Origin: Solibacillus sp. FSL R5-0449
Lineage (GTDB): Bacteria > Bacillota > Bacilli > Bacillales_A > Planococcaceae
Direction: 5' to 3'
Length of the DNA stretch: 64,000 nucleotides
Assembly (NCBI RefSeq): GCF_037975215.1
Contig: NZ_CP150239.1
Coordinates: 1,154,001 to 1,218,000 of the forward strand
Shown one piece after another: positions 1 through 64,000 of this stretch. The notes under the pieces are model-generated. The model was not told the DNA's origin, did not search any database, and was given only the letters and a program-made list of their open reading frames with translations. The translations under genes were made by a program, and so were the position numbers. Every line of letters begins with the position of its first letter. Within the stretch, counting starts at the first letter, position 1.

Positions 1-648
1 GAAGCGAAACGCCAATTACAAGGCGGCGAAAATGAACAGGCAACGCAATTTTTAAAAATCTTTGAGAAATACGATTATGGGAAATTCCCGAAGCCGACAG
101 CACGGATTTCGCAAAGTGTTGAACGTGCCAATGAAAGCTATCCGGAAAATGATGAGGTTGAACAACTGCGTGCGATTAAAGATGAACAACAGTTCTCGGA
201 AAAAGTGAAACAGCTTGAACACGATGCCCGAACAGCGGATGCCGAACGGAAAGCACAGTCGTTTTATGTACAGGGACATCTTTTTTTAATGGCGCACCAT
301 TATGATGAAAGTGTGCACTGCTTTATGCAGGCGGTGAAGCATCATCCGGATAAGGCATTGTATTACGGGATTGCAGGACAGACGATGAACCGATTTAACT
401 GGTCGCCGTTTGATGTAATGGTCTATATTGAGCGGGCGATCGACCTGGATCCGGATAACGCAAGATGGTACTGGAATAAAGCGCTCGTTTTAACACAGCT
501 GTATAAAGATTTGAATGCCGAGCCGTTTTTGGAAAATGCTTTAATTGCTATTGAAAAAGCAATCGAGAATTGTCGCGAAGATCAAGTATCGCTGCGTTCA
601 GGCATTGATTCAACATTGGAAAACTTGAAAGAATATCTTTTCAATTAA
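1..648 (+). CDS. TPR-repeat protein, 5' end outside window
   Basis: The frame is open from base 1, so the gene begins upstream; 215 codons are visible before the TAA. The first ~75 visible residues are charged and probably helical. From about residue 85 there are helix pairs of TPR type (AQSFYVQGHLFLMAHHYDES, then ERAIDLDPDNARWYWNKALV). TPR repeats normally hold protein partners, so a scaffold role is inferred. No catalytic motif or signal peptide is visible in this part. An internal GTG at 205 is not a convincing start because coding sequence continues upstream of it. The next gene begins 28 bp downstream, so the two may be cotranscribed. The family was not recognised. Confidence 0.75.
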   Translation, partial: EAKRQLQGGENEQATQFLKIFEKYDYGKFPKPTARISQSVERANESYPENDEVEQLRAIKDEQQFSEKVKQLEHDARTADAERKAQSFYVQGHLFLMAHHYDESVHCFMQAVKHHPDKALYYGIAGQTMNRFNWSPFDVMVYIERAIDLDPDNARWYWNKALVLTQLYKDLNAEPFLENALIAIEKAIENCREDQVSLRSGIDSTLENLKEYLFN

Positions 649-676
649 CGAAGCACCGGCAGATGGGGGAACAAGC

Positions 677-1108
677 ATGAAGTTTTTATCTTGGAAAGGT
701 ATTTCGATATACTTAACGATCATTCTATTTTTACTTATTTTTATTCAGATTCTTGATTGGAATAAAGGCAATGAAAAAGAGGCTCAATATGCGGTAGAGC
801 TGGAAAAAGCGTATACGGATTTGGTGGATTTCCAAACGTATATATTGAACGATGAAGTGGAGATTGATGACAATAAGCATGTGCTGACAATGTACGAGAA
901 AAACTTTCAATATCAGCTGAGCATGTTCATCGATATTTTCGGCAATAAAAAAGTGGATGATGCAAACCTGTTTGATTCCTATCAACAAATCGATGAGGCA
1001 TTAGCTGCATTTTATGAGGCGGAAAGCGCGGAACAGCAGAGTGGGGCACATCAGCAATTGCTCGATGTTAAAAAACCGCTGTTTACGATTTTGAATGATT
1101 TGAAATAA
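677..1108 (+). CDS. Single-pass membrane protein of unknown function
   Basis: A 143-residue protein with one N-terminal transmembrane anchor at about residues 9-27 (YLTIILFLLIFIQIL), followed by a charged, mostly helical domain of ~115 residues that would lie outside the cytoplasm. There is no lipobox or cleavage motif. A GGGGGAA-type ribosome binding site precedes the ATG. It lies 28 bp behind the TPR gene on the same strand and is followed by a strong terminator, so it is the last gene of that unit. The family was not recognised. Secretion of the C-terminal domain is inferred from the single anchor. Confidence 0.7.
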   Translation: MKFLSWKGISIYLTIILFLLIFIQILDWNKGNEKEAQYAVELEKAYTDLVDFQTYILNDEVEIDDNKHVLTMYEKNFQYQLSMFIDIFGNKKVDDANLFDSYQQIDEALAAFYEAESAEQQSGAHQQLLDVKKPLFTILNDLK

Positions 1109-1115
1109 TAGGGGA

Positions 1116-1162
1116 AGGGCTCACGAACGCTTTGAGGAAGAAAGCGGTACGTGGGCTTTTTT
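1116..1162 (+). terminator. Rho-independent terminator
   Basis: GGGCTCACG pairs with CGTGGGCTT around an inner CGCTTT/AAAGCG hairpin and is followed by a run of T. It ends the upstream two-gene unit. Confidence 0.8.
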
Positions 1163-1178
1163 GTGTGGGACGGAAATG

Positions 1179-1831
1179 TTCTAATATTCATGCTGGAAGT
1201 TCTAATAAAATCTGAAAAGTTCTAATATGTTATGGATCTTCTAATATAAGTTGTGGATTGTCTAATAAGTGTCTCCGATTTTCGAATATCGCGGTCAGAT
1301 GTTCTAATAAGTCAGTCGGATTGTCTAATAAACAGGAAAAAGTTCTAATATAACTACCCCGGTGCACACCATAGCCTCTGTGGAACCGTATAAAGACCAT
1401 TTCTTCGCCATAAACCGGCTGAACTTCTAATATAGTTCTAAAAAGCCAAAACAAATCTTCTAATATGTGGAGATGTGCACCCATTAGCATACCGAAGCCC
1501 AAAAAAGCGCTGAAAGTTCTAATATCCATGCTGGAAGTTCTAATAAAATCTGAAAAGTTCTAATATATAACGGAACTTCTAATATATCTCCCGAATCTTC
1601 TAATAAGTAGCTTCGATCTTCGAATAACGCGGTCAGAAGTTCTAATATGTCATTCAGATTGTCTAATAAAATCGAAAAAGTTCTAATATAACTACCCCGG
1701 TGCACACCATAGCCTCCGTGGAAACGTATTTAGACCGTTCTTCGCCCTAAACCGACTGAACTTCTAATATCCCTGTAAAAAGTTCTAATAAGCCACACAA
1801 ATCTTCTAATAAACCCAAAAAAGTTCTAATA
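1179..1831. repeat. Phased array of the 8-bp motif TTCTAATA in two duplicated modules
   Basis: The motif TTCTAATA starts at 1179, 1200, 1220, 1239, 1302, 1343, 1425, 1458, 1517, 1538, 1558, 1577, 1598, 1640, 1681, 1762, 1783, 1804 and 1824. One-base variants (GTCTAATA or TTCGAATA) fill the phase at 1260, 1281, 1323, 1619 and 1661, giving about 24 units. Spacing is 19-21 bp, close to two helical turns. The nine-unit block 1179-1350 is repeated at 1517-1688 with the same spacing series (21, 20, 19, 21, 21, 21, 21, 20), offset by 338 bp. Each block is followed by a motif-free conserved stretch containing CCCCGGTGCACACCATAG. No credible gene overlaps the array. Its function is unknown. Confidence 0.9.
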
Positions 1832-1851
1832 AATCCAACACCCCAACCCCC

Positions 1852-1896
1852 AAAAAAAGCTGCCCCAAAGTTATAGACATAACTTCAGGACAACCC
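1852..1896 (-). terminator. Terminator of the lia operon
   Basis: On the minus strand AAGTTAT and ATAACTT pair inside an outer GC-rich stem, followed by seven T. It lies just past the stop at 1908. Confidence 0.75.
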
Positions 1897-1907
1897 CAGT
1901 CCAATCA

Positions 1908-2225
1908 TCACTTCTTCTTTTTTCTATCCTTCACAAACGCAAACACGATCATCGCGACCCAAATCACAGCGATCACAATAAAAATGTAAAAGTTTTTTGA
2001 TGAGCTAACTAAATTCAGCTCATCCGCCAAAATCCCACCAATCGACTGCAGTTGTGCACTTAATAAAATAATGAGTGCACCAATAAACAGTATGATTTTC
2101 GGATTGATCGCAAAGCGTAGCAGGACAATGATGAACAAAGCTGAGAAAATCAGCAACAGTGTGAAGAGGGGATCCAGTAATGTGAGCGTCCCGTCCTTTG
2201 CAAAGTTTTCGTACGTAAATGTCAT
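1908..2225 (-). CDS. Small three-helix membrane protein at the end of the lia operon
   Basis: A 105-residue hydrophobic protein with three predicted membrane segments (about residues 19-38, 42-60 and 79-97) and a lysine-rich C-terminal tail (KDRKKKK) that would face the cytoplasm. AAGGAG precedes its ATG. It starts only 12 bp after the liaR stop and is followed by a terminator, so it is very probably the last gene of the envelope-stress operon. The family was not recognised. A role in envelope stress is inferred from position only. Confidence 0.7.
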   Translation of the reverse strand: MTFTYENFAKDGTLTLLDPLFTLLLIFSALFIIVLLRFAINPKIILFIGALIILLSAQLQSIGGILADELNLVSSSKNFYIFIVIAVIWVAMIVFAFVKDRKKKK

Positions 2226-2237
2226 AAAAAATTCTCC

Positions 2238-2867
2238 TTACTTTACTAAGCCATTTTGAAATGCATAGACGACAGCCTGTGTGCGGTCCTGCACTTCGAG
2301 TTTACTTAAAATGTTGCTAACATGGGTTTTTACCGTTTTTAATGCGATAAACAGTTCTTCCGCTATTTCCTGATTGGCAAGGCCGCGAGCCATACATAAG
2401 AGTACTTCCATTTCCCGGTCTGTTAAATGGTTATGCAGGGCAGGGGCTGTTCCGCGCATACGGGCCATTACCCGCGTCGTTGCTTCCGGTTCAAGAACGG
2501 TTTCCCCGGCCATCGTTTTCCGGATCGCTTCGGCAATCTGTTTGGCGTTGCTTGTTTTCAGTATATAGCTGACAGCACCTGCTTCAAGGGCCGGATATAA
2601 TTTATCGTCATCGATAAAGCTCGTGACAATCATTACTTTAGCTTGCGGCCACAGTGCCAAAATTTCGGCAGTCGCTTCAGCACCCGTTTTGATCGGCATC
2701 ACATTATCCATCAGTACAATATCCGGTTTTAGCGAGAGTACTGTTTCAATCGCTTCCTCGCCGTTCGTCGCCTCACCGATGACTTCGATATCGGGTTGTG
2801 CCGATAAATAGGCGGAAACCCCGATTCGAACCATCTCGTGATCATCTACTATGACAACTTTAATCAT
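2238..2867 (-). CDS. liaR: LiaR/VraR-type response regulator
   Basis: A 209-residue NarL/FixJ-type response regulator. The N-terminal receiver domain (about 1-120) has the acidic pair near the start (VVDDHE), the phospho-acceptor Asp in VLMDNVMP and a later conserved Lys. The C-terminal LuxR-type helix-turn-helix is at about 145-205 (LTDREMEVLLCMARG, VKTHVSNILSKL). It overlaps the end of liaS by 8 bp, which implies coupled translation with its kinase. In the LiaFSR family the regulator is phosphorylated by LiaS under lipid-II or membrane stress and activates its own operon. Function is assigned from family plus operon context. Confidence 0.92.
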   Translation of the reverse strand: MIKVVIVDDHEMVRIGVSAYLSAQPDIEVIGEATNGEEAIETVLSLKPDIVLMDNVMPIKTGAEATAEILALWPQAKVMIVTSFIDDDKLYPALEAGAVSYILKTSNAKQIAEAIRKTMAGETVLEPEATTRVMARMRGTAPALHNHLTDREMEVLLCMARGLANQEIAEELFIALKTVKTHVSNILSKLEVQDRTQAVVYAFQNGLVK

Positions 2868-3885
2868 TCATTTGTTCCTCCTTTTTGAGCGGAACTTTCA
2901 CTTCGACAATTGTTCCTTCATCCGGTACAGAGACAATTTTATACGTGCAGCCAATTTCGACAGCGCGTTCGGCAATATTGCGCAGGCCGTAAGAAGTCGT
3001 TTTATCTCCATCCATATTAAAGCCGAGACCATTATCCTGAATGCGCAAAATCGCCAGCTGGTCGCGTGCGATCAATAACAGTTCGACTTCTGTTGCTTTC
3101 GCGTGACGTAACGTATTCGACAAAGCTTCTTGAGCGATTCGGAAGAGATGATCTTCCTCTGCTTTCGATAAAGCGATTTCTTCGATTTGGTAGTCGATAT
3201 TGAAATACACTTTTTCCTGTAATTCTACAATCAGATCTTCTAAACCTTCCGCCAAGCTTTTATTGTGCAGGGCAACTGGTCGCAGATGAAGTAGCAGTGC
3301 GCGCATTTCGAGCTGGGCCTGCTGGACGATTTTTTCCACCTGCCCGAGCTGCTTTTGTGCAAATTCATCTTGTCGCTGTTCTGTAAGTGCGGAGAGGAGC
3401 ATGGAAGCAGCAAACAGCTGCTGGGATACAGAATCATGCAGTTCACGTGCAAGCCGCTGACGTTCTGCAAGAAGCCGCTCCTGAACAATGGCGTCATTCG
3501 TTTCCACTTTTTCATTTGAAAGCCGCTGTAGAGAGGTCCGCTGTGTTTCAATTAATTCATTCGTCTCACGCAATGCTTTTTTTAATGAGCCATTCGCTTT
3601 TTTGAATTTTTGTGCGAAATCAGGCTCCGCCACTTTTTTCACAATGCGGGTCATCTGATTTTCTTTCATTTTCAATGCGATTGAAATCCATAATGAAATA
3701 AAGAAGCTCGTCGTTGTTGCGATAATGGCAATCACGGCGACAATCGGTAATGAGTAATCATTGTTTTCCCATAAAAAGCGCCAAGTCTCTTCTTGCGGTT
3801 GGCCAAGCAGGAAAATGAAAATATTCATGGCAAAAGTTGCAAAAACCATCATCAGTATAAAAAAGCGTAAAATAAAGGCAATCAT
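2860..3885 (-). CDS. liaS: LiaS/VraS-type sensor histidine kinase
   Basis: A 341-residue kinase starting at the ATG at 3885, behind GGAGGTG. Two N-terminal membrane helices (about 4-25 and 42-65) enclose a short external loop, typical of intramembrane-sensing kinases. A linker and coiled coil lead to a HisKA_3 dimerisation domain whose phospho-accepting His is in RLARELHDSVSQQ. The C-terminal HATPase_c domain has the N box (EALSNTLRHA) and G box (DNGLGF). It overlaps liaF by 4 bp and liaR by 8 bp. The expected partner is LiaR, with LiaF as inhibitor. Confidence 0.92.
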   Translation of the reverse strand: MIAFILRFFILMMVFATFAMNIFIFLLGQPQEETWRFLWENNDYSLPIVAVIAIIATTTSFFISLWISIALKMKENQMTRIVKKVAEPDFAQKFKKANGSLKKALRETNELIETQRTSLQRLSNEKVETNDAIVQERLLAERQRLARELHDSVSQQLFAASMLLSALTEQRQDEFAQKQLGQVEKIVQQAQLEMRALLLHLRPVALHNKSLAEGLEDLIVELQEKVYFNIDYQIEEIALSKAEEDHLFRIAQEALSNTLRHAKATEVELLLIARDQLAILRIQDNGLGFNMDGDKTTSYGLRNIAERAVEIGCTYKIVSVPDEGTIVEVKVPLKKEEQMND

Positions 3886-4556
3886 CCGCGCTGCACCTCC
3901 ACATCGCCAATCCAAGATGTCACATAAATAACTAGGACACGTTTTGCATCCATTTCTCCATCCTCAAAACGAAGCTGTTCATTAATACATTGCTTTGGCG
4001 CATAGTCCAAGTATGTTGCTTCACCATATAAAGTGGAGTAATGCAGCTGAATCGTCACTTCATAAGGTACGATAACACGTACCTTTCCAAGAGATTGATG
4101 GATGACGATAATCGATTTTCCGTTTGGTAAAATCGTTTCGGTCGTATCGATTGTAATATCGCCGATAAAACGTTGAATATGAACGTCTTTCCAATGATAG
4201 CTTTCTGTCGGAGCACCCGTTGTGCCGATTAATTGATTGTGATTTGATGTATTGGCAAAGTGGCTTTTGATTTCCATCACTTGCTCTTTTTTCGTTAAGT
4301 ATTGGTATAAAAGAAAGACTAGCACACCGATGATTAAAAGGCGCAGTGTCCAAATATTAATAATAGCAAAGAATAATAGAATGAGTCCCGTCCATAATAA
4401 GTACCGTTTCTTCTTTTTAAAGCTGAAAAATAGAAACAGTGCACCTAAAATCAGTAAAAACACAGTGCCATTATTGAAAAGAGTCAATTCAATCAATACG
4501 ACAAGTGCCATACTAATCGCGATAATCGCAAGCTGATCTGATGTAATTTTCGGCAT
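3882..4556 (-). CDS. liaF: LiaF-type membrane inhibitor of the LiaSR system
   Basis: A 224-residue protein. The ATG at 4556 lies directly behind a GGGGGAGG ribosome binding site and is preferred to an upstream start. The N-terminal half has about four hydrophobic segments (residues 8-95). The C-terminal half is a beta-rich soluble domain of the LiaF/DUF2154 type (DVHIQRFIGDITIDT, LGKVRVIVPYEV). In B. subtilis LiaF keeps LiaS inactive in unstressed cells. Its place immediately ahead of liaS, with a 4-bp overlap, is the canonical arrangement. Confidence 0.88.
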   Translation of the reverse strand: MPKITSDQLAIIAISMALVVLIELTLFNNGTVFLLILGALFLFFSFKKKKRYLLWTGLILLFFAIINIWTLRLLIIGVLVFLLYQYLTKKEQVMEIKSHFANTSNHNQLIGTTGAPTESYHWKDVHIQRFIGDITIDTTETILPNGKSIIVIHQSLGKVRVIVPYEVTIQLHYSTLYGEATYLDYAPKQCINEQLRFEDGEMDAKRVLVIYVTSWIGDVEVQRG

Positions 4557-4622
4557 AGTGCCTCCCCCTATAACGTGCAAAATGGAGAAAGCACGATGCC
4601 TTCTCCTTTACGCATTATATCA

Positions 4623-5249
4623 TTATTTTGGCTGTTCTATGAGCTTTTGTTCTTTTTCAAGCTGTGCCAAGCGAGCTTCAAAAGAGGTTACTTCATATTT
4701 ACGCTCGATATTTTGAGATAATTCATCAATATACGTTGATAGTTCATCAAAATTACCGGCATTGTCCGATGTGAGAACTTTATCCATTTGATGGTTGGCA
4801 CGCACGACATTTTCTTTGCCCATCAGCTGAAGCTGGCGCACTTTCATATCTTTGATTTTATGTTTCATCGTTTCGAATTTGCGTTCCAGTGCAAAATATT
4901 CCGTATTCGCTGCATCAATGCTTGAAAGAAGAGCGTGTTTTCGTGCAGTGTAAGCCGTTACTTCTTCCTGTGCAAACGCAATCAGTTCAGCTTCCCCAGT
5001 TGACTGAGCCAGTACTAGCTGTTTTTCACGTTTCTCAAGCATTTCAACTGTTTGTGAAAGTTGGATTTCCAGCTCTTTTTTTAGCTGAGCCTGACGTGCA
5101 AGCAATTTGCCCGTTTCTTCAGTTTGTTTTTCTGCTTCACGAATGTAGTGGTTCAGCATTTTAATCGGGTTTTTGTCGACCTTTTTGTCAAACATTTCAT
5201 GTAAATCCGCCTGAATTGAATATTTAAATTTTGTAAATAAATTTCTCAT
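4623..5249 (-). CDS. liaH: PspA/LiaH family membrane-stress protein
   Basis: A 208-residue, almost entirely helical coiled-coil protein of the PspA/IM30/LiaH family, slightly shorter than the usual 220-225 residues. The conserved N-terminal amphipathic start (MRNLFTKFKYSIQADLHEMF) and the family segment KNPIKMLNHYIREAEKQ are visible. Members form ring or rod assemblies on the inner membrane surface and limit damage under envelope stress. It is placed between the LiaI-like gene and liaF in a five- to six-gene leftward operon, so it is the likely major effector of the system. Confidence 0.88.
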   Translation of the reverse strand: MRNLFTKFKYSIQADLHEMFDKKVDKNPIKMLNHYIREAEKQTEETGKLLARQAQLKKELEIQLSQTVEMLEKREKQLVLAQSTGEAELIAFAQEEVTAYTARKHALLSSIDAANTEYFALERKFETMKHKIKDMKVRQLQLMGKENVVRANHQMDKVLTSDNAGNFDELSTYIDELSQNIERKYEVTSFEARLAQLEKEQKLIEQPK

Positions 5250-5261
5250 TGTCCATCGCTC

Positions 5262-5615
5262 CTATTTGTTTAAATTTGCCCATTCGCGTTCAAAGTTTGT
5301 AAATGGATCTTCTTCCTCTTTTTTGCCTGGTAAAAATTCAATCTTTTCGTTTTTACGGTTTTTGTAAAGATAAAATAAGACACCGATTGCAGCTAAGCCG
5401 ATAAAGCCTGGGATGTTTGATAAGGCACTTACTAAACCGGCTAAAGCGACAACCAGACTCATTACTTTTCCGAAAGTAGATTTACTTTCTGTGTAATAGT
5501 GCAGACCTGCTGCCAGAAGTGCTCCCGAGATTAATAACCCGGCTACTGGTGCGAGCAGGCAAAGTGCGATGATCGCTGTAATAAAAGCCGCTGAATATAA
5601 GAAAAACTTTTTCAT
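5262..5615 (-). CDS. LiaI-like / Lmo0954-type small membrane protein
   Basis: A 117-residue protein with a hydrophobic N-terminus and three to four membrane segments (about 5-40, 50-66, 69-84), followed by a charged cytoplasmic tail (KNRKNEKIEF...EEEDPFTNFEREW). This resembles the Lmo0954-type proteins of Listeria LiaSR regulons and plays the LiaI position, first in the operon and just before pspA/liaH. In B. subtilis LiaI anchors LiaH at the membrane; the same role here is inferred. The ATG follows AAGGAGGAA. Confidence 0.75.
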   Translation of the reverse strand: MKKFFLYSAAFITAIIALCLLAPVAGLLISGALLAAGLHYYTESKSTFGKVMSLVVALAGLVSALSNIPGFIGLAAIGVLFYLYKNRKNEKIEFLPGKKEEEDPFTNFEREWANLNK

Positions 5616-5709
5616 TATGTGTTCCTCCTTGTCGTTGATAAGTTCATGTTACCGTGAATTTAAAAATTCGATAACGACCTGCTACCGTATTTTCATCTAG
5701 GTCTCGAGG

Positions 5710-5724
5710 CTGAGACGGTCTCAG
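5710..5724. promoter_or_regulatory. Candidate operator of the lia operon
   Basis: CTGAGACGGTCTCAG is a perfect 7+1+7 palindrome about 95 bp upstream of the first lia gene, in the right place for a LiaR dimer. The assignment to LiaR is inferred from position; it was not matched against a verified LiaR consensus. Confidence 0.45.
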
Positions 5725-5851
5725 ACAGCTATTCTCATGACTTAACTTCTGCCAGGAGAGTGAAAATATATAGAAACGGAATAGCTTTTATTGTATAATG
5801 CTTGATGGAGAGTTTTTCTCGGTACATAAGTAGTGGAGGAGGTTGGACAAA

Positions 5852-6073
5852 ATGGCTTTATGGTTAGGAATTACACTTATCGTCGTAGCTCTTATCGGGG
5901 GCGTGGCAATTGGTTTCTACGCAGCTCGTCAATATATGATGAAGTATTTAAAAGAAAACCCGCCAATTAATGAACAAATGATTCGCGTGATGATGGCACA
6001 AATGGGACGTAAACCGTCTGAAAAACAAGTGCGTCAAATGATGGCACAAATGAACAAATTCCAAGATAAATAA
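5852..6073 (+). CDS. yneF: YneF family (UPF0154) membrane protein
   Basis: A 73-residue protein starting at the ATG at 5852 ([12 protein letters not shown]), behind GGAGGAGGT at 5834-5842. An in-frame TTG at 5843 abuts the ribosome binding site and is rejected. One N-terminal membrane helix (about 4-25) is followed by a short soluble domain with the conserved [18 protein letters not shown] and [11 protein letters not shown] segments of the UPF0154 family. The length matches the usual 70-75 residues. The molecular function is unknown. It is monocistronic, with its own terminator. Confidence 0.9.
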
Positions 6074-6079
6074 TAATTG

Positions 6080-6121
6080 GACTACCTTTCGCATTCTATT
6101 GAGTGAAGAAGGTAGTTTTTA
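6080..6121 (+). terminator. Terminator of yneF
   Basis: ACTACCTT pairs with AAGGTAGT, followed by five T. Confidence 0.8.
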
Positions 6122-6214
6122 TTTGACGTAAAATAAAATTCAGAATATTTTGTTTGAAAAGAAAAATAATCTAGTCTATTCTTATATAGATTGTAAGTAT
6201 TGGAGGGGAAAAAA

Positions 6215-6685
6215 ATGGCAACAGAAAAAACGAATGTTGAGAGCTTTGATTTAGACCATACGATAGTGGTCGCACCGTATGTACGTTTAGCGGGTACAAA
6301 AGAAGGGGCGAAGGGCGATGTCGTGACAAAATATGATATCCGCTTTAAGCAGCCGAATAAAGAGCATATGGAAATGCCGGCACTTCATTCACTGGAACAT
6401 TTAATGGCAGACCGTATCCGCAATCATAGTGACGCGGTTGTCGATATCTCACCAATGGGATGTCAAACAGGCTTTTATGTCTCATTTATGAATTATGATG
6501 ATTATGAAGGCGTGTTGGCGATTTTAGAAAAGACTATTCAGGATGTGTTGGCGGCGACTTCTGTTCCTGCCTGCAATGAAGTTCAATGCGGTTGGGCGGC
6601 AAGCCATAGTTTAGAAGGTGCGCAACAGCTGGCAAAAGAATTTTTAGCCAAACGCGATGAATGGCATATTGTTTTTAATGATTAA
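6215..6685 (+). CDS. luxS: S-ribosylhomocysteine lyase LuxS
   Basis: A 156-residue LuxS starting at the ATG at 6215 ([11 protein letters not shown]) after GGAGGGG. It cleaves S-ribosylhomocysteine to homocysteine and DPD, the precursor of autoinducer-2, in the activated methyl cycle. The metal-binding signature HSLEH is at residues ~53-57, the catalytic Cys is in [10 protein letters not shown], and the third metal ligand Cys is in [16 protein letters not shown]. Length is typical. The gene stands alone between terminators, with no pfs/mtn or met gene adjacent. Confidence 0.97.
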
Positions 6686-6693
6686 TAGATGTA

Positions 6694-6722
6694 GGGCCTC
6701 CATTTAAATGGGGGCTTTTTTT
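6694..6722 (+). terminator. Terminator of luxS
   Basis: GCCTCCATTT pairs with AAATGGGGGC, followed by seven T. Confidence 0.85.
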
Positions 6723-6740
6723 ATTCCTTCCGGCAAACGA

Positions 6741-6780
6741 AAAAGCACTTCCTGTTCAAACAACTGAACAGAAAGTGCTT
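6741..6780 (-). terminator. Terminator of the YqkD-like hydrolase gene
   Basis: AAGCACTTnCTGTTCA pairs with TGAACAGnAAGTGCTT; the T run lies on the minus-strand side. Confidence 0.8.
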
Positions 6781-6785
6781 ATTAC

Positions 6786-7739
6786 TTAAATTAAAGAATC
6801 GGTTATATTGCGGTATGCCGGTACGTGGTCATGGAGAAACTTCGCTACCGTTTGTTCATAGTCACCGGGATTGTCGTTGAATGATCTCGCATGCTCGCCT
6901 TTTTCAAACAGTTTCAGCATTTTCGGTTCGGGTTTTTGTTCGTACAGTTCTTCGGTCATGGAGGAGGGAATGAAATCATCAGGTGTACTGTGAATAAAGA
7001 GGACGGGCTTTTGAATTTGTTTTACAGCATCGATCGGCATCACTTCTTTTACGGAGTAGCCATCGCGGATACGCATGAAAAAGTCGGCGAAAGGAAGTGT
7101 GTATTTCGAATCGATCGGTACAACACTTTCGAAAATGCGTTTTAGAAGCTCGGGGAAATTTGAAAAGGCACAATCGGATACATAGAAATCCGCATTATCT
7201 TCTAATGTGCCTGCATAGAGCAGAGTCGTTGCCGCCCCCATTGATTCCCCGTGAATACCAAGTAGGGCATCTTCCCCGGCAATGTTGCGGATTGTCTCCA
7301 CAACTGCCTGTAAATCGTATTTTTCATAATGGCCGTAACTTGTTGTTTTTCCTTGAGATTCTCCGTGACGGCGGTGATCGTATACAAATGCATTAAAACC
7401 AAGCCGTTCAAACATTCGGGCATAGCGCATCGAGTTAATTTTATTTTCAGTGACACCATGACAGATGATGACTGTATTTTTTGTTTCCACAGGTTTTAAA
7501 TAGATGCCGCTTATTTTATAGCCATTTGGAGAGTCAATCAATAAAATTTCTTTCGGACAGCCTTCATACCAAGCTTCATCAAAGCGTTTTGCCGCAATTT
7601 CACGTTCGCGGATGAAAGCATCGTCCTTTTTCTTTATATACATAATGTGATTTGTCATCACGACACCAGTGATCGTTGTAGCAGCTGCCAGCAGTGTTGT
7701 TACAATACTGCCAGATAAAAACAGTGTACGTTTTTTCAT
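6786..7739 (-). CDS. YqkD-like alpha/beta hydrolase
   Basis: A 317-residue alpha/beta hydrolase starting at the ATG at 7739, eight bases after AAGGAG; a GTG three codons upstream is rejected. An N-terminal signal anchor (residues 4-30) places the enzyme outside or at the membrane. The nucleophile elbow is GIHGESMGAATTL (G-E-S-M-G), the oxyanion region is VIICHGVTENKINS, an acid residue lies in IHSTPDDFIP, and the final His is in KGEHARSF. The substrate is unknown. B. subtilis yqkD, yqkE and yqkF are neighbours; here a yqkE- and a yqkF-like gene follow within 4 kb, so orthology to yqkD is likely. Confidence 0.82.
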   Translation of the reverse strand: MKKRTLFLSGSIVTTLLAAATTITGVVMTNHIMYIKKKDDAFIREREIAAKRFDEAWYEGCPKEILLIDSPNGYKISGIYLKPVETKNTVIICHGVTENKINSMRYARMFERLGFNAFVYDHRRHGESQGKTTSYGHYEKYDLQAVVETIRNIAGEDALLGIHGESMGAATTLLYAGTLEDNADFYVSDCAFSNFPELLKRIFESVVPIDSKYTLPFADFFMRIRDGYSVKEVMPIDAVKQIQKPVLFIHSTPDDFIPSSMTEELYEQKPEPKMLKLFEKGEHARSFNDNPGDYEQTVAKFLHDHVPAYRNITDSLI

Positions 7740-7916
7740 GAAAACCACTCCTTAATTAATTTAATATTCGATGAATTATTAGGATAAATCAACTAATATG
7801 TATCTATTTATTATTGGAAACTTTTGTGTGAAAAATGCGGAATATTTGATAAAATCGGGTTAAGCAAGTTTAACTTTGCTCACAAAGGGACCATTCACAC
7901 TAAGGGGGATATATTC

Positions 7917-9095
7917 ATGACAGAAGTTGTAATAGTAAGTGCAGTACGTACGCCAATTGGTGCTTTTCAGGGGGCATTAAAAGATATTGCGGCTCCGACT
8001 TTAGGGAGTATCGTAATAAAAGAAGCATTGAATCGTATTGAATTAGATCCATCAACAGTTGATGAAGTTATTATGGGGAATGTTCTCGCAGCAGGTTTAG
8101 GTCAAAACCCGGCAAGACAGGCAAGTATCCAAGCTGGTTTACCATACACAGTTCCAGCGATGACAATTAACAAAGTATGTGGTTCAGGCTTAAAGGCCGT
8201 TCATTTAGCAGCACAGGCAATCATTGCCGGGGATGCGGAAGTTGTTGTCGCTGGAGGCTTTGAAAATATGAGTCAAGCACCATATATTATGCGAAATGCA
8301 AGAGAAGGTTTCCGCATGGGAGATCAAAAAATTATCGATACATTAATTCAAGACGGCTTATGGTGCGCATTTAATGATTACCATATGGGCGTAACTGCAG
8401 AAAACTTATGTGATCAGTATGACATTTCTCGTCAGGAACAGGATGAATTTGCAGCACGTTCCCAAGCCCGTGCATCGGAAGCCATTTCGACAAACAGATT
8501 CGCTGAAGAAATTGTTCCTGTAGAAATTCCTCAACGTAAAGGGGATCCGGTTATTTTTTCACAAGACGAATATGTAAAACATGGAACAACAACAGAAAAA
8601 TTAAACGGATTACGTCCTGCATTCAAGAAAGACGGTTCGGTTACTGCAGGGAACGCTTCCGGTATTAATGACGGAGCGGCAGCGGTAGTCGTTATGTCAA
8701 AGCAGCGTGCTTTTGAATTAGGGCTTACACCACTTGCAACAATCGTCGCTAATGCGAGCGCGGGGGTCGATCCTTCTGTAATGGGAATCGGACCGGTAAC
8801 GGCAGTGAAAAAAGCTTTATCGAAAGCGAATGTAACATTGGACGAAATGGACTTAATTGAAGCGAATGAAGCATTTGCCGCTCAGGCGATTGCAGTTGAT
8901 CGCGAATTGGCGTTCAATCATGATAAACTAAATGTAAATGGCGGTGCAATTGCACTTGGACACCCAATCGGCGCAAGCGGAACGCGTATTTTAGTCACAT
9001 TATTACATGAAATGCAAAAGCGCGATGCAAAGCTGGGTCTTGCAACATTATGTATTGGTGGCGGACAAGGTGTAGCGACAATTGTACAACGCTAA
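7917..9095 (+). CDS. Acetyl-CoA C-acetyltransferase (thiolase)
   Basis: A 392-residue biosynthetic-type thiolase that condenses two acetyl-CoA to acetoacetyl-CoA, or runs in reverse. The start is the ATG at 7917 after AAGGGGGAT; upstream in-frame codons do not look coding. The nucleophilic Cys lies in [12 protein letters not shown], the general-base His in [11 protein letters not shown] and the second catalytic Cys in LCIGGGQG. Length is standard for the AtoB/MmgA/PhaA group, which sequence alone does not separate. No other fatty-acid or ketone-body genes adjoin it. It sits between the yqkD- and yqkE-like genes, where it may have been inserted relative to B. subtilis. Confidence 0.94.
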
Positions 9096-9116
9096 TAATA
9101 AATGTAGGTGAAAACG

Positions 9117-9371
9117 ATGGCAAAAAAGAAACAGCAAAGAACAACAAATGAATTCGAGCTTCCAAAAGACAAGGCGGCAACATTGGCCGATCAGTTAGGC
9201 GGCGATGTATTGGCCAAGCTGAAAGCAGCGAAGCAGGAAATGGTGGCTGACGAAAAGGCGAAAGAAGAAGAGCGCCTGGCGAAAGCGGCATTCGAACGCA
9301 AACAACGTGAAAAAAATATGAGCTTTGAAGACCTGTTAAATCAATACGGTGATAAAGGTTCGAAATTTTAA
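9117..9371 (+). CDS. yqkE: YqkE family protein (DUF3886)
   Basis: An 84-residue, highly charged, Lys/Glu/Ala-rich helical protein starting at the ATG at 9117 behind AGGTG. The C-terminal segment MSFEDLLNQYGDKGSKF is the conserved part of the DUF3886/YqkE family. No membrane segment or catalytic motif is present. The function is unknown. It lies 21 bp behind the thiolase and may be cotranscribed with it. Confidence 0.8.
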   Translation: MAKKKQQRTTNEFELPKDKAATLADQLGGDVLAKLKAAKQEMVADEKAKEEERLAKAAFERKQREKNMSFEDLLNQYGDKGSKF

Positions 9372-9487
9372 GGGTTATCCAAAACGGATTACAAAGAAGC
9401 TTAATAAATACGAATAGAGGCTGTGACATAAGTAGAATGACCGTTAAATAATAGGAAAGCATTTGTTAAGAAACGGATATTTTGCAA

Positions 9488-9591
9488 AATTGATTGGAAT
9501 GCAGGGCGACTCCTGCGGGAATAGCGTGACGCCTGAGACTACAGGCTCAGGCCACGCCCGCGGAAAGCGTCCCGGAATGGAAATCAATTTA
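9488..9591. repeat. 104-bp imperfect palindrome of a Bacillales intergenic repeat family
   Basis: AAATTGATT at 9488-9496 is matched by AATCAATTT at 9583-9591. Nested inside are GGGCG/CGTCCC, CGTG/CACG and GCCTGAG/CTCAGGC arms. The core GAGACTACAGGCTC recurs on the opposite strand inside the IS element near 48.9 kb, so both belong to one repeat family. Confidence 0.75.
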
Positions 9592-9602
9592 ACGCTCAGC
9601 AC

Positions 9603-9639
9603 AAAAAGCCATTTTTCTCTCGGAGAAAGATGGCTTTTT
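9603..9639. terminator. Bidirectional terminator between yqkE and the vanZ-like gene
   Basis: AAAAAGCCAT pairs with ATGGCTTTTT around an inner CTCTC/GAGA stem. It can serve both converging transcripts. Confidence 0.75.
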
Positions 9640-9641
9640 GA

Positions 9642-10121
9642 TTATGTCCTGCTATCTTTTTTAAATACAACAACAATAAGTTTTGCAAACAGTAACAATG
9701 TCAACGCGCCGCATGCGTCGAGTACGACATCTGCTGCAAGGCCGCTGCGACCCGGAATCATACTTTGGCGGTATTCATCAAGGCTTGCGATTACTACAGC
9801 TGTAACAAAGGCGAGAACGATCGGAAAGTACCACTTCAGTTTCCGGTACAAAGTATAGAGTATGACCGCTAATAAACCGTATCCGAAGAAATGGGTAGCT
9901 TTTCGGATAAGAAACTCAAGAAATTGAAAATAGCCCCGTGTTTCAACCGATATAATTTTTCCCCAATAAGGAATTTCAAACTGGCTTAACCATGCTTCAA
10001 AAGGTTTGTCTTTTAACAAATCCTTAAGTGCTGGAACAATCGTTTGCTGTTCATAGCCCATGTTAGACATTACTACGACAACGATTATCCCGATGATGAC
10101 GAGAACAATCCACTTTTTCAT
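9642..10121 (-). CDS. VanZ family membrane protein
   Basis: A 159-residue protein with an N-terminal membrane helix and three further helices. The VanZ signature is spread over the C-terminal two thirds: RKATHFFGYGLLAV, SLDEYRQSMIPGRSG and DVVLDACGAL. The founding member gives low-level teicoplanin resistance, but chromosomal paralogues like this are of unknown function. The start overlaps the stop of the aldo-keto reductase gene by 4 bp. The last codons and the stop (AGG ACA TAA) fall inside a sequence resembling an IS1182-type inverted repeat, so the C-terminus may have been remodelled. Confidence 0.85.
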   Translation of the reverse strand: MKKWIVLVIIGIIVVVVMSNMGYEQQTIVPALKDLLKDKPFEAWLSQFEIPYWGKIISVETRGYFQFLEFLIRKATHFFGYGLLAVILYTLYRKLKWYFPIVLAFVTAVVIASLDEYRQSMIPGRSGLAADVVLDACGALTLLLFAKLIVVVFKKDSRT

Positions 10122-11008
10122 CTATGTTCAGTGTAACGGTCGGTTTTTGTCCAGCTGTCGATCTCCGAAATATTTTGCAGCGATTGCGCTTTTTCGTAAG
10201 CATCCAGATTTTGCTTCAGCTGAGCGAGTGTACGTGCCCCAATAACAGTTGAAGCAACAGTTGGATAGCGTAAATTGAATGCGATTGCAGCTGCATGTAC
10301 ATCCCCGAATTGCTGTTCAATTTTTTGCAGTACGTCTTTTGCTGCCGCTTCATCATAGCTCATATAGGATTTTAAACGTGTACGCCACTCATTTGTCAGC
10401 AAGCCTTTCGCGATTGATCCGCGCGTTACGACAGAAGCGCCTGTCTGTTGAATCGAATCGAAAAATTCGCTTGCGCGTTCATCAAAAATATTAAACTGCA
10501 TCATATTGCTGATGGCATTACTATTTTGCAAAAATGGCATGAAGACATTCGGTCGTATGGAGGAAATGCCATATTCGCGAATTAATCCTTCTTTTTTCAA
10601 ACCTTCCATTGTGTCGGTAATTTCTTCCCAATTATCTTCGGTCGTACCGCCATGTAACTGGTAAAGATCCAAGTAATCCGTCTGTAGTCGTTGCAGGCTG
10701 TCTCGTACCGCTTTATTAATATAGTTTGCGGATGTATCCCAGCCCCAGCCTTCCTTGCCTTCTTCCCAACGATTCCCGACTTTCGTTGCCAAATAAATAT
10801 CGTGGCGGTGTTGCTTCAGCGCTGCGCCAACAACTTTTTCATTTTCGCCCTGGTTGTACAGGTCTGCGGTATCAAAATAATTAATGCCCGCATCAATTGC
10901 AGCATGGATGACCTCTTCTGCTTGTGCCTTGTTTGGAGGTAATGACATACAGCCTAAACTAATTTCAGAGATGTGAAGATTGCTTGTACCTAATTGTCGT
11001 TTTTTCAT
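10118..11008 (-). CDS. yqkF: Aldo/keto reductase, YqkF-like
   Basis: A 296-residue NAD(P)H-dependent aldo/keto reductase. The ATG at 11008 lies behind GGAGGAATTAAC; upstream in-frame codons run into the divergent promoter region and are rejected. Catalytic-tetrad residues are visible: Asp and Tyr in FDTADLYNQGENE, Lys in LATKVGN and His in DLYQLHGG. The C-terminal cofactor segment is STVIGARTLAQLKQNL. B. subtilis yqkF is also next to nudF, supporting orthology. The substrate is unknown. It is divergent from nudF and overlaps the vanZ-like gene by 4 bp. Confidence 0.85.
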   Translation of the reverse strand: MKKRQLGTSNLHISEISLGCMSLPPNKAQAEEVIHAAIDAGINYFDTADLYNQGENEKVVGAALKQHRHDIYLATKVGNRWEEGKEGWGWDTSANYINKAVRDSLQRLQTDYLDLYQLHGGTTEDNWEEITDTMEGLKKEGLIREYGISSIRPNVFMPFLQNSNAISNMMQFNIFDERASEFFDSIQQTGASVVTRGSIAKGLLTNEWRTRLKSYMSYDEAAAKDVLQKIEQQFGDVHAAAIAFNLRYPTVASTVIGARTLAQLKQNLDAYEKAQSLQNISEIDSWTKTDRYTEHR

Positions 11009-11096
11009 GTTAATTCCTCCCTGGTTCAATATTTTAGAAATAGCTCCTACTAATGGTACAATGAATATTAGGAAGAGAACAAGTGGAGGCATGGTC

Positions 11097-11639
11097 ATGA
11101 AAAAATTTGAAGAAAAAACAATTCAATCCCAACCCATCTATTCAGGGAAGGTCATTTCATTAAAAGTAGACGATGTATCGCTTCCGAATGGTGAAACAGG
11201 GAAGCGTGAAATTATTAATCATCCAGGAGCAGTCGCGGTAATTGCCATCACAGAAAACAATAAAATTTTACTTGTTGAGCAGTACCGTAAAGCGCTTGAA
11301 CGTTCAATTATAGAGATTCCTGCCGGCAAGCTGGAAAAAGGGGAAGAGCCTATTGTAACGGCCCGCCGCGAGTTGGAGGAAGAGACAGGCTATACATCGG
11401 ATCATTTCGATTTTATACAGGCTTTTGCTACATCACCGGGATTTGCGGATGAAATTATCCATATTTACGTAGCAGAAAAGTTAAAAAAATTAGACATTCC
11501 GGTTGATTTAGACGAAGATGAATTTGTGGAGCTAATGGAAGTATCATTGGAAGAAGCAGAAGCGATGGTAGCGGACGGTCGTATTTACGATGCCAAAACC
11601 GCTTTTGCGATTTTATGGTTGAAATTAAAAATGAAATGA
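11097..11639 (+). CDS. nudF: ADP-ribose pyrophosphatase (NUDIX)
   Basis: A 180-residue NUDIX hydrolase. The ATG at 11097 is 7 nt after GGAGG at 11085-11089 and is preferred over the ATG at 11091. The NUDIX box is complete: GKLEKGEEPIVTARRELEEE followed by TGY. This family splits ADP-ribose to AMP and ribose 5-phosphate; the N-terminal beta region (PIYSGKVISLKVDDVSLPNG) is typical of that group. Its place between yqkF and the spoIIM/fur region matches B. subtilis. Confidence 0.93.
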   Translation: MKKFEEKTIQSQPIYSGKVISLKVDDVSLPNGETGKREIINHPGAVAVIAITENNKILLVEQYRKALERSIIEIPAGKLEKGEEPIVTARRELEEETGYTSDHFDFIQAFATSPGFADEIIHIYVAEKLKKLDIPVDLDEDEFVELMEVSLEEAEAMVADGRIYDAKTAFAILWLKLKMK

Positions 11640-11706
11640 AATCAATAATTGTTTACGCATAAGGACAATTTATGTGCATAAGTTGTATGGACAAGGAGGC
11701 GTCCAA

Positions 11707-12216
11707 ATGCGTAAATATCTATATATTCAATATACTTCGATGATTGTCGTATGTTTCATTTGTGGGGTAGTTTGTTATCAGTTATTCGATATTGGACAAG
11801 TACAGCAAATTATTAAATACAGTGATCGTAGACTGCTCCAAATGGATAAACCTGAATTGCTTTGGAGTGTAGTTCCTTTCATAGTTGCCTTAAGTATTGT
11901 ATTATTCTTTTCGACACATAAATATTTGCCGCGTATAGGCCTTATTTTTATTGCAATAAAAGTAACGTTTTTAGGTTTCAGCTCGGTCTATTTACTAGTA
12001 CAGCATGAATCTATTAAACTCTATGCATTTTGGTGGTTTCCATTTCAGTTAATATATTGTGTACTTTTAATTATGCTCTATCAAATTACTACTAAAACTT
12101 CGAGTAGACGAGCCTTGAAAACGGTCATGCCATGGAATAAGATCATTTTCCTGATCGTCGTAATGCTAATTGTTTTTGCAGTCGAAAATTTAGCAATTAC
12201 TTATTTATTTAAATAA
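11707..12216 (+). CDS. Four-helix membrane protein in the spoIIM position (divergent SpoIIM?)
   Basis: A 169-residue protein starting at the ATG at 11707 behind AAGGAGG. Four to five membrane segments are visible (about 8-28, 54-70, 75-98, 107-128, 143-166). B. subtilis has spoIIM, a DUF95-type membrane subunit of the SpoIIDMP peptidoglycan hydrolase complex, at exactly this site between nudF and fur. The C-terminal helix carries a Glu before a short tail (VENLAITYLFK), as SpoIIM does. Overall similarity is low and the protein is shorter than the ~214 residues of B. subtilis SpoIIM, so the assignment rests mainly on synteny and topology. Confidence 0.5.
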   Translation: MRKYLYIQYTSMIVVCFICGVVCYQLFDIGQVQQIIKYSDRRLLQMDKPELLWSVVPFIVALSIVLFFSTHKYLPRIGLIFIAIKVTFLGFSSVYLLVQHESIKLYAFWWFPFQLIYCVLLIMLYQITTKTSSRRALKTVMPWNKIIFLIVVMLIVFAVENLAITYLFK

Positions 12217-12280
12217 TCATTGTCTTGTAATGAGATTTACTCATTTGGTATAATGAAAAGAGTTTAGGAGGGCGTCACAT

Positions 12281-12748
12281 ATGGAGAGCCGTATTGATCG
12301 AATTAAAAAGCAACTGCATAGTGCGAGCTATAAGCTGACGCCACAGCGAGAAGCAACAGTAGCGGTTTTACTGGAGCATGAGGAAGATCATTTAAGTGCT
12401 GAAGACGTTTACTTATTAGTGAAAGAAAAAGCACCCGAGATTGGACTGGCTACTGTATACCGTACATTGGAGCTTTTAACAGAGCTGAAAATTGTCGATA
12501 AAATTAACTTTGGTGATGGGGTGTCCCGTTATGATCTACGTCAAGAGGGCGCAAAGCATTTCCATCATCATCTAGTTTGTATCGAATGTGGCGCAGTAGA
12601 TGAAATTCAAGAAGATTTACTAGAAGATGTAGAAGAAATTGTGGAGAAACGTTGGAACTTTATTATCAAAGATCACCGTCTTACATTCCATGGCATCTGC
12701 TGGCGTTGTCATGATAATAATGATAACTCTGGAGACAGCAATGCATAA
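12281..12748 (+). CDS. fur: Ferric uptake regulator Fur
   Basis: A 155-residue Fur, nearly identical to the B. subtilis protein over most of its length. The winged helix includes YKLTPQREATVAVLLEHEED and GLATVYRTLELLTELKIVDK. Metal and zinc ligands are present: HFHHHLVCIECG with the first CxxC, and CWRC as the second. Fur represses iron-uptake genes when loaded with Fe(II). The ATG follows AGGAGGG and a TATAAT box lies about 35 bp upstream. A strong terminator ends the unit. The yqzK gene that follows fur in B. subtilis is absent. Confidence 0.97.
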   Translation: MESRIDRIKKQLHSASYKLTPQREATVAVLLEHEEDHLSAEDVYLLVKEKAPEIGLATVYRTLELLTELKIVDKINFGDGVSRYDLRQEGAKHFHHHLVCIECGAVDEIQEDLLEDVEEIVEKRWNFIIKDHRLTFHGICWRCHDNNDNSGDSNA

Positions 12749-12762
12749 TCTATAATCAAAAA

Positions 12763-12794
12763 AAGAGCAGCAAAATTTGCTGCTCTTTTTTTTT
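12763..12794 (+). terminator. Terminator of fur
   Basis: AGAGCAGCAAA pairs with TTTGCTGCTCT and is followed by a run of T. Confidence 0.9.
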
Positions 12795-12854
12795 GTATGA
12801 TTTTTTGCATTTGTCTAATAATAATAAAAGACAGGCAGGCATCTACACTTACAC

Positions 12855-12895
12855 AAAAAACTCTATTTCCCTCAAATGTGAGAAATAGAGTTTTG
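12855..12895 (-). terminator. Terminator of the YflT-type stress gene
   Basis: AAAACTCTATTTCTCA pairs with the mirrored arm on the minus strand, followed by a T run, immediately after the stop at 12905. Confidence 0.8.
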
Positions 12896-12904
12896 TAGTT
12901 TTAA

Positions 12905-13249
12905 TTATTTTGCCGGATGATGGGCAACAATAAGAACCTTACCTGCATCCAGATCATTCTTTGCAGCTGCATGTTCATTTTCGCCTACACCAATATCAGC
13001 AAGCTGATGGTGAAGATCTTCCGGAGTACTTTGGAAGAAGTTTTTAATCGATGCGAAGAAGCCTTTGTCATTTTCCGTTGTGCCGGGAGTTTTGCTCGCA
13101 TCCACATTGAAAAAGTCGGCAATGTCTTCCGCACGTTTATTGCTGTTTGCGAAGACATGAATATGATCGCGATCATAACCTTCTGTAATAAATGATTCGA
13201 TTACTGATTTTGCCTGTACACCGTTTTCTACTGATTTTAAAATTGCCAT
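12905..13249 (-). CDS. General stress protein with YflT domain
   Basis: A 114-residue soluble protein starting at the ATG at 13249, eight bases after GGAG. Residues 1-105 form a YflT/heat-induced stress domain: the opening ILKSVENGVQAKSVIESF and GYDRDHIHVFANSN are typical, and the C-terminal strand is GKVLIVAH. Members are often sigma-B-dependent and their biochemical role is unknown. It is monocistronic between its own promoter region and terminator. No convincing sigma-B promoter was identified by eye. Confidence 0.8.
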   Translation of the reverse strand: MAILKSVENGVQAKSVIESFITEGYDRDHIHVFANSNKRAEDIADFFNVDASKTPGTTENDKGFFASIKNFFQSTPEDLHHQLADIGVGENEHAAAKNDLDAGKVLIVAHHPAK

Positions 13250-13385
13250 TATATACACTCTCCTTTGTATGAATACTTATGTTATTCCCGAACTCTTACA
13301 ATTAAAACGTTAAGAGATTCATAAAGGCATCATTCAGCTGACAGGATTAACGTGCATACAGATGGAAATTATATTGTTTTAACGG

Positions 13386-14702
13386 CTACTGTTCTATGAG
13401 ATCATGCATTTTTTTTATCTCCAAAAATTGCAGCTGATGGCCATCAATTTCATGGATTTTAAATGCGTAGTTTTCATAAATAAATGTATCTTCAATATTC
13501 AGGTCCGGCATGTTTGTGAAGTACCAGCCTCCGATTGTATCAACATTCGGATCTTCAATATCAAGAAACAGCAGTTTAGAAACATCTTCAAGCAATACTT
13601 TTGAATAGACTAAATAATGGTCTTCACCGATTTTACGAATATCTGAAACTTCATCATCGTCAAACTCATCGCGTATCTCCCCGACAAGCTCTTCCAGAAT
13701 ATCTTCAACGGTAATCATACCGCTCGTTCCGCCATATTCATCAAGCAGGATCGCAATATGAATGCGCTTTTTCTGCATAATTTGAAGCAGACTTTGAATC
13801 GGTGTTGTTTCAATTGTGCGAACGACCGGATTAATATAGTCTTCCAATTTGAATGTCGCCGGTTTGATCCGATTGTTCATACCGAGTGTTAAAAAGTCTT
13901 TAATATTTAAAAAACCTAAAATATTATCGCGGTCCCCTTCGTATACCGGGTAGCGTGTATAGCGTTCCTCAGAAACTTGCGTTAACACCTCTTCGAACGT
14001 TGCAGTTACATCAAAGCCGACAATATCTGTACGGGGAACCATAATTTCACGTGCGATTTTATCATCGAATTCAAATACATTGTTTACATATTTCAATTCG
14101 TTTACATTGATCTCGCCGGATTTATAGCTCTCTGATAAAAGCAGGCGCAATTCCTCTTCCGTGTGGGAGAGTTCATGTTCGCTCGCTGGTCGCATCCCGA
14201 ACAATTTTAATAATAAACGTGCTGAACCATTTAACAGCCAGATTAATGGGAACATAAGTTTATAGAATAATTGTATCGGTTTTGCGAAGGCCAGTGTAAT
14301 CGCTTCCGCTTTTTGGATGGCAATTGTTTTAGGCGCAAGTTCGCCTACTACTACGTGGAAGAATGTCGCTAAAAAGAATGCACCACCTAATGTAAACCAA
14401 TGAATAGATTCTGAACCGATACCGAATGATTCGAATAGAGGGTGAAGTATAAATTCAAATGTGGATTCACCGACCATACCGATCCCCAGCGCTGTTACCG
14501 TAATACCTAATTGACAGGCCGATAAATATTCATCAAGGTGGGATGTTACATTTTTAGCTGAAATGGAACCAGCTTTACCTTCAGCTACAAGTTGGTCAAT
14601 ACGAGATTGACGTACTTTTACGATCGCAAATTCCGTTGCAACGAAAAAGGCCGTAAAAGCGATTAAAACCGCGAAAATAGTTAAGTTAATGATTGTGGTC
14701 AA
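13386..14702 (-). CDS. HlyC/CorC family membrane protein with CBS pair
   Basis: A 438-residue protein with the standard layout: an N-terminal CNNM/DUF21 domain with four membrane segments (about 1-185), a tandem CBS pair (about 205-330, with VPRTDIVGFD and LLDEYGGTSGMITVEDILEELVGEI) and a C-terminal CorC/HlyC domain (345-430). Bacterial relatives are linked to Mg2+ (MpfA-type) or other cation export; the older hemolysin label is historical. It is followed 36 bp upstream on the same strand by a MerR regulator that could control it. Several paralogues are usual per genome, so no symbol is assigned. Confidence 0.9.
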   Translation of the reverse strand: MTTIINLTIFAVLIAFTAFFVATEFAIVKVRQSRIDQLVAEGKAGSISAKNVTSHLDEYLSACQLGITVTALGIGMVGESTFEFILHPLFESFGIGSESIHWFTLGGAFFLATFFHVVVGELAPKTIAIQKAEAITLAFAKPIQLFYKLMFPLIWLLNGSARLLLKLFGMRPASEHELSHTEEELRLLLSESYKSGEINVNELKYVNNVFEFDDKIAREIMVPRTDIVGFDVTATFEEVLTQVSEERYTRYPVYEGDRDNILGFLNIKDFLTLGMNNRIKPATFKLEDYINPVVRTIETTPIQSLLQIMQKKRIHIAILLDEYGGTSGMITVEDILEELVGEIRDEFDDDEVSDIRKIGEDHYLVYSKVLLEDVSKLLFLDIEDPNVDTIGGWYFTNMPDLNIEDTFIYENYAFKIHEIDGHQLQFLEIKKMHDLIEQ

Positions 14703-14738
14703 ACGAGCGTTCTACTCACGAAGTAGAACGTTCACCTC

Positions 14739-15092
14739 CTAGTTATTTAAAATTAATAATAGTGATTGCATGAGTGCAACACTTTCAGGTGAAACTTTTT
14801 TACGGAGTTTCTGCCGCTCTTTGTCATCTAAATGCTCCATTAATACCGTTACATCATGTTCAAGTTTGCGCATTTGCAATCGAATATCCTGAACATCGAT
14901 TTCTTCAGGTTCTTCTTTTGAAGGGCCAAGTAAGCGGTGAATTTCATCGAGGCATTTGCCAAGCTTCTTCTGCTCTTCAATCCAGTGAATACGTTCAATC
15001 ATTTCTTTATCATAGTAGCGATAATTGGATGCCGAACGTTCTACTTTTAGAAGGCCCAAATTTGTATAATAATCAATAGTTCGTTTTGTCAC
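14739..15092 (-). CDS. MerR family regulator; true N-terminus probably upstream, start codon disturbed
   Basis: From the GTG at 15092 the frame gives 117 residues beginning TKRTIDYYTNLGLLKVE, the second half of a MerR winged helix, followed by a dimerisation coiled coil. The missing first helix is encoded upstream in the same frame: 14 more codons back to 15134 read IDKLKIGELAAATG. No ATG, GTG or TTG lies in frame there. A TTG with a good ribosome binding site (GAGGTGAT) sits one base out of frame before GGG; one extra G would give TTG GGG ATC GAC. The gene therefore has a one-base deletion or sequencing error, or an unusual ATC start. Target genes are unknown; the adjacent CorC-type gene is a candidate. 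Confidence 0.75.
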   Translation of the reverse strand: MTKRTIDYYTNLGLLKVERSASNYRYYDKEMIERIHWIEEQKKLGKCLDEIHRLLGPSKEEPEEIDVQDIRLQMRKLEHDVTVLMEHLDDKERQKLRKKVSPESVALMQSLLLILNN

Positions 15093-15325
15093 GCCGGTTG
15101 CTGCGGCAAGCTCTCCGATTTTTAGTTTGTCGATCCCAAATTATCACCTCAATCTGTCACGTTTTACTTTCAAGAATACCGTAAATAGTACATTTTGTAA
15201 ATGGGACGCAATTCAAATGAAAGGATATGCTGCACCGAAAAAACGAATGAATGAAGGATAAAACGTCACTTCAATTGTACGAAAATGGTAATATAAATGT
15301 ATAGAATGCAAGAGGGGCGATTTAT

Positions 15326-16228
15326 ATGCAAGCTTTAAAAGATTCAATAGAAGATTATCTACATTTTATTAAAGTCGAACGTCAGCTATCTGATAATACA
15401 TTACAATCCTATAAGCGTGATTTAGTCGCATATGCCCGTCACATTCATCATGAACAGCGAATCATGGAATTTGATAGCGTTATGCGCGAACATATTTTGC
15501 TTTATTTGGACAGCTTACGGTCAGTAGGAAAATCATCGAAGACGATCTCGAGACAAATTTCATCAATCCGTTCCTTTCATCAGTTTTTATTGAGGGAAAA
15601 GGTGACGAATCAGGATCCTACCGTTCATTTGGAAATGCCGAAAAAAGAACTGTCATTACCAAAAGTATTATCAATAGAAGAAATTGATGCACTTTTGACT
15701 GCACCATCCGAAGAAAAACCTCAGGGCACGCGGGATATTGCCATTTTGGAAATGATGTACGGTTCCGGTATGCGTATAAGCGAGCTGATTGAACTGAACT
15801 TGGAGGATGTGCATATGACAATGGGCTTCGTCCGTGTATTTGGTAAAGGCGGAAAAGAACGGATTATCCCGCTTGGGCGCAGTGCGATTTCGGCCTGTGT
15901 AAAGTATTTGGAAGAGGCAAGACCACAGCTTTTAGGTACTGCACCGAAAAATGATGCGTTTTTCATTACGCAGAGAGGGAAAAGATTCACGAGACAAGGC
16001 TGCTGGAAAATCATCAAGGAGCATGCGGCAGCAGCTGGCATTTCCAAAGAAATTACACCGCATGTGCTGCGCCATTCCTTTGCGACACATCTCATTGAAA
16101 ATGGTGCCGATTTGCGCGCAGTGCAGGAGCTGTTAGGCCATGCGGATATATCAACGACCCAAATTTATACACATGTAAGTAAAACCCGTTTATCGGAAGT
16201 ATATAAACAATTCCATCCTCGTGCTTAA
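15326..16228 (+). CDS. xerD: Site-specific tyrosine recombinase XerD
   Basis: A 300-residue tyrosine recombinase that with XerC resolves chromosome dimers at dif. The N-terminal SAM-like domain (IEDYLHFIKVERQLSDNTLQ) is followed by the catalytic domain with Arg in YGSGMRISELIELN, Lys in GKGGKERIIPL, HVLRHSFATHL, GHADISTTQIYTH and the nucleophilic Tyr in the last motif. Length and position before drm/deoB match B. subtilis ripX. A run of three leftward genes separates it from fur here. Confidence 0.95.
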   Translation: MQALKDSIEDYLHFIKVERQLSDNTLQSYKRDLVAYARHIHHEQRIMEFDSVMREHILLYLDSLRSVGKSSKTISRQISSIRSFHQFLLREKVTNQDPTVHLEMPKKELSLPKVLSIEEIDALLTAPSEEKPQGTRDIAILEMMYGSGMRISELIELNLEDVHMTMGFVRVFGKGGKERIIPLGRSAISACVKYLEEARPQLLGTAPKNDAFFITQRGKRFTRQGCWKIIKEHAAAAGISKEITPHVLRHSFATHLIENGADLRAVQELLGHADISTTQIYTHVSKTRLSEVYKQFHPRA

Positions 16229-16369
16229 AAATGGCCTAATCGCGTAACACTAATGGGGAGCTTGGCTTTTATCTTTTAAAAATAAATCTTGTGAAATCGG
16301 ATGTCTGACCTTTACTTTGTTTAGACGTTTTATGTAAAATAGAATGGAAGAAGGGGAGTTGAAAGCATT

Positions 16370-17548
16370 ATGCAACCGTTTAAGAAAGTACATGTAATTG
16401 TAATGGATTCTGTTGGTATCGGTGAAGCACCGGATGCCGATAAATTTGGCGATGCTGGCTCAAATACATTAGGACATATCGCAGAAAAAATGAATGGCTT
16501 AAATATGCCGAATATGGAGAAGTTAGGTTTATCGAATATTCGTGAACTTAAAGGCATTAATAAAACTGAAAACCCTGCTGCATTTTACGGCATGATGCAA
16601 GAAGCATCTGTTGGTAAAGATACAATGACAGGGCACTGGGAGATCATGGGGCTGAATATCGATACTCCGTTTAAAGTATACCCGGACGGCTTTCCTGCAG
16701 AACTGATTTCCAAGTTGGAGGAAGCAACTGGCCGCAAAGTTCTTTGTAATTTACCTTACAGTGGAACCGCTGTCATTGACGATTATGGTCCGGAACATAT
16801 GGAAACAGGTGCCATTATTGTGTATACATCGGCAGACCCGGTTATGCAGATTGCAGCACATGAAGAAGTAATTCCAGTAGAAGAACTTTATAAAATTTGT
16901 GAAATTGCACGTGAATTGACATTGGATGCAGAATTTTTAGTAGGCCGTGTTATTGCCCGTCCGTTCGTTGGCGAACCAGGTAATTTTACACGTACATCAA
17001 ACCGTCATGACTATGCATTGACACCATTTGGACGCACGACAATGGCTGAAATGAAGGATTCGAATCTTGATGTCATTGCGATCGGCAAAATTTCGGACAT
17101 CTTTAATGGTGACGGGGTAACAGAAGCGATTCGTACAAAAAACAACACAGATGGCATGGACAAAATGGCGGAAGTTGTTCGTCGTGATTTCCATGGTATC
17201 AGCTTCCTGAACTTAGTGGACTTTGATGCGAACTTTGGACACCGACGTGATCCGATTGGTTATGGTCAGGCATTGGAAGAATTCGACCGACGTTTACCGG
17301 AAGTTATGGAAGCGTTATCAGAAGATGATCTGCTCATAATTACGGCAGACCACGGGAACGATCCGACATTCCCTGGTACAGACCATACACGTGAATATGT
17401 ACCGTTGATTGTCTACTCACCACGCTTTACTGCAGGATCAGAACTGCAGTTACGTGAGACATTTGCGGATATTGCAGCAACAATTGCAGATAATTTTAAT
17501 ATTGCAGCACCGCAATTTGGCAAAAGCTTTTTATCAGAGCTGAAATAA
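16370..17548 (+). CDS. deoB: Phosphopentomutase
   Basis: A 392-residue DeoB (Drm) that interconverts (deoxy)ribose 1- and 5-phosphate in nucleoside salvage. Alkaline-phosphatase-superfamily metal motifs are visible: [20 protein letters not shown] at the N-terminus, the phospho-acceptor Thr in [12 protein letters not shown], and [20 protein letters not shown] at the C-terminus. It lies 14 bp ahead of pdp, forming a salvage operon in which Pdp makes the pentose 1-phosphate that DeoB consumes. Confidence 0.97.
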
Positions 17549-17562
17549 GGGGGATTTTCCAT

Positions 17563-18867
17563 ATGAGAATGGTAGACATTATTGAAAAAAAACGTAACGG
17601 CGAAGAATTGACAACAGCTGAAATTCGTTTCTTTGTAGAAGGATATACAGATGGTACGATTCCTGATTATCAGGCAAGTGCATTATGTATGGCCATTTAC
17701 TTTCAGGATATGACAGATCGCGAACGCGCGGATTTAACAATGGCAATGGTTGAGTCAGGTGATCAGATTGATCTATCTGCAATTGCCGGTATTAAAGTAG
17801 ACAAGCACTCAACTGGCGGAGTTGGCGATACAACGACATTGCCATTAGCTGCAATGGTAGCTGCTGTCGGTGTTCCGGTAGCAAAAATGAGTGGCCGTGG
17901 TTTAGGTCATACAGGCGGTACGATTGACAAGCTTGAAGCGATTGAAGGATTCCATGTTGAATTAACAAGTGAAGAGTTTTCAAAACAAGTTAATGAAATC
18001 GGTATGGCGGTTATCGGTCAATCAGGTAACTTAACACCGGCGGATAAAAAGCTGTATGCGCTGCGTGATGTTACGGGAACGGTTTCAAGCATTCCGCTGA
18101 TTGCCGGTTCAATTATGTCGAAGAAAATCGCTGCAGGTGCAGATGCAATTGTTCTTGATGTTAAAACAGGTGACGGCGCATTTATGAAAACCGTTGAAGA
18201 TTCAGTTAAACTGGCTGAAGCTATGGTGAAAATCGGTAATAATGTCGGCCGCAAAACAATGGCGATCATTTCGGATATGAGTCAGCCTTTAGGCTATGCA
18301 ATCGGGAACGCTCTTGAAGTCCAGGAAGCGATCGATACATTAAAAGGTAAAGGGCCAGCTGACTTAAATGAACTTTGCTATACATTAGGTTCTCAAATGG
18401 TTGTTGTTGGCGGAAAAGCAGAAACAATCGAAGAAGCTCGAAAAATGCTGGAGGAAGTTGTAGCTAACGGTGCAGCATTGGAAGTACTGAAAAAATTCAT
18501 CGCCGCACAAGGCGGAGATGCTTCAGTAGTGGACGATCCATCCCGTTTACCTCAGGCAAAATTCAAATTCGATGTACCGGCAAAAGAAGCTGGCTATGTT
18601 TCAAAAATCGAAGCGGATGATATTGGAACGGCTGCAATGCTTCTTGGCGCTGGCCGTGCAACAAAGGAATCTGAAATTGATTTAGCGGTTGGGCTTGTCC
18701 TTCATAAAAAGGTGGGCGATCAAGTCGAAAAAGGCGAATCGCTTATGACAATCCATGCCAATACAGAAAATGTCGACGCAGTATTGGAAAAAATTTATGC
18801 ACATGTATACATTTCTGCAGAAAAAGTCGAAGCACCAAAATTAATCGAAGCAATTATTACACAATAA
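17563..18867 (+). CDS. pdp: Pyrimidine-nucleoside phosphorylase
   Basis: A 434-residue pyrimidine-nucleoside phosphorylase of the DeoA/Pdp family, which cleaves uridine or thymidine with phosphate. It has the N-terminal helical domain ([17 protein letters not shown]), the phosphate-binding signature [18 protein letters not shown] and [12 protein letters not shown], and the C-terminal barrel-sandwich domain ([18 protein letters not shown] type). B. subtilis has the purine phosphorylase pupG next to drm; here the pyrimidine enzyme takes that place. A terminator follows. Confidence 0.95.
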
Positions 18868-18879
18868 CAAAAAAATAAG

Positions 18880-18918
18880 AATCTTTCGCAGTCCGAATGG
18901 ATTGCGGAAGATTTTTTT
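18880..18918 (+). terminator. Terminator of deoB-pdp
   Basis: AATCTTTCGCAGTCC pairs imperfectly with GGATTGCGGAAGATT, followed by seven T. Confidence 0.85.
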
Positions 18919-19019
18919 GTGCTTTAAATATTTTACAAATATGATAAAATTAGAAGTATATTGCTGCTTTAAGTAATAAAAATTCTGTTTTATGAATATT
19001 TATAAGAAGAAGGGATACT

Positions 19020-20792
19020 ATGAAAGTTAAGTGGTCTGGAAGGTTTGAAGGTTATTCGTTTGCCCATTTCAAAAAGGATTTGTTATCTGGGACGATTGTC
19101 GGGATTATTGCTGTACCGTTAGCGATGAGTTTTGCCATTGCTTCCGGTGTCAAACCGGAATACGGGATTTACACAGCGATTATTGCAGGAATATTAATCT
19201 CCTTACTGGGGGGGTCGAAGTTCCAAATCGGCGGTCCGACAGGTGCATTTGTTCCGATTTTACTTGGGGTTGTGCTCGTATACGGGTATGAAAACTTGCT
19301 CATTGCAGGATTAATGGCGGGAATTATGCTGTTGCTGATGGGAATTTTCAGGCTGGGATCACTGATCAAATTTATCCCGAGGCCGGTAACTGTCGGCTTT
19401 ACTGCAGGGATTGCCGTTATTATTTTTACCGGACAAATCGGAAATTTTTTAGGGTTAACCAATATGGAGCAGCATGAGAAGTTTCATATGAATGTTCTTG
19501 AAATTACTTCCAATATCGGAACCGTTAATTTTTATAGTTTACTCGTTGCCGTGATTAGTTTCGCGTTAATCCTAATCGCACCGAAAGTTTTACCGAAAGT
19601 GCCGGGTGCGCTGATCGGAATTATAGTTTCTTCCGTTGTGACGGTACTTTTTTTACAGGGCCATGTTGCAACTATCGGCTCCACATATGGTGCAATACCG
19701 AATACAATGCCGGAATTCCATATTCCTGAAATTACATTAGAGCGTGTTTTCATGCTAATCGGACCGGCATTTGTCATTGCAATGCTAGGCGGGATTGAAT
19801 CATTGTTATCGGCAGTTGTAGCAGATGGTATGACAAACAGCAAGCATAACAGTAACCGGGAACTGATCGGGCAAGGGGTCGCCAATATTGTGACACCGTT
19901 TTTTGGAGGAATACCTGCAACAGGGGCGATTGCACGAACGGCTACAAATATTAAATCCGGTGCTGTTTCACCACTATCAGGGGTAATCCATGGGTTCTTC
20001 GTTTTATTCACACTCTTATTACTCGCACCATTCGCGGTACATATCCCACTTGCAAGTTTAGCTCCTGTACTCATGATGGTCGCATGGAATATGAGCGAAC
20101 GCCATCATTTTCTGCACATACTCAAATTGAAATCCGGGGATTCGCTTGTTCTATGCATTACATTTTTATTGACCGTATTTATGAGCTTAACGGTTGCCGT
20201 GATGGTCGGACTCATTTTAGCGGTAATCCTATTTGCAAAAAGTATGAGCGATAGCCTGACTGTTTCCAAAGTACTGCCGAATTTGGAAAAAGGGAACGGT
20301 AAGTTGCAGTCCCAAATTGTATCGGATTTTCATGATTGTCCACAAATCAGTATTTATACGATCGAAGGTCCTCTATTTTTTGGCGCTGCCGAAAAGTTTG
20401 AACAGACTTTGCTGAATACGATACAGGAACGACCGAAAGTATTCATCCTGCGCATGCGGAAAGTGCCGTATATCGATTCGACAGGGGAAGAATATTTCCG
20501 CAATATCCTTCAAACGATTAAGTCATATGGCGGAAAAGTTTTTGTAACGAATGTTCAGCCGGGATTGGAACAAATGCTTAGACGAAGCGGGTTGTATGAT
20601 TTGATGGAGGGGGAGCATTTTTATAATACGACAAGTGACGCGATTTCAGCGGCATGCCAGTATATCGAGTTAAGTAAATGTGTCGGCTGCACCCACTATG
20701 CGTTTAAAGAATGCCGATTGCTGTCTATTGGCATTCCACTATCAGAGCAGGAAGTGCAGGCACAAAACAAATTATCCGAAGCAACAATATAA
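19020..20792 (+). CDS. SulP (SLC26-like) anion transporter with STAS domain
   Basis: A 590-residue transporter. About 12-14 membrane segments span residues 20-415, with the SulP signatures GIIAVPLAMSFAIASGV and QIGGPTGAF, followed by a cytoplasmic STAS domain (about 440-550; VPYIDSTGEEYFRNIL). The family moves sulfate, bicarbonate or dicarboxylates, and the substrate cannot be read from sequence. A short cysteine-bearing tail (KCVGCTHYAFKEC) follows the STAS domain and is not part of the basic fold. The gene is monocistronic between two terminators. Confidence 0.9.
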   Translation: MKVKWSGRFEGYSFAHFKKDLLSGTIVGIIAVPLAMSFAIASGVKPEYGIYTAIIAGILISLLGGSKFQIGGPTGAFVPILLGVVLVYGYENLLIAGLMAGIMLLLMGIFRLGSLIKFIPRPVTVGFTAGIAVIIFTGQIGNFLGLTNMEQHEKFHMNVLEITSNIGTVNFYSLLVAVISFALILIAPKVLPKVPGALIGIIVSSVVTVLFLQGHVATIGSTYGAIPNTMPEFHIPEITLERVFMLIGPAFVIAMLGGIESLLSAVVADGMTNSKHNSNRELIGQGVANIVTPFFGGIPATGAIARTATNIKSGAVSPLSGVIHGFFVLFTLLLLAPFAVHIPLASLAPVLMMVAWNMSERHHFLHILKLKSGDSLVLCITFLLTVFMSLTVAVMVGLILAVILFAKSMSDSLTVSKVLPNLEKGNGKLQSQIVSDFHDCPQISIYTIEGPLFFGAAEKFEQTLLNTIQERPKVFILRMRKVPYIDSTGEEYFRNILQTIKSYGGKVFVTNVQPGLEQMLRRSGLYDLMEGEHFYNTTSDAISAACQYIELSKCVGCTHYAFKECRLLSIGIPLSEQEVQAQNKLSEATI

Positions 20793-20826
20793 CATGTATA
20801 AATTATAGAAAAAGAACAAAGAATAA

Positions 20827-20872
20827 GAGACTGAATGGAAAAGTAATACTTTCTGTTCGGTCTCTTTTTTCA
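20827..20872 (+). terminator. Terminator of the SulP gene
   Basis: GAGACTGAA pairs with TTCGGTCTC around an inner AAAGTA/TACTTT stem, followed by six T. Confidence 0.85.
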
Positions 20873-21023
20873 TTTTAGCAATGATTAAAAATAGACCCAG
20901 CTACCTATACTGATTTTAGTTGTCGCAGGAGCACTACTTTTAACGAATGAACACTAGTTTTGTCAGCCAGATAGGATTATTTCTGAACTTGCCGAATTTG
21001 CATGCAAGAAGGAGGCGATGTAG

Positions 21024-21386
21024 GTGAACTTTAATTTAACGATGTATCCAAATGATGTATTGATTGTCCAACTATTTGGCGAACTGGATCATCATGAGAC
21101 AGAAAAAGTGAGAACACATATATCGAAAGCTATTTTACAAGGAAATGTAAAACTACTCGTTTGGAATTTAGAGCATTTGCATTTTATGGACAGTTCCGGA
21201 ATTGGGTTAGTGCTTGGCAGAATGCGAGAACTCCGAGCTGTCGATGGACAAACAATTTTGTTAAATCCATCAAAAACGATGCAGAAAATATTCCAGTATT
21301 CCGGTTTAGGAAATCTCATACAATTTGCATCTGAACAGCAAGTTATTTCACACAGCGAGGGGGATTGTCAATGGATAACGAAATGA
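21024..21386 (+). CDS. spoIIAA: Anti-sigma F factor antagonist
   Basis: A 120-residue STAS-domain protein with a GTG start behind AAGGAGG. The phosphorylation site is the Ser in FMDSSGIGLVLGRMRE. SpoIIAA-P is dephosphorylated by SpoIIE and then displaces SpoIIAB from sigma-F in the forespore. It overlaps spoIIAB by 16 bp. The order AA-AB-sigF is the canonical spoIIA operon. Confidence 0.96.
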   Translation: MNFNLTMYPNDVLIVQLFGELDHHETEKVRTHISKAILQGNVKLLVWNLEHLHFMDSSGIGLVLGRMRELRAVDGQTILLNPSKTMQKIFQYSGLGNLIQFASEQQVISHSEGDCQWITK

Positions 21387-21811
21387 CGCTAACTTTTTTG
21401 GCGCGCAGTGAAAATGAAGGGTTGGCTCGTATTGCCGTTACAAGCTTTATGGCGCAACTCGATCCGACAATTGAAGAGCTATCGGAATGTAAAACAATCG
21501 TATCGGAAGCTGTATCGAATGCCATTATCCATGGTTATGCCGATAATCCGCATGGCATTATTACGGTTTATGCGGTTCGTTACGGCTCGGAAGTAAGTGT
21601 GACGATTAAAGATGAAGGTTGCGGAATTGAAGATATTGAACAGGCACGTGAGCCATTATTCACAACGAAACCGGAGCTTGAACGTTCCGGAATGGGCTTT
21701 ACAATCATGGAAAGTTTTTCGGATTTCCTGCAAGTGGAATCCGTACTAGGAAAAGGCACAGTCGTAACATTCACAAAACAAATTTTGCCAATAGGGACAC
21801 TCGTGACATAA
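21371..21811 (+). CDS. spoIIAB: Anti-sigma F factor, serine kinase
   Basis: A 146-residue GHKL-type ATPase that binds and inhibits sigma-F and phosphorylates SpoIIAA. The ATG at 21371, behind GAGGGGG, gives the same length as the B. subtilis protein. The N box is IVSEAVSNAIIHGY, the G1 box is IKDEGCGIEDIEQA and the G2 region is SGMGFTIMESFSD. Confidence 0.96.
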   Translation: MDNEMTLTFLARSENEGLARIAVTSFMAQLDPTIEELSECKTIVSEAVSNAIIHGYADNPHGIITVYAVRYGSEVSVTIKDEGCGIEDIEQAREPLFTTKPELERSGMGFTIMESFSDFLQVESVLGKGTVVTFTKQILPIGTLVT

Positions 21812-21823
21812 CGAAATAAGGGG

Positions 21824-22591
21824 ATGGGGAACATCGAGCAGTCATCTGAAACGTTATTAACGCAAGCTTATATGCGTGAACTAATCGCAAAATCACAACA
21901 AGGCGATCAAGTTGCGAGAAAAACGATGATTGAAGGAAATACTAGACTTGTTTGGTCTATCGTTCAACGCTTTGCATCTAGGGGTGTTGAACTGGAAGAT
22001 TTGTTTCAAATTGGCTGTATTGGCTTAATGAAATCTGTTGATAAATTCGACTTGTCCTATGATGTAAAATTTTCCACATATGCAGTGCCGATGATTATTG
22101 GGGAGATTCAACGTTTTTTAAGAGATGACGGTATGGTAAAGGTAAGTCGTTCTATCCGGGAATTGAATTACAAAATTCGTCATGCGACTGATGATTATTT
22201 GAAAACGAATGAAAAACCACCGTCTGTTGCACAGCTTGCTGAAATACTCCAAGTTTCACAAGAAGATATTTTACTCGCAACGGACGCGATGCGTGATCCG
22301 GCAAGTTTGCATGATCAGCTTTTTGAAAATGATGGAGATTCCATTACATTAATGGATCAGATGCGCGATGATAAATCTGAGCTTGCATTTGACTATGTTC
22401 CATTGAAAGACATGTTGAAAAGACTTGGGAAACGGGAACAATCGATCATATATTTCCGCTATTATCTGGACTTAACCCAAACGGAAATTGCCGACAGACT
22501 CGGTATTTCACAAGTACAAGTATCACGATTGGAAAAGAAAATACTAGCCCAATTGAAATCATGGATGGATCAGTCTACATTAAGCAGATAG
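21824..22591 (+). CDS. sigF: Forespore sigma factor SigF
   Basis: A 255-residue sigma-70 family factor, the same length as B. subtilis SigF. Region 2 shows EDLFQIGCIGLMKSVDKFDL and FSTYAVPMIIGEIQRFLRDD; region 4 shows LTQTEIADRLGISQVQVSRL. It directs the first forespore-specific transcription programme. It starts 12 bp after spoIIAB; the ribosome binding site (AAGGGG) is unusually close to the ATG. Confidence 0.97.
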   Translation: MGNIEQSSETLLTQAYMRELIAKSQQGDQVARKTMIEGNTRLVWSIVQRFASRGVELEDLFQIGCIGLMKSVDKFDLSYDVKFSTYAVPMIIGEIQRFLRDDGMVKVSRSIRELNYKIRHATDDYLKTNEKPPSVAQLAEILQVSQEDILLATDAMRDPASLHDQLFENDGDSITLMDQMRDDKSELAFDYVPLKDMLKRLGKREQSIIYFRYYLDLTQTEIADRLGISQVQVSRLEKKILAQLKSWMDQSTLSR

Positions 22592-22651
22592 GTTAAGTGA
22601 CCGCAATTACTCCATGGTGTTTTAGACTAAATATGAATAAGCGGTGAAAAA

Positions 22652-24097
22652 ATGACAAATCAGCTTTTTACATCACTGAAAATTGCAGAAGGCTTCTTAA
22701 ATTCAAAATTTGAACCAGAGAAAAACTTTGATTTATGTATTAAAGAAATTACAATAAAAAACTTACCGACTTTAACGGTATATGTTAGTGGTCTCATCAA
22801 TGGAGACAGTTTAACGGAAATATTGTCTGATTTACAGAGGGACAATGAGGAAGAAGAAATACTGGATGAAGAGGATTACTTTCACGCCCACTTCAACTTC
22901 TTCGGGGTCGATCTACCGAAATCGATAGATGAATTTATGATTGGAGTATTAAGTGGGCGAGTAGGGTTTATTACGAAAAGCGGTTACTGCTATTTGACGG
23001 AGTTCCGTAATTATCCGGGACGTAATCCGGAAGAACCGGATAATGAAAAAGTTATCCGTGGCTCGAGAGATGGTTTTGCCGAAAATATTATTTTGAATAC
23101 TGCGTTGGTTCGTCGCAGGATTCGAAGTGAAAAGCTGCGATTCCATATGCACCACGTAACGACCTATGGCCAGACAGATATCGTACTTTCGTATTTGGAT
23201 GATCTGGTAAACGAACGTCATTTAGAATGGATCCGTGAACGGCTTCAGCAAATTGATCATGATGGATTAACGATGAGTGACAAATCGTTGGAGGAATGGC
23301 TGTTTAAGCAAAAATATCATCCTTTGCCGTTTGTCCGTTATACGGAGCGGCCTGATATTGTAGCCGCCCATATTTTAGAGGGGCATATTGCGATAATGGT
23401 TGATACATCGCCTTCTGTCATGCTTGTCCCTGTTACCATGTTCCATTTGCTGCAGCATGCGGAAGAATATCGGCAGGCGCCGCTGGTCGGGACAATGATG
23501 CGGTTCCTTCGTTTTGGAGCGGTTACTTTAAGTTTTCTTTTACTTCCTTTCTGGTATTTACTCGTAACACATCCGGAATTGCTCCCCGATAAGTTAGCAT
23601 TTATCGGGATAAATGAGAAAGGCGAAATCCCCATATTCCTGCAAATAATGATTGCGGATATCGGGATTGAATATTTGCGGATTGCGGCAATTCATACACC
23701 GACACCATTATCGACCGCAATGGGATTGATCGCCGGTATCATCATCGGGCAAATTGCAATCGATGTTGGACTATTTTCAAGTGAAATTGTCCTCTATACT
23801 GCGATTACCGCAATTTTTACATTTGCGATTCCAAACTACGAATTGAGTATTTCGGTGAAGGTATTCCGTTTGGTTCTATTAGGTGCAACAGCGCTATTTG
23901 GAGTTAACGGATTCTTTATTGGAGCGTTCCTGATTTTCACTTATCTATGTTCATTAAAACCGATGAATGTGCCGTATTTATGGCCGCTTGTGCCGTTTTT
24001 CCCGAAGGCGTTCGCTCGTGTTGTGATTCGAACACCAATGTCGGAAGATTCGCCAAGACCATTTATCGTGAACGCAAAAAAGAGAAAACGTGTATAA
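22652..24097 (+). CDS. spoVAF: Stage V sporulation protein AF
   Basis: A 481-residue membrane protein of the GerA/SpoVAF group. A soluble N-terminal domain (about 1-280) is followed by five to six membrane helices (RFLRFGAVTLSFLLLPFW and later) and a basic tail (NAKKRKRV). In B. subtilis spoVAF closes the spoVAA-F operon between sigF and lysA. Here spoVAF alone lies 60 bp after sigF, so the dipicolinate-channel genes spoVAA-E have moved or are missing from this locus. Close spacing suggests readthrough from the spoIIA operon. Confidence 0.92.
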   Translation: MTNQLFTSLKIAEGFLNSKFEPEKNFDLCIKEITIKNLPTLTVYVSGLINGDSLTEILSDLQRDNEEEEILDEEDYFHAHFNFFGVDLPKSIDEFMIGVLSGRVGFITKSGYCYLTEFRNYPGRNPEEPDNEKVIRGSRDGFAENIILNTALVRRRIRSEKLRFHMHHVTTYGQTDIVLSYLDDLVNERHLEWIRERLQQIDHDGLTMSDKSLEEWLFKQKYHPLPFVRYTERPDIVAAHILEGHIAIMVDTSPSVMLVPVTMFHLLQHAEEYRQAPLVGTMMRFLRFGAVTLSFLLLPFWYLLVTHPELLPDKLAFIGINEKGEIPIFLQIMIADIGIEYLRIAAIHTPTPLSTAMGLIAGIIIGQIAIDVGLFSSEIVLYTAITAIFTFAIPNYELSISVKVFRLVLLGATALFGVNGFFIGAFLIFTYLCSLKPMNVPYLWPLVPFFPKAFARVVIRTPMSEDSPRPFIVNAKKRKRV

Positions 24098-24114
24098 TCA
24101 TGAATTGCATCACT

Positions 24115-24144
24115 TTGACACCTATGTTAAAGTTCTCATATAAT
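24115..24144 (+). promoter_or_regulatory. Sigma-A-type promoter of lysA
   Basis: TTGACA at 24115-24120 and TATAAT at 24139-24144, 18 bp apart, 56 bp before the lysA start. Both hexamers match the consensus exactly. Confidence 0.8.
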
Positions 24145-24199
24145 ATTTTGTGATTTTTGAGAATATTAACGAGGATTAGCTAAGTCAGGGGAGAATACG

Positions 24200-25519
24200 A
24201 TGCATTTATATGGAACACAGCAAATTAATGAACTCGGTCATTTAACAATCGGCGGGGTAGATACAATTGAATTGGCAAACCAATACGGGACACCGTTATT
24301 CGTTTATGATACTGCGTTAATTCGTAAACGTTCACGCGGCTTTATCGATACTTTTGAACAATTAGGTGTAAAAGCGCAAGTTGCCTATGCATCCAAAGCA
24401 TTCGCCTGTGTTGCGGCATATCAGTTAGCTGCGCAGGAAAACCTGTCGCTGGATGTTGTGTCAGGCGGAGAGCTTTTTACAGCGATTAAAGCTGGATTCC
24501 CGGCAGACCGCATTCATTTCCATGGCAATAATAAATCGGTTGCCGAACTTGAATTGGCGTTTGAAACAGGAATCGGTTGTATTGTAGTCGATAACTTTTA
24601 CGAGATTTCGTTAATTAAAGAAATCGCACAGCAGAAAAATAAGCAAATGAAAATTTTATTACGTGTGACACCAGGTGTTGAAGCACATACACATGATTTT
24701 ATTACAACAGGTCAAGCGGATTCCAAATTCGGCTTTGACTTAAATAATGGACAAGCTGATGAGGCATTTAAACAAGTAGTAAATGATGAACATATCGAAC
24801 TATTAGGTTTACATTGCCACATCGGCTCTCAAATTTTTGAAACAGAAGGCTTTAGTTTGGCAGCGGGTAAAGTAATGCAAAAAATGGGTGCATGGAAAGA
24901 ACAGCACGGTTTTGTTGCACAAGTACTGAATCTGGGCGGTGGGTTCGGAATCCGTTATACAGAAGAGGATAAACCTTTGGAGCCTCATGAGTATGTTGCG
25001 GATATGATTCGCACAGTGCAGGATGAAAGTAAAAAACTTAATTTAGCGATGCCTGAAATTTGGATTGAGCCAGGCCGTTCTTTAGTTGGGGATGCAGGTA
25101 CATCACTGTACACGATCGGTTCTCAGAAAACTGTACCAAATGTACGTGAATATATTGCGGTCGATGGCGGGATGAGCGATAATATACGTCCGGCACTTTA
25201 TGACGCGAAATATGAAGCGATTATTGCCAATAAAGCAAATGATCCAAAAACAAATACATACACTGTTGCAGGTAAGCTATGTGAATCAGGAGATAAGTTA
25301 ATTATTGATGCGTCATTACAAAATGCACATACCGGTGATATTTTAGCGATGTTCTGTACAGGGGCATACGGTTATTCAATGGCATCAAACTATAACCGTG
25401 TTCCAAGACCGGCAGTAGTATTCGTTGAAAATGGAGAGCACCAATTAGCGATAAAACGAGAAAGCTATGAAGATTTAGTGGTAAATGATCTGCCATTAAC
25501 ATTGACAAAGGGTGAATAA
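24200..25519 (+). CDS. lysA: Diaminopimelate decarboxylase
   Basis: A 439-residue PLP enzyme of fold type III that converts meso-diaminopimelate to lysine. The PLP lysine is in QVAYASKAFACVAA, and other landmarks are LGLHCHIGSQIFE, LNLGGGFGIRY, EPGRSLVGDAG and the C-terminal CESGD and GAYGYSMASNYN. Length is typical. A near-perfect promoter precedes it. The location after spoVAF matches B. subtilis. Confidence 0.97.
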   Translation: MHLYGTQQINELGHLTIGGVDTIELANQYGTPLFVYDTALIRKRSRGFIDTFEQLGVKAQVAYASKAFACVAAYQLAAQENLSLDVVSGGELFTAIKAGFPADRIHFHGNNKSVAELELAFETGIGCIVVDNFYEISLIKEIAQQKNKQMKILLRVTPGVEAHTHDFITTGQADSKFGFDLNNGQADEAFKQVVNDEHIELLGLHCHIGSQIFETEGFSLAAGKVMQKMGAWKEQHGFVAQVLNLGGGFGIRYTEEDKPLEPHEYVADMIRTVQDESKKLNLAMPEIWIEPGRSLVGDAGTSLYTIGSQKTVPNVREYIAVDGGMSDNIRPALYDAKYEAIIANKANDPKTNTYTVAGKLCESGDKLIIDASLQNAHTGDILAMFCTGAYGYSMASNYNRVPRPAVVFVENGEHQLAIKRESYEDLVVNDLPLTLTKGE

Positions 25520-25522
25520 TCG

Positions 25523-25636
25523 TTGAAATTATCAAAGCAAGCTAAATGGGGTTTTGGTCTATTAATTGGAATTGTGATTTGGTCGCTCTTGTTCATTTAC
25601 ATTATTAGTCCGCTAATTTACAAATTTTCAAACTGA
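25523..25636 (+). CDS. 37-residue single-pass membrane protein downstream of lysA
   Basis: A small ORF with a TTG start, 8 nt after GGGTGA and 3 nt past the lysA stop. It encodes MKLSKQAKWGFGLLIGIVIW, then a hydrophobic stretch and the polar end LIYKFSN. It has a basic N-terminus, one membrane helix at about residues 10-32 and a short tail. Spacing to lysA suggests translational coupling. The family was not recognised; a coding role is supported by its composition and ribosome binding site only. Confidence 0.6.
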   Translation: MKLSKQAKWGFGLLIGIVIWSLLFIYIISPLIYKFSN

Positions 25637-25713
25637 ACGTTGGAAAATTGTGTTATTGCATTTCGGTCGATCTTTTGATAGGATGTGCAATGTTAGAATT
25701 GAGGGAATGTAAA

Positions 25714-26073
25714 ATGTTAGTTCGATATAAAAAAACACTTGAAAAAATTGCAATGGGATTAATTTCGTTAATGCCACAAGAAAAAGACATTAAACGTTTA
25801 ATGGAAACCATTCAACAATATGAGCAAAAAGAAAATTGGACACTTTTCCTATGGAAAAACGGGGAAGAATATGTTGGGGCGATCGGGATTGCAGAAGAAG
25901 ATGATGCTGTAGTCGTTCAGCATATTACAGTCATCCCGTCGTATCGCGGTGAAGGTGTCGCATTAGAAATGTTACAGGAGCTGCAGAATATGGGATATGA
26001 ACATATTCAAGCGAATGAAGTTACAAATGCATTTGTCCAAAAATGTATACCTATATTAAAAGAAGTCGACTAA
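25714..26073 (+). CDS. ribT: RibT-like GNAT acetyltransferase
   Basis: A 119-residue GNAT-fold protein. The ATG at 25714 follows GAGGGAA and begins MLVRYKKTLEKIAMGLISLM, which matches RibT of B. subtilis closely; an upstream in-frame ATG is rejected. The acetyl-CoA-binding region is ITVIPSYRGEGVALEMLQEL. RibT lies at the end of the rib operon in B. subtilis but its substrate is unknown. Here it stands alone between lysA and scpA, with no other rib gene adjacent. Confidence 0.88.
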   Translation: MLVRYKKTLEKIAMGLISLMPQEKDIKRLMETIQQYEQKENWTLFLWKNGEEYVGAIGIAEEDDAVVVQHITVIPSYRGEGVALEMLQELQNMGYEHIQANEVTNAFVQKCIPILKEVD

Positions 26074-26093
26074 TTTACTGTCGACTTCTTTTT
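26063..26093. terminator. Terminator at the ribT end, overlapping the convergent DUF309 gene
   Basis: AAGTCGAC pairs with GTCGACTT and is followed by TTCTTTTTTT on the plus strand. It covers the last codons of both converging genes. Confidence 0.8.
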
Positions 26094-26575
26094 TTAAATT
26101 CTCTTGCTTCCAGTATTTCTGACCGGTCCCGCAGCATATGTTTATTGAAAATAAAGTGTGATTCCATTGGAGGAACCGACTTTATTCTTTCTAGTGCCAA
26201 TTCTTGCAGCTGCCGGTCTGTAATAGGAAGCGGAAATTGTGAAAATGGTTCGTTTTCCTGTATTTTCCGAAGCTTGTTTTTCATCAGGATTAGCAGTTGT
26301 CTCACATCAATATATTCGAAAAATTCACTTTCGTAGTTCAGCTCAAAATTAACAATCGCTTTTTCCAGAATGCGTGCAGCGCCAGTAACGTTTCCCCGCC
26401 GCCAATGGTACATACCTGTCGCAAGCTGGACATAGCCTACTAAAGGATGCAGCTTTTCTTTCGGTGCGATTTCCTTCCAATATTCTTCTAAAACTTCATG
26501 GCATTCAAAATAGTCATTATTGCCGTTAAAATAAGCGCAATAATCGATAAATAGTGGATGAAACAAAGGATGCAT
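26075..26575 (-). CDS. ypuF: DUF309 domain protein (YpuF-like)
   Basis: A 166-residue soluble helical protein. The DUF309 signature is at the N-terminus: YFECHEVLEEYWKE, followed by LVGYVQLATGMYHWRRGN. The family has no established biochemical activity. B. subtilis ypuF also lies between ribT and scpA (ypuG), which supports the name, but here it is on the opposite strand to ribT and scpA. Confidence 0.85.
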   Translation of the reverse strand: MHPLFHPLFIDYCAYFNGNNDYFECHEVLEEYWKEIAPKEKLHPLVGYVQLATGMYHWRRGNVTGAARILEKAIVNFELNYESEFFEYIDVRQLLILMKNKLRKIQENEPFSQFPLPITDRQLQELALERIKSVPPMESHFIFNKHMLRDRSEILEAREFKKRSRQ

Positions 26576-26723
26576 TGTTGTCCCCTTTCCTCTATACTAA
26601 TTAGATAGGTTCTGCTATATTTTGTTGGATTTTGACGAATAAAGTATCTAGCAAAACGTAAAATTAATCATAGCGTGAATTAGATGCTAATGATAATTTC
26701 CGATTAACGATAGGTGGTATTTT

Positions 26724-27506
26724 ATGTCTTACGAAGTGAAACTAGACGCCTTTAGCGGGCCGCTAGATTTATTATTGCATTTAATTCATCGTTTGGAAAT
26801 TGATATATATGATATTCCAATGGCGGAATTAACAGAACAGTATATTGATCATATCCATGCGATGCAAACATTGGAATTGAATGAAGCAAGCGAATATTTA
26901 GTCATGGCCGCAACATTACTGGCGATTAAAAGCCGTATGCTCATTCCGATTAATGAAAATGAAATCGATGCTGAAGAGCTCGAAATCGATGAGGTCGATC
27001 CGCGGGAAGAGCTTGTTGCACGGTTAATCGAATATAAAAAGTATAAAGAAGCGGCTGTCCAGCTTCAGGAATTGGAAACAGAACGTGGGCAAGTATTCAC
27101 GAAAGCGCCGGCAGATTTATCGGAATTTATGCCGGAAGAACAATTGGCGCTTTTTGATCAAAATGTAAATGTTTACGACATGTTAAGTGCATTTCAAAAA
27201 CTAATGCGTCGTAAACAATTGAAAAAACCATTGTCAACGCGTATCGCAAGACAGGAAATTTCAGTGAAGGAACAAATGCGTTCCGTTGTAAACATTTTAA
27301 AAAATGCAGGCGGAAGAGTGATGTTCTCGCAATTATTTGAAGCAGAGGATAAGCCAATGCTTGTATTGACGTTTTTAACATTACTGGAATTGATGAAGCG
27401 CCAAGTGATTTTTGTCGAACAGCAAAATAACTTCGATGATTTATCCGTATTATTGACAAAGGAGGAAATTGGCGATGAATTCGAACAACTTACTGAGCCG
27501 AATTGA
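26724..27506 (+). CDS. scpA: Segregation and condensation protein A
   Basis: A 260-residue kleisin subunit of the SMC-ScpAB condensin. The N-terminal domain begins VKLDAFSGPLDLLLHLIHRL, which binds the SMC neck; the middle is acidic and the C-terminal winged helix (about 190-255) binds the SMC head. Length is typical. Its 3' end overlaps scpB by 32 bp, implying coupled synthesis. Confidence 0.96.
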   Translation: MSYEVKLDAFSGPLDLLLHLIHRLEIDIYDIPMAELTEQYIDHIHAMQTLELNEASEYLVMAATLLAIKSRMLIPINENEIDAEELEIDEVDPREELVARLIEYKKYKEAAVQLQELETERGQVFTKAPADLSEFMPEEQLALFDQNVNVYDMLSAFQKLMRRKQLKKPLSTRIARQEISVKEQMRSVVNILKNAGGRVMFSQLFEAEDKPMLVLTFLTLLELMKRQVIFVEQQNNFDDLSVLLTKEEIGDEFEQLTEPN

Positions 27507-28062
27507 GGCACTATTATTCGTAGCAGGTGATGAAGGTATGACAGTTAAACAACTTGCACAATATATAGAAGTAGAACCAATGGATATTGAAGCGGGATTA
27601 AGCGAACTGCTGTCTCATTACAATGAGGAGGAAATGCGGGGGATTACATTAAAACAGATTGCCGGTACATATCAGTTAACGACAAAACCGGAAGTGACCG
27701 ACACACTGAAAAAATTAATCGAAAACCCGACAAATCAAGTATTAACCGCAGCTTCATTAGAGGTTCTGGCAATTATAGCGTATAAGCAGCCGATCACGCG
27801 CGCGGAAGTGGAAGATCTGCGAGGGGTGAAAAGCGAACGCCCGATTGCGACACTCGTTTCAAGGGCACTTGTACAGGAAGTTGGCAGGGCGGAAGGAACA
27901 GGACGGGCAATCTTATATGGGACGACTAAAGAGTTCCTGAATTATTTTGGCTTAAAAAATATTAAAGAATTGCCGCCGTTACCGGAAGAAGTGGATCAGG
28001 AAGATGATCAGCCGACAGATTTATTTTTAACGAAGTTCCAGGAAACATTTAACCAAAATTAA
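27475..28062 (+). CDS. scpB: Segregation and condensation protein B
   Basis: A 195-residue protein starting at the ATG at 27475, 8 nt after AAAGGAGG. It has two winged helix domains (LSRIEALLFVAGDEGMTVKQ and LAIIAYKQPITRAEVEDLRG). ScpB dimers hold the kleisin ScpA and regulate the SMC ATPase. It is followed 12 bp later by the dacB-like gene. Confidence 0.96.
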   Translation: MNSNNLLSRIEALLFVAGDEGMTVKQLAQYIEVEPMDIEAGLSELLSHYNEEEMRGITLKQIAGTYQLTTKPEVTDTLKKLIENPTNQVLTAASLEVLAIIAYKQPITRAEVEDLRGVKSERPIATLVSRALVQEVGRAEGTGRAILYGTTKEFLNYFGLKNIKELPPLPEEVDQEDDQPTDLFLTKFQETFNQN

Positions 28063-28074
28063 AGGAGTGGCCTG

Positions 28075-29052
28075 TTGAAAAAGTGGTTTGTTTCTATTGT
28101 TGTATTGTTCGTGTTTTTGAGTGGTGCGTCACAAATCCAGGCAGCGTCGTACAATAGCTATGTTGTGATCGATGCGGAAAATGGACGGACGTTAATGGGT
28201 GTGAATGAACATGCACGCCTGCCGATCGCCAGCCTGACAAAAATCTGGACGGCCCTGGTTGTTTTGGAAAACAGTGAGCTTACCGATGAAGTTGTCGTTT
28301 CAAAGGAAGCCTCGCTTGTGGAAGGTTCATCCATTTATTTAATGGAAAACGAGACGTATACGATTGATTACTTGCTTCATGGTTTAATGATGCAATCGGG
28401 AAATGATGCTGCTACTGCGCTTGCGGAACATGTTGGCGGATCTGTAGAAGGCTTTGTTCAGCTTATGAATGAGAAGGCCGAGCTTTATCAGTTGAATGAA
28501 ACAACCTTTACAAATCCTACAGGGCTGCACAATGAAGCCCATCTGTCCTCTGCCTATGACACGGCGAAAATGCTGCAAATTGCAATGATGAATCCCCAGT
28601 TCAGAAAAATTGCTTCTACACAAAACTTTTCGGATGGCAGACAGTGGAGAAATAAGCACCGACTGATGCATGAGAAGATAGGAGCCATCGCTGGGAAAAC
28701 AGGCTATACAAAAGTTGCAGGTCGAACATTGGCAACATACTTTGAGCGGGAACAAAAATCATTTGTTGTCGTTACTATTAATGAAGGAAATGACTGGAAT
28801 ATCCACCGAAACTTGGCGGATTTCATCGACAACAATTTTGAAAAGCAAACGATTGTGAAAAAAGGAAAATACAATGCGAACGGACTGGCCATCGAATTGG
28901 ATGAACCGTTCCAAATGCTGCTTCATAAGAAAGAACGACCGAACTTTGAACATATTGTTAAAGTTTCACGACTAAAAGGCTCGGATCGAGGGGTTTGGCT
29001 TTTATATGCAGATGAAGCGCTCGTATCATCAAAGCTTGTAACAGTAAAATAA
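28075..29052 (+). CDS. dacB: D-alanyl-D-alanine carboxypeptidase (DacB/DacF-type)
   Basis: A 325-residue penicillin-binding carboxypeptidase with a TTG start behind AAAGGAG and a signal peptide (about 1-23, ending QIQAA). Active-site motifs are in order: SLTK (Ser nucleophile), SGN in MQSGNDAATALAEH and KTG in AGKTGYTKVAG. It trims the pentapeptide of peptidoglycan. B. subtilis has sporulation-specific dacB-spmA-spmB at this site; here the gene is ~55 residues shorter and spmA/spmB are missing. A vegetative or DacF-like role is therefore also possible. Confidence 0.88.
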   Translation: MKKWFVSIVVLFVFLSGASQIQAASYNSYVVIDAENGRTLMGVNEHARLPIASLTKIWTALVVLENSELTDEVVVSKEASLVEGSSIYLMENETYTIDYLLHGLMMQSGNDAATALAEHVGGSVEGFVQLMNEKAELYQLNETTFTNPTGLHNEAHLSSAYDTAKMLQIAMMNPQFRKIASTQNFSDGRQWRNKHRLMHEKIGAIAGKTGYTKVAGRTLATYFEREQKSFVVVTINEGNDWNIHRNLADFIDNNFEKQTIVKKGKYNANGLAIELDEPFQMLLHKKERPNFEHIVKVSRLKGSDRGVWLLYADEALVSSKLVTVK

Positions 29053-29074
29053 TCAAAAAGTGAATATCTTTCAC

Positions 29075-29245
29075 TTCAGGATTGAAGTTAAGTCCCCGGC
29101 GGATGTCATGGATTCGAAAAGGAGTTCTAAACAAGGTAGTCAGCTTAAAAGCGTCGCTTCATGCGACAACAGCTGACTGTCCTACATCCTGTGGACTTCA
29201 AAGCCGTATCCGGATGCAATTACGCAAGGCGCAATTGATTAAGTG
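29075..29245. repeat. Structured intergenic element (nested inverted repeats)
   Basis: The 357-bp gap before rluB holds nested arms: AAGTCC/GGACTT, GGATGT/ACATCC, AGTCAGCT/AGCTGACT and an inner GTCGC/GCGAC. TGCATCCGGATACGGC-type sequence follows on the minus strand. No ORF is present. It looks like a folded repeat or MITE-like element similar in style to intergenic repeats of Lysinibacillus relatives; that comparison is from memory. Confidence 0.6.
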
Positions 29246-29409
29246 CTAAAAGTATGACATAATTTTTAATCGTTAAGGATTTATTTTCGCTCGTATTTGT
29301 GGATTACAGCAATAATATTTAAAATTAACAGAGCAGTAAACGAAAAGTGCAAAGGCGAATGCTGATGAAGTATGCGTCTTCGCAGTTTATCAATCAATGA
29401 GGTGAACTT

Positions 29410-30153
29410 ATGGAAAGATTACAAAAAGTGATTGCCTATGCAGGCGTTGCATCAAGACGTAAAGCAGAGCAATTAATCGTAGAAGGTAAAGTAAAGGTAA
29501 ACGGAGTCGTAGTGAAAGAGCTTGGTACAAAAGTATCCAACTCGGATACGATTGAAGTAGAAGGCGTAAAACTGGAAAAAGAAGATAAAGTCTATTTCCT
29601 ACTATATAAACCACGTGCCTATATTTCGGCAGTTACGGATGATAAAGGTCGAAAAACAGTAACGGATATTTTTAAAAAGCATGTACATCAGCGTATTTTC
29701 CCTGTAGGGCGTTTAGATTATGATACGACTGGTTTATTGCTATTAACAAATGACGGCGAGTTTTCGAACTTGATGACACATCCGAAATTCAAAATCGACA
29801 AAACATATATTGCGCGTGTAAAAGGAATTCCGACTAAACAAGGTTTAATGAAACTTCAAAGCGGCATTAAGCTGGAAGACGGAAAAACGGCTCCGGCAAA
29901 AGTAAGTATGACAAGTTTTGATGAGAAAGCTGGGAAAGCTATTTGTGAGATTACCATTCATGAAGGGCGAAATCGTCAAGTCCGTCGTATGTTTGAAGCA
30001 ATCGGTACACCTGTTGTGAAATTAAAGCGCGAGCGCTTTGCATTTTTAGATTTAACAGGACTTAGCCCGGGCGAATACCGTCAGCTGACAAAACATGAAG
30101 TAAAACTATTACGTGTCTTAGCTGAAACAGGAAAAATTGATTATAACAATTAA
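29410..30153 (+). CDS. rluB: Ribosomal large subunit pseudouridine synthase B
   Basis: A 247-residue enzyme with an N-terminal S4 RNA-binding domain (MERLQKVIAYAGVASRRKAE) and a RsuA/RluB-type catalytic domain. The catalytic Asp is in GRLDYDTTGLLLLTNDG, and HEGRNRQVRRMFEAIG is conserved. It modifies the peptidyl-transferase-region helix of 23S rRNA. The position before resA is conserved with B. subtilis. Confidence 0.94.
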   Translation: MERLQKVIAYAGVASRRKAEQLIVEGKVKVNGVVVKELGTKVSNSDTIEVEGVKLEKEDKVYFLLYKPRAYISAVTDDKGRKTVTDIFKKHVHQRIFPVGRLDYDTTGLLLLTNDGEFSNLMTHPKFKIDKTYIARVKGIPTKQGLMKLQSGIKLEDGKTAPAKVSMTSFDEKAGKAICEITIHEGRNRQVRRMFEAIGTPVVKLKRERFAFLDLTGLSPGEYRQLTKHEVKLLRVLAETGKIDYNN

Positions 30154-30259
30154 CAGTTTAAGAGATTCATCAATCATTCTTAAATAAAAGAATTTAAATT
30201 TTGTAATAATTTGCTATAATAGGCAACAGTAGTTGCTGAAGTGGAAGGGGGTTTTTTAT

Positions 30260-30793
30260 TTGGAAAAAAAGAAACAACGTTCTGTGACGCGCGGCATCAT
30301 TTTAACCATTTTAGCAATCGCAATTGGATATACAGTTTATGCAGCCGTAACGAAAGATAAAATAAATATTGTACAAGCCGGGGCACAGGCGCCTGATTTT
30401 GAAGTAGTAGATTTGCACGGAGAAAAACATAGATTGAAAGACTACGAGGGAAAGGGCGTCGTACTGAATTTCTGGGGTACATGGTGTGAGCCGTGTGAGC
30501 GAGAATTCCCTGCAATGACGCGTCAATATGCGGAATTTAAGGACCAGGATGTTCAAATTATTGCCGTTAACTTCGCACAGTCTGAATTCGAAGTGAAAAA
30601 ATATGTGGCGAATATGGGGATGACGTTCCCCGTTGCGATCGATAAAACGAAAAGTGTTTTCACTGCCTATAATATTGGACCCCTGCCTACATCAATTTTC
30701 ATTGAACCCGACGGTACAATAGACCGTATTATTACTGGAGAAATGACCGAAGGAGAAATTGTGCAATATATGGAGTCAATAAAGCCGGAATAG
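30260..30793 (+). CDS. resA: Thiol-disulfide oxidoreductase ResA
   Basis: A 177-residue membrane-anchored thioredoxin-fold protein. The TTG at 30260 lies behind GGAAGGGGG and gives the usual length; the longer TTG at 30233 overlaps the ribosome binding site. The N-terminal anchor is at about 12-33. The active site is FWGTWCEPCEREFP (CEPC), and the cis-Pro loop is GPLPTSIF. ResA keeps apocytochrome c heme-binding cysteines reduced outside the membrane. It is first in resABCDE. Confidence 0.95.
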   Translation: MEKKKQRSVTRGIILTILAIAIGYTVYAAVTKDKINIVQAGAQAPDFEVVDLHGEKHRLKDYEGKGVVLNFWGTWCEPCEREFPAMTRQYAEFKDQDVQIIAVNFAQSEFEVKKYVANMGMTFPVAIDKTKSVFTAYNIGPLPTSIFIEPDGTIDRIITGEMTEGEIVQYMESIKPE

Positions 30794-30806
30794 GAGTTTT
30801 TACGCA

Positions 30807-32465
30807 ATGAATAAACTACTTTGTGAATGCGGGCATGAAAATCCTGAAGGTACAACACTCTGCCAAAAATGCGGTTCTCCATTATCCGCAGAGGAAAAAA
30901 GTAAAAAAATTGCAGATATGCGGTACGAAGGGACAGCCATACGTTCAAAAACTTATAATAAGTCAATTATTGACAAGATTTGGAATTTTTTCTCGAGTGT
31001 GAAAGTCGGAATTACGCTTATTATTATCAATTTAATAGCAGCATCAATTGGTACAATCCTGCCTCAGGAGTTCTACATAAGCGTAGCGACTGACGCGGAA
31101 AAGGAAAAGTACTATTCAGATGTTTATGGATGGTTCGGTGAAATATACTACGCGTTAGGTTTATCGGATCTTTATTCATCCTTATGGTTCCAATTACTTG
31201 TATTAATGTTAGGTGTGTCCATTATTATTGCAAGTATAGATAGAGGTATTCCATTACATAAATCTTTAAAAAATCAACGAGTTAAACGACATACAAACTT
31301 TATGAAGCGTCAGCGAATTATTGGTGAGGGGAAACCAACTGAAACGCCGGAACAAACGCTTCAGCTCGTTGAACAATCTTTAAAAAAATTAAACTACAAT
31401 GTCCGACGAGAAGATGATGCCATTTTAGCGGAACGAGGGCGTTTTTCGCGCTATGGTGCCTACGTGAACCATGTAGGATTAATTGTCTTTTTAATTGGGG
31501 TCATGCTCCATTTAGTACCGGGCATGTATGTGGACGAATCGATGTGGCTTCGTGAAGGCGAGACACGTGCCGTACCCGGTATGGACGGGTACTTCCTGAA
31601 GAATGACAAATTTATTTTGGAAACTTACGACAATGTTCCGCAAGGCGAGCAGATTAAACAAGGGGTCAATGTAGTCGCGAAAAATTTCCAGACAGACGTG
31701 ACATTGTATAAACAGCAGGAAAACAGTGTGCCGGGACAGGCGGAAAACCTGGAAGAAGTGAAGCAATACGGAATTCAGGTAAACCATCCGCTCAAGCATG
31801 AGGGCTATGCATTTTATCAGATGGATTTCCGTTTAAATGAAATTAAAGCAATGGTTTTTGATTTAATCAATAAAGAAACAGAAGAATCGCTTGGCCAATT
31901 AAGCATTGATTTAACGAACCCGCAGGAAGTATATACACTCGAAAATGGGGCGCAGGTCGAATTAATGGGCTTTTATCCGGACTTTTCAGGTTTTAAAGAA
32001 GGTGTACCGCAAACTGCGACCCAAACACCGAATAATCCGGCATTTATTTTTAAAATGATCACCCCAGAAACACCGGAAGGGGAGACAAGCTTTGTCGCGA
32101 TCCAGCAAACATTGGAGCCTGAAGGTGACAATATTTATAAAATGAAGTTTTCAAATGTGGAAACTCGTCATATGTCGGGTCTAACGATCCGTTATGACCG
32201 GACGATCCCTATTTTAATCGTAGGGGGGATTATCTTTATGATTGGTGTTGCAATCGGTTCCTATTGGAATCATCGCCGTATTTGGATTGAACAGTTGGCA
32301 GATGGAACAATACGCTTGGCAGCACATACGAATAAAAACTGGTTTAGTATGAAAAAGGATTTAGATGCATTAACGAAGCATGCTCATTTACCACAATACG
32401 TAGATCAACAGGAAATAGAAAACAATGAACATGTTGAAACAGAAAAGGATGGTAAAACCTTATGA
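30807..32465 (+). CDS. resB: Cytochrome c biogenesis protein ResB
   Basis: A 552-residue Ccs1/ResB membrane protein. A cytoplasmic N-terminal zinc ribbon (CECGHENPEGTTLCQKCG) precedes three membrane helices, a large extracytoplasmic domain and a last helix near 470-490. With ResC it exports and attaches heme to apocytochrome c. The zinc ribbon is also present in B. subtilis ResB. The stop overlaps resC by 4 bp. Confidence 0.95.
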   Translation: MNKLLCECGHENPEGTTLCQKCGSPLSAEEKSKKIADMRYEGTAIRSKTYNKSIIDKIWNFFSSVKVGITLIIINLIAASIGTILPQEFYISVATDAEKEKYYSDVYGWFGEIYYALGLSDLYSSLWFQLLVLMLGVSIIIASIDRGIPLHKSLKNQRVKRHTNFMKRQRIIGEGKPTETPEQTLQLVEQSLKKLNYNVRREDDAILAERGRFSRYGAYVNHVGLIVFLIGVMLHLVPGMYVDESMWLREGETRAVPGMDGYFLKNDKFILETYDNVPQGEQIKQGVNVVAKNFQTDVTLYKQQENSVPGQAENLEEVKQYGIQVNHPLKHEGYAFYQMDFRLNEIKAMVFDLINKETEESLGQLSIDLTNPQEVYTLENGAQVELMGFYPDFSGFKEGVPQTATQTPNNPAFIFKMITPETPEGETSFVAIQQTLEPEGDNIYKMKFSNVETRHMSGLTIRYDRTIPILIVGGIIFMIGVAIGSYWNHRRIWIEQLADGTIRLAAHTNKNWFSMKKDLDALTKHAHLPQYVDQQEIENNEHVETEKDGKTL

Positions 32466-33646
32466 GTTTAATCGATTTAAGCGGTTATTTACTGTATGCT
32501 GCATTCATTAGTTACTTAGTTGGTACATTTTTATTTGCAGGTGCAATTAAAGTGAAAAATGACACGGCAGCAGCACGGGCAGATAAGTACGGTAAAATCG
32601 CCCTTGTTGTTACAATTATCGGTTTTGTTGCACAGTTAGGTTATTTCATAACACGTTGGATGTATACAGGACATGCACCTGTTAGTAATATGTTTGAATT
32701 TACGACAGCATTCGGTATGTTCATCGTACTATCATTTATCGTTATTTACTTTACGTATAAAGTTGCGGCTTTAGGTGTAGTTGCTTTACCGATTGCATTA
32801 TTGATTATTGCCTATGCCTCTATGTTCCCGACAGAGGTAAGTCCTTTAGTCCCGTCACTGCAAAGTCATTGGCTGACGATCCATGTTACGACTGCAGCGC
32901 TGGGACAATCGATTTTTGGGATTAGTGCGGTAGCCGGACTTATTTACTTGTTGGGAAATGTGAATATGGACGAACGTTCAAAAGAAAGTTTCTGGCTGGA
33001 AACAGTCATGTTCTGCTGTGTACTAGTTGTAGGTTTCGTTGCAGCAACGGTTACATTTAACGCCATGGACTATGAAGCGAAGTATGAGTACGTTGATACA
33101 TTGGATCAGGTCAGTACTGCGACATATTTAATGCCAGCTATTTTTGGTATGAATGAATATAAAGAACTGTCAGAAGACCGTATGACACCGTTATTTGAAT
33201 TACCGGCATTGATCGATGCACGGAAACTAACAACTGTTTTTTGGTCTGTTCTATTCGGTACAATGATTTATATACTCATTCGACTGATCTTTAGAAGAAA
33301 GATAGCGAAAATGTTCCAGCCGTTAGTGAAACGGGTGAACTCGACGCTAATGGATGAAATTGCCTACCGTTCGATTTTAATTGCTTTTCCGATTTTTACA
33401 TTAGGCGCGCTTATTTTTGCAATGATATGGGCACAGGAAGCATGGGGACGATTTTGGGGCTGGGATCCGAAAGAAGTGTGGGCACTTATTACATTCCTGT
33501 TTTATGCGGCATTTTTGCACTTGCGCCTATCAAAAGGCTGGGAAGGAAGGAAGAGTGCCTGGCTTACGGTAATTGGTTTCCTTATTATTCTATTCAATTT
33601 AGTCGTTGTTAATCTAGTTATCGCAGGATTACACTCTTATGCATAA
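32462..33646 (+). CDS. resC: Cytochrome c biogenesis protein ResC (CcsA)
   Basis: A 394-residue polytopic heme-handling protein. The tryptophan-rich heme-binding motif is WGRFWGWDPKEVWALITFLF near the C-terminus. Conserved His residues lie in external loops (MYTGHAPVSNMFEF, QSHWLTIHV). With ResB it forms the system II heme lyase. A 170-bp gap with a terminator-like hairpin separates it from resD. Confidence 0.95.
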   Translation: MSLIDLSGYLLYAAFISYLVGTFLFAGAIKVKNDTAAARADKYGKIALVVTIIGFVAQLGYFITRWMYTGHAPVSNMFEFTTAFGMFIVLSFIVIYFTYKVAALGVVALPIALLIIAYASMFPTEVSPLVPSLQSHWLTIHVTTAALGQSIFGISAVAGLIYLLGNVNMDERSKESFWLETVMFCCVLVVGFVAATVTFNAMDYEAKYEYVDTLDQVSTATYLMPAIFGMNEYKELSEDRMTPLFELPALIDARKLTTVFWSVLFGTMIYILIRLIFRRKIAKMFQPLVKRVNSTLMDEIAYRSILIAFPIFTLGALIFAMIWAQEAWGRFWGWDPKEVWALITFLFYAAFLHLRLSKGWEGRKSAWLTVIGFLIILFNLVVVNLVIAGLHSYA

Positions 33647-33738
33647 TGTGACAAAATATTGCTTTTCATCCTATTGTTAAAGCAATTTAATCGTTTCCAA
33701 TTCTATGCAAAATAATTAATAAACTGTCATAAAGTTAG

Positions 33739-33772
33739 AAAAGTTCAATCGGATTGATTGGGCTTTTCTTTT
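33739..33772 (+). terminator. Hairpin terminator between resC and resD
   Basis: CAATCGGATTGATTG hairpin flanked by AAAAG/CTTTT, then T-rich. It suggests partly separate resABC and resDE transcripts. Confidence 0.6.
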
Positions 33773-33834
33773 CAATCGATCACTAAAAAGGTACAATAGA
33801 GAAGAGAAATAGAGTTTTGAAAGGGGCAACACCA

Positions 33835-34551
33835 GTGTCTGAAAATATTTCTGTGTTAATTGTGGACGACGAGGATCGAATTCGTCGTTTGTTAAAAATG
33901 TATTTAGAGCGTGAGGGCTATACAGTAGAAGAAGCGGAAAATGGAGAACAAGCACTTTCGATGGCGCTTGAAAAAGATTATCATTGTATTTTGTTGGATA
34001 TTATGATGCCTGAAAAAGATGGTTTGGAAGTTTGTGCTGAACTGCGTGAAAAGAAAACAACGCCTATTATATTGTTGACGGCAAAAGGTGAAGAAGCAAA
34101 CCGTGTACAAGGATTTGAGCTTGGTGCGGATGATTATATTGTGAAACCTTTTAGTCCGCGTGAAGTCGTGCTGCGTGTGAAAGCAATATTGCGACGTTCA
34201 GCAGTGTTTGCACCTGTTTCAAATGCTTCATCATCGAAAGATTTAGTCGTGTTCCCGCATTTAACAATCGACCATGATGCACATCGTGTAACAGCAGATG
34301 GAACGGAAGTAAATTTAACACCGAAAGAATACGAACTATTATACTTTTTGGCGAAGTCACCTGATAAAGTATTCGACCGTGAGCAATTATTAAAAGAAGT
34401 TTGGCACTATGATTTCTTTGGTGACTTGCGCACAGTGGATACACATGTAAAGCGCCTGCGTGAAAAGCTGAACCGTGTCTCTGAAAATGCTGCGAAAATG
34501 ATTGTTACGGTTTGGGGAGTAGGCTATAAATTCGAGGTTGTAAATGATTAG
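33835..34551 (+). CDS. resD: Response regulator ResD
   Basis: A 238-residue OmpR/PhoB-type regulator with a GTG start at 33835, 8 nt after AAAGGGG. The receiver domain has LIVDDEDRIRRLL, the phospho-Asp in CILLDIMMP and the Lys in DYIVKPFSPRE. The winged helix runs from about 140 (LTPKEYELLYFLAKS to VWGVGYKFEV). It activates respiration and cytochrome genes under low oxygen. The 3' end overlaps resE by 8 bp. Confidence 0.96.
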   Translation: MSENISVLIVDDEDRIRRLLKMYLEREGYTVEEAENGEQALSMALEKDYHCILLDIMMPEKDGLEVCAELREKKTTPIILLTAKGEEANRVQGFELGADDYIVKPFSPREVVLRVKAILRRSAVFAPVSNASSSKDLVVFPHLTIDHDAHRVTADGTEVNLTPKEYELLYFLAKSPDKVFDREQLLKEVWHYDFFGDLRTVDTHVKRLREKLNRVSENAAKMIVTVWGVGYKFEVVND

Positions 34552-36319
34552 AATAGCAACAAGTATTGTCGGGAAGCTATGGGTAACCATTTTGCTTCTC
34601 GTTTCATTTGTCCTGTTTATTTTCACCATATTCATGTTGGAATTTCTTGAAAACTATCATAATGAGCAGTCAGAGGCATCATTAAGACAAACAGCTGCAG
34701 CCATCGCGAGCATTATCGATGAGGAAGAAATCGATGATAAACAGTTTGCGATCATTTCAGAGTTGTTAACGGAAACGACAAACGTACTTATCGCCAAAAG
34801 TTCAGATGAAATATTGTATGCAAGACAAGAAGGCATCAATAAAGAAGAAATACAGCAAAAAATCATAAGCAGTAAAGCATTTGAAGAAGTCTATGAATCA
34901 TCAGAGCCAACTGTAAAGGAACTGACGCTGCCTTCAAATCGGGAAGAAGCGAAAAATTCCGATTATATAGTATTAGGTTTCCCGCTGAAAAGTGTTGAAG
35001 ATTTACATGGGGCTGTTTTTATATATAAAAATCCAGATGCATTACACCAGACTAGTAATGAAACGACGAAAATTGTAGTTTTAGCTGCGGCTATTGCATT
35101 TATATTGACGACAATTTTCGCCTTTTTCCTTTCTTCTAAAATAACGCTTCCATTGCGTAAAATGAGAGAGCATGCATTTGAATTGGCGAAGGGGCGTTTC
35201 GATTCGAAAATTGAAACGAAGCAAAATGATGAAATCGGTCAGCTTGCCGTTGCGTTCAACCAGATGGGCCGCCAATTGAAGCATCATTTAGAAGTAATCA
35301 ATCAGGAAAAGGAACAATTATCGAGTATTTTAACATCGATGACTGATTCCGTTATTACATTTAATCGTGATAAAACGATTTTAGTGAGCAATCCGCCTGC
35401 AGAGCGACTACTTCAAAAATGGTTCGTCGAAAAGGGATTGGATAGCTCAAAGCCGATACCGGATGAACTTTATCATATGCTTGATCATGTATTGAACTTT
35501 GAAGATCAGCTGGATGAAGAGTTAGAAATGGGCAAATCCTATTACAGTATTACAATTAGTCCCCTGTACAGCAGGGATACAATTCGTGGTGCAGTCGCTG
35601 TTATTCGTGATAAAACCGAAGAAACGAAATTGGAAAAGCTGAAATCAGATTTTATCGCCAATGTTTCACATGAGCTCCGGACACCAATTGCAATGCTTCA
35701 AGGCTATTCTGAAGCGATTATTGATGGAGTTGTGACAACAGAAGAAGAACGGACTGATATGATCAGGGTCATATACGATGAATCACAGCGTATGAGTCGC
35801 CTCGTAACAGATTTACTTGACCTGGCGCGGATGGAATCTGGGCATATGAGCTTGTATAAGGAAGACGTTCCATTAGTGGCGGTTATTGAACGCATGACTC
35901 ATAAGTTTGACCAGACAGCGAAAGAAAAACATGTGCAGCTGCATATTGAAACGAACTTTTCGGACGAAACGCTTATTTCGATTGATGAGGACCGTATCGA
36001 GCAAGTGTTAACGAACTTGATTGACAATGCGATTCGCCATACACCTGCAGATGGATCCGTAACCGTTTCGATAGAAAATGAGCAAAACTACGCTAAAATT
36101 CAAATCAAGGATACGGGGCAGGGCATTCCGCAAGATGATTTACCGTATGTATTCGAACGATTCTACAAAGCGGATAAAGCGCGTACACGTTCAAAAGGCG
36201 GAACTGGCTTAGGTTTGGCCATTACAAAAAACATTGTGGAAGCGCATAACGGCAGAATATCGGTTGATAGCGTGGAACAGCAAGGAACAACCTTTACATT
36301 TTACTTGCCATTACCTTGA
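34544..36319 (+). CDS. resE: Sensor histidine kinase ResE
   Basis: A 591-residue kinase. Two membrane helices (about 12-32 and 170-192) enclose an extracytoplasmic domain, followed by HAMP (LPLRKMREHAFELAKGRF), a PAS domain, HisKA with His in IANVSHELRTPIAMLQ, and HATPase_c with DNAIRHTP, DTGQGIP and GGTGLGLAI. The partner is ResD. Length matches B. subtilis ResE. Confidence 0.96.
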   Translation: MIRIATSIVGKLWVTILLLVSFVLFIFTIFMLEFLENYHNEQSEASLRQTAAAIASIIDEEEIDDKQFAIISELLTETTNVLIAKSSDEILYARQEGINKEEIQQKIISSKAFEEVYESSEPTVKELTLPSNREEAKNSDYIVLGFPLKSVEDLHGAVFIYKNPDALHQTSNETTKIVVLAAAIAFILTTIFAFFLSSKITLPLRKMREHAFELAKGRFDSKIETKQNDEIGQLAVAFNQMGRQLKHHLEVINQEKEQLSSILTSMTDSVITFNRDKTILVSNPPAERLLQKWFVEKGLDSSKPIPDELYHMLDHVLNFEDQLDEELEMGKSYYSITISPLYSRDTIRGAVAVIRDKTEETKLEKLKSDFIANVSHELRTPIAMLQGYSEAIIDGVVTTEEERTDMIRVIYDESQRMSRLVTDLLDLARMESGHMSLYKEDVPLVAVIERMTHKFDQTAKEKHVQLHIETNFSDETLISIDEDRIEQVLTNLIDNAIRHTPADGSVTVSIENEQNYAKIQIKDTGQGIPQDDLPYVFERFYKADKARTRSKGGTGLGLAITKNIVEAHNGRISVDSVEQQGTTFTFYLPLP

Positions 36320-36351
36320 TAAAAATAGGGTAATGGAATTATGTTAGTCTT

Positions 36352-36399
36352 AAAAAGTTTATCATTTTGAATTGTTCAAAGTGATAAACTTTTCTTTTT
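36352..36399 (+). terminator. Terminator of resDE
   Basis: AAAAGTTTATCA(TTT) pairs with AGTGATAAACTTTT, followed by CTTTTT. Confidence 0.85.
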
Positions 36400-36433
36400 A
36401 ACTGACTAGATCTTTTGGAAGCGGATGATTAGT

Positions 36434-36459
36434 TGTAACTTTTTTGATTCGAAAACGAC
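36434..36459 (+). promoter_or_regulatory. Candidate sigma-X promoter of sigX
   Basis: TGTAAC at 36434-36439 and CGAC at 36456-36459 are separated by 16 bp, 27 bp before the sigX start. This matches the known sigma-X pattern (TGTAAC, CGWC) and would give autoregulation. It was not tested beyond visual matching. Confidence 0.65.
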
Positions 36460-36485
36460 AAATTACGTGAATGGAGGTGGGATGG

Positions 36486-37019
36486 GTGCAGCAATCCATT
36501 TTCCATCGATTATACGATACGTATCATCAGGATGTTTTTAATTTCTTATTTTACTTAGTAAAAAACCGTACCGCAGCTGAGGATCTTGCCCATGAAGTAT
36601 ACGTTCGTGTATTGAAATCATACGACCGTTTCGAAGGGAAAAGCTCGGAAAAGACTTGGTTGTTTTCTATAGCGAAAAATGTGGCGATCGACTATTTCAG
36701 AAAAAAGCAAGTTCGTGATAAGCATGCATTTACAGCGTTTGATTGGGAGACAGAGCAACTTGTAAGCCCAGTCCCTTCACCTGAACAATTTACCGAATTA
36801 AATGATCAGCTCCATCAATTACTGGTAGCGTTGGAGGAATGTTCAGGTGATCAGAAAATGGTTATTATCATGCGGTTCATTCAGGAACTTTCAATTCAGG
36901 AAACAGCGGAAATATTAGGGTGGACGACCGGAAAGGTTAAGACGACACAGCACCGTGCTTTAAAGAATTTGCGGCTGTTATTGGAAGCGCAAGAAGGAAG
37001 GGAGGCGAATCCATTATGA
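36486..37019 (+). CDS. sigX: ECF sigma factor SigX
   Basis: A 177-residue ECF sigma factor. The GTG at 36486 is 8 nt after GGAGG at 36473-36477; the longer ATG at 36471 would bury the ribosome binding site. Region 2 is LYDTYHQDVFNFLFYLVKNR and TWLFSIAKNVAIDYFRKKQV; region 4 is LSIQETAEILGWTTGKVKTT. In B. subtilis SigX controls envelope-modification genes. The stop overlaps the anti-sigma gene by 4 bp. Confidence 0.93.
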   Translation: MQQSIFHRLYDTYHQDVFNFLFYLVKNRTAAEDLAHEVYVRVLKSYDRFEGKSSEKTWLFSIAKNVAIDYFRKKQVRDKHAFTAFDWETEQLVSPVPSPEQFTELNDQLHQLLVALEECSGDQKMVIIMRFIQELSIQETAEILGWTTGKVKTTQHRALKNLRLLLEAQEGREANPL

Positions 37020-38239
37020 AAAAGGAGCATTGGGATGAAAAAGAGATTGAGCTTTTTCTGAAAAAAGCACCGAAAGTAACCGATCATCGTTCAAAAGATG
37101 AGGTATTCAATCGTTTAATGGATGAAGGAGCATTTAATGAAGATCCGCCTCAACTACAGCCAAACAATCAAAAAGGCATTCGATGGGCACCATTGTTCTT
37201 TTCCATTGCATCCATATTTATTATTGTTTTGATCAGTGCGCAATTTATAGGTAATAATGAGTCGGTCTCTATGCAAAATGAAACATTCGATCTTGCCGAT
37301 CCGGAAACCGAAGAGAATATGACAATGAGCGCAAAAGAAGATGCATCTACCCAAACTGAACGCTCGATGATTAATAGTTTCTCAACGGAAGCACAGCCAG
37401 AGCGGACTTTAGTTTATGAAGACGAGCTGGAGGGCAACACATTATTTACAATTGGTCTTGCAGGGGACGATGCGGAAAGTGTACCTGTAAGCATATTGAT
37501 TCCTAATGAAGTTGTTGCTGAAAAAACGGGTAAAGAGAATCCGACGTTGCTGGAACTTTATAACACATTCAGTCCTCTGCTGGATGAACAGTCACTTGGC
37601 TTTAATGAATACCATCCGTATAAAGGGGAATTGCGTGAGGAAGGGGATAAGCTTGTCCATATGTTGCCGGAAGATCACCAATATGATGCGGGAACAGCGT
37701 CCTTATCGAATTATCTAGGGTCCCTTATTGATACTTTCAGCGGTGCATATACGGAAGTGGAAATAGAAAATACGGCCGGAACACCAATTTACTTTGACCA
37801 TATTGGTGATGTTAATGAGCCGTTTTTATTAAATGACGAGAATGCTCAATATAATTATTTTATGTATCAGATGCGGAATGGCGCTGTATATTTAAGTCCG
37901 AATTTCCGAATGAGCTTTACAGATGTGCAAGAAGCAATCAAAAATATGACGGTGGAAGCAAATGATATATACAGAACGGTCATCTTGCCTGGTGTTTATT
38001 TAAAAGTTGAAGAAGCAGATGCAATCGTTACGATCACATTCGAAGAACCTTTAAACCTGGAGAATTATGAACCTGCTCAAGCAATGCGAATGATTGAAGG
38101 ATTAATCATGACAGCGGCAAGTTTTGATAAACAGGTAAAGTTTGAAAATATCGTACAGGAACAATGGGGCGGTTTTGACTTCTCAAAACCAGTAGAGAAG
38201 CCGGTTGCGGCAAACCGTATCCATTATGAATTTCAATAA
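37016..38239 (+). CDS. rsiX: Anti-sigma X factor RsiX-like
   Basis: A 407-residue single-pass protein. A cytoplasmic N-terminal segment (about 1-58, the sigma-binding part) is followed by one membrane helix (WAPLFFSIASIFIIVLISAQ) and a large extracytoplasmic domain of ~330 residues. It overlaps sigX by 4 bp, the usual arrangement of an ECF sigma factor and its antagonist. It is somewhat longer than B. subtilis RsiX. The function is inferred from topology and coupling. Confidence 0.88.
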   Translation: MKKEHWDEKEIELFLKKAPKVTDHRSKDEVFNRLMDEGAFNEDPPQLQPNNQKGIRWAPLFFSIASIFIIVLISAQFIGNNESVSMQNETFDLADPETEENMTMSAKEDASTQTERSMINSFSTEAQPERTLVYEDELEGNTLFTIGLAGDDAESVPVSILIPNEVVAEKTGKENPTLLELYNTFSPLLDEQSLGFNEYHPYKGELREEGDKLVHMLPEDHQYDAGTASLSNYLGSLIDTFSGAYTEVEIENTAGTPIYFDHIGDVNEPFLLNDENAQYNYFMYQMRNGAVYLSPNFRMSFTDVQEAIKNMTVEANDIYRTVILPGVYLKVEEADAIVTITFEEPLNLENYEPAQAMRMIEGLIMTAASFDKQVKFENIVQEQWGGFDFSKPVEKPVAANRIHYEFQ

Positions 38240-38255
38240 TTCAAATAATTTTACT

Positions 38256-38294
38256 AGGAATTGTAAGCAATAGGCTTTACAATTCCTTTTTTTT
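38256..38294 (+). terminator. Terminator of sigX-rsiX
   Basis: AGGAATTGTAAGC pairs with GCTTTACAATTCCT, followed by eight T. Confidence 0.9.
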
Positions 38295-38347
38295 ATATAT
38301 AATAATAGTTATAGCAAGGTAATTGCTACATAATTTCATATTGATTC

Positions 38348-38520
38348 ATCTTCGGGGCAGGGTGTAACTCCCGACCGGCGGTAATAAAAGTTGTAACCTC
38401 TGACCATTTACTTGGAGGAAGTTATGTCAAACTTTTCGAGCCCGCGAGCCACTTTTTGTGTGCAGGATTTGGTGCAATTCCAAAGCCGACAGTATAGTCT
38501 GGATGGGAGAAGGTGAAGGT
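38348..38520 (+). ncRNA. FMN riboswitch (RFN element)
   Basis: All landmark segments of the RFN element are in order: TTCGGGGCAGGGTG, CTCCCGACCGGCGGT, GAGCCCGCGAGCC, TTGGTGCAATTCCAAAGCCGA and GTCTGGATGGGAGAAGGTG. It lies about 240 bp upstream of ribU with a terminator between. FMN binding is expected to favour the terminator and shut off riboflavin uptake. Confidence 0.96.
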
Positions 38521-38664
38521 ACGGTCGTCATTTTTTGAAAATGCCGTGCTTTGCAGTATTTATTTCTAATTCCTTATTTGTTAACGGAATATTTTTCGTA
38601 TACCAAAAAACAGGAATGGCTGCAGATGCACAGATAGACCCTTTATTTAAGTGTGCCTATTTCT

Positions 38665-38697
38665 CCCTTATGCTCTAGTTTAGCATAAGGGTTTTTT
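38665..38697 (+). terminator. Regulated terminator of the FMN riboswitch
   Basis: CCCTTATGC pairs with GCATAAGGG, followed by six T, 65 bp before the ribU start. Confidence 0.85.
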
Positions 38698-38761
38698 CAT
38701 GAAATGATTTGATACGTCCTTTCTTCTTGCGAGATGGAATCAGCAAAGAGGAGAGATTTTT

Positions 38762-39337
38762 ATGCAAAAAAGAAGTTTAAAGTTACGTTCATTCGTAACG
38801 ATTGCAATGCTGAGTGGGGTTTCATTTGTATTAATGCTGTTAAACTTCCCACTACCATGGTTCCCGGTGTTTTTACAAATTGATTTCAGTGATGTGCCAG
38901 CATTGATTGCGGCAATTACGATGGGACCTGTTGCAGGTATCCTAGTTGAACTGGTTAAAAATGTGCTGGACTGGATTTACACAGGGGCTCCTGAAGGGAT
39001 TCCGGTAGGTCATATGGCTAACTTCGCTACAGGTGTATTATTCATTTTACCAGCTTACTATATTTACAAAAAATTCCCTTCTGCTAAAGGGTTAATGACA
39101 GGTTTAGTAGTATCAACGGTTGTCATGTCACTTGGAATGGCGGCATTAAACTATGTGGCGTTCTTGCCGCTGTACACGTACTTACTAGGCTTCGAATATA
39201 ATATGTACGAAACGATCGTATTAGGTATTTTACCGTTTAATATTGTTAAAGGGATTATGATGTTTGTAGTTGTGACGATGCTTTACCGTACAATGCGTGT
39301 ATGGATTGAAAATCAGCGCAAACAATATTTAGCTTAA
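38762..39337 (+). CDS. ribU: Riboflavin ECF transporter substrate subunit
   Basis: A 191-residue protein with six membrane helices. It resembles the ECF S component RibU: N-terminal LRSFVTIAMLSGVSFVLMLL, LQIDFSDVPALIAAITMGPV and GHMANFATGVLFILPAYYIY. It captures riboflavin and works with the shared EcfAAT module encoded elsewhere. Control by the upstream FMN riboswitch supports the substrate. Confidence 0.95.
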   Translation: MQKRSLKLRSFVTIAMLSGVSFVLMLLNFPLPWFPVFLQIDFSDVPALIAAITMGPVAGILVELVKNVLDWIYTGAPEGIPVGHMANFATGVLFILPAYYIYKKFPSAKGLMTGLVVSTVVMSLGMAALNYVAFLPLYTYLLGFEYNMYETIVLGILPFNIVKGIMMFVVVTMLYRTMRVWIENQRKQYLA

Positions 39338-39354
39338 ATTTTATAAGAAATTAC

Positions 39355-39400
39355 GGAGCGATGTCGAAAAGTGTTAACTTTATGACATTGCTCCTTTTAT
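39355..39400 (+). terminator. Terminator of ribU
   Basis: GGAGCGATGTC pairs with GACATTGCTCC, followed by TTTT. Confidence 0.8.
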
Positions 39401-39511
39401 ATTTACTATTACTATTGTCATTCTGTTATCGTGCTGATATGATGTGGTACATTGTTAAGAAAATTTGGACGTTTCATTTATACACCATGAAATGACATCT
39501 TAGGAGAGAAT

Positions 39512-40867
39512 ATGATGGACAAGAAAATACCATTTTCAACCTATGCAGTAATCGGCACGATGCTGTTTGGGATGTTTTTTGGAGCAGGAAATTTAATATT
39601 TCCGATTCAAATGGGGCAATTAGCAGGGACAAATTATTGGCTTGCGCTAATTGGCTTTTTAGTTACGGCGATTGGTTTGCCGTTTTTAGGGATTTTGGCA
39701 ATCGGATTGTCGGGAAGTAATGGCTTGCGTGATTTAGCAAGTAAAGTACATCCGATGTTTGGTTTGTTATTTGCATTGGCTTTATACTTAACGATCGGGC
39801 CATTTTTTGCAATTCCGCGTACAGCAACAGTACCGTTTGTCGTGGGATTTGAACCGTTTATCGATCCTTCACAGGCAGCATTGTGGCTGGCGGTATTCAG
39901 TTTTGTTTTCTTCGCGATCGTTTTTTACTTTTCGTTAAATCCGGCGAAAATAATGGATATTATCGGAAAGTACTTAACGCCGGCATTTTTGATTTTCTTA
40001 TTTGTATTGATCGGAATTAGTCTGTTTTCTCCTATGGGGAAATTCGTTGAGCCTGCTGGAGCCTATATTAACGAGGCATTTATGACAGGGTTTAAAGAAG
40101 GTTATAATACGATGGATGCGCTTGCTTCACTTGCGTTCGGTATTGTAGTCATCCATGCGATTAAACGGACAGGTATTACAGATAAAAAAGAAATTGCAAA
40201 AGCGACTTGGAAATCGGGTATTTTTGCAATGGCATTAATGATGCTCATTTATGGTCTGATTGCTTACATGGGAGCATCGAGTGTAACGGCAATTGGTACA
40301 TTTGAAAATGGCGGGCAAATTTTTGCGGCGGTTGCTGATCATTACTTCGGTTCGTACGGCGCGATTTTATTGGCGATTATTATTGTACTGGCATGTTTGA
40401 AAACAAGTATCGGGCTCATTACTTCGTGCAGTGAGTTTTTCCATGAGGTGTTTCCGAAAATCAGCTATAAAACATTTGTAGTCATGTTATGTGTTGTTTC
40501 GTTTATCATTGCAAACTTTGGGTTAACGAATATTATTACCTATGCGATTCCGGTGCTGATGTTCCTTTACCCGCTGGCAATTGTATTAATTATACTGGCG
40601 CTTTTAGGTCCGTTGTTTCAATACAAAAAGCCTGTATTTGCATGGGCGATTTTACTTGTCTTCTTTATAAGTATAATTGATGGCTACAATGCACTGATCG
40701 GAAGTGTGCCGGCATTTGAAATGAGTATGCTGACATCTGTTTCGACGGTCTACGCGGATTACTTGCCGCTGTATTCAATTGGGTTAGGTTGGATTGTTCC
40801 GGCTGTAGTGGGAGCGGTTATCGGATTATGTGTTCCGAACCGTAGTAATGATGTAAATAAAAATTAA
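39512..40867 (+). CDS. brnQ: Branched-chain amino acid carrier BrnQ
   Basis: A 451-residue transporter with 12 membrane helices of the LIVCS (BrnQ) family, which imports Leu, Ile and Val with Na+ or H+. The N-terminal signature is MLFGMFFGAGNLIFPIQMGQ, and the first internal repeat continues with FLVTAIGLPFLGILAIGLSG. Two adjacent ATGs follow TAGGAGAGAAT; the first is used. It is monocistronic, and a bidirectional terminator is shared with the convergent YitT gene. Confidence 0.94.
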   Translation: MMDKKIPFSTYAVIGTMLFGMFFGAGNLIFPIQMGQLAGTNYWLALIGFLVTAIGLPFLGILAIGLSGSNGLRDLASKVHPMFGLLFALALYLTIGPFFAIPRTATVPFVVGFEPFIDPSQAALWLAVFSFVFFAIVFYFSLNPAKIMDIIGKYLTPAFLIFLFVLIGISLFSPMGKFVEPAGAYINEAFMTGFKEGYNTMDALASLAFGIVVIHAIKRTGITDKKEIAKATWKSGIFAMALMMLIYGLIAYMGASSVTAIGTFENGGQIFAAVADHYFGSYGAILLAIIIVLACLKTSIGLITSCSEFFHEVFPKISYKTFVVMLCVVSFIIANFGLTNIITYAIPVLMFLYPLAIVLIILALLGPLFQYKKPVFAWAILLVFFISIIDGYNALIGSVPAFEMSMLTSVSTVYADYLPLYSIGLGWIVPAVVGAVIGLCVPNRSNDVNKN

Positions 40868-40869
40868 AA

Positions 40870-40914
40870 AATGTGTGTGTAAAAGGAGAAAATCCTTTTA
40901 CACACACATTTTCT
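40870..40914. terminator. Bidirectional terminator between brnQ and the YitT gene
   Basis: ATGTGTGTGTAAAAGGA pairs with TCCTTTTACACACACAT, with A/T runs on both sides. Confidence 0.9.
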
Positions 40915-40916
40915 GT

Positions 40917-41774
40917 TTAATGGATATTTTGTTTTTTGAAGCTGCCGCCTTTAACTTCAACCACTTCATATACAGTCACAAAGGCATTCGGATCGATTTC
41001 ACGAATGATTAACTTTATTTTACTTTCTTCCATCCGGTTGATTACACATGTAATTTCTTGGAATTCCTGATTGGAGTAAGCACCGTATACCGTATTGAAC
41101 GTCGCGCTTCGTCCTAAACGGTCGCGGATTGTTTCGACCATTTTAACAGGTTCTTTTGTAATGATTTTATACGTTTTGGAACCGCTTAGTCCCTCTTCAA
41201 CGATTAAAATAACTTTTGATGCGATATAGTACGCAATCGCTGATAACAATGCACCTTTAAATCCGAAAACAAACGATACAACGATGAAAACGAAAAAGTT
41301 TAAAAATAGAATGAGGTCACTTGTACTGAAAGGCAGTTTTCTTGAAAGCAGCACAGCAAGCATGTCTATCCCATCCAACGCACCACCATTACGAAGTGCT
41401 AACCCCATACCGATACCTAAAATGATTCCCCCTACAACTGTAATGAGCAAGGCATCGCCCGAAATGATTGTCGGTACATGGTGCATAAGTGAAGTACCGA
41501 TCGCTAATGATGCAATCCCGATAACAGAATTAATCGCGAAGGTTTTTCCGATTTGTTTATAGCCTAAATAAATAAACGGGATGTTTAATAAGGCAATCAG
41601 CATGCCTAATGTTAATGGTGTTAGTTGAGAAATAACGATACTAATCCCTGTGATTCCACCATCCGATACGTTATTTGGTATTAATACAGCTTCTAATCCG
41701 TAAGCGGCAATCAAACCGCCGATAATAACGATGATTTTTTGTCCGATTGACTTTGCGATGTCTTGCTTCGTCAT
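40917..41774 (-). CDS. YitT family membrane protein
   Basis: A 285-residue protein starting at the ATG at 41774 behind GAGGAGG. It has five to six membrane helices (DUF161/YitT_membrane: IIVIIGGLIAAYGLEAVLIP, NVSDGGITGISIV) followed by a cytoplasmic DUF2179 domain (about 205-280; YKIITKEPVKMVETIRDRLG). The family is common in Firmicutes and of unknown function. It is divergent from glnR, with a 317-bp intergenic region between them. Confidence 0.88.
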   Translation of the reverse strand: MTKQDIAKSIGQKIIVIIGGLIAAYGLEAVLIPNNVSDGGITGISIVISQLTPLTLGMLIALLNIPFIYLGYKQIGKTFAINSVIGIASLAIGTSLMHHVPTIISGDALLITVVGGIILGIGMGLALRNGGALDGIDMLAVLLSRKLPFSTSDLILFLNFFVFIVVSFVFGFKGALLSAIAYYIASKVILIVEEGLSGSKTYKIITKEPVKMVETIRDRLGRSATFNTVYGAYSNQEFQEITCVINRMEESKIKLIIREIDPNAFVTVYEVVEVKGGSFKKQNIH

Positions 41775-41932
41775 ATAATTCCTCCTCAATTTGCATGGTA
41801 ACAATTATACATCAATTTTGGCTAGGTGACTTTTCAACGGGTAAATTAACCGATTTTTTTACGTAAAAAATGGAAATTAAGTTATGTACTAATGGATGCT
41901 AATAAAATTTTATTTTATTTTATTGTGAGATA

Positions 41933-41949
41933 TGTCTTGAAATGTAACA
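41933..41949. promoter_or_regulatory. Second, imperfect GlnR/TnrA-type site
   Basis: TGTCTTGAAATGTAACA fits TGTNA-N7-TNACA with one mismatch, exactly 80 bp upstream of the perfect site. It could be the distal partner for looping. Confidence 0.5.
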
Positions 41950-42012
41950 TGGGTTAAAAATCCATTTAAGGGAATGTTCGAATTATGCGATTAAATCGTT
42001 CTAAAAAACGTA

Positions 42013-42029
42013 TGTTAGTTTTTATAACA
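42013..42029. promoter_or_regulatory. GlnR/TnrA operator of glnRA
   Basis: TGTTAGTTTTTATAACA is a perfect match to TGTNA-N7-TNACA. It lies just upstream of a TTGACA -35 box (42035-42040), where bound GlnR would block transcription when nitrogen is plentiful. Confidence 0.85.
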
Positions 42030-42091
42030 TTAGATTGACAGTGGATGTTACATTCGTTTAAAGTAAATGGTAAGAAGAGGGAGGCGAGATA

Positions 42092-42487
42092 ATGAGTCGA
42101 GAATTTCGAAGAGCGATGCCGTTACTGCCGATTAGCATGGTAATGCAATTGACTGAATTAACGGCCAGACAAATTCGTTATTATGAAGAACATGAACTAA
42201 TCGTCCCTGCTAGATCAGAAGGGAATCGAAGGATGTTTTCTCTTGATGATATTGATGCGTTGCTGGAAATAAGGGAGTTACTCGACCAGGGCATTAATAT
42301 GGCGGGTGTCAAAAAAGTATTTGCGATGAGATCGAAAGAGTATGTAAAGAAACCTGACGTAGTTCGCGTGACAGATACAGAATTGCGGACGATATTGCGT
42401 GAAGAAATGCAGCAAGCGCAGCGCATGCAAAAGACATCACTACGTCAAGGCGATTTATCGCGTTTCTTTCAATATAAAACTGAGTAG
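42092..42487 (+). CDS. glnR: Glutamine synthetase repressor GlnR
   Basis: A 131-residue MerR-family regulator. The winged helix reads MPISMVMQL-type start with TELTARQIRYYEEHELIVPA and SEGNRRMFSLDDID; the C-terminal tail (YKTE) follows a dimerisation helix. GlnR with feedback-inhibited glutamine synthetase represses glnRA. It lies 28 bp before glnA and behind two GlnR-type sites. Confidence 0.95.
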   Translation: MSREFRRAMPLLPISMVMQLTELTARQIRYYEEHELIVPARSEGNRRMFSLDDIDALLEIRELLDQGINMAGVKKVFAMRSKEYVKKPDVVRVTDTELRTILREEMQQAQRMQKTSLRQGDLSRFFQYKTE

Positions 42488-42515
42488 GACCAACTAAAAA
42501 GGAGAGTGTTGAAGT

Positions 42516-43874
42516 ATGGCAAATGTAATGGTGAATGGAACAAGCAAAGCGACGAAAGAAAGCATTAAAAAAATAGTGGCAGATAAAAATGTAAAATTTA
42601 TTCGTCTGCAATTTACTGATATTTTAGGAACAATCAAAAACGTTGAAATTCCGGTAAGTCAGTTAGATAAAGCGCTGGATAACAAAATGATGTTTGACGG
42701 TTCTTCAATTGAAGGTTTCGTGCGTATTGAAGAATCTGACATGTATTTGCGTCCGGATTTAGATACTTTCATGATATTCCCATGGACTGCAGAAAAAGGG
42801 AAAGTTGCCCGATTAATTTGTGACATCGCACGTCCGGACGGCTCTCCTTTTGAAGGGGATCCACGCTCAAACTTAAAAAGAATGTTAAAAGAAATGGAAG
42901 ACTTAGGTTTTACTAGCTTTAACTTAGGGCCTGAGCCAGAATTCTTCTTATTTAAATTAGATGAAAAAGGTAATCCGACATTAGAATTAAATGATGATGG
43001 TGGCTACTTCGACTTGGCACCAACTGATTTAGGGGAAAACTGCCGCCGCGATATCGTATTGGAACTTGAGGAAATGGGCTTTGAAATTGAAGCATCACAC
43101 CATGAAGTAGCTCCAGGTCAACACGAAATCGACTTCAAATATGCCAACGCGGTGGAAGCGTGCGATAATATTCAAACGTTCAAGTTAGTAGTAAAAACAA
43201 TTGCGCGTAAACATGGCTTACATGCAACATTTATGCCAAAACCATTATTCGGTGTGAACGGTTCAGGAATGCACTTCAACTTATCTTTATTCCAAGGAAG
43301 CAAAAATGCATTCTGGGATGAAGGGGAAGACTTACAGTTATCAAAAACAGCGAAACATTTCTTAGCAGGTGTATTAAAACACGTTCAAGGATTTACAGCG
43401 GTGACAAATCCGACTGTTAACTCATACAAACGTTTAGTACCTGGCTATGAAGCACCTTGTTATGTAGCATGGTCACCAAAGAACCGTTCACCATTAGTAC
43501 GTATTCCGGAATCTCGCGGTCTATCGACTCGTATTGAATTACGTTCAGTTGACCCGTCTGCAAACCCGTACTTAGCGATGGCTGTTATTTTGGCTGCAGG
43601 ATTGGATGGCGTGAAAAATGAAATCGAGCCACCAGCACCGGTTGACCGTAACATTTATGTGATGAATGCTGAAGAGCGTGCAGCTTACGGTATTGCAAGT
43701 TTACCAGGTTCATTGGATGCAGCATTAGCTACTTTAGCGAAAGATGAAGTAATCATCGATGCGTTAGGCGAACATATTTATGCAAACTTCAAAGAAGCAA
43801 AAGAAGTGGAGTTCGATATGTTCCGCACATCTGTGCACCAGTGGGAACGCGACCAATATATGAAGATGTACTAA
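42516..43874 (+). CDS. glnA: Glutamine synthetase type I-alpha
   Basis: A 452-residue glutamine synthetase. It has the N-terminal beta-grasp domain ([20 protein letters not shown]), the metal-binding and active-site motifs [42 protein letters not shown] and [17 protein letters not shown], and [20 protein letters not shown]. Length matches the Bacillus-type, feedback-regulated enzyme that also controls GlnR and TnrA. The gene is intact, with its terminator directly after it; the mobile region begins beyond. Confidence 0.97.
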
Positions 43875-43878
43875 GAGG

Positions 43879-43914
43879 AAAGCGTTGGGGCTGTAGGCTC
43901 CAACGCTTTTATCC
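43879..43914 (+). terminator. Terminator of glnA
   Basis: AAAGCGTTGG pairs with CCAACGCTTT, followed by TATCCTTTTTG. Confidence 0.85.
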
Positions 43915-43917
43915 TTT

Positions 43918-43970
43918 TTGTTGCCCACAAACTGATTTTTAATTGCCCACATTTTGCCCACAAACTTTTT
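43918..43970. repeat. Short direct repeats between glnA and the integrase gene
   Basis: TTGCCCACAAAC occurs near 43921, TTGCCCACATT near 43942 and TTGCCCACAAAC-like again near 43953. They lie at the expected end of the integrated element and may be integrase arm or core sites. No matching copy was found by eye at the right end. Confidence 0.4.
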
Positions 43971-45100
43971 TATTGCCCCAATTTTTCCATGTATTCATCA
44001 AAATTATGAAGGGTATTTTCTGCATGTTTATGCGATATATGCGCATAAGTATTAATTGTAGTAGTAGCAGATTCATGACCAAGACGATCAGCAATGGACT
44101 TCATATCCCATCCAGCCTCAATAAGCATTGCCACATGCGTATGACGGGTAGAGTGAATCGGAATTGGCTCAAGTTCTAAATATTCCTGAGAAGATTTAAA
44201 AGCATTCCAAAGTGTGGATTTTGAAATAGGGTTTCCATCATCACGAGCGAATACAAGATTTAATTCATGATTGTAAAGGCTACCGACAAGCATCTTCTGT
44301 TCGGTACGATACTTTACATATGTTTTGAGCTTTTGCATATATTTTGGACGCATTTTTATGATGCGGGTAGAGGAATAGGTTTTTGGATCACCCAGGAGAT
44401 CGTCACCTTCTTCTGGTTGGAAATCTAATATTTGATCTACACGCAAAGTATTTTCACGCCAATCAATATCATCTAAACGAAGTGCAGCACATTCACCTTT
44501 ACGCATCCCAGTCTCAAAAAGTGTCTCAAAAAATAAACCTAATGTATAATCACGGCGATAAAGGTATTCTAAAATTTGAGGGACGAGACTAGGTTCTATG
44601 AATTTTAGTTTTTTCACGGGCAGTTTTTTTATAACCACATTTTCACAAGGATTTTTAGTGATATATCCATTTAACACAGCACGTTTCATACATTGATAAA
44701 TTGCATTATGAACACGACGAGCTGTAGAATGTGCTAATCCACCTTCAATAATGCTATCTATAAATTTTTGATAAGCCATTGGGCGAATTTCCTGTAGGTG
44801 CATATCTCCAAAAGCAGGGCCTGCATGATCGCGAATTGCATTACGGTATGTTTTGTAAGTGTTGGGCTTCAATTTATCTTTTACATAGTTTTCAAGCCAC
44901 ATTTCCCCAAAGACTTTAAAGAGCATTTTACCACCAAGATGCTCATTGTTTTTTAATTCGACTTCTCTTTCCATAGCTGCTTTTCTAGCTTCTGGTTTTG
45001 AATGAAAGCCACCTCCGGTATACTCTTTCCATTCATCATTGAATCCTTTTACACGAATACGATAGGTCCAATACTTGCCACGTTTTCGAAATGAGGCCAT
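43970..45100 (-). CDS. Phage/ICE-type tyrosine integrase
   Basis: A 376-residue integrase. An N-terminal arm-binding domain (MASFRKRGKYWTYRIRVKGF) is followed by a SAM-like core-binding domain and the catalytic domain: Arg in ETGMRKGECAALRLDDIDW, HSTRHTHVAMLIEAGW, LGHESATTTINTYAH with the nucleophilic Tyr. All catalytic residues look intact. AAAGGAG precedes the ATG. It points toward glnA, so the attachment site is expected in the glnA-int gap. The next gene on the same strand is an ImmA-type protease gene, a common phage/ICE pairing. Confidence 0.93.
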   Translation of the reverse strand: MASFRKRGKYWTYRIRVKGFNDEWKEYTGGGFHSKPEARKAAMEREVELKNNEHLGGKMLFKVFGEMWLENYVKDKLKPNTYKTYRNAIRDHAGPAFGDMHLQEIRPMAYQKFIDSIIEGGLAHSTARRVHNAIYQCMKRAVLNGYITKNPCENVVIKKLPVKKLKFIEPSLVPQILEYLYRRDYTLGLFFETLFETGMRKGECAALRLDDIDWRENTLRVDQILDFQPEEGDDLLGDPKTYSSTRIIKMRPKYMQKLKTYVKYRTEQKMLVGSLYNHELNLVFARDDGNPISKSTLWNAFKSSQEYLELEPIPIHSTRHTHVAMLIEAGWDMKSIADRLGHESATTTINTYAHISHKHAENTLHNFDEYMEKLGQ

Positions 45101-45137
45101 TAAATCATCTCCTTTACAAATTAACCTTATATGTAAT

Positions 45138-45651
45138 TCATTCTTTAGAGAATCGATTTGGATATTCCAATTTGGAATACAATTTATGTTGAGTTAAGTA
45201 ATGCTGCAGTCGTTCCAGTGCAAATTCATATTCCACATTAAAAAGCTTTTGCACTTCATAGACCGTCATAAAATCAAAATTATAAATTGATAATTGATCT
45301 AGCATAAAGGTAGGGATAGCTGCATGAGACATAAAAATGTTTGCTTTAGCTTCTTGATACTCCCGAAAGCTTGGAGGAATCTTACTTTGATTGCCAGCAT
45401 GGAAGAGAACATGGGCAAGTTCATGACAAAATTCCTGCCATTGTTGCTGTGATGTCAGGTTTTCGTTTAATAATATAAATCCTTTATTGCCTGTAAAAAG
45501 CGCTTGGCTAGCATCTGACCAGTAAAACACATAAATGCCTAGTTGTTTCGGCTATCGTTTGAAAATTCAGCTCCTGGGGCTTTGTAATGCCGATTTTTTC
45601 ATAGAAGTTTTTGACGTAATCTTCGGTGTGCGTGTAATGCTGTGTAGCCAT
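45138..45651 (-). pseudogene. ImmA/IrrE metallopeptidase, frameshifted
   Basis: Two overlapping frames together encode one ImmA/IrrE-type protease of ~170 residues. The N-terminal part starts at the ATG at 45651 (MATQHYTHTEDYVKNFYEKI) and runs to TIAE. A single extra A in GCCGAAACAACTAGG then shifts the frame; without it the reading would be IAEQLGIYVFYWSDASQ. The downstream part has the zinc motif CHELAHVLFHAG (HExxH). Such proteases cut the ImmR-type repressor to induce an element. No repressor gene accompanies it. The lesion is either real or a homopolymer sequencing error. Confidence 0.8.
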
Positions 45652-45675
45652 CCAATCATCTCCATTATTAAAATG

Positions 45676-45689
45676 AGAACATTTGTTCT
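45676..45689. promoter_or_regulatory. LexA (DinR) box-like palindrome
   Basis: AGAACATTTGTTCT is a perfect 14-bp palindrome containing GAAC-N4-GTTC, the core of Gram-positive SOS boxes. It lies 25 bp upstream of the immA start. Flanking bases differ from the CG of the full B. subtilis consensus. Confidence 0.5.
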
Positions 45690-45805
45690 TTATATTGTAT
45701 AGTAAATATTATATAATAATCAATATAAATGATGAAAACCATCCCCTATTGTATTAGAAATAATTGTATAATACATAGGTACATATTATTGAAGGTGGTT
45801 TTGTT

Positions 45806-46783
45806 ATGAATAGGGTTAATTATTATGATGACATACAGCTTAAACTTACTAACCTGATTAGTAGAATAGAAATGAATGGCTCATTAAATTTATTACATTT
45901 AAATATTCATGCTGAAGCGTTTTTTAGAGATTTTTTAAACAAATTATTAAATTTGAAATTAGAAAATGCTAATAACTTAGAACAAAATATTGAAGCGATA
46001 GATCTTATAGACAATGAAAATAAAGTAATAGTACAAGTTACTTCAACATGTACACTTGAAAAAATAAATTCAACTTTAAAGAAAGATATATTAGATAAAT
46101 TCCAAAAAGAAGGATATACTTTACGTTTTCTATTTTTAAAAATTTCTGCTACTAGTTTTACTAAAAGTAAAATTAAAAATATTCATAATATAAATTTTGA
46201 TTCCGATAATGATATTTTAGATTTAAAAGGATTATGTAGAGTTTTAATTGATCTTCCAACAAATAAACTCATAGACATTAAAGAACTTATAGATTTAGAC
46301 TTAAGTATTGATTACGAATCAACAAAAATCACTTCAAATTTAACTATGGTAATCAATTCTTTAGCAGAACAAAATTTAAGAGTAAAAGACACGAATTCAA
46401 ATTTACATGAATTTAATATAGAAAATAAGGTAGAGTTTAATAACTTATTACATATGAAAAGGAGAATTAATAGATATAAAATTTATTATTCTCAAGTAGA
46501 TTCAATTTATCGTGAATATGACCAATTAGGTTCGAATAGAAGTTTGTCTGTCTTTGATAAACTCAATTCATTTTATGAAGAAGCATTAATAGCATGTAAT
46601 ACTAGTGGGGAAGTATTTTTAAAAATCTTGAATGAAACTAAAATGTATATAATGCAAAGTGAAAATTATGTTAATATACCAGACGAAGAATTGGAAGTTT
46701 GTATTTCTATAATAGTTGTAGACGCATTTATAAGATGCGAAATTTTTGAAAATCCGGAGGGATATACTCATGTTATTACCTAA
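45806..46783 (+). CDS. SMEK-domain protein with ABC-3C C-terminal domain
   Basis: A 325-residue protein, strongly AT-rich. The N-terminal ~150 residues resemble the SMEK domain (EAIDLIDNENKVIVQVTSTC, KINSTLKKDILDKF). The C-terminal ~110 residues resemble the ABC-three-component CTD (VDSIYREYDQLGSNRSLSVF, VVDAFIRCEIFENPEGY). In ABC-3C conflict systems, described by comparative genomics, such a protein carries the effector and couples through a middle component to an ABC ATPase. The next two genes overlap it in that order. The domain names are recognised by pattern and were not checked by a profile search. Confidence 0.8.
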   Translation: MNRVNYYDDIQLKLTNLISRIEMNGSLNLLHLNIHAEAFFRDFLNKLLNLKLENANNLEQNIEAIDLIDNENKVIVQVTSTCTLEKINSTLKKDILDKFQKEGYTLRFLFLKISATSFTKSKIKNIHNINFDSDNDILDLKGLCRVLIDLPTNKLIDIKELIDLDLSIDYESTKITSNLTMVINSLAEQNLRVKDTNSNLHEFNIENKVEFNNLLHMKRRINRYKIYYSQVDSIYREYDQLGSNRSLSVFDKLNSFYEEALIACNTSGEVFLKILNETKMYIMQSENYVNIPDEELEVCISIIVVDAFIRCEIFENPEGYTHVIT

Positions 46784-47000
46784 AAATATGCATCCCCTTG
46801 ATAGTATATATTTCAACGGAGCAATTGTACTGGAAAAATTACAAGTTACGCAAGAGGATTTAGATATGATTCAGCTTTACAAGATTGTTAATAGCGAGAA
46901 GGCTATGACGTTTCCGGTTTTTATTCTTTGTTTAGACTGGTTATTTCTAATGAATTTAGCAGAAGTAGATGAAAAGGGAGCTGTACATTTATGTTTATAA
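46770..47000 (+). CDS. ABC-3C middle component
   Basis: A 76-residue protein starting at the ATG at 46770 behind CCGGAGGG. It overlaps the SMEK gene by 14 bp and the ATPase gene by 10 bp, a sign of tight coupling. The sequence opens MLLPKNMHPLDSIYFNGAIV and is largely helical, in keeping with the small middle components of ABC-3C systems that link effector and ATPase. The family was assigned mostly from size and context. Confidence 0.7.
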   Translation: MLLPKNMHPLDSIYFNGAIVLEKLQVTQEDLDMIQLYKIVNSEKAMTFPVFILCLDWLFLMNLAEVDEKGAVHLCL

Positions 47001-48736
47001 AAGAGTTAGTGATTGAAGATAAATCAGGAATGATTAGAAAAGTCCCTTTTCACAAAGGGCTTAATTTAATAGTAGATGAAACACCTGTATTCCCTTCGGA
47101 TGACATAGATAAAAATGGAATTACTAAAACCGGGAATAATGTTGGTAAAACTACTGTATTAAAATTAATTGATTTTTGTTTAGGTAACGATCCAAGGGAC
47201 ATATATCTTGATAATGAAAATAAAAAAGAAATTAAATATATTAAAGAGTTTTTGCAGAATAATCATGTGATAGTTACTTTAATTTTAAAAGAAGACTTGG
47301 AAGATGACATTAGCAAAGAAATTGTTATTAAAAGAAATTTCTTATTAAGAAACAAAAGGATTATGGAAATTAATGGATATAACTATATAGGAAATTCAGG
47401 ACAGGATTTTTTAGATAAATTAGATGAATTGATTATAGGTGAGAGAAAATCCGAAAAGCCAACTTTTAGAGAAATAATTTCTCATAATATTAGATATTCT
47501 GAACAAAGAATCAGCAATACGTTAAAAGTACTTTCTAGTTACACCTCAGAACCTGAATACGAGACATTACACTTATATCTCTTTGGTGTTGAACAATCTG
47601 AACGTGCTCCTTATATTAGTAAAATAGCTGTAGAAAAAACGTATAAGGCACGATTAGAAAAGCCATTTGATAAAAATGCATTAGAATTTAAACTTTCTTT
47701 AACTAAAGAAGACATACTTAATCTGGAACGAAAAATTCAACAACTGAATATAAATCAGAATTATGAAACAGATTTAGGGTTATTGAACGAAGTAAAATAT
47801 AAAATTACAAAAATTAGTTCAGAAATATCAAAGTTAACTTTAAGAAAAAAAATTATAACTGAAGCAATCGAAGATTTAAAAAGCCAAAGTGCAAAAATTA
47901 ATATTCAACAATTAAGGATTATTTATGATCAAGCTTCACAATACGTAGAAAATCTTCAAAAAACATTTGAAGAGCTTGTAGAATATCATAATAAAATGAT
48001 AATTGAGAAGGTGAATTTTGTAGGTCATGAATTACCCGATATAGATAAAGAAATAATTAATTTAAAAAAATTATTAGAACAAGAGTTGGAGAAGGAGAAA
48101 GACTTATCAAAAAAAATAGTTAAAAGTAATACTTTTAAGGATTTGGAAGATTTAATTAAAAAGTCAAACGAAGTTCATCAAGAAATGGGGGAAATAGAAA
48201 ATACCATTAACCAAATTAACCAGGTAGAAGAAATTATTAACGATTTAGAAGAAGATTTGAAATTGATAGATGAACAGCAGTTTAGCGAAGAATTTCAAAA
48301 TCAGATAAAAAAACAATTAACGAAATTTAATAAGTACTTCGCTGATGTAGCTACAAAACTTTATGGAGAAACTTATGCAATAACATTTGAAGTGAAAGAA
48401 CATAAAAAATCAAAAAGGGATGTATATGTTTTTTATTCATTTAATGCAAATGCAAGTTCAGGTAAAAAGCAGGGAGAAATTCTTTGCTTTGATCTTGCTT
48501 ACATTCAATTTGCAGATATTGAAAATATACCAGTATTGCACTTTATTCTAAATGATAAAAAGGAGCTAATGCATGGTAATCAATTAATAAATTTAAATAA
48601 CTATATTAAGGATAAAAATATTCAGGTAATTTTGTCGATTTTAAGTGATAAAATTCCACAGGAATTAAATACAGATAATTTTGTAGTATTAAGATTATCT
48701 CAAGAAGATAAATTATTTAGAATAGAAAATAGATAA
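46991..48736 (+). CDS. DUF2326-type ABC ATPase (ABC-3C system)
   Basis: A 581-residue SMC/Rad50-like ATPase. The Walker A motif is in KTGNNVGKTTVLKLIDFCLG near residue 50. A long coiled coil covers about 235-455. The C-terminal ATPase half holds ASSGKKQGEILCFDLAYIQF and LHFILNDKKELMHGNQL, as in DUF2326/YydD-like proteins. It is the third gene of the overlapping operon and the expected sensor or switch of the system. It ends 7 bp before the IS inverted repeat but is not interrupted. Confidence 0.85.
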   Translation: MFIKELVIEDKSGMIRKVPFHKGLNLIVDETPVFPSDDIDKNGITKTGNNVGKTTVLKLIDFCLGNDPRDIYLDNENKKEIKYIKEFLQNNHVIVTLILKEDLEDDISKEIVIKRNFLLRNKRIMEINGYNYIGNSGQDFLDKLDELIIGERKSEKPTFREIISHNIRYSEQRISNTLKVLSSYTSEPEYETLHLYLFGVEQSERAPYISKIAVEKTYKARLEKPFDKNALEFKLSLTKEDILNLERKIQQLNINQNYETDLGLLNEVKYKITKISSEISKLTLRKKIITEAIEDLKSQSAKINIQQLRIIYDQASQYVENLQKTFEELVEYHNKMIIEKVNFVGHELPDIDKEIINLKKLLEQELEKEKDLSKKIVKSNTFKDLEDLIKKSNEVHQEMGEIENTINQINQVEEIINDLEEDLKLIDEQQFSEEFQNQIKKQLTKFNKYFADVATKLYGETYAITFEVKEHKKSKRDVYVFYSFNANASSGKKQGEILCFDLAYIQFADIENIPVLHFILNDKKELMHGNQLINLNNYIKDKNIQVILSILSDKIPQELNTDNFVVLRLSQEDKLFRIENR

Positions 48737-48840
48737 AAATAAATGGGGTTGGGACAAAACCCACCTCAAATTCAAAAGCCGTTCAAACTTTACGATGAGT
48801 AAAGTTTGAACGGCTTTATTATTGTTTCTACTATGTAGCC

Positions 48841-48954
48841 GTTGTTCTCCGTTACGGCGGACGCATTCCTGGGGGCACGGCTCGAGCCTGTAGTCTCTCC
48901 CACGTGCTTGTCCCCTGGGAGTCGCCGCCTTCACTCCGAACAACTAATTTTTCT
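48841..48954. repeat. 114-bp palindromic repeat inside the IS left end
   Basis: GTTGTTC at the left pairs with GAACAAC at the right, with GGCGG/CCGCC, CCTGGGGG/CCCCTGGG and GCACG/CGTGC arms between. The minus strand shares the core GAGACTACAGGCTC and the GGCGACTCC and GCGTCC edges with the repeat at 9488-9591. Confidence 0.75.
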
Positions 48955-49059
48955 TCTATATCAAGTAAATCTCTGCATAATTTCAGGCATGAAAAAAGGA
49001 CATTCTCTGTTAAAATTTAAGTATCCTACAACCAAATTTCAAACGAAAGAAGTGTCCCT

Positions 49060-50628
49060 ATGTTTAAAGATTATAACATGAATCAAATTATATTACCGCT
49101 AGATTTAGAAGTAAAGTTACATAAAAATGATATTGCCTTTTCTATCCATCATTTGGTCGAAAGCATTCCGAACGAAGCTTTCGCTCCTTTTATTCACCAT
49201 ACTGGTTGTCCATCATATCATCCACGTATGATGCTAAAGCTGATTTTATGCGGTTACACACAATCCACTTTTTCAGGAAGAAAAATAGAGGATCTGACAA
49301 GAGACAGTATCCGTATGATGTGGCTTGCCCAAGGATATGAACCAAGTTATCGCACTATTAACCGTTTTCGTGTACATCCCAATATGAAGGAACTCATTCG
49401 CCAATGTTTTGTACAATTTCGTTGTCAGCTAGTTGAAGAAAAACTCATCGATCAAGAAGCGATTTTTATCGATGGCACAAAGATTGAGGCAAATGCCAAT
49501 AAGTTCACATTTGTTTGGAAAAAATCAGTGGAAAAACATCATACCAACCTCGTAGAAAAATCAAATAAACTTTACGATGAGTTATTGGAACATCAAATTA
49601 TTCCTGAAATCAAACGTGAAAGTGATGAGCAGTTATCAATAGAAGAGTTAACTCAAGTAGCACATCACCTAGAAGAAGTAGTCGACGACTATACAAGCAA
49701 AATAGAACATTCTGAAGATGTCATTGAGCGAAAAAGATTACGTAGCGAACGAAAAACACCAAAGCAAATCCTCAAACAAGTATATGATTGGATTATAAGA
49801 AAACAGAAATATGAAAAGGATTTTGAAGTGTTTGGTACACGCAATAGTTATTCAAAGACAGATCACGAAGCAACATTCATGCGGATGAAAGATGACTATA
49901 TGCAAAACGGTCAATTGAAGCCAGGTTATAATGTACAAATCGCTACTGAAGGTCAATACACACTCGCTTATGATGTATTTCCAAATCCAACAGACACGAA
50001 AACACTTATTCCATTTCTTAATCAAATTGAAGAAAATTATTTTGAGTTACCAAAACATATTGTAGCGGATGCCGGATACGGCAGTGAACAGAATTACCAT
50101 GATATTCTTAACAAACGCAAACGAACTCCACTCATTACATTTAATCAATACTTGAACGAACAGAAGCGAAAATATAAAAATGACCCTTTTAAGACAAGTA
50201 ATTGGGTGTATGAGAAAGAAAACGATGTCTACATTTGTCCAAATGAAAAGAGATTAAGATTCCAATACAATTCTGTTCGTACGGATAAAGCAGGTTTCCA
50301 ACGAGAATTTAAAATCTATGAGTGTGAGGAATGTACAGGATGTCCTTTCCGTACAAAATGTACGAAAGCTGCGGAAGGGAAAAACCGTAGACTCATGATT
50401 AACGAGAATTGGGAACAACAAAAAGAAGAAGTAAGAGCGAAGCTTTCAGAAGAAAAAACGGCTGCCATTTATCGTCGACGTAAAATTGACGTGGAACCAG
50501 TTTTTGGATTCTTGAAGGCTAATTTGTGTTTCCGCCGATTTTCAGTTCGTGGAAAATCGAAGGTTACTAACGAAATAGGCTTGGCATTAATGGCCACAAA
50601 TTTAAGGAAATATGCGGTAAGAGGATAA
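49060..50628 (+). CDS. IS1182-family transposase
   Basis: A 522-residue DDE transposase. The N-terminal DUF772 domain (HHTGCPSYHPRMMLKLILCG, YEPSYRTINRFR) precedes the RNase H-like catalytic region with Asp in IFIDGTKIEANANKF and VADAGYGSEQNYHDI, and Glu near DVEPVFGFLKANLCFRRFS. A cysteine cluster (YECEECTGCPFRTKC) lies between. The frame is intact, so the element may be active. No strong ribosome binding site precedes the ATG. Confidence 0.93.
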   Translation: MFKDYNMNQIILPLDLEVKLHKNDIAFSIHHLVESIPNEAFAPFIHHTGCPSYHPRMMLKLILCGYTQSTFSGRKIEDLTRDSIRMMWLAQGYEPSYRTINRFRVHPNMKELIRQCFVQFRCQLVEEKLIDQEAIFIDGTKIEANANKFTFVWKKSVEKHHTNLVEKSNKLYDELLEHQIIPEIKRESDEQLSIEELTQVAHHLEEVVDDYTSKIEHSEDVIERKRLRSERKTPKQILKQVYDWIIRKQKYEKDFEVFGTRNSYSKTDHEATFMRMKDDYMQNGQLKPGYNVQIATEGQYTLAYDVFPNPTDTKTLIPFLNQIEENYFELPKHIVADAGYGSEQNYHDILNKRKRTPLITFNQYLNEQKRKYKNDPFKTSNWVYEKENDVYICPNEKRLRFQYNSVRTDKAGFQREFKIYECEECTGCPFRTKCTKAAEGKNRRLMINENWEQQKEEVRAKLSEEKTAAIYRRRKIDVEPVFGFLKANLCFRRFSVRGKSKVTNEIGLALMATNLRKYAVRG

Positions 50629-50648
50629 CACCTCTTCCAATATTTTCT

Positions 50649-50697
50649 TTATAAAACGCAAAAAGAGAAATTGCATTGTGCAATTTCTCTTTTTGCG
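50649..50697 (+). terminator. Terminator of the transposase gene
   Basis: ACGCAAAAAGAGAAATTGCA pairs with the mirrored arm ending TTTTTGCGT, a 20-bp near-perfect stem. Confidence 0.8.
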
Positions 50698-50756
50698 TGA
50701 ACTGGAACTAATTCTGTCCCAGCCTCGTTTTTGGGTTATGTCCCAGCCTCATTTTT

Positions 50757-53144
50757 TTATGAAATTATTGAGACTAGAGGCTCTGTGGGAGCAGATGGAA
50801 ATGTCGTGTCAATCCATGATTTTATTTGTTCAGTTTTAATATTTATATCTTCATTACCAACTTTTAAGTGTAATTCTAAATGTAATGGATTTAATAAGTA
50901 TAAAAACATTAAAATATCTTTGGCAGTTTTAACTTTTTCATCTATTGAAAAATGTTCTTTAAATGTAGTGGAAAGAATTAATTTTGAGCGTTCATTTAAA
51001 TGACTTTCAGTATTTAGAATTAACCTGTACATACTATTACTAAAATAATTTTTTTGTGCTTCAGTAAAATGTTCTAAAATGGCAGGGTCGCGAGTTAATT
51101 CTTCAATACCACATTTGTAATTAAATGTTGCATAAGCTTCGAGAACCCGTCTTAAATTATTCCCAATATTTAAGTCGTTACTAGAACTATCAATAACGAA
51201 ATTGTAAATATTTTGGAGTAATTGAGAGTATTCATCGTAATTAGTATTATTAATTACTTCTAAATTTTTATTAAGTAAGTTAAATAATCCTATTTTTTTC
51301 TTATTAATATTTATATCGCTATATACTTTAGTCATATTATAAAGAACATCTAAATCATGAGTAAGAATTATTGATTTACTCTTTTCGTTACCGCAATGAA
51401 GTTCATTAAGAATATATCTTAAGAAAGAGTATACTCCAACTTTGTTTTCGAAATCGAAACTAGATAGCGGATCGTCTAAAATAAGAATACATTCTTTTTG
51501 AAATAATTGTTTAATATTCTCTTCCTTAAAAAGTGTAGAGAAAAAGTAACATAAGGAGATAATATTTTTTTCACCTATAGATAATGAACTAGGCTTAACA
51601 GGTTCATTTCTACTCATAACAGTATAAGTATTTTCAGAGGAAGTGAGATACAATCTATTTTCATCGTAGAAAATATACTGTAAATAACTATTGATTAATT
51701 CTAGAGCAATATGTATATTACTCAATGCGGCCTGTTCATTTTTAATTAAGCTATCTACATTATTGATAGCTGAGGCTTTATTATCTAAATCAATTTTTAG
51801 TTGATTAAAATTCTTTAATTTCCCTTTATATATTTTTACAAGGTCTTGGGTTTCTATAGATGCAATTTTTAGATTAAGAACTTTTAATTCCTCGAGCAAT
51901 GTATTTTTCTGTTTAATTTCATCATTGAAAATTTCTATCTGTGCATTTACTTTATTTATAATATTATTCAATTCATCAAACGCATGTTTAATATTAAAGT
52001 GTAATTTTATTGATTTGTATGGGTTGTTTATTTTATTTTTTTTAGATTCATTGATATTTTTAATCTCATTATTAAAAAAATCTAATTTTGAAGAAAGTTC
52101 ATTTTTTAAATCACTATCAATAATCTCTTCTAAGTATGTATAGTTAATGATTAGAGGAAGAATATTCAAATCGATGAGTGTATTTTTTAATGTATTTGCT
52201 TCTTCTGTGTTAAGAATTTTTTGAATACCATTTAAAACACTTAATTTATGTTGAGGTGAAACATCCTGTAAACAAGTATGACAAGTTGACTTTTCAGAGT
52301 TTAAAAATTCAAGTGTGTTTTTTGTGTCATTATCATTTAAAGAATTTAATATTTGAAGAATTTCTTTTTCTTTATTTGTTAGAATAGGTTCCTCAAGTTC
52401 AGTTTGTAGTAGATTAATAAGAGTATTTATGTTTTGAGGTAAATTAACTACTGGTAACTTATTTATCACGTTAGAGGATTTTAAAGTTTGATATTTATTT
52501 AACATATTATTAAAAGTCAAATTTACTTCTTCTAAAGTATTAGTAAAACTATTAGCATCAATAATAGTATTAATTAAATTTTCGTCAACTCTACCAGCAG
52601 TTTTATTGCCAGTAATAATTTGATGTCTATTTGCCCACGTATTTTTTAACTTATTTCTAATTTCTTCTTTGATATAGAGATGCGATTCTGTGTGAGTTAA
52701 AGAGTTTAAAGCAATATAATTAGTTTCTAAAAAACTATGTTCTTCTTTTAAACTAGTCAATGAATTTGTAAGATCATCAATTTTAGAAGTGATTTCAATT
52801 TGCTCACCAAACATGACGATTGTTTCCAGTCCATTCTCATTGAAGGAAACTTTATCTAAAGTAAATTCTTCATTATGGACAAAACATGGTGTATTGATAC
52901 TTTCAATTGCTAATGGATCTAAGCCTTGTTTAGGGTGTTGTTGCAATTTTAAAAAATTTATTTCTGGAAATTCTGTTACTTCCATAGTGTTAAAAACTTC
53001 ATTAAATGCTCTAGCAATACTAGATTTCCCACTGCCATTTTTACCGTATATAATTGAAGCTACTTGGTGTGAATTTGTGAATATTTTAAATTGCTTTTTT
53101 TCTTTATAATATCCGCCTTTAATTTCAATTGCACTAATCGACAT
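50757..53144 (-). CDS. RloC/PrrC-like coiled-coil ATPase (AAA_13 type), candidate anticodon nuclease
   Basis: A 795-residue ABC/SMC-like ATPase. The Walker A motif is IYGKNGSGKSSIARAF at ~35. A long coiled coil is broken near residue 285 by CHTCLQD, a CxxC that could form a Rad50/RloC zinc hook. The signature motif is SLSIGEKNIISL, Walker B is CILILDDPLSSFD and the switch His is in ILTHDLDVL. The C-terminal ~180 residues carry NLRRVLEAYATF (Arg-x3-Glu) and later His residues, resembling the nuclease part of PrrC/RloC. In that family DNA-damage or phage cues unleash tRNA anticodon cleavage. The nuclease assignment is inference. The gene converges on the ABC-3C operon. Confidence 0.72.
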   Translation of the reverse strand: MSISAIEIKGGYYKEKKQFKIFTNSHQVASIIYGKNGSGKSSIARAFNEVFNTMEVTEFPEINFLKLQQHPKQGLDPLAIESINTPCFVHNEEFTLDKVSFNENGLETIVMFGEQIEITSKIDDLTNSLTSLKEEHSFLETNYIALNSLTHTESHLYIKEEIRNKLKNTWANRHQIITGNKTAGRVDENLINTIIDANSFTNTLEEVNLTFNNMLNKYQTLKSSNVINKLPVVNLPQNINTLINLLQTELEEPILTNKEKEILQILNSLNDNDTKNTLEFLNSEKSTCHTCLQDVSPQHKLSVLNGIQKILNTEEANTLKNTLIDLNILPLIINYTYLEEIIDSDLKNELSSKLDFFNNEIKNINESKKNKINNPYKSIKLHFNIKHAFDELNNIINKVNAQIEIFNDEIKQKNTLLEELKVLNLKIASIETQDLVKIYKGKLKNFNQLKIDLDNKASAINNVDSLIKNEQAALSNIHIALELINSYLQYIFYDENRLYLTSSENTYTVMSRNEPVKPSSLSIGEKNIISLCYFFSTLFKEENIKQLFQKECILILDDPLSSFDFENKVGVYSFLRYILNELHCGNEKSKSIILTHDLDVLYNMTKVYSDININKKKIGLFNLLNKNLEVINNTNYDEYSQLLQNIYNFVIDSSSNDLNIGNNLRRVLEAYATFNYKCGIEELTRDPAILEHFTEAQKNYFSNSMYRLILNTESHLNERSKLILSTTFKEHFSIDEKVKTAKDILMFLYLLNPLHLELHLKVGNEDINIKTEQIKSWIDTTFPSAPTEPLVSIIS

Positions 53145-53757
53145 ATATACGCCTCCTTTTTAATAGTATCAATGTACTAGTTCTATATCTAATTCATTAA
53201 TTCCTTCTATTTGTAGGAAATAAGAAAATAAAGTCGATTTATCATTTCAACTATGTGATTAAATCGCCTTTATTCTAATGAAATCACACCGAATATCGAT
53301 ATAAAAAAGACCAAAAGAAAAAGGTCAACCAGAAAAATCTGGATTACCTTATATTCCGAACAGGCGAGTTTCTCTTATAAGGATTAAAGCTCATTTTAAA
53401 GTGAACTTATATTAACAAGTGAATATGAAAATGATTAAAGCATCTTGAAATTTCAGGGTGCTTTTATTGTTTTTTAGGAAATGAGAAACATTTCACATTA
53501 CTTTCACACTTTAGTGCGCGAATAACATTTACTCAATGTAATGTTGTAAAGCTCGAAAGGAATAAGTATCATAAAGAGTTGGTATAACTGAATTTATATA
53601 GACTTCTAGAGGTTAACAGAATATAAGTTATGTTAATGTCTATTTATTATGTAGTTCCAATTAAAAAGCATCAAATTATTAAAAGTTAAGCTAATCTATA
53701 TGTTATTAAACAGAAAAGGGATATACTGTAAATATACTTTTGAAGGTAGGTGTAAAT
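53145..53757. other. 613-bp AT-rich intergenic region
   Basis: No ORF with coding character was found. It holds a hairpin at about 53230-53276 (AGTCGATTTA/TAAATCGCCT), a terminator-like hairpin at about 53440-53467 (GCATCTTGAAATTTCAGGGTGC then TTTTATTG) and the probable promoter region of the next small gene. The terminator suggests a lost gene upstream. Confidence 0.5.
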
Positions 53758-54099
53758 ATGGGATTTTTAAATAAAGTCTTTGATTTTTTAAATCAAGGTA
53801 GTGGTGGAGAAAATGAACCTCCTCATTATTTCGAATTTAATTATGAGTATGAAAATAAGGCTTATGGTGATGATGGTTGGAAAAAATATAGAATAGATAT
53901 TAAGGTAGAATTTAATTGGGATGAAAACAAGGGGATATACGAAATTAACTCATATGCTAGTTCTCCAGATGGATTTACAGATGTAGAAATCCCCGATTAT
54001 AAACAGTTCGAAAATGATGTAAATATAGATTTGCAAAATATGAATATTCAACCGATTTATATTCCCGATATTGATGAGTGGAATTTTTATACTAATTAA
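53758..54099 (+). CDS. Small acidic protein of unknown function
   Basis: A 113-residue protein starting at the ATG at 53758 behind GAAGGTAGG; an earlier TTG overlaps the ribosome binding site. The N-terminus (MGFLNKVFDFLNQG) is amphipathic and the rest is rich in aromatic and acidic residues (PHYFEFNYEYENKAYGDDGW, ending DIDEWNFYTN). No motif or family was recognised. It is isolated between the ATPase gene and the terminase region. Small acidic proteins in such elements can be antirestriction or inhibitor proteins, but nothing here proves it. Confidence 0.6.
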   Translation: MGFLNKVFDFLNQGSGGENEPPHYFEFNYEYENKAYGDDGWKKYRIDIKVEFNWDENKGIYEINSYASSPDGFTDVEIPDYKQFENDVNIDLQNMNIQPIYIPDIDEWNFYTN

Positions 54100-54261
54100 A
54101 TTGTACAGAGAAATAAATATGGCAGACTTGTGGCAGTAAGTTGGCAGTCTTTTTCGAAATGAACGTGCTATTATAGTAGTATGTAATATGTATAACAACA
54201 TAACGACAGGCGATGTGGCTCATGCTGCGTCGTCTTTTTTTATTGCAATTATTATTTTATA

Positions 54262-54370
54262 AAAATAAAAGTGGGTCCTTCTGGCAATATTTGAAAAGCC
54301 TGCGGGTCTCGCGAACCCCAGAAACGATCTAGATATATGCCGGAAAATAACGTTCCTTCCACCCGGCTAG
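54262..54370. other. Possible phage cos region
   Basis: Just upstream of the small terminase gene lie GCGGGTCTCGCGAACCCC (near-palindromic around TCGCGA) and, further on, GCCGGAAAATAACG. Similar GC-rich CTCGCGGGTT-type and TTCCGG-type segments mark cohesive-end sites of lambda-like phages with Nu1/GpA terminases. The region is 38 bp or more from any gene. Assignment is by position and resemblance only. Confidence 0.4.
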
Positions 54371-54407
54371 CAAAATCAAAGTTATATTTGAGAAATGAGG
54401 TGTGCAA

Positions 54408-54995
54408 ATGTCGAGTACTGGAAAAACAAAATTAGATGAAAGAACCATAGTAAACACAAAAGCACTCGCCAAAATGTTTAATATGACGGAGAGAAATGTT
54501 CGCTATTTAGTTGAAGAGGGAATTATTGCTCGTGTAAATCATGGACGCTACGATCTAATCGATACAGTAAGCAGATACATCACATTTTTAAAAATGTCGA
54601 ACGATGGTTTAGATGAGTCGAAGGTTCAGGAGTCTCTAGAATACGAAAAATGGTTGCATGAAAAAGCCAAGCGTGAAAAAGCAGAAATTGAGTTATCACA
54701 TTTAAAGAAAGAAATGCACAAAGCAGATGAGATAGAGAAAGTTCTAAATCATATGCTTACCTCGTTTCGTTCTAAGATGCTTTCGCTCCCTTCAAAAACT
54801 GCTTTGCTTTTGGCTAGTAAAGATGATCCAAAAGAAATTGAAGCACTTCTTGAACGCGATATATATGAAGCATTAGCTGAACTAGCTGATTACGAGCCTT
54901 CCTTATTCTTTGAAGAGGATGACGTTGAAGATTTAGATATGGATATGGTAGGTGAGGACGATGGTACAGAAACAGACGTTGAACCTGTTTCGTAA
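54408..54995 (+). CDS. Phage terminase small subunit (Nu1 family)
   Basis: A 195-residue DNA-packaging protein starting at the ATG at 54408 behind GAGGTG. The N-terminal winged helix-turn-helix (VNTKALAKMFNMTERNVRYL, VEEGII) recognises the packaging site, and a charged coiled coil (about 75-110) and acidic C-terminal tail follow, as in lambda Nu1-like proteins. The reading frame is complete. It overlaps the large-subunit gene by 35 bp. It is the only structural or packaging gene of the prophage that remains whole. Confidence 0.85.
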   Translation: MSSTGKTKLDERTIVNTKALAKMFNMTERNVRYLVEEGIIARVNHGRYDLIDTVSRYITFLKMSNDGLDESKVQESLEYEKWLHEKAKREKAEIELSHLKKEMHKADEIEKVLNHMLTSFRSKMLSLPSKTALLLASKDDPKEIEALLERDIYEALAELADYEPSLFFEEDDVEDLDMDMVGEDDGTETDVEPVS

Positions 54996-55557
54996 AGTTG
55001 CTGGGGTTGTTGCTCCTCCACCAAAATTAACCGTTTCACAATGGGCAGATTCCCATCGTGTGCTTTCAAAAGAATCATCAGCAGAGCCAGGTAAATGGAA
55101 TACAGATCGTGCACCATATCAACGAGAAATTATGGACTCAATTAGTGACCCTGATACAGATGAAATTGTTGTTATGTCTTCTGCTCAGGTCGGTAAATCA
55201 GAGCTTATAAATAATATCATTGGTTACTACATTGATTATGATCCTTCCCCAATGCTTTTAATGCAGCCAACATTGGAAATGGCTGAAGCATATTCGAAAG
55301 ACCGAATTGCACCAATGATACGTGATACACCGACATTAACTAAAAAGGTAAATAGCCCGAAAGCAAAGGATGGCAATAATACTTTGCTACAAAAGAAATT
55401 TGCCGGCGGTCATTTAACATTAGTTGGTGCCAATTCTCCAGCGAGTTTAGCATCACGTCCAGTAAGGATTGTATTAGCGGATGAAGTTGACAGGTTCCCT
55501 TCCTCTGCAGGTACTGAAGGAGACCCATTTAATTGGGACGGAAACACTTGTCTATAG
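54961..55557 (+). pseudogene. Phage terminase large subunit (GpA family), 3' part deleted
   Basis: From the ATG at 54961 about 190 residues match the N-terminal ATPase of GpA-type terminases: PPPKLTVSQWADSHRVLSKE, the Walker A-like VVMSSAQVGKSELINNIIGY, LLMQPTLEMAEAYSKDRIAP and the Walker B region IVLADEVDRFPSSAGTEGDP. The similarity stops abruptly at 55525-55535, then nine unrelated codons run to a TAG. Full-length proteins are roughly 550-650 residues, so the C-terminal nuclease is missing. The sequence after the break is the 3' end of an endolysin gene in another frame. Confidence 0.88.
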
Positions 55558-56050
55558 CGATAAAAATAGTGCCGTGGCAAAAAGTATTACAGATGCGATT
55601 GCAAAAGCAAGCGGTTTAAAGAATCGTGGGGTCAAGATTCGTAAGGATATTGGTATTCTTAAAGGTACAAACAAGCCCTGCTACTTAATTGAAGTATGCT
55701 TTGTTAATGATAGTGTAGATGTTGCGTTGTATAAAAAGAATTTTGCTGCCATTTGCCAAGCAATTGCAGAAGAATTAGCAAAAGCAGTGGGTAAAACATT
55801 ATCGCCTTCCACAATTACTTCAAATGTCAAGGACAAGGAGACTCGTACATTGGATATTAACAGTCCAGCTTTAAATAACATTGTGAGTGATATTTTAGAT
55901 AGCAAGGGACAACGTGAAACCATTGTGAATTGTGCCATTGCTGAGGGCGCACATAAGTCTTGGCTTGATAAGTTAAATGACCGTACTATTACAAACGATG
56001 AAATTTTAGCATTGGCTGCTATGTCTATTGTGAATGTTAAAAAAAATTAA
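55534..56050 (+). pseudogene. 3' fragment of an N-acetylmuramoyl-L-alanine amidase endolysin
   Basis: Downstream of the junction one frame encodes GTETLVYSDKNSAVAKSITD, then LKNRGVKIRKDIGILKGTNK and YLIEVCFVNDSVDVALYKKN. This is the C-terminal half of an Amidase_3 catalytic domain, with a conserved Glu in IEVCFVND. The rest (to IVNVKKN) is a family-typical tail. The N-terminal half with the first zinc ligands is absent. No start codon belongs to it. In a complete prophage, tens of kilobases of structural genes would separate terminase from endolysin. Confidence 0.85.
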
Positions 56051-56321
56051 AGCCCGTTTCTACTGTATCAATCAAGTAGTAGCGGACTTTTTATTTTGAC
56101 AAAAATTAAATTGTTTTTAACTTAGTTCAACAATCGGTCCATATTGTGGAGCAACATTTTTTTGGGGGAGTGTAAAAAAAAGATGCAGATTTATAACGAT
56201 AAAAGAATGGCTATACAAGTTTTTATGCAAATTAAAGATCATACCCAGTAAGCAAAAAGCCCTTATATCAAGGGTTTAGGAGACTTGCATAAAATAGCGT
56301 ATAAACAATGTTCCATAAAAA

Positions 56322-56362
56322 AACAGACAAACGTTGATTTAATAACGTTTGTCTGTTTTTTT
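56322..56362 (+). terminator. Strong hairpin terminator
   Basis: ACAGACAAACGTT pairs with AACGTTTGTCTGT, followed by eight T. No intact gene ends just upstream; the 56.05-56.54 kb stretch otherwise holds only a short CCCTT/AAGGG hairpin near 56255 and no ORF I can support. Confidence 0.75.
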
Positions 56363-56544
56363 TGCGTCCCCAAACTTACATTTGGGAACGTTATTAGATA
56401 TATTTTGGTATAGATTATAAATACACGTTAGTCCAATAATTTTTTAGTTTTGCTGTCTGTACCCCATAGAGAAATTGTAAAATACTTTTCTTCATTCAAA
56501 ATTCCTTGAGTACAAAATTTCCAAAATATTAGCAAAGCCTTGAA

Positions 56545-56874
56545 TTAAGATAGTATTTTTTCAAGTTCAATTTTTTTATCTACATATAAGTCGATACAGT
56601 ATTCTAAAATTTCATCAAAATCCGCTAAATATTTTTTCCGTTTTGCCACAGGTTTTTTCTTTATCAACTCTTTTAAATTCGCTCTTAAGGTATGCTCTAA
56701 CCCATTTTCGTATTTTTGGAGGTAACGAAGTGCATTCTCTAAATACTCAAGCGACATTTGTCTGTATAAAAGAGTTTTACCATCTAAGCCAATCCACTTC
56801 CCTTCTGATGCTGCTAAGAAGGGGAAAGAAGTTTCTAATAAAAGTTCCTCAATTTCTAAATCAGTTATTTCCAT
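56545..56874 (-). CDS. Small soluble protein, possibly an immunity protein
   Basis: A 109-residue acidic helical protein (MEITDLEIEELLLETSFPFL, YLADFDEILEYCIDLYVDKK). The family was not recognised. Its start lies 3 bp after the stop of a decayed upstream ORF on the same strand that looks like the C-terminal end of a larger protein. That arrangement (toxin tail followed by a small acidic protein) is typical of polymorphic toxin-immunity pairs, hence the tentative call. It marks the transition between the prophage remnant and host-like genes. Confidence 0.55.
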   Translation of the reverse strand: MEITDLEIEELLLETSFPFLAASEGKWIGLDGKTLLYRQMSLEYLENALRYLQKYENGLEHTLRANLKELIKKKPVAKRKKYLADFDEILEYCIDLYVDKKIELEKILS

Positions 56875-56877
56875 ATT

Positions 56878-57054
56878 TCAGACCTCTTTTCCTTTATTAT
56901 TTAACTGAAAAATTATGGAAGCTGTTTTTTCATCTTCCATATCTTGCAACAAGACCCTATAAATATTTCTCCCTAAATTACCAATAAAATCAATAGTATG
57001 TTTATTTAAGAAATATTCTTTTGGTAAATAAGACTTAAAACCCCACTTGTTAAA
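56878..57054 (-). pseudogene. Remnant C-terminal coding fragment upstream of the putative immunity gene
   Basis: A 58-codon open stretch without a start codon, preceded in frame by a stop. It reads WGFKSYLPKEYFLNKHTIDF then GNLGRNIYRVLLQDMEDEKT and ends NNKGKEV. Composition looks coding. The family was not recognised; it may be the end of a deleted toxin. Confidence 0.4.
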
Positions 57055-57235
57055 TCAATAAGAAACGTCACCAAAGCGATTTGGGACATTTTTTGTATTT
57101 AGCACGGGTTAATTCCCCTCCCATTACGAAATTGTAAGGTTATAATCGTTTACTTTTGTAAAAAAGTATAATACTATAATTAATGTACTCAAATTAGAGT
57201 ATATATAACAAAGAAATGGTAGGGATTATTCGTCT

Positions 57236-58381
57236 ATGAATTTTAAAAAGTTTACAAGGCATCAAGGATTTGGTGCATCGATATTTATGGGTGTGTTTTA
57301 TGCGGTGGCAATGCTTGTCATCTTTTTAATCGGCTACACGGCAATACCAGGGGAAATGGATCAATTAAAGATTGCGATTGTCAATGAAGACGCCGGAGAA
57401 TCAGGTGCACAAATTAGCGAGCAGCTAAGTGAAAGCTTGCCGTTCAAAATCGAAACAGATTATTCACATGACAATGCTTTACAAAAATTAGAGGATAATG
57501 ATATTTCATTATTAATTCATATTCCAGAAACATTTTCAGCGAATGCACAAAATGGTGAATCGGCTGAAATAAATTACACGGTCAATGAAGCATCTGCAAC
57601 GATGGTCGCTTCGTCGATGAGTTCAATTGTGAATGAAGTAAACAAACAATTAAGTGCAAGTTTCTCAACACAAACTGCACAAGGCATTTTAATGAATATG
57701 AATGTGCCGGAAGAACAAGCTGCTGCGATGGCGGAGCAAATTGAAAATGCCTATGTCGGTAATTATGTCATCATGAATGATGTGCCAGATGGTATGCATA
57801 ATACTATGCTACCAATGTTTTTAACGATGGTCAGCTATGTAGGGGCGATGATTGCAGCGATGCAACTTGTGCAAGTGTATAAACATCATCGTGGGAAAGA
57901 GTCACGCTTTAAGTTATTTGGTTATGTTCAATTATCAGCGTTGTTAATTGCGGTACTTTCAACAATTGCGGCTTTAATTACAGCGTATATTATTACAGAT
58001 TTAGATACAGCTGTTATGCTGAAAGTAGCAGGTCAGCAAGTTTTATTATATATGGCAGCATTTAATGTATGTGCAATCTTTACGTTCTTAATTGGCGAAG
58101 CCGGTATGATTATAAATATCCCAATATTACTTTCACAAACGATTGCCAATGGTGCAACGATACCACGTGAAATGATGTATGGCTATTTCGAGGTTGCCAG
58201 CTACATCACACCGATGTATTATTCAGTTAATGCGTATTTAGCCACGATGTTTGGTTCGACTGATGCGTCACCATTTATTTGGGGACTGGCTGCAGTAGGT
58301 GTTGGTGCGTTACTTATCAACTTACTGATTGTGACTGTATTACACAAAAAAGAGCCAAAGCCACGTTCGATCATTCAATAA
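57236..58381 (+). CDS. YhgE/DUF3533-type ABC-2-like membrane protein
   Basis: A 381-residue protein. One N-terminal membrane helix (about 16-36) is followed by an extracytoplasmic domain (to ~185) and five membrane helices at the C-terminus, as in YhgE/Pip and DUF3533 proteins of the ABC-2 permease superfamily. Short motifs are LKIAIVNEDAGESG and NDISLLIHIPETFS. No ATPase gene is adjacent. Related proteins function in export or secretion. It is paired with a PadR regulator gene 52 bp downstream, a frequent combination for stress-responsive exporters. Confidence 0.8.
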   Translation: MNFKKFTRHQGFGASIFMGVFYAVAMLVIFLIGYTAIPGEMDQLKIAIVNEDAGESGAQISEQLSESLPFKIETDYSHDNALQKLEDNDISLLIHIPETFSANAQNGESAEINYTVNEASATMVASSMSSIVNEVNKQLSASFSTQTAQGILMNMNVPEEQAAAMAEQIENAYVGNYVIMNDVPDGMHNTMLPMFLTMVSYVGAMIAAMQLVQVYKHHRGKESRFKLFGYVQLSALLIAVLSTIAALITAYIITDLDTAVMLKVAGQQVLLYMAAFNVCAIFTFLIGEAGMIINIPILLSQTIANGATIPREMMYGYFEVASYITPMYYSVNAYLATMFGSTDASPFIWGLAAVGVGALLINLLIVTVLHKKEPKPRSIIQ

Positions 58382-58387
58382 TCAATC

Positions 58388-58420
58388 AAGCTGCAATCTA
58401 CTCAGGTTGCAGCTTTTTTA
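58388..58420 (+). terminator. Hairpin between the permease and PadR genes
   Basis: AAGCTGCAA pairs with TTGCAGCTT, followed by TTTT. It would make PadR expression lower than that of the permease. Confidence 0.7.
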
Positions 58421-58433
58421 GGAGGAGAAAAGG

Positions 58434-58970
58434 TTGACGATTCAAATTTATATTTTGAGCAAGCTAATGGAGGGAGATAGTTATCCATATCAGCTGAAAA
58501 AAGGGTTATCGGAGCCAGTACCGTTTGATAAAATGGCGAATATTTCGGAAAGCAAATTGTATTATCATTTTGAATCATTAGCAAAACAAGGGTTAATTGT
58601 TTCTAAGGAAATTATTAAAGAAGATAATCGACCGGATAAACAGGTTTATGCGATTACAGAAAAAGGGCGCGTAGCATTAGCGAAAAAAATTTATACTGTA
58701 TTTGAAAAAGCGACAAAAATGTCAGAGGTCGTAATTGGCTTATTATTTGTGAAACATGTCGATGTAGAGCAAGTCATTAGTATTTTACAAGCTAAAAAGC
58801 GAAAGCTGGAACAAAATCATGAATTATTAGTGGACGTATTCAATCGAACAGTTGTCCCACAAGAACTTGAAGCGTCAGTTAATTTCGCGAATGAATACTT
58901 TATGGATTCGTTACAAAGAGAACTGGACTGGCATCAGCGTGTCATTGATTTAATTCAAAAAGAAAACTAG
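58434..58970 (+). CDS. PadR family transcriptional regulator
   Basis: A 178-residue regulator with a TTG start 6 nt after GGAGGAG. The N-terminal winged helix is typical of PadR (IYILSKLMEGDSYPYQLKKG, LYYHFESLAKQGLIVSKEII), and a C-terminal coiled-coil dimerisation domain (Vir_C-like, about 95-175) follows. It probably regulates the upstream YhgE-like gene. No operator palindrome was identified. Confidence 0.85.
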   Translation: MTIQIYILSKLMEGDSYPYQLKKGLSEPVPFDKMANISESKLYYHFESLAKQGLIVSKEIIKEDNRPDKQVYAITEKGRVALAKKIYTVFEKATKMSEVVIGLLFVKHVDVEQVISILQAKKRKLEQNHELLVDVFNRTVVPQELEASVNFANEYFMDSLQRELDWHQRVIDLIQKEN

Positions 58971-58974
58971 ATAA

Positions 58975-59283
58975 TATGGTCCCTTAGTCAAGGACAAATG
59001 AAAAAAAGGTTTAAGCTGATAAGAGATGGTTAGTCGGTGACCCGAAAGTGATTGAAAATATGTGGTATGAAGCGTATGTAGAATAAAGCCATTTGGGAGC
59101 AAGAGTATCCGAAAGGCACTGCGTTAGAGTCATTATTAGCACTCATGACAGAAAAATATAAACAATAACAAGCATGTATTTGAAATAATAGAACCCCTTA
59201 TTGGTCGATAGCAGTGAATATAATCGTCACTTATCAATTACCGATAAGGGGTTTTATAATAAATTTGAAAGGATTGATGAACA
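58975..59283. other. Decayed intergenic region with gene scraps and a terminator
   Basis: Short coding-looking scraps in different frames are visible (WLVGDPKVIENMWYEAYVE near 59026-59085 and IWEQEYPKGTALESLLALMT near 59090-59165), each ending in a stop. Neither has a start. They look like remains of one or more inactivated genes; the parent family was not recognised. Confidence 0.45.
59191..59258 (+). terminator. Long-stem terminator
   Basis: AACCCCTTATTGGT pairs with ACCGATAAGGGGTT around a 38-base insert, followed by TTAT. Confidence 0.65.
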
Positions 59284-59457
59284 ATGAATATTGCACTCTA
59301 GATTGTACAAATCCTACTAGGGTTCATGTTTTTAACGGCAGGATTGATGAAGGCATTTAATTATGCGAAAGCAAAGGAAAGTCTTCCTTAGGTGAAAGAT
59401 GTACCAAAAGGACTTGTAACGTCTGTATGGACTCCTGATAAAGCATATTCCATGTAG
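59284..59457 (+). pseudogene. Decayed DoxX-like membrane protein gene
   Basis: Behind GAAAGG and an ATG the frame reads MNIAL, stop, IVQILLGFMFLTAGLMKAFN, then YAKAKESLP, stop, VKDVPKGLVTS and soon a third stop. With Trp at the first two stops this is the N-terminal third of a DoxX family protein. Both internal stops are TAG where TGG would be expected. The remaining two thirds of the gene are missing. It is therefore a clear pseudogene. Confidence 0.7.
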
Positions 59458-59484
59458 AATAATCAAAAGAAATGTTATTAGGGT

Positions 59485-60096
59485 TTATAAAGGTTCCTCC
59501 ATGGTAGAAAGCGTTTTCTTAGTAGAAACCTTATATGGGGTGTATGTGTTTATTTTATAAATTTCTTCCGACAATTCTTCGAGAGTACAAGTAATTTCAT
59601 TTTTAAGCCAAGCATTAATAATCCCTAGTAAGGATGACATGGCGTAATGACTATAAATGTGTTTATTAATTTGAACATTATTCTTAAAATGAAATTCAAT
59701 ATTTTCACGACTATGTTTAATTAATAAATCGTATAACCGTTTATTAAAATCATCAGCTAAATTAGAATTAATAAGCGCCTGTAAATAAAATTTATTGTAA
59801 TCAACGTATTTTAATACGGTTACGACTGATGGATCTTTATCTTCAAAATTAATATTTGTTTCGCCGTTTTTAACAGGTAATAGTAATGCCCTCTCCATTT
59901 CTTCTAAAATAGTTTCCATAATTTCAATTAGTAGATGTTCTTTGTTCTCATAATGATCATAAAATGTAGACCGATTCACATCTGCTTCTGCAACGAGTTC
60001 CTTGATTGTAATCATGTCAAAAGATTTTTCATTTAATAGTCGAATAAAGGTATCTTTTAATATTTTTTTTGAACGCTTAATTCTTCGATCAATCAT
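59485..60096 (-). CDS. TetR family regulator
   Basis: A 203-residue regulator. The N-terminal helix-turn-helix is IKELVAEADVNRSTFYDHYE; the C-terminal ligand domain (about 75-190) resembles the TetR_C groups that sense small hydrophobic molecules. It is divergent from the first SDR gene, with a 195-bp intergenic region carrying an inverted repeat, so it probably controls that gene and itself. The last codons overlap no other gene. Confidence 0.85.
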   Translation of the reverse strand: MIDRRIKRSKKILKDTFIRLLNEKSFDMITIKELVAEADVNRSTFYDHYENKEHLLIEIMETILEEMERALLLPVKNGETNINFEDKDPSVVTVLKYVDYNKFYLQALINSNLADDFNKRLYDLLIKHSRENIEFHFKNNVQINKHIYSHYAMSSLLGIINAWLKNEITCTLEELSEEIYKINTYTPYKVSTKKTLSTMEEPL

Positions 60097-60121
60097 GCAT
60101 ACATCTCCTTCTTATAAATAA

Positions 60122-60146
60122 CCGACAATTAACGAATAGCTGTCGG
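60122..60146. promoter_or_regulatory. Inverted repeat between tetR and the SDR gene
   Basis: CCGACA at 60122-60127 pairs with TGTCGG at 60141-60146 across 13 bp, 26 bp upstream of the leftward tetR start. A candidate operator of the adjacent TetR protein. Confidence 0.45.
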
Positions 60147-60291
60147 AAAACCGTCAAAATAGAAATTGTTACTGATTGTTGTTAATAATATTGCTCTATA
60201 AAATCAAATTATAAGCCACTGTTGCTTATCTAGTATAATCATTTATTTAATCATGTGGTATTTAATAAATTATTTCAAGGAGGACATTATC

Positions 60292-61053
60292 ATGATGCAA
60301 TTATCAGGGCGAAAAATTATTGTGACTGGTGGAGCTAGTGGCATGGGACAAACTCTTGTTGAAGAATTACCAAAACTAGGTGCGCAAGTTGTAAGCTTAG
60401 ATTTGAATGAAGAGGCTGGTAGAGCAATTGCAGAAAAATCAGATGTGCAATTTGTTGCTTGTAATGTGACAGATGAAGCATCAGTAACCGATTCAATTCA
60501 AAAAGCAGTGGAATTATTAGGTGGCTTAGATGTTTTAGTGCATGCAGCTGGTATTGCACCGGCAAGCCCTGCTGAAAATATTACAGTAGATGGCTGGAAC
60601 ACAATGATGAATGTAAATGCTACAGGTACATTTTTATTAAATAAAGCTGTATTCCCGTATTTTAAAGAAAATGGTGGTGGCTCTATTTTAAATTTTGCAA
60701 GTGCATCAGGTGTAATTGGTTACCCAAATAAAGCACATTATGCGGCAAGTAAAGGAGCTGTTATTGCATGGAGCCGTTCTCTAGCGAGTGAATGGGGTAA
60801 ATATAATATTCGTGTAAATATGATTGCGCCTACAATTTGGACGCCAATGTATGATCAAACACGTGCAGGTATGACGCCTGAACAGCTTGCTAAACATGAT
60901 GAAATGACAAAATTTTCAATTCCGTTAGGTGGTAAATTAGGGGATCCTAAAAAAGATTTTTTACCGATTATGGCATTCTTATGCAGTGATGACGCACATT
61001 ATATGACAGGGCAAATTTTCGCAATTGATGGCGGTGCATTAATGTTACGTTAA
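60292..61053 (+). CDS. Short-chain dehydrogenase/reductase (SDR)
   Basis: A 253-residue classical SDR starting at the ATG at 60292, 8 nt after AAGGAGG. The cofactor motif is VTGGASGMGQTL with an acidic residue after the second strand (VVSLDLNEE), which favours NAD+. The HAAG motif corresponds to NNAG, and the catalytic residues are Ser in LNFASASGVIG and YAASK. The substrate is unknown. Neighbouring SDR and flavoprotein genes suggest oxidation of a cyclic or steroid-like alcohol. Confidence 0.88.
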   Translation: MMQLSGRKIIVTGGASGMGQTLVEELPKLGAQVVSLDLNEEAGRAIAEKSDVQFVACNVTDEASVTDSIQKAVELLGGLDVLVHAAGIAPASPAENITVDGWNTMMNVNATGTFLLNKAVFPYFKENGGGSILNFASASGVIGYPNKAHYAASKGAVIAWSRSLASEWGKYNIRVNMIAPTIWTPMYDQTRAGMTPEQLAKHDEMTKFSIPLGGKLGDPKKDFLPIMAFLCSDDAHYMTGQIFAIDGGALMLR

Positions 61054-61075
61054 AATTATAAAATAATTGTTGATT

Positions 61076-61115
61076 AAAGCCTATGAATTACGTAATCTCA
61101 TAGGCTTTATTTATT
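61076..61115 (+). terminator. Terminator of the first SDR gene
   Basis: AAAGCCTATGA pairs with TCATAGGCTTT, followed by ATTTATT. Confidence 0.75.
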
Positions 61116-61158
61116 GTAATACTCAACAACTTCAATTGACTGATTATTCTAAAGTTTA

Positions 61159-61164
61159 TATAAT
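61159..61164 (+). promoter_or_regulatory. -10 box of the second SDR operon
   Basis: A TATAAT hexamer with a TTGA-type -35 about 17 bp upstream, immediately before a TetR-type palindrome; a bound repressor would cover the transcription start. Confidence 0.6.
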
Positions 61165-61170
61165 CATATA

Positions 61171-61190
61171 AAACATACATATGTATGTTT
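61171..61190. promoter_or_regulatory. TetR-type operator palindrome
   Basis: AAACATACATATGTATGTTT is a perfect 20-bp palindrome of the ACATACAT-ATGTATGT kind bound by AcrR/QacR-like regulators. It lies between the -10 box and the ribosome binding site of the second SDR gene. Confidence 0.75.
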
Positions 61191-61212
61191 TGTGGATGGG
61201 AGGGATATAGTT

Positions 61213-62022
61213 ATGACCGATTTTTCAAGTGTAAAAGAAAAGGTAGTCATTGTAACAGGAGCAGCAGATGGTTTAGGGAAAGCAATTGCTGAAACATATG
61301 CTGCGAATGGTATGAAAGTAGTCTTGTCAGATGTGAACGAGCAACAAGGGGAGCAAGTTGTAGAGAATATTATTGAATCGGGTGGACAGGCGGTATTTTA
61401 TAAAGCCAATGTTGCCAATGAGGAAGATATTATTGCGTTAGTCCACTTTACAGTACAAACATACGGTAAACTGGATGGTATTGTAAACAATGCTGGAATG
61501 GCGGCACCGAATAAGGTACTTCATGAGTTATCGTTAGCTGAATTTGAAGCGGTGCAGAATGTCAATTTCAAAGGTGTATTTTTAGGGATGAAATACGGGA
61601 TTGAAGCAATTTTAAAATCCAAGTCAACGGGTGGCTTCGTTGTAAATATTGCTTCATTAGCAGGGTTACAAGGAAATAGCGGGATGAGCTTATATACAGC
61701 ATCTAAGCATGCCGTAGTGGGATTGACGAAAAATGCAGCCTTAGATTATGCCGCACATAACATTACAGTTAATGCGATTTGTCCAGGAACATTTAGAACG
61801 GCGATTTGGAACGATGCACCAGAAGAAGTCATTATAAGTCTTGCAAAGCAACTTTCACCGAATGGTCGTTTAGGAGATCCAACTGAAATTGCTAACTTAG
61901 CTTTATTTTTAGCCTCAGATTTATCACGCTTTACTAATGGTTCGATTATTAGTGTCGATGCCGGAGCTTCAGCGGGAAAAGCCTTGCCTATCGAATGGGA
62001 AAATCCAAGTATTTTGGACTGA
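61213..62022 (+). CDS. Short-chain dehydrogenase/reductase (SDR)
   Basis: A 269-residue classical SDR starting at the ATG at 61213 behind GGGAGGG. It has VTGAADGLGKAIAETYA, an acidic residue after strand two (VVLSDVNEQQ, pointing to NAD+), GIVNNAGMAAPN, catalytic Ser in VNIASLAGLQG and YTASK. The C-terminal extension (GKALPIEWENPSILD) is longer than usual. It is first in an operon with the following TetR gene, under a perfect palindromic operator. It is a distinct sequence from the first SDR, not a duplicate. Confidence 0.88.
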   Translation: MTDFSSVKEKVVIVTGAADGLGKAIAETYAANGMKVVLSDVNEQQGEQVVENIIESGGQAVFYKANVANEEDIIALVHFTVQTYGKLDGIVNNAGMAAPNKVLHELSLAEFEAVQNVNFKGVFLGMKYGIEAILKSKSTGGFVVNIASLAGLQGNSGMSLYTASKHAVVGLTKNAALDYAAHNITVNAICPGTFRTAIWNDAPEEVIISLAKQLSPNGRLGDPTEIANLALFLASDLSRFTNGSIISVDAGASAGKALPIEWENPSILD

Positions 62023-62056
62023 TTATTTGATGATACGTCGATAAGGGTGAAAGAAT

Positions 62057-62596
62057 ATGATAACAACGAAAGAAGAAATGAGTAAAACAGCAATTACATT
62101 ATTTAAACAAAATGGGTTTGAACAAACGAGTATTAGTAAAATTTGCGAGACTTTGAAGGTTACACGAGGTTCGTTTTATCATCATTTTGAAAGTAAAAAT
62201 GAATTATTACTATTTTGGTTTTTGCAAAATGCACAACAATTTGTCCAATTTGACCGTACGATTGGTTCGCCAAAAGCCATTTTAAAAAAGTTTATACTTG
62301 ATTATGCATCGCTCATTACTTCAATTGGCAAAGACCTCATGTACTATATTTTTATGGCGGAACTCGAGTTGAAGGGTGAGCATTTTTATATTTATTATGG
62401 TGAACGGCAAGAATTTAAAACTTTTGTTGACCAGGCAAAACAAGCAGGTGAAATTACATCACTTATTGAGACAGAGCAATTGATGGATATGTTTTCAGCT
62501 GCTTTTTTAGGAACAGTCGTCTTATGGCGATTCCATCAGGATGAACTAACTATAATCGATAATGTCGAACAAATCTTTGAAACAATATACAAATAG
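62057..62596 (+). CDS. TetR family regulator
   Basis: A 179-residue regulator: KTAITLFKQNGFEQTSISKI and the recognition helix VTRGSFYHHFESKNELLLFW, then a ligand domain with the TetR_C features of YxAF/AcrR-like proteins. It lies 34 bp after the second SDR gene on the same strand. The likely operator is the palindrome at 61171-61190, giving autoregulation of the operon. Confidence 0.88.
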   Translation: MITTKEEMSKTAITLFKQNGFEQTSISKICETLKVTRGSFYHHFESKNELLLFWFLQNAQQFVQFDRTIGSPKAILKKFILDYASLITSIGKDLMYYIFMAELELKGEHFYIYYGERQEFKTFVDQAKQAGEITSLIETEQLMDMFSAAFLGTVVLWRFHQDELTIIDNVEQIFETIYK

Positions 62597-62659
62597 GCGA
62601 AAGCATACTAGCTGAGTAACATTTACTACTAGTGTGCCGCAAATGAAAGAGGTTTTTCT

Positions 62660-64000
62660 ATGGAAAAGGAAAATTTTGATATCATCATTGTTGGTGCTGG
62701 AATGGCTGGGGTATGTGCTGCTATTGAGGCAGCTGAAAACGGTTTAAATGTATGTATGCTCGATGTAAGTTATGGTGGTGGAGCTAGTGGGATCTCTGGT
62801 GGAGTTGTATATGCGGGTGGTGGAACTTCTACACAAAAAGAAGCTGGTGTAGAGGATAGTATCGATAATATGTATCGTTATTTAAAACAAGAAGTAGGAA
62901 ATGTTGTTTCAGATGCCACGATTCGTAAGTTTTGTGAAGAAAGTCCAGGTTCAATTGAATGGTTGAAAGATAAAGGCATCAAGTTTGTTGGTACAGTATG
63001 TCCATATAAAACATCTTATCCAAATGATCAATTTTATTTATACTACTCTGGGAATGAAAAATCATATCCATATAAAGAAAAAGCTTCACCTGCTCCTCGA
63101 GGACATCGTACATTTGCAAAAGGACTTGATTCGGGGAAAGTCTTAATGGAAACGCTATTATCTTATGCGAAGAAATTACCAAATATTGATTTTCGTCCGT
63201 TAACGAGAGTGACTGATTTGTTAATCACAGACGGAAAAGTAACGGGTGTAAAATGCCGTGGGGTCAGAAACTTCAACAACCCCAAACATAAACGTTATGC
63301 GACAATTGGTACGAATTACGGGAAATATATTAAACCACTAGGCAAGAAAATGGATGAAAAAAGCCAACAAATATGGGAACAGCATGCAAAAGATTATGAA
63401 GTAACGGCAAAAGGAGTTCTTTTAAGTGCAGGCGGCTTTATTTTTAATGAAGAAATGTTGAAACAATATGGTGCAAAATCACAACATGTTATGCCGCTGG
63501 GTACGGTACACGATGATGGTTTTGGTATTCAATTAGGCATGAAAGCTGGCGGTGCTGTTGATCATATGGACGTATTGTCGATTTGGCGTTTCCTTTCACC
63601 ACCGTCCGATTTTATTCGGGGAATCGCCGTGGATAAAAAAGGACAACGTATTTTAAATGAGGATTTATATGGTGCTACGTTTACGAAGAAAATGGTAAAC
63701 GAGCATAACGGAGAAGGGTATTTAATTATGGACCGTGAAATTTGGCAGGATGCGAAAAAGAACGGCCCACGTGAATCTCTATCGTTCCAATCATTGATGA
63801 TGCGATACCTATTTACTCTTGGCTTCTATAAGGCAAACTCTATTCCAGAATTAGCGAAAAAGGTCAAACTTCCAGTGGAAGAGGTGACGAAAACTGTGAA
63901 TGAGTATAATAATGCGATTTTTACGGGACGTGATGAACCGATGCACAAAACACCAGAATCAGCTTCTCCAATTTTACGTCCACCATTTTATTTGATAAAT
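62660..64000 (+). CDS. FAD-dependent oxidoreductase, ketosteroid-dehydrogenase/fumarate-reductase type, 3' end outside window
   Basis: The frame opens at the ATG at 62660 behind AAAGAGG and stays open for 447 codons to the window end. The N-terminal FAD-binding motif is FDIIIVGAGMAGVCAAIEAA, followed by a Gly-rich loop (YGGGASGISGGVVYAGGG). A second dinucleotide-contact region is KGVLLSAGGFIFNEEML. This is the FAD_binding_2 family, which includes 3-ketosteroid delta-1-dehydrogenases and fumarate reductases. The substrate cannot be read. It sits 63 bp behind the TetR gene and is likely part of the same regulon. Confidence 0.85.
   Translation, partial: MEKENFDIIIVGAGMAGVCAAIEAAENGLNVCMLDVSYGGGASGISGGVVYAGGGTSTQKEAGVEDSIDNMYRYLKQEVGNVVSDATIRKFCEESPGSIEWLKDKGIKFVGTVCPYKTSYPNDQFYLYYSGNEKSYPYKEKASPAPRGHRTFAKGLDSGKVLMETLLSYAKKLPNIDFRPLTRVTDLLITDGKVTGVKCRGVRNFNNPKHKRYATIGTNYGKYIKPLGKKMDEKSQQIWEQHAKDYEVTAKGVLLSAGGFIFNEEMLKQYGAKSQHVMPLGTVHDDGFGIQLGMKAGGAVDHMDVLSIWRFLSPPSDFIRGIAVDKKGQRILNEDLYGATFTKKMVNEHNGEGYLIMDREIWQDAKKNGPRESLSFQSLMMRYLFTLGFYKANSIPELAKKVKLPVEEVTKTVNEYNNAIFTGRDEPMHKTPESASPILRPPFYLIN

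Follow-up and report, generated by a model that had tools for sequence, protein, structure and literature searches.

Between two convergent genes of a Solibacillus lies a row of copies of one 8-bp motif, and the locus raises the question of what such a row is for and whether it acts as DNA, as RNA or as coding sequence. In the window, by which we mean the whole 64 000-nucleotide stretch that was analysed, 22 exact copies of TTCTAATA were found against 5.26 expected, a number reached by none of 100 shuffles.

The window array and its genome-wide family

Nineteen exact units, all on the plus strand, lie at positions 1179-1831, together with five in-phase copies that differ by one base (GTCTAATA at 1260, 1323 and 1661; TTCGAATA at 1281 and 1619), as counted in an earlier description made from the sequence alone (the sequence-only reading), to which one further, off-phase variant can be added (Table 1). 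The duplication of a nine-unit block 338 bp downstream, with the same irregular series of steps, was confirmed. The units were said to be 19-21 bp apart, which holds within the blocks, but the array also contains gaps of 33, 59, 82 and 81 bp. As to the motif-free segment described as conserved behind each block, CCCCGGTGCACACC is present in both window copies, but by eye it occurs only in these two tandem copies and in none of the other elements inspected, which keep the length of the unit-free gap and not its sequence, and the tail of module A is degraded. The terminator of the left-hand gene has a counterpart in related species. A short tandem repeat of ~30-33 bp with TTGCCCA motifs, at 43921-43985 of the window, is unrelated to the array.

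Table 1. Features of the array and its immediate surroundings (window positions)
Feature	Position	Strand	Remarks
Intrinsic terminator of left gene (677-1108, +)	1118-1162	+	by eye; the array comes after its T run
Module A, nine-unit block	1179-1350	+	steps 21, 20, 19, 21, 21, 21, 21, 20 bp
Module A, unit-free gap	1351-1424	+	CCCCGGTGCACACC at 1357-1370; unit 9 start to unit 10 start 82 bp
Module A, degraded tail	1425-1465	+	exact units at 1425 and 1458; off-phase one-base variant TTCTAAAA at 1436
Module B, nine-unit block	1517-1688	+	step series as in module A
Module B, unit-free gap	1689-1761	+	CCCCGGTGCACACC at 1695-1708; unit 9 start to unit 10 start 81 bp
Module B, tail	1762-1831	+	four units, steps 21, 21, 20 bp
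Intrinsic terminator of right gene (1908-2225, -)	1852-1893	-	by eye; convergent with the left-gene terminator

The genome of this soil bacterium (G000) contains at least 53 array loci, of which 52 were studied (51 fetched loci and the window), carrying 54 elements; the tandem-duplicated loci include the window, L035 and L051. An array at 3114 kb (L302), found late and kept outside all counts, has a 60-bp gap and lacks the 19-bp step. Genome-wide, 327 unit pairs at 8-18 bp spacing were found (126 forward, 201 reverse) against 0 for a reversed control pattern, so that chance frequency explains neither these pairs nor the count in the window, and a search for the 19-bp step that tolerated one mismatch gave 57 matches against 0 for its control. 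The nine-unit block is present in 52 of the 54 elements, with steps of 20-21, 20 and 19 bp, then mostly 21 bp, and spacers of 11-13 bp; about half of the elements continue with a gap of ~81 bp and a four-unit tail. Unit 10 occurs in 33 of the 54 elements and all 13 units in 25, and the distance from unit 9 to unit 10 (n = 33) is 81/82 bp in 22, 71/72 bp in eight, and 76, 91 and 93 bp once each. Units 1, 3, 4, 9 and 10 are near-invariant, units 6 and 7 are often TTCAAATA, and exact units inside arrays number 498 in one orientation and 0 in the other. The sequence-only reading was correct in setting the array apart from CRISPR, in which repeats of ~24-40 bp alternate with unique spacers of similar size, whereas here an 8-bp core is separated by 11-13-bp spacers that can be aligned between species.

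Spacer 2, between units 2 and 3, is unusually uniform in many arrays compared with the other spacers, and is TATAAATTTATTTG-like. Base composition is skewed when the 52 own-genome loci are pooled: the 25 bp 5' of unit 1 are 31% G and 12% C, the 25 bp 3' of the last unit are 33% C and 12% G (1154-1178 and 1832-1856 in the window), and the spacers shift from G-rich to C-rich along the array.

Selection on the units and helical phasing

Conservation was compared between G000 and its congener G159, for which 38 loci were paired and 33 pairs counted (not every G159 array was fetched; L275, L284 and L285 were excluded by name, L255 by a score cut, and L253, whose partner L064 lacks three clustered exact units). 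Identity was 96.6% in the units (2996/3102), 77.9% in the spacers (4625/5936), 89.5% in the flanking genes (35670/39862) and 3028/3745 immediately outside the arrays. Units exceeded spacers in 33 of 33 pairs, a contrast that may be somewhat inflated since the units were defined on G000 and the alignment favours matching units. The sequence-only reading had seen that spacers differ more than motifs and had suggested selection on the motif, and these figures bear it out. A few bases on either side of the 8-mer are likewise conserved in these pairs. Among the 498 exact units, A or T stands at +8 in 497, A at -1 in 10 and T at +9 in 10, and the extended consensus is about A-R-W-T-B-TTCTAATA-W-V, or ~13 bp. 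A footprint of this size would fit a specific DNA-binding domain, and judged from these comparisons of sequence the units are very probably selected protein-binding sites in DNA.

Recent neutral expansion of a tandem repeat does not fit these data, since spacers within one block are mutually unlike (median identity 0.38, 54 blocks), as against a median of 0.94 in similar-looking tandem repeats from viruses and other phyla (49 with comparable spacers). A hand count gave 110 stretches in named genomes, 56 of them in Solibacillus and Ureibacillus and 54 elsewhere; 39 of the latter and 13 viral ones were inspected as lookalikes, and 21 of these 52 lie within an open frame of at least 80 aa. Spacer divergence (0.38 versus 0.94) and conservation of the units across species speak against neutral tandem expansion, and an expansion confined to one strain is contradicted by the presence of the pattern in 13 genomes and by the unit and spacer identities given above. 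Four stretches from other phyla or a viral contig (L099, L105, L156 and L200) keep the unit with differing spacers at an identity below 0.6, unlike ordinary tandem repeats.

Sites two helical turns apart all face one side of the duplex, and the longer gaps were examined in the same light. Among 127 pooled gaps of more than 24 bp, taken from G000, G159 and six other congeners at the window site and clustered by hand, 116 fall at 39-42, 49-50, 57-59, 70-72, 81-83, 91-93 or 101-102 bp, and the other 11 measure 25, 26, 30, 33, 37, 38, 44, 45, 48, 76 and 85 bp; the gap of 58-59 bp lies ~2 bp below the length of six 10.2-bp turns. Much of the grammar descends from one ancestral element, so that gaps, loci and orthologues do not test phasing independently of one another. 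In the own genome, the gap behind the block has changed to 71/72 bp in L031, L035, L055, L062 and L078 (hand count), to 71 bp in L061 (skipping an extra off-phase unit), to 50 bp in L073 and to 91 bp in L081. These lengths (50, 71/72 and 91 bp) differ from 81 by about one or about three helical turns, and a change of 10 bp retains the helical face and breaks the reading frame. A Rayleigh test on 27 non-canonical own-genome gaps gave p ~8e-4 at a period of 10.25 bp, the period being chosen by the analyst, and the peak is broad (0.40 at 10, 0.58 at 10.5, 0.56 at 11 and 0.41 at 11.5), so that a periodicity near the helical turn is supported and the exact period is not fixed. With each distinct gap length counted once, a weak peak was obtained (0.397 at 10.8).

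Intrinsic curvature was tested and not supported. A wedge model gave ratios of end-to-end to contour length of 0.932 for real, 0.937 for spacer-shuffled and 0.943 for phase-broken arrays, against 0.435 for an A-tract control, and the real array showed the stronger bend in 23 of 52 comparisons with its spacer-shuffled version and in 28 of 52 with its phase-broken version.

Placement and distribution of the arrays

The arrays flank the 3' end of a gene at 50 of 52 loci. Both neighbours lie on the array's minus strand at 21 loci and on its plus strand at 11; 17 loci are convergent, two are divergent, and one (L081), without a right-hand gene call, was excluded from the orientation comparison (n = 51). 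Against a baseline of 75 regions measuring 50 bp or more (44 codirectional, 17 divergent, 14 convergent), drawn from two stretches, namely the window and 60 kb picked as array-rich, divergent sites are scarce (2/51 versus 17/75) and convergent sites common (17/51 versus 14/75). Gene and array are separated by a terminator-like hairpin and its T run on 53 of 61 gene-3' sides and on 3 of 32 gene-5' sides, counted where the array is 20-250 bp (3') or 20-400 bp (5') from the gene. As for the notion that arrays are always intergenic and phased at 21 bp, none of the 52 loci lies inside a called gene, partly by construction since the gene caller dropped frames shorter than 300 aa whose overlap with an array exceeded 60 bp, and the steps range from 19 to 21 bp with longer gaps besides. 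Arrays at the window site range from four to many units in seven congeners; in G150, G151 and G162 the site is without an array and the terminator almost adjoins the gene that follows.

The 52 loci are spread over the chromosome, with 2 to 11 in each eighth, a distribution that departs little from uniformity (KS p 0.07). The partition-like role offered by the sequence-only reading is weakened by this spread, the sites of a parS-type centromere being clustered near the origin and bound by ParB. Seven arrays lie within ~42 kb at G000:C1:2688915-2731017 (L266-L268), where the intervening genes seem unrelated by eye, and clusters of seven in ~30 kb and six in ~38 kb occur in G159 and G163, respectively. 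Three low-copy congeners each have a matching short array (L235:5718-5846, L237:5846-5974 and L241:5978-6048) that is flanked by an operon of the arsR-arsB type and a divergent gene of the 3-dmu type and adjoins ATAAG-N6-CTTAT palindromes; the Pfam assignments come from L235, to which L237 and L241 were matched through gene sizes and array sequence. These arrays occupy divergent, promoter-bearing space and not a gene end.

The array element is a clade-specific, dispersed family. A three-unit pattern was found in 13 of the 261 genomes of the bacterial family and in 2 of 19 genera, namely in 11 of 16 genomes of the window's genus (g1) and 2 of 25 of genus g18, the genera being presumably Solibacillus and Ureibacillus, and a scan of named genomes matched Solibacillus faecavium, S. 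merdavium, S. palustris, Ureibacillus manganicus and U. acetophenoni. Five congeners (G157, G158, G160, G161 and G164) lack the three-unit pattern, and with one mismatch allowed they gave 10 matches in total against 9 for the control; G150, G151 and G162 have merely 2-5 short arrays each, mainly with 21-bp steps. The two Ureibacillus species use the same TTCTAATA unit in another grammar, in which four units (sometimes three) and a step of ~40 bp are repeated, as seen in 16 of the 17 loci examined out of 23, with L132 as the exception. The plasmids searched gave no match to the array, and in the literature, covered at the level of titles and abstracts and thinly for subscription journals, no description of the motif on either strand or of Solibacillus or Ureibacillus repeats was found. 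The bcr repeats of the Bacillus cereus group are similarly dispersed, intergenic and confined to one group of Bacillales; they are not, however, known to be arrays of a phased short motif, as the present rows are.

Possible roles of the arrays

Strict sequence, a single direction, one helical face, selection and placement at unit ends are together best accounted for by protomers of a single DNA-binding protein arranged in a row. The window array would then be one of at least 53 dispersed copies of a row of near-identical directional sites two helical turns apart, and a putative sequence-specific protein would coat one face of the DNA, probably as a cooperative head-to-tail row of about nine subunits, with four further subunits at about half of the array copies. 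That the rows lie mostly beyond terminators, at the ends of transcription units and often between convergent genes, makes an architectural or insulating role the most likely one, in which a fixed nucleoprotein patch may bridge or anchor DNA and limit read-through or the diffusion of supercoils between neighbouring units. Insulation or anchoring at unit ends would fit the placement best; placement at gene 3' ends may merely reflect tolerance of insertion. We would give the whole statement, a dispersed platform for a head-to-tail DNA-binding protein with an architectural or insulating role at unit ends, a probability of roughly one half. For the cooperative binding platform already proposed in the sequence-only reading, unit conservation, single orientation and helical phasing speak in favour, but no binder was found among the families tried. 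These were Y1_Tnp and HTH_17 alone, and neither tracks the presence of arrays, HTH_17 (PF12728) being found in 13 of 16 congeners and not detected in the array-rich G000 and G156.

Several known systems share part of this design. Plasmid iterons are tandem sites of one direction, spaced by about two turns of the helix and bound by protein in a row, a direction and spacing that the arrays share; the arrays, however, lie at no fewer than 53 chromosomal loci, and no initiator was found among 20 scanned 3'-abutting neighbours. Gene ends, where the arrays lie, are the expected sites of positive supercoils. A nucleoid protein of the GapR type reads overtwisted DNA, whereas the array sites are sequence-strict. 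GapR, according to PMC8360656, has been used for mapping positive supercoils. BldC, in the account given in PMC5859096, binds direct repeats as asymmetric protomers in a row, directionally and in variable number, each subunit taking a 9-bp site, and the sites described there are promoter sites. The arrays are direct repeats as in BldC operators, but their units recur every ~20.5 bp and form rows of nine, or of nine plus four, at the ends of genes, and the HTH_17 count does not track them.

A different explanation is that the arrays are a selfish or formerly mobile repeat that multiplied into safe sites behind terminators, the units being recognition sites of a mobilising protein with little or no benefit to the cell. 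Paralogues match essentially over the array alone (of 1026 matches, 95% reach at most 10 bp upstream of the first unit and 95% at most 8 bp downstream of the last), and thus the array is the unit that spread; such sharp borders, the empty window site in G150, G151 and G162 and a placement like that of REP elements would all suit a mobile origin. REP/BIME sequences, as outlined in PMC1525189, are dispersed, extragenic and frequent between convergent genes, with roles in supercoiling, termination and mRNA stability hypothesised in PMC3733652, and the arrays resemble them in being extragenic, at gene ends (50/52) and often convergent. In contrast to REP/BIME, however, the arrays are directional and phased, follow a fixed grammar and contain neither an inverted unit nor a palindromic stem-loop unit. 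Nor does their presence among 16 congeners follow the Y1 (RAYT-type) transposase PF01797, which is present in 9 of the 16, is absent from the array-rich G155 and G156 and is present in the array-free G160 (with a stop) and G164. At least 34 of the 38 fetched G159 arrays occupy the same locus as a G000 array, the units are conserved above the level of the genes, and six paralogue pairs inspected by eye showed neither a terminal inverted repeat nor a target duplication. On this evidence we consider a selfish or formerly mobile repeat unlikely. The L034 locus is missing from G159 together with its genes, and is retained in G154, G156 and G163, so that it offers no empty site for insertion borders; the L040 locus is broken up in G159. 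A near-identical stretch lies beside the arrays of two unrelated loci in two species (L075 ~740-846 and L209 ~1345-1460), and on its other strand a small open frame (MTQINLNLNLEE...) seems to begin; it may be an insertion-sequence remnant.

That the arrays are clusters of transcription-factor sites, serving as operators of a regulator of the neighbouring genes, appears improbable. The extended motif is of the kind recognised by such factors, and one array type, in three low-copy species, does occupy a promoter-bearing region beside an arsR operon, as mentioned above. The family as a whole, however, avoids divergent, promoter-bearing regions (2/51), both neighbours point into the array at 17 of 52 loci, and no function is common to the 20 scanned 3'-abutting genes, two of which had no Pfam match at the limit used.

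Action at the level of RNA is quite improbable. Read-through transcripts would present regularly spaced UUCUAAUA sites to an RNA-binding protein that influences decay or the processing of 3' ends, in keeping with the location of arrays after gene ends and terminators and with the single orientation of units within each array. Single-stranded RNA, however, gives no cause for gap changes of about one helical turn, and the strand of the array is not clearly tied to that of the gene, codirectional loci being antisense to the 3'-abutting gene in 21 cases and sense in 11 (p 0.11). The unusual structured RNA entertained in the sequence-only reading, and base-paired RNA in general, found no support on three counts: positions 1-5000 gave no Rfam match at E<=1; folding of 18 of the 54 elements showed no clear excess (mean z about -0.25 on the plus and -0.35 on the minus strand, range -3.0 to +2.3, with L042 and L045 at -2.6 and -3.0 on the minus strand); and pairing between spacers gave no covariation signal (best z -2.1 among the pairs tested). 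Pairing between the flanks was weak (z -1.2 on the plus and -2.2 on the minus strand).

Finally, a coding sequence on the minus strand, or a pseudogene, for a coiled-coil protein with LLE-type heptads is hardly credible: units in the main frame do read as [IL]LE heptads held in frame by the 21-bp steps, a 99-aa minus-strand open frame passes through part of the window array, and the spacers of a second ('IR') frame show a mild deficit of stops (29 against 38.1 expected, sd 5.0), but the conserved 19- and 20-bp steps break the frame, as was seen from the sequence at the outset, and so do the 10-bp gap changes, heptad-frame stops fall in 43 of 354 spacers against 37.8 expected (column shuffles, sd 4.9), and no more than 23 unit variants are synonymous against 99 that are not, which is about the non-coding expectation (5 of 24 possible changes), the LLED heptads being a by-product.

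Returning to the row of one DNA-binding protein, this reading can be extended, tentatively and as a possibility more than an expectation, to a lineage-specific chromosome-organising system, in which rows of a dedicated protein on one helical face, at ~50 fixed boundary sites behind terminators, would delimit transcriptionally and topologically insulated segments, with a grammar that diverged between genera, being nine or nine plus four in Solibacillus and repeated fours in Ureibacillus. If the protein-row reading is true, these genomes would contain a natural collection of directional, helically phased protein sites on a genome-wide scale, with units that change more slowly than genes do, and the binder would be directly recoverable with an array probe. 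The arrays would then offer a testable case of how bacteria mark the ends of transcription units, and of how a grammar of multiple binding sites first spreads and later stays in place across species.
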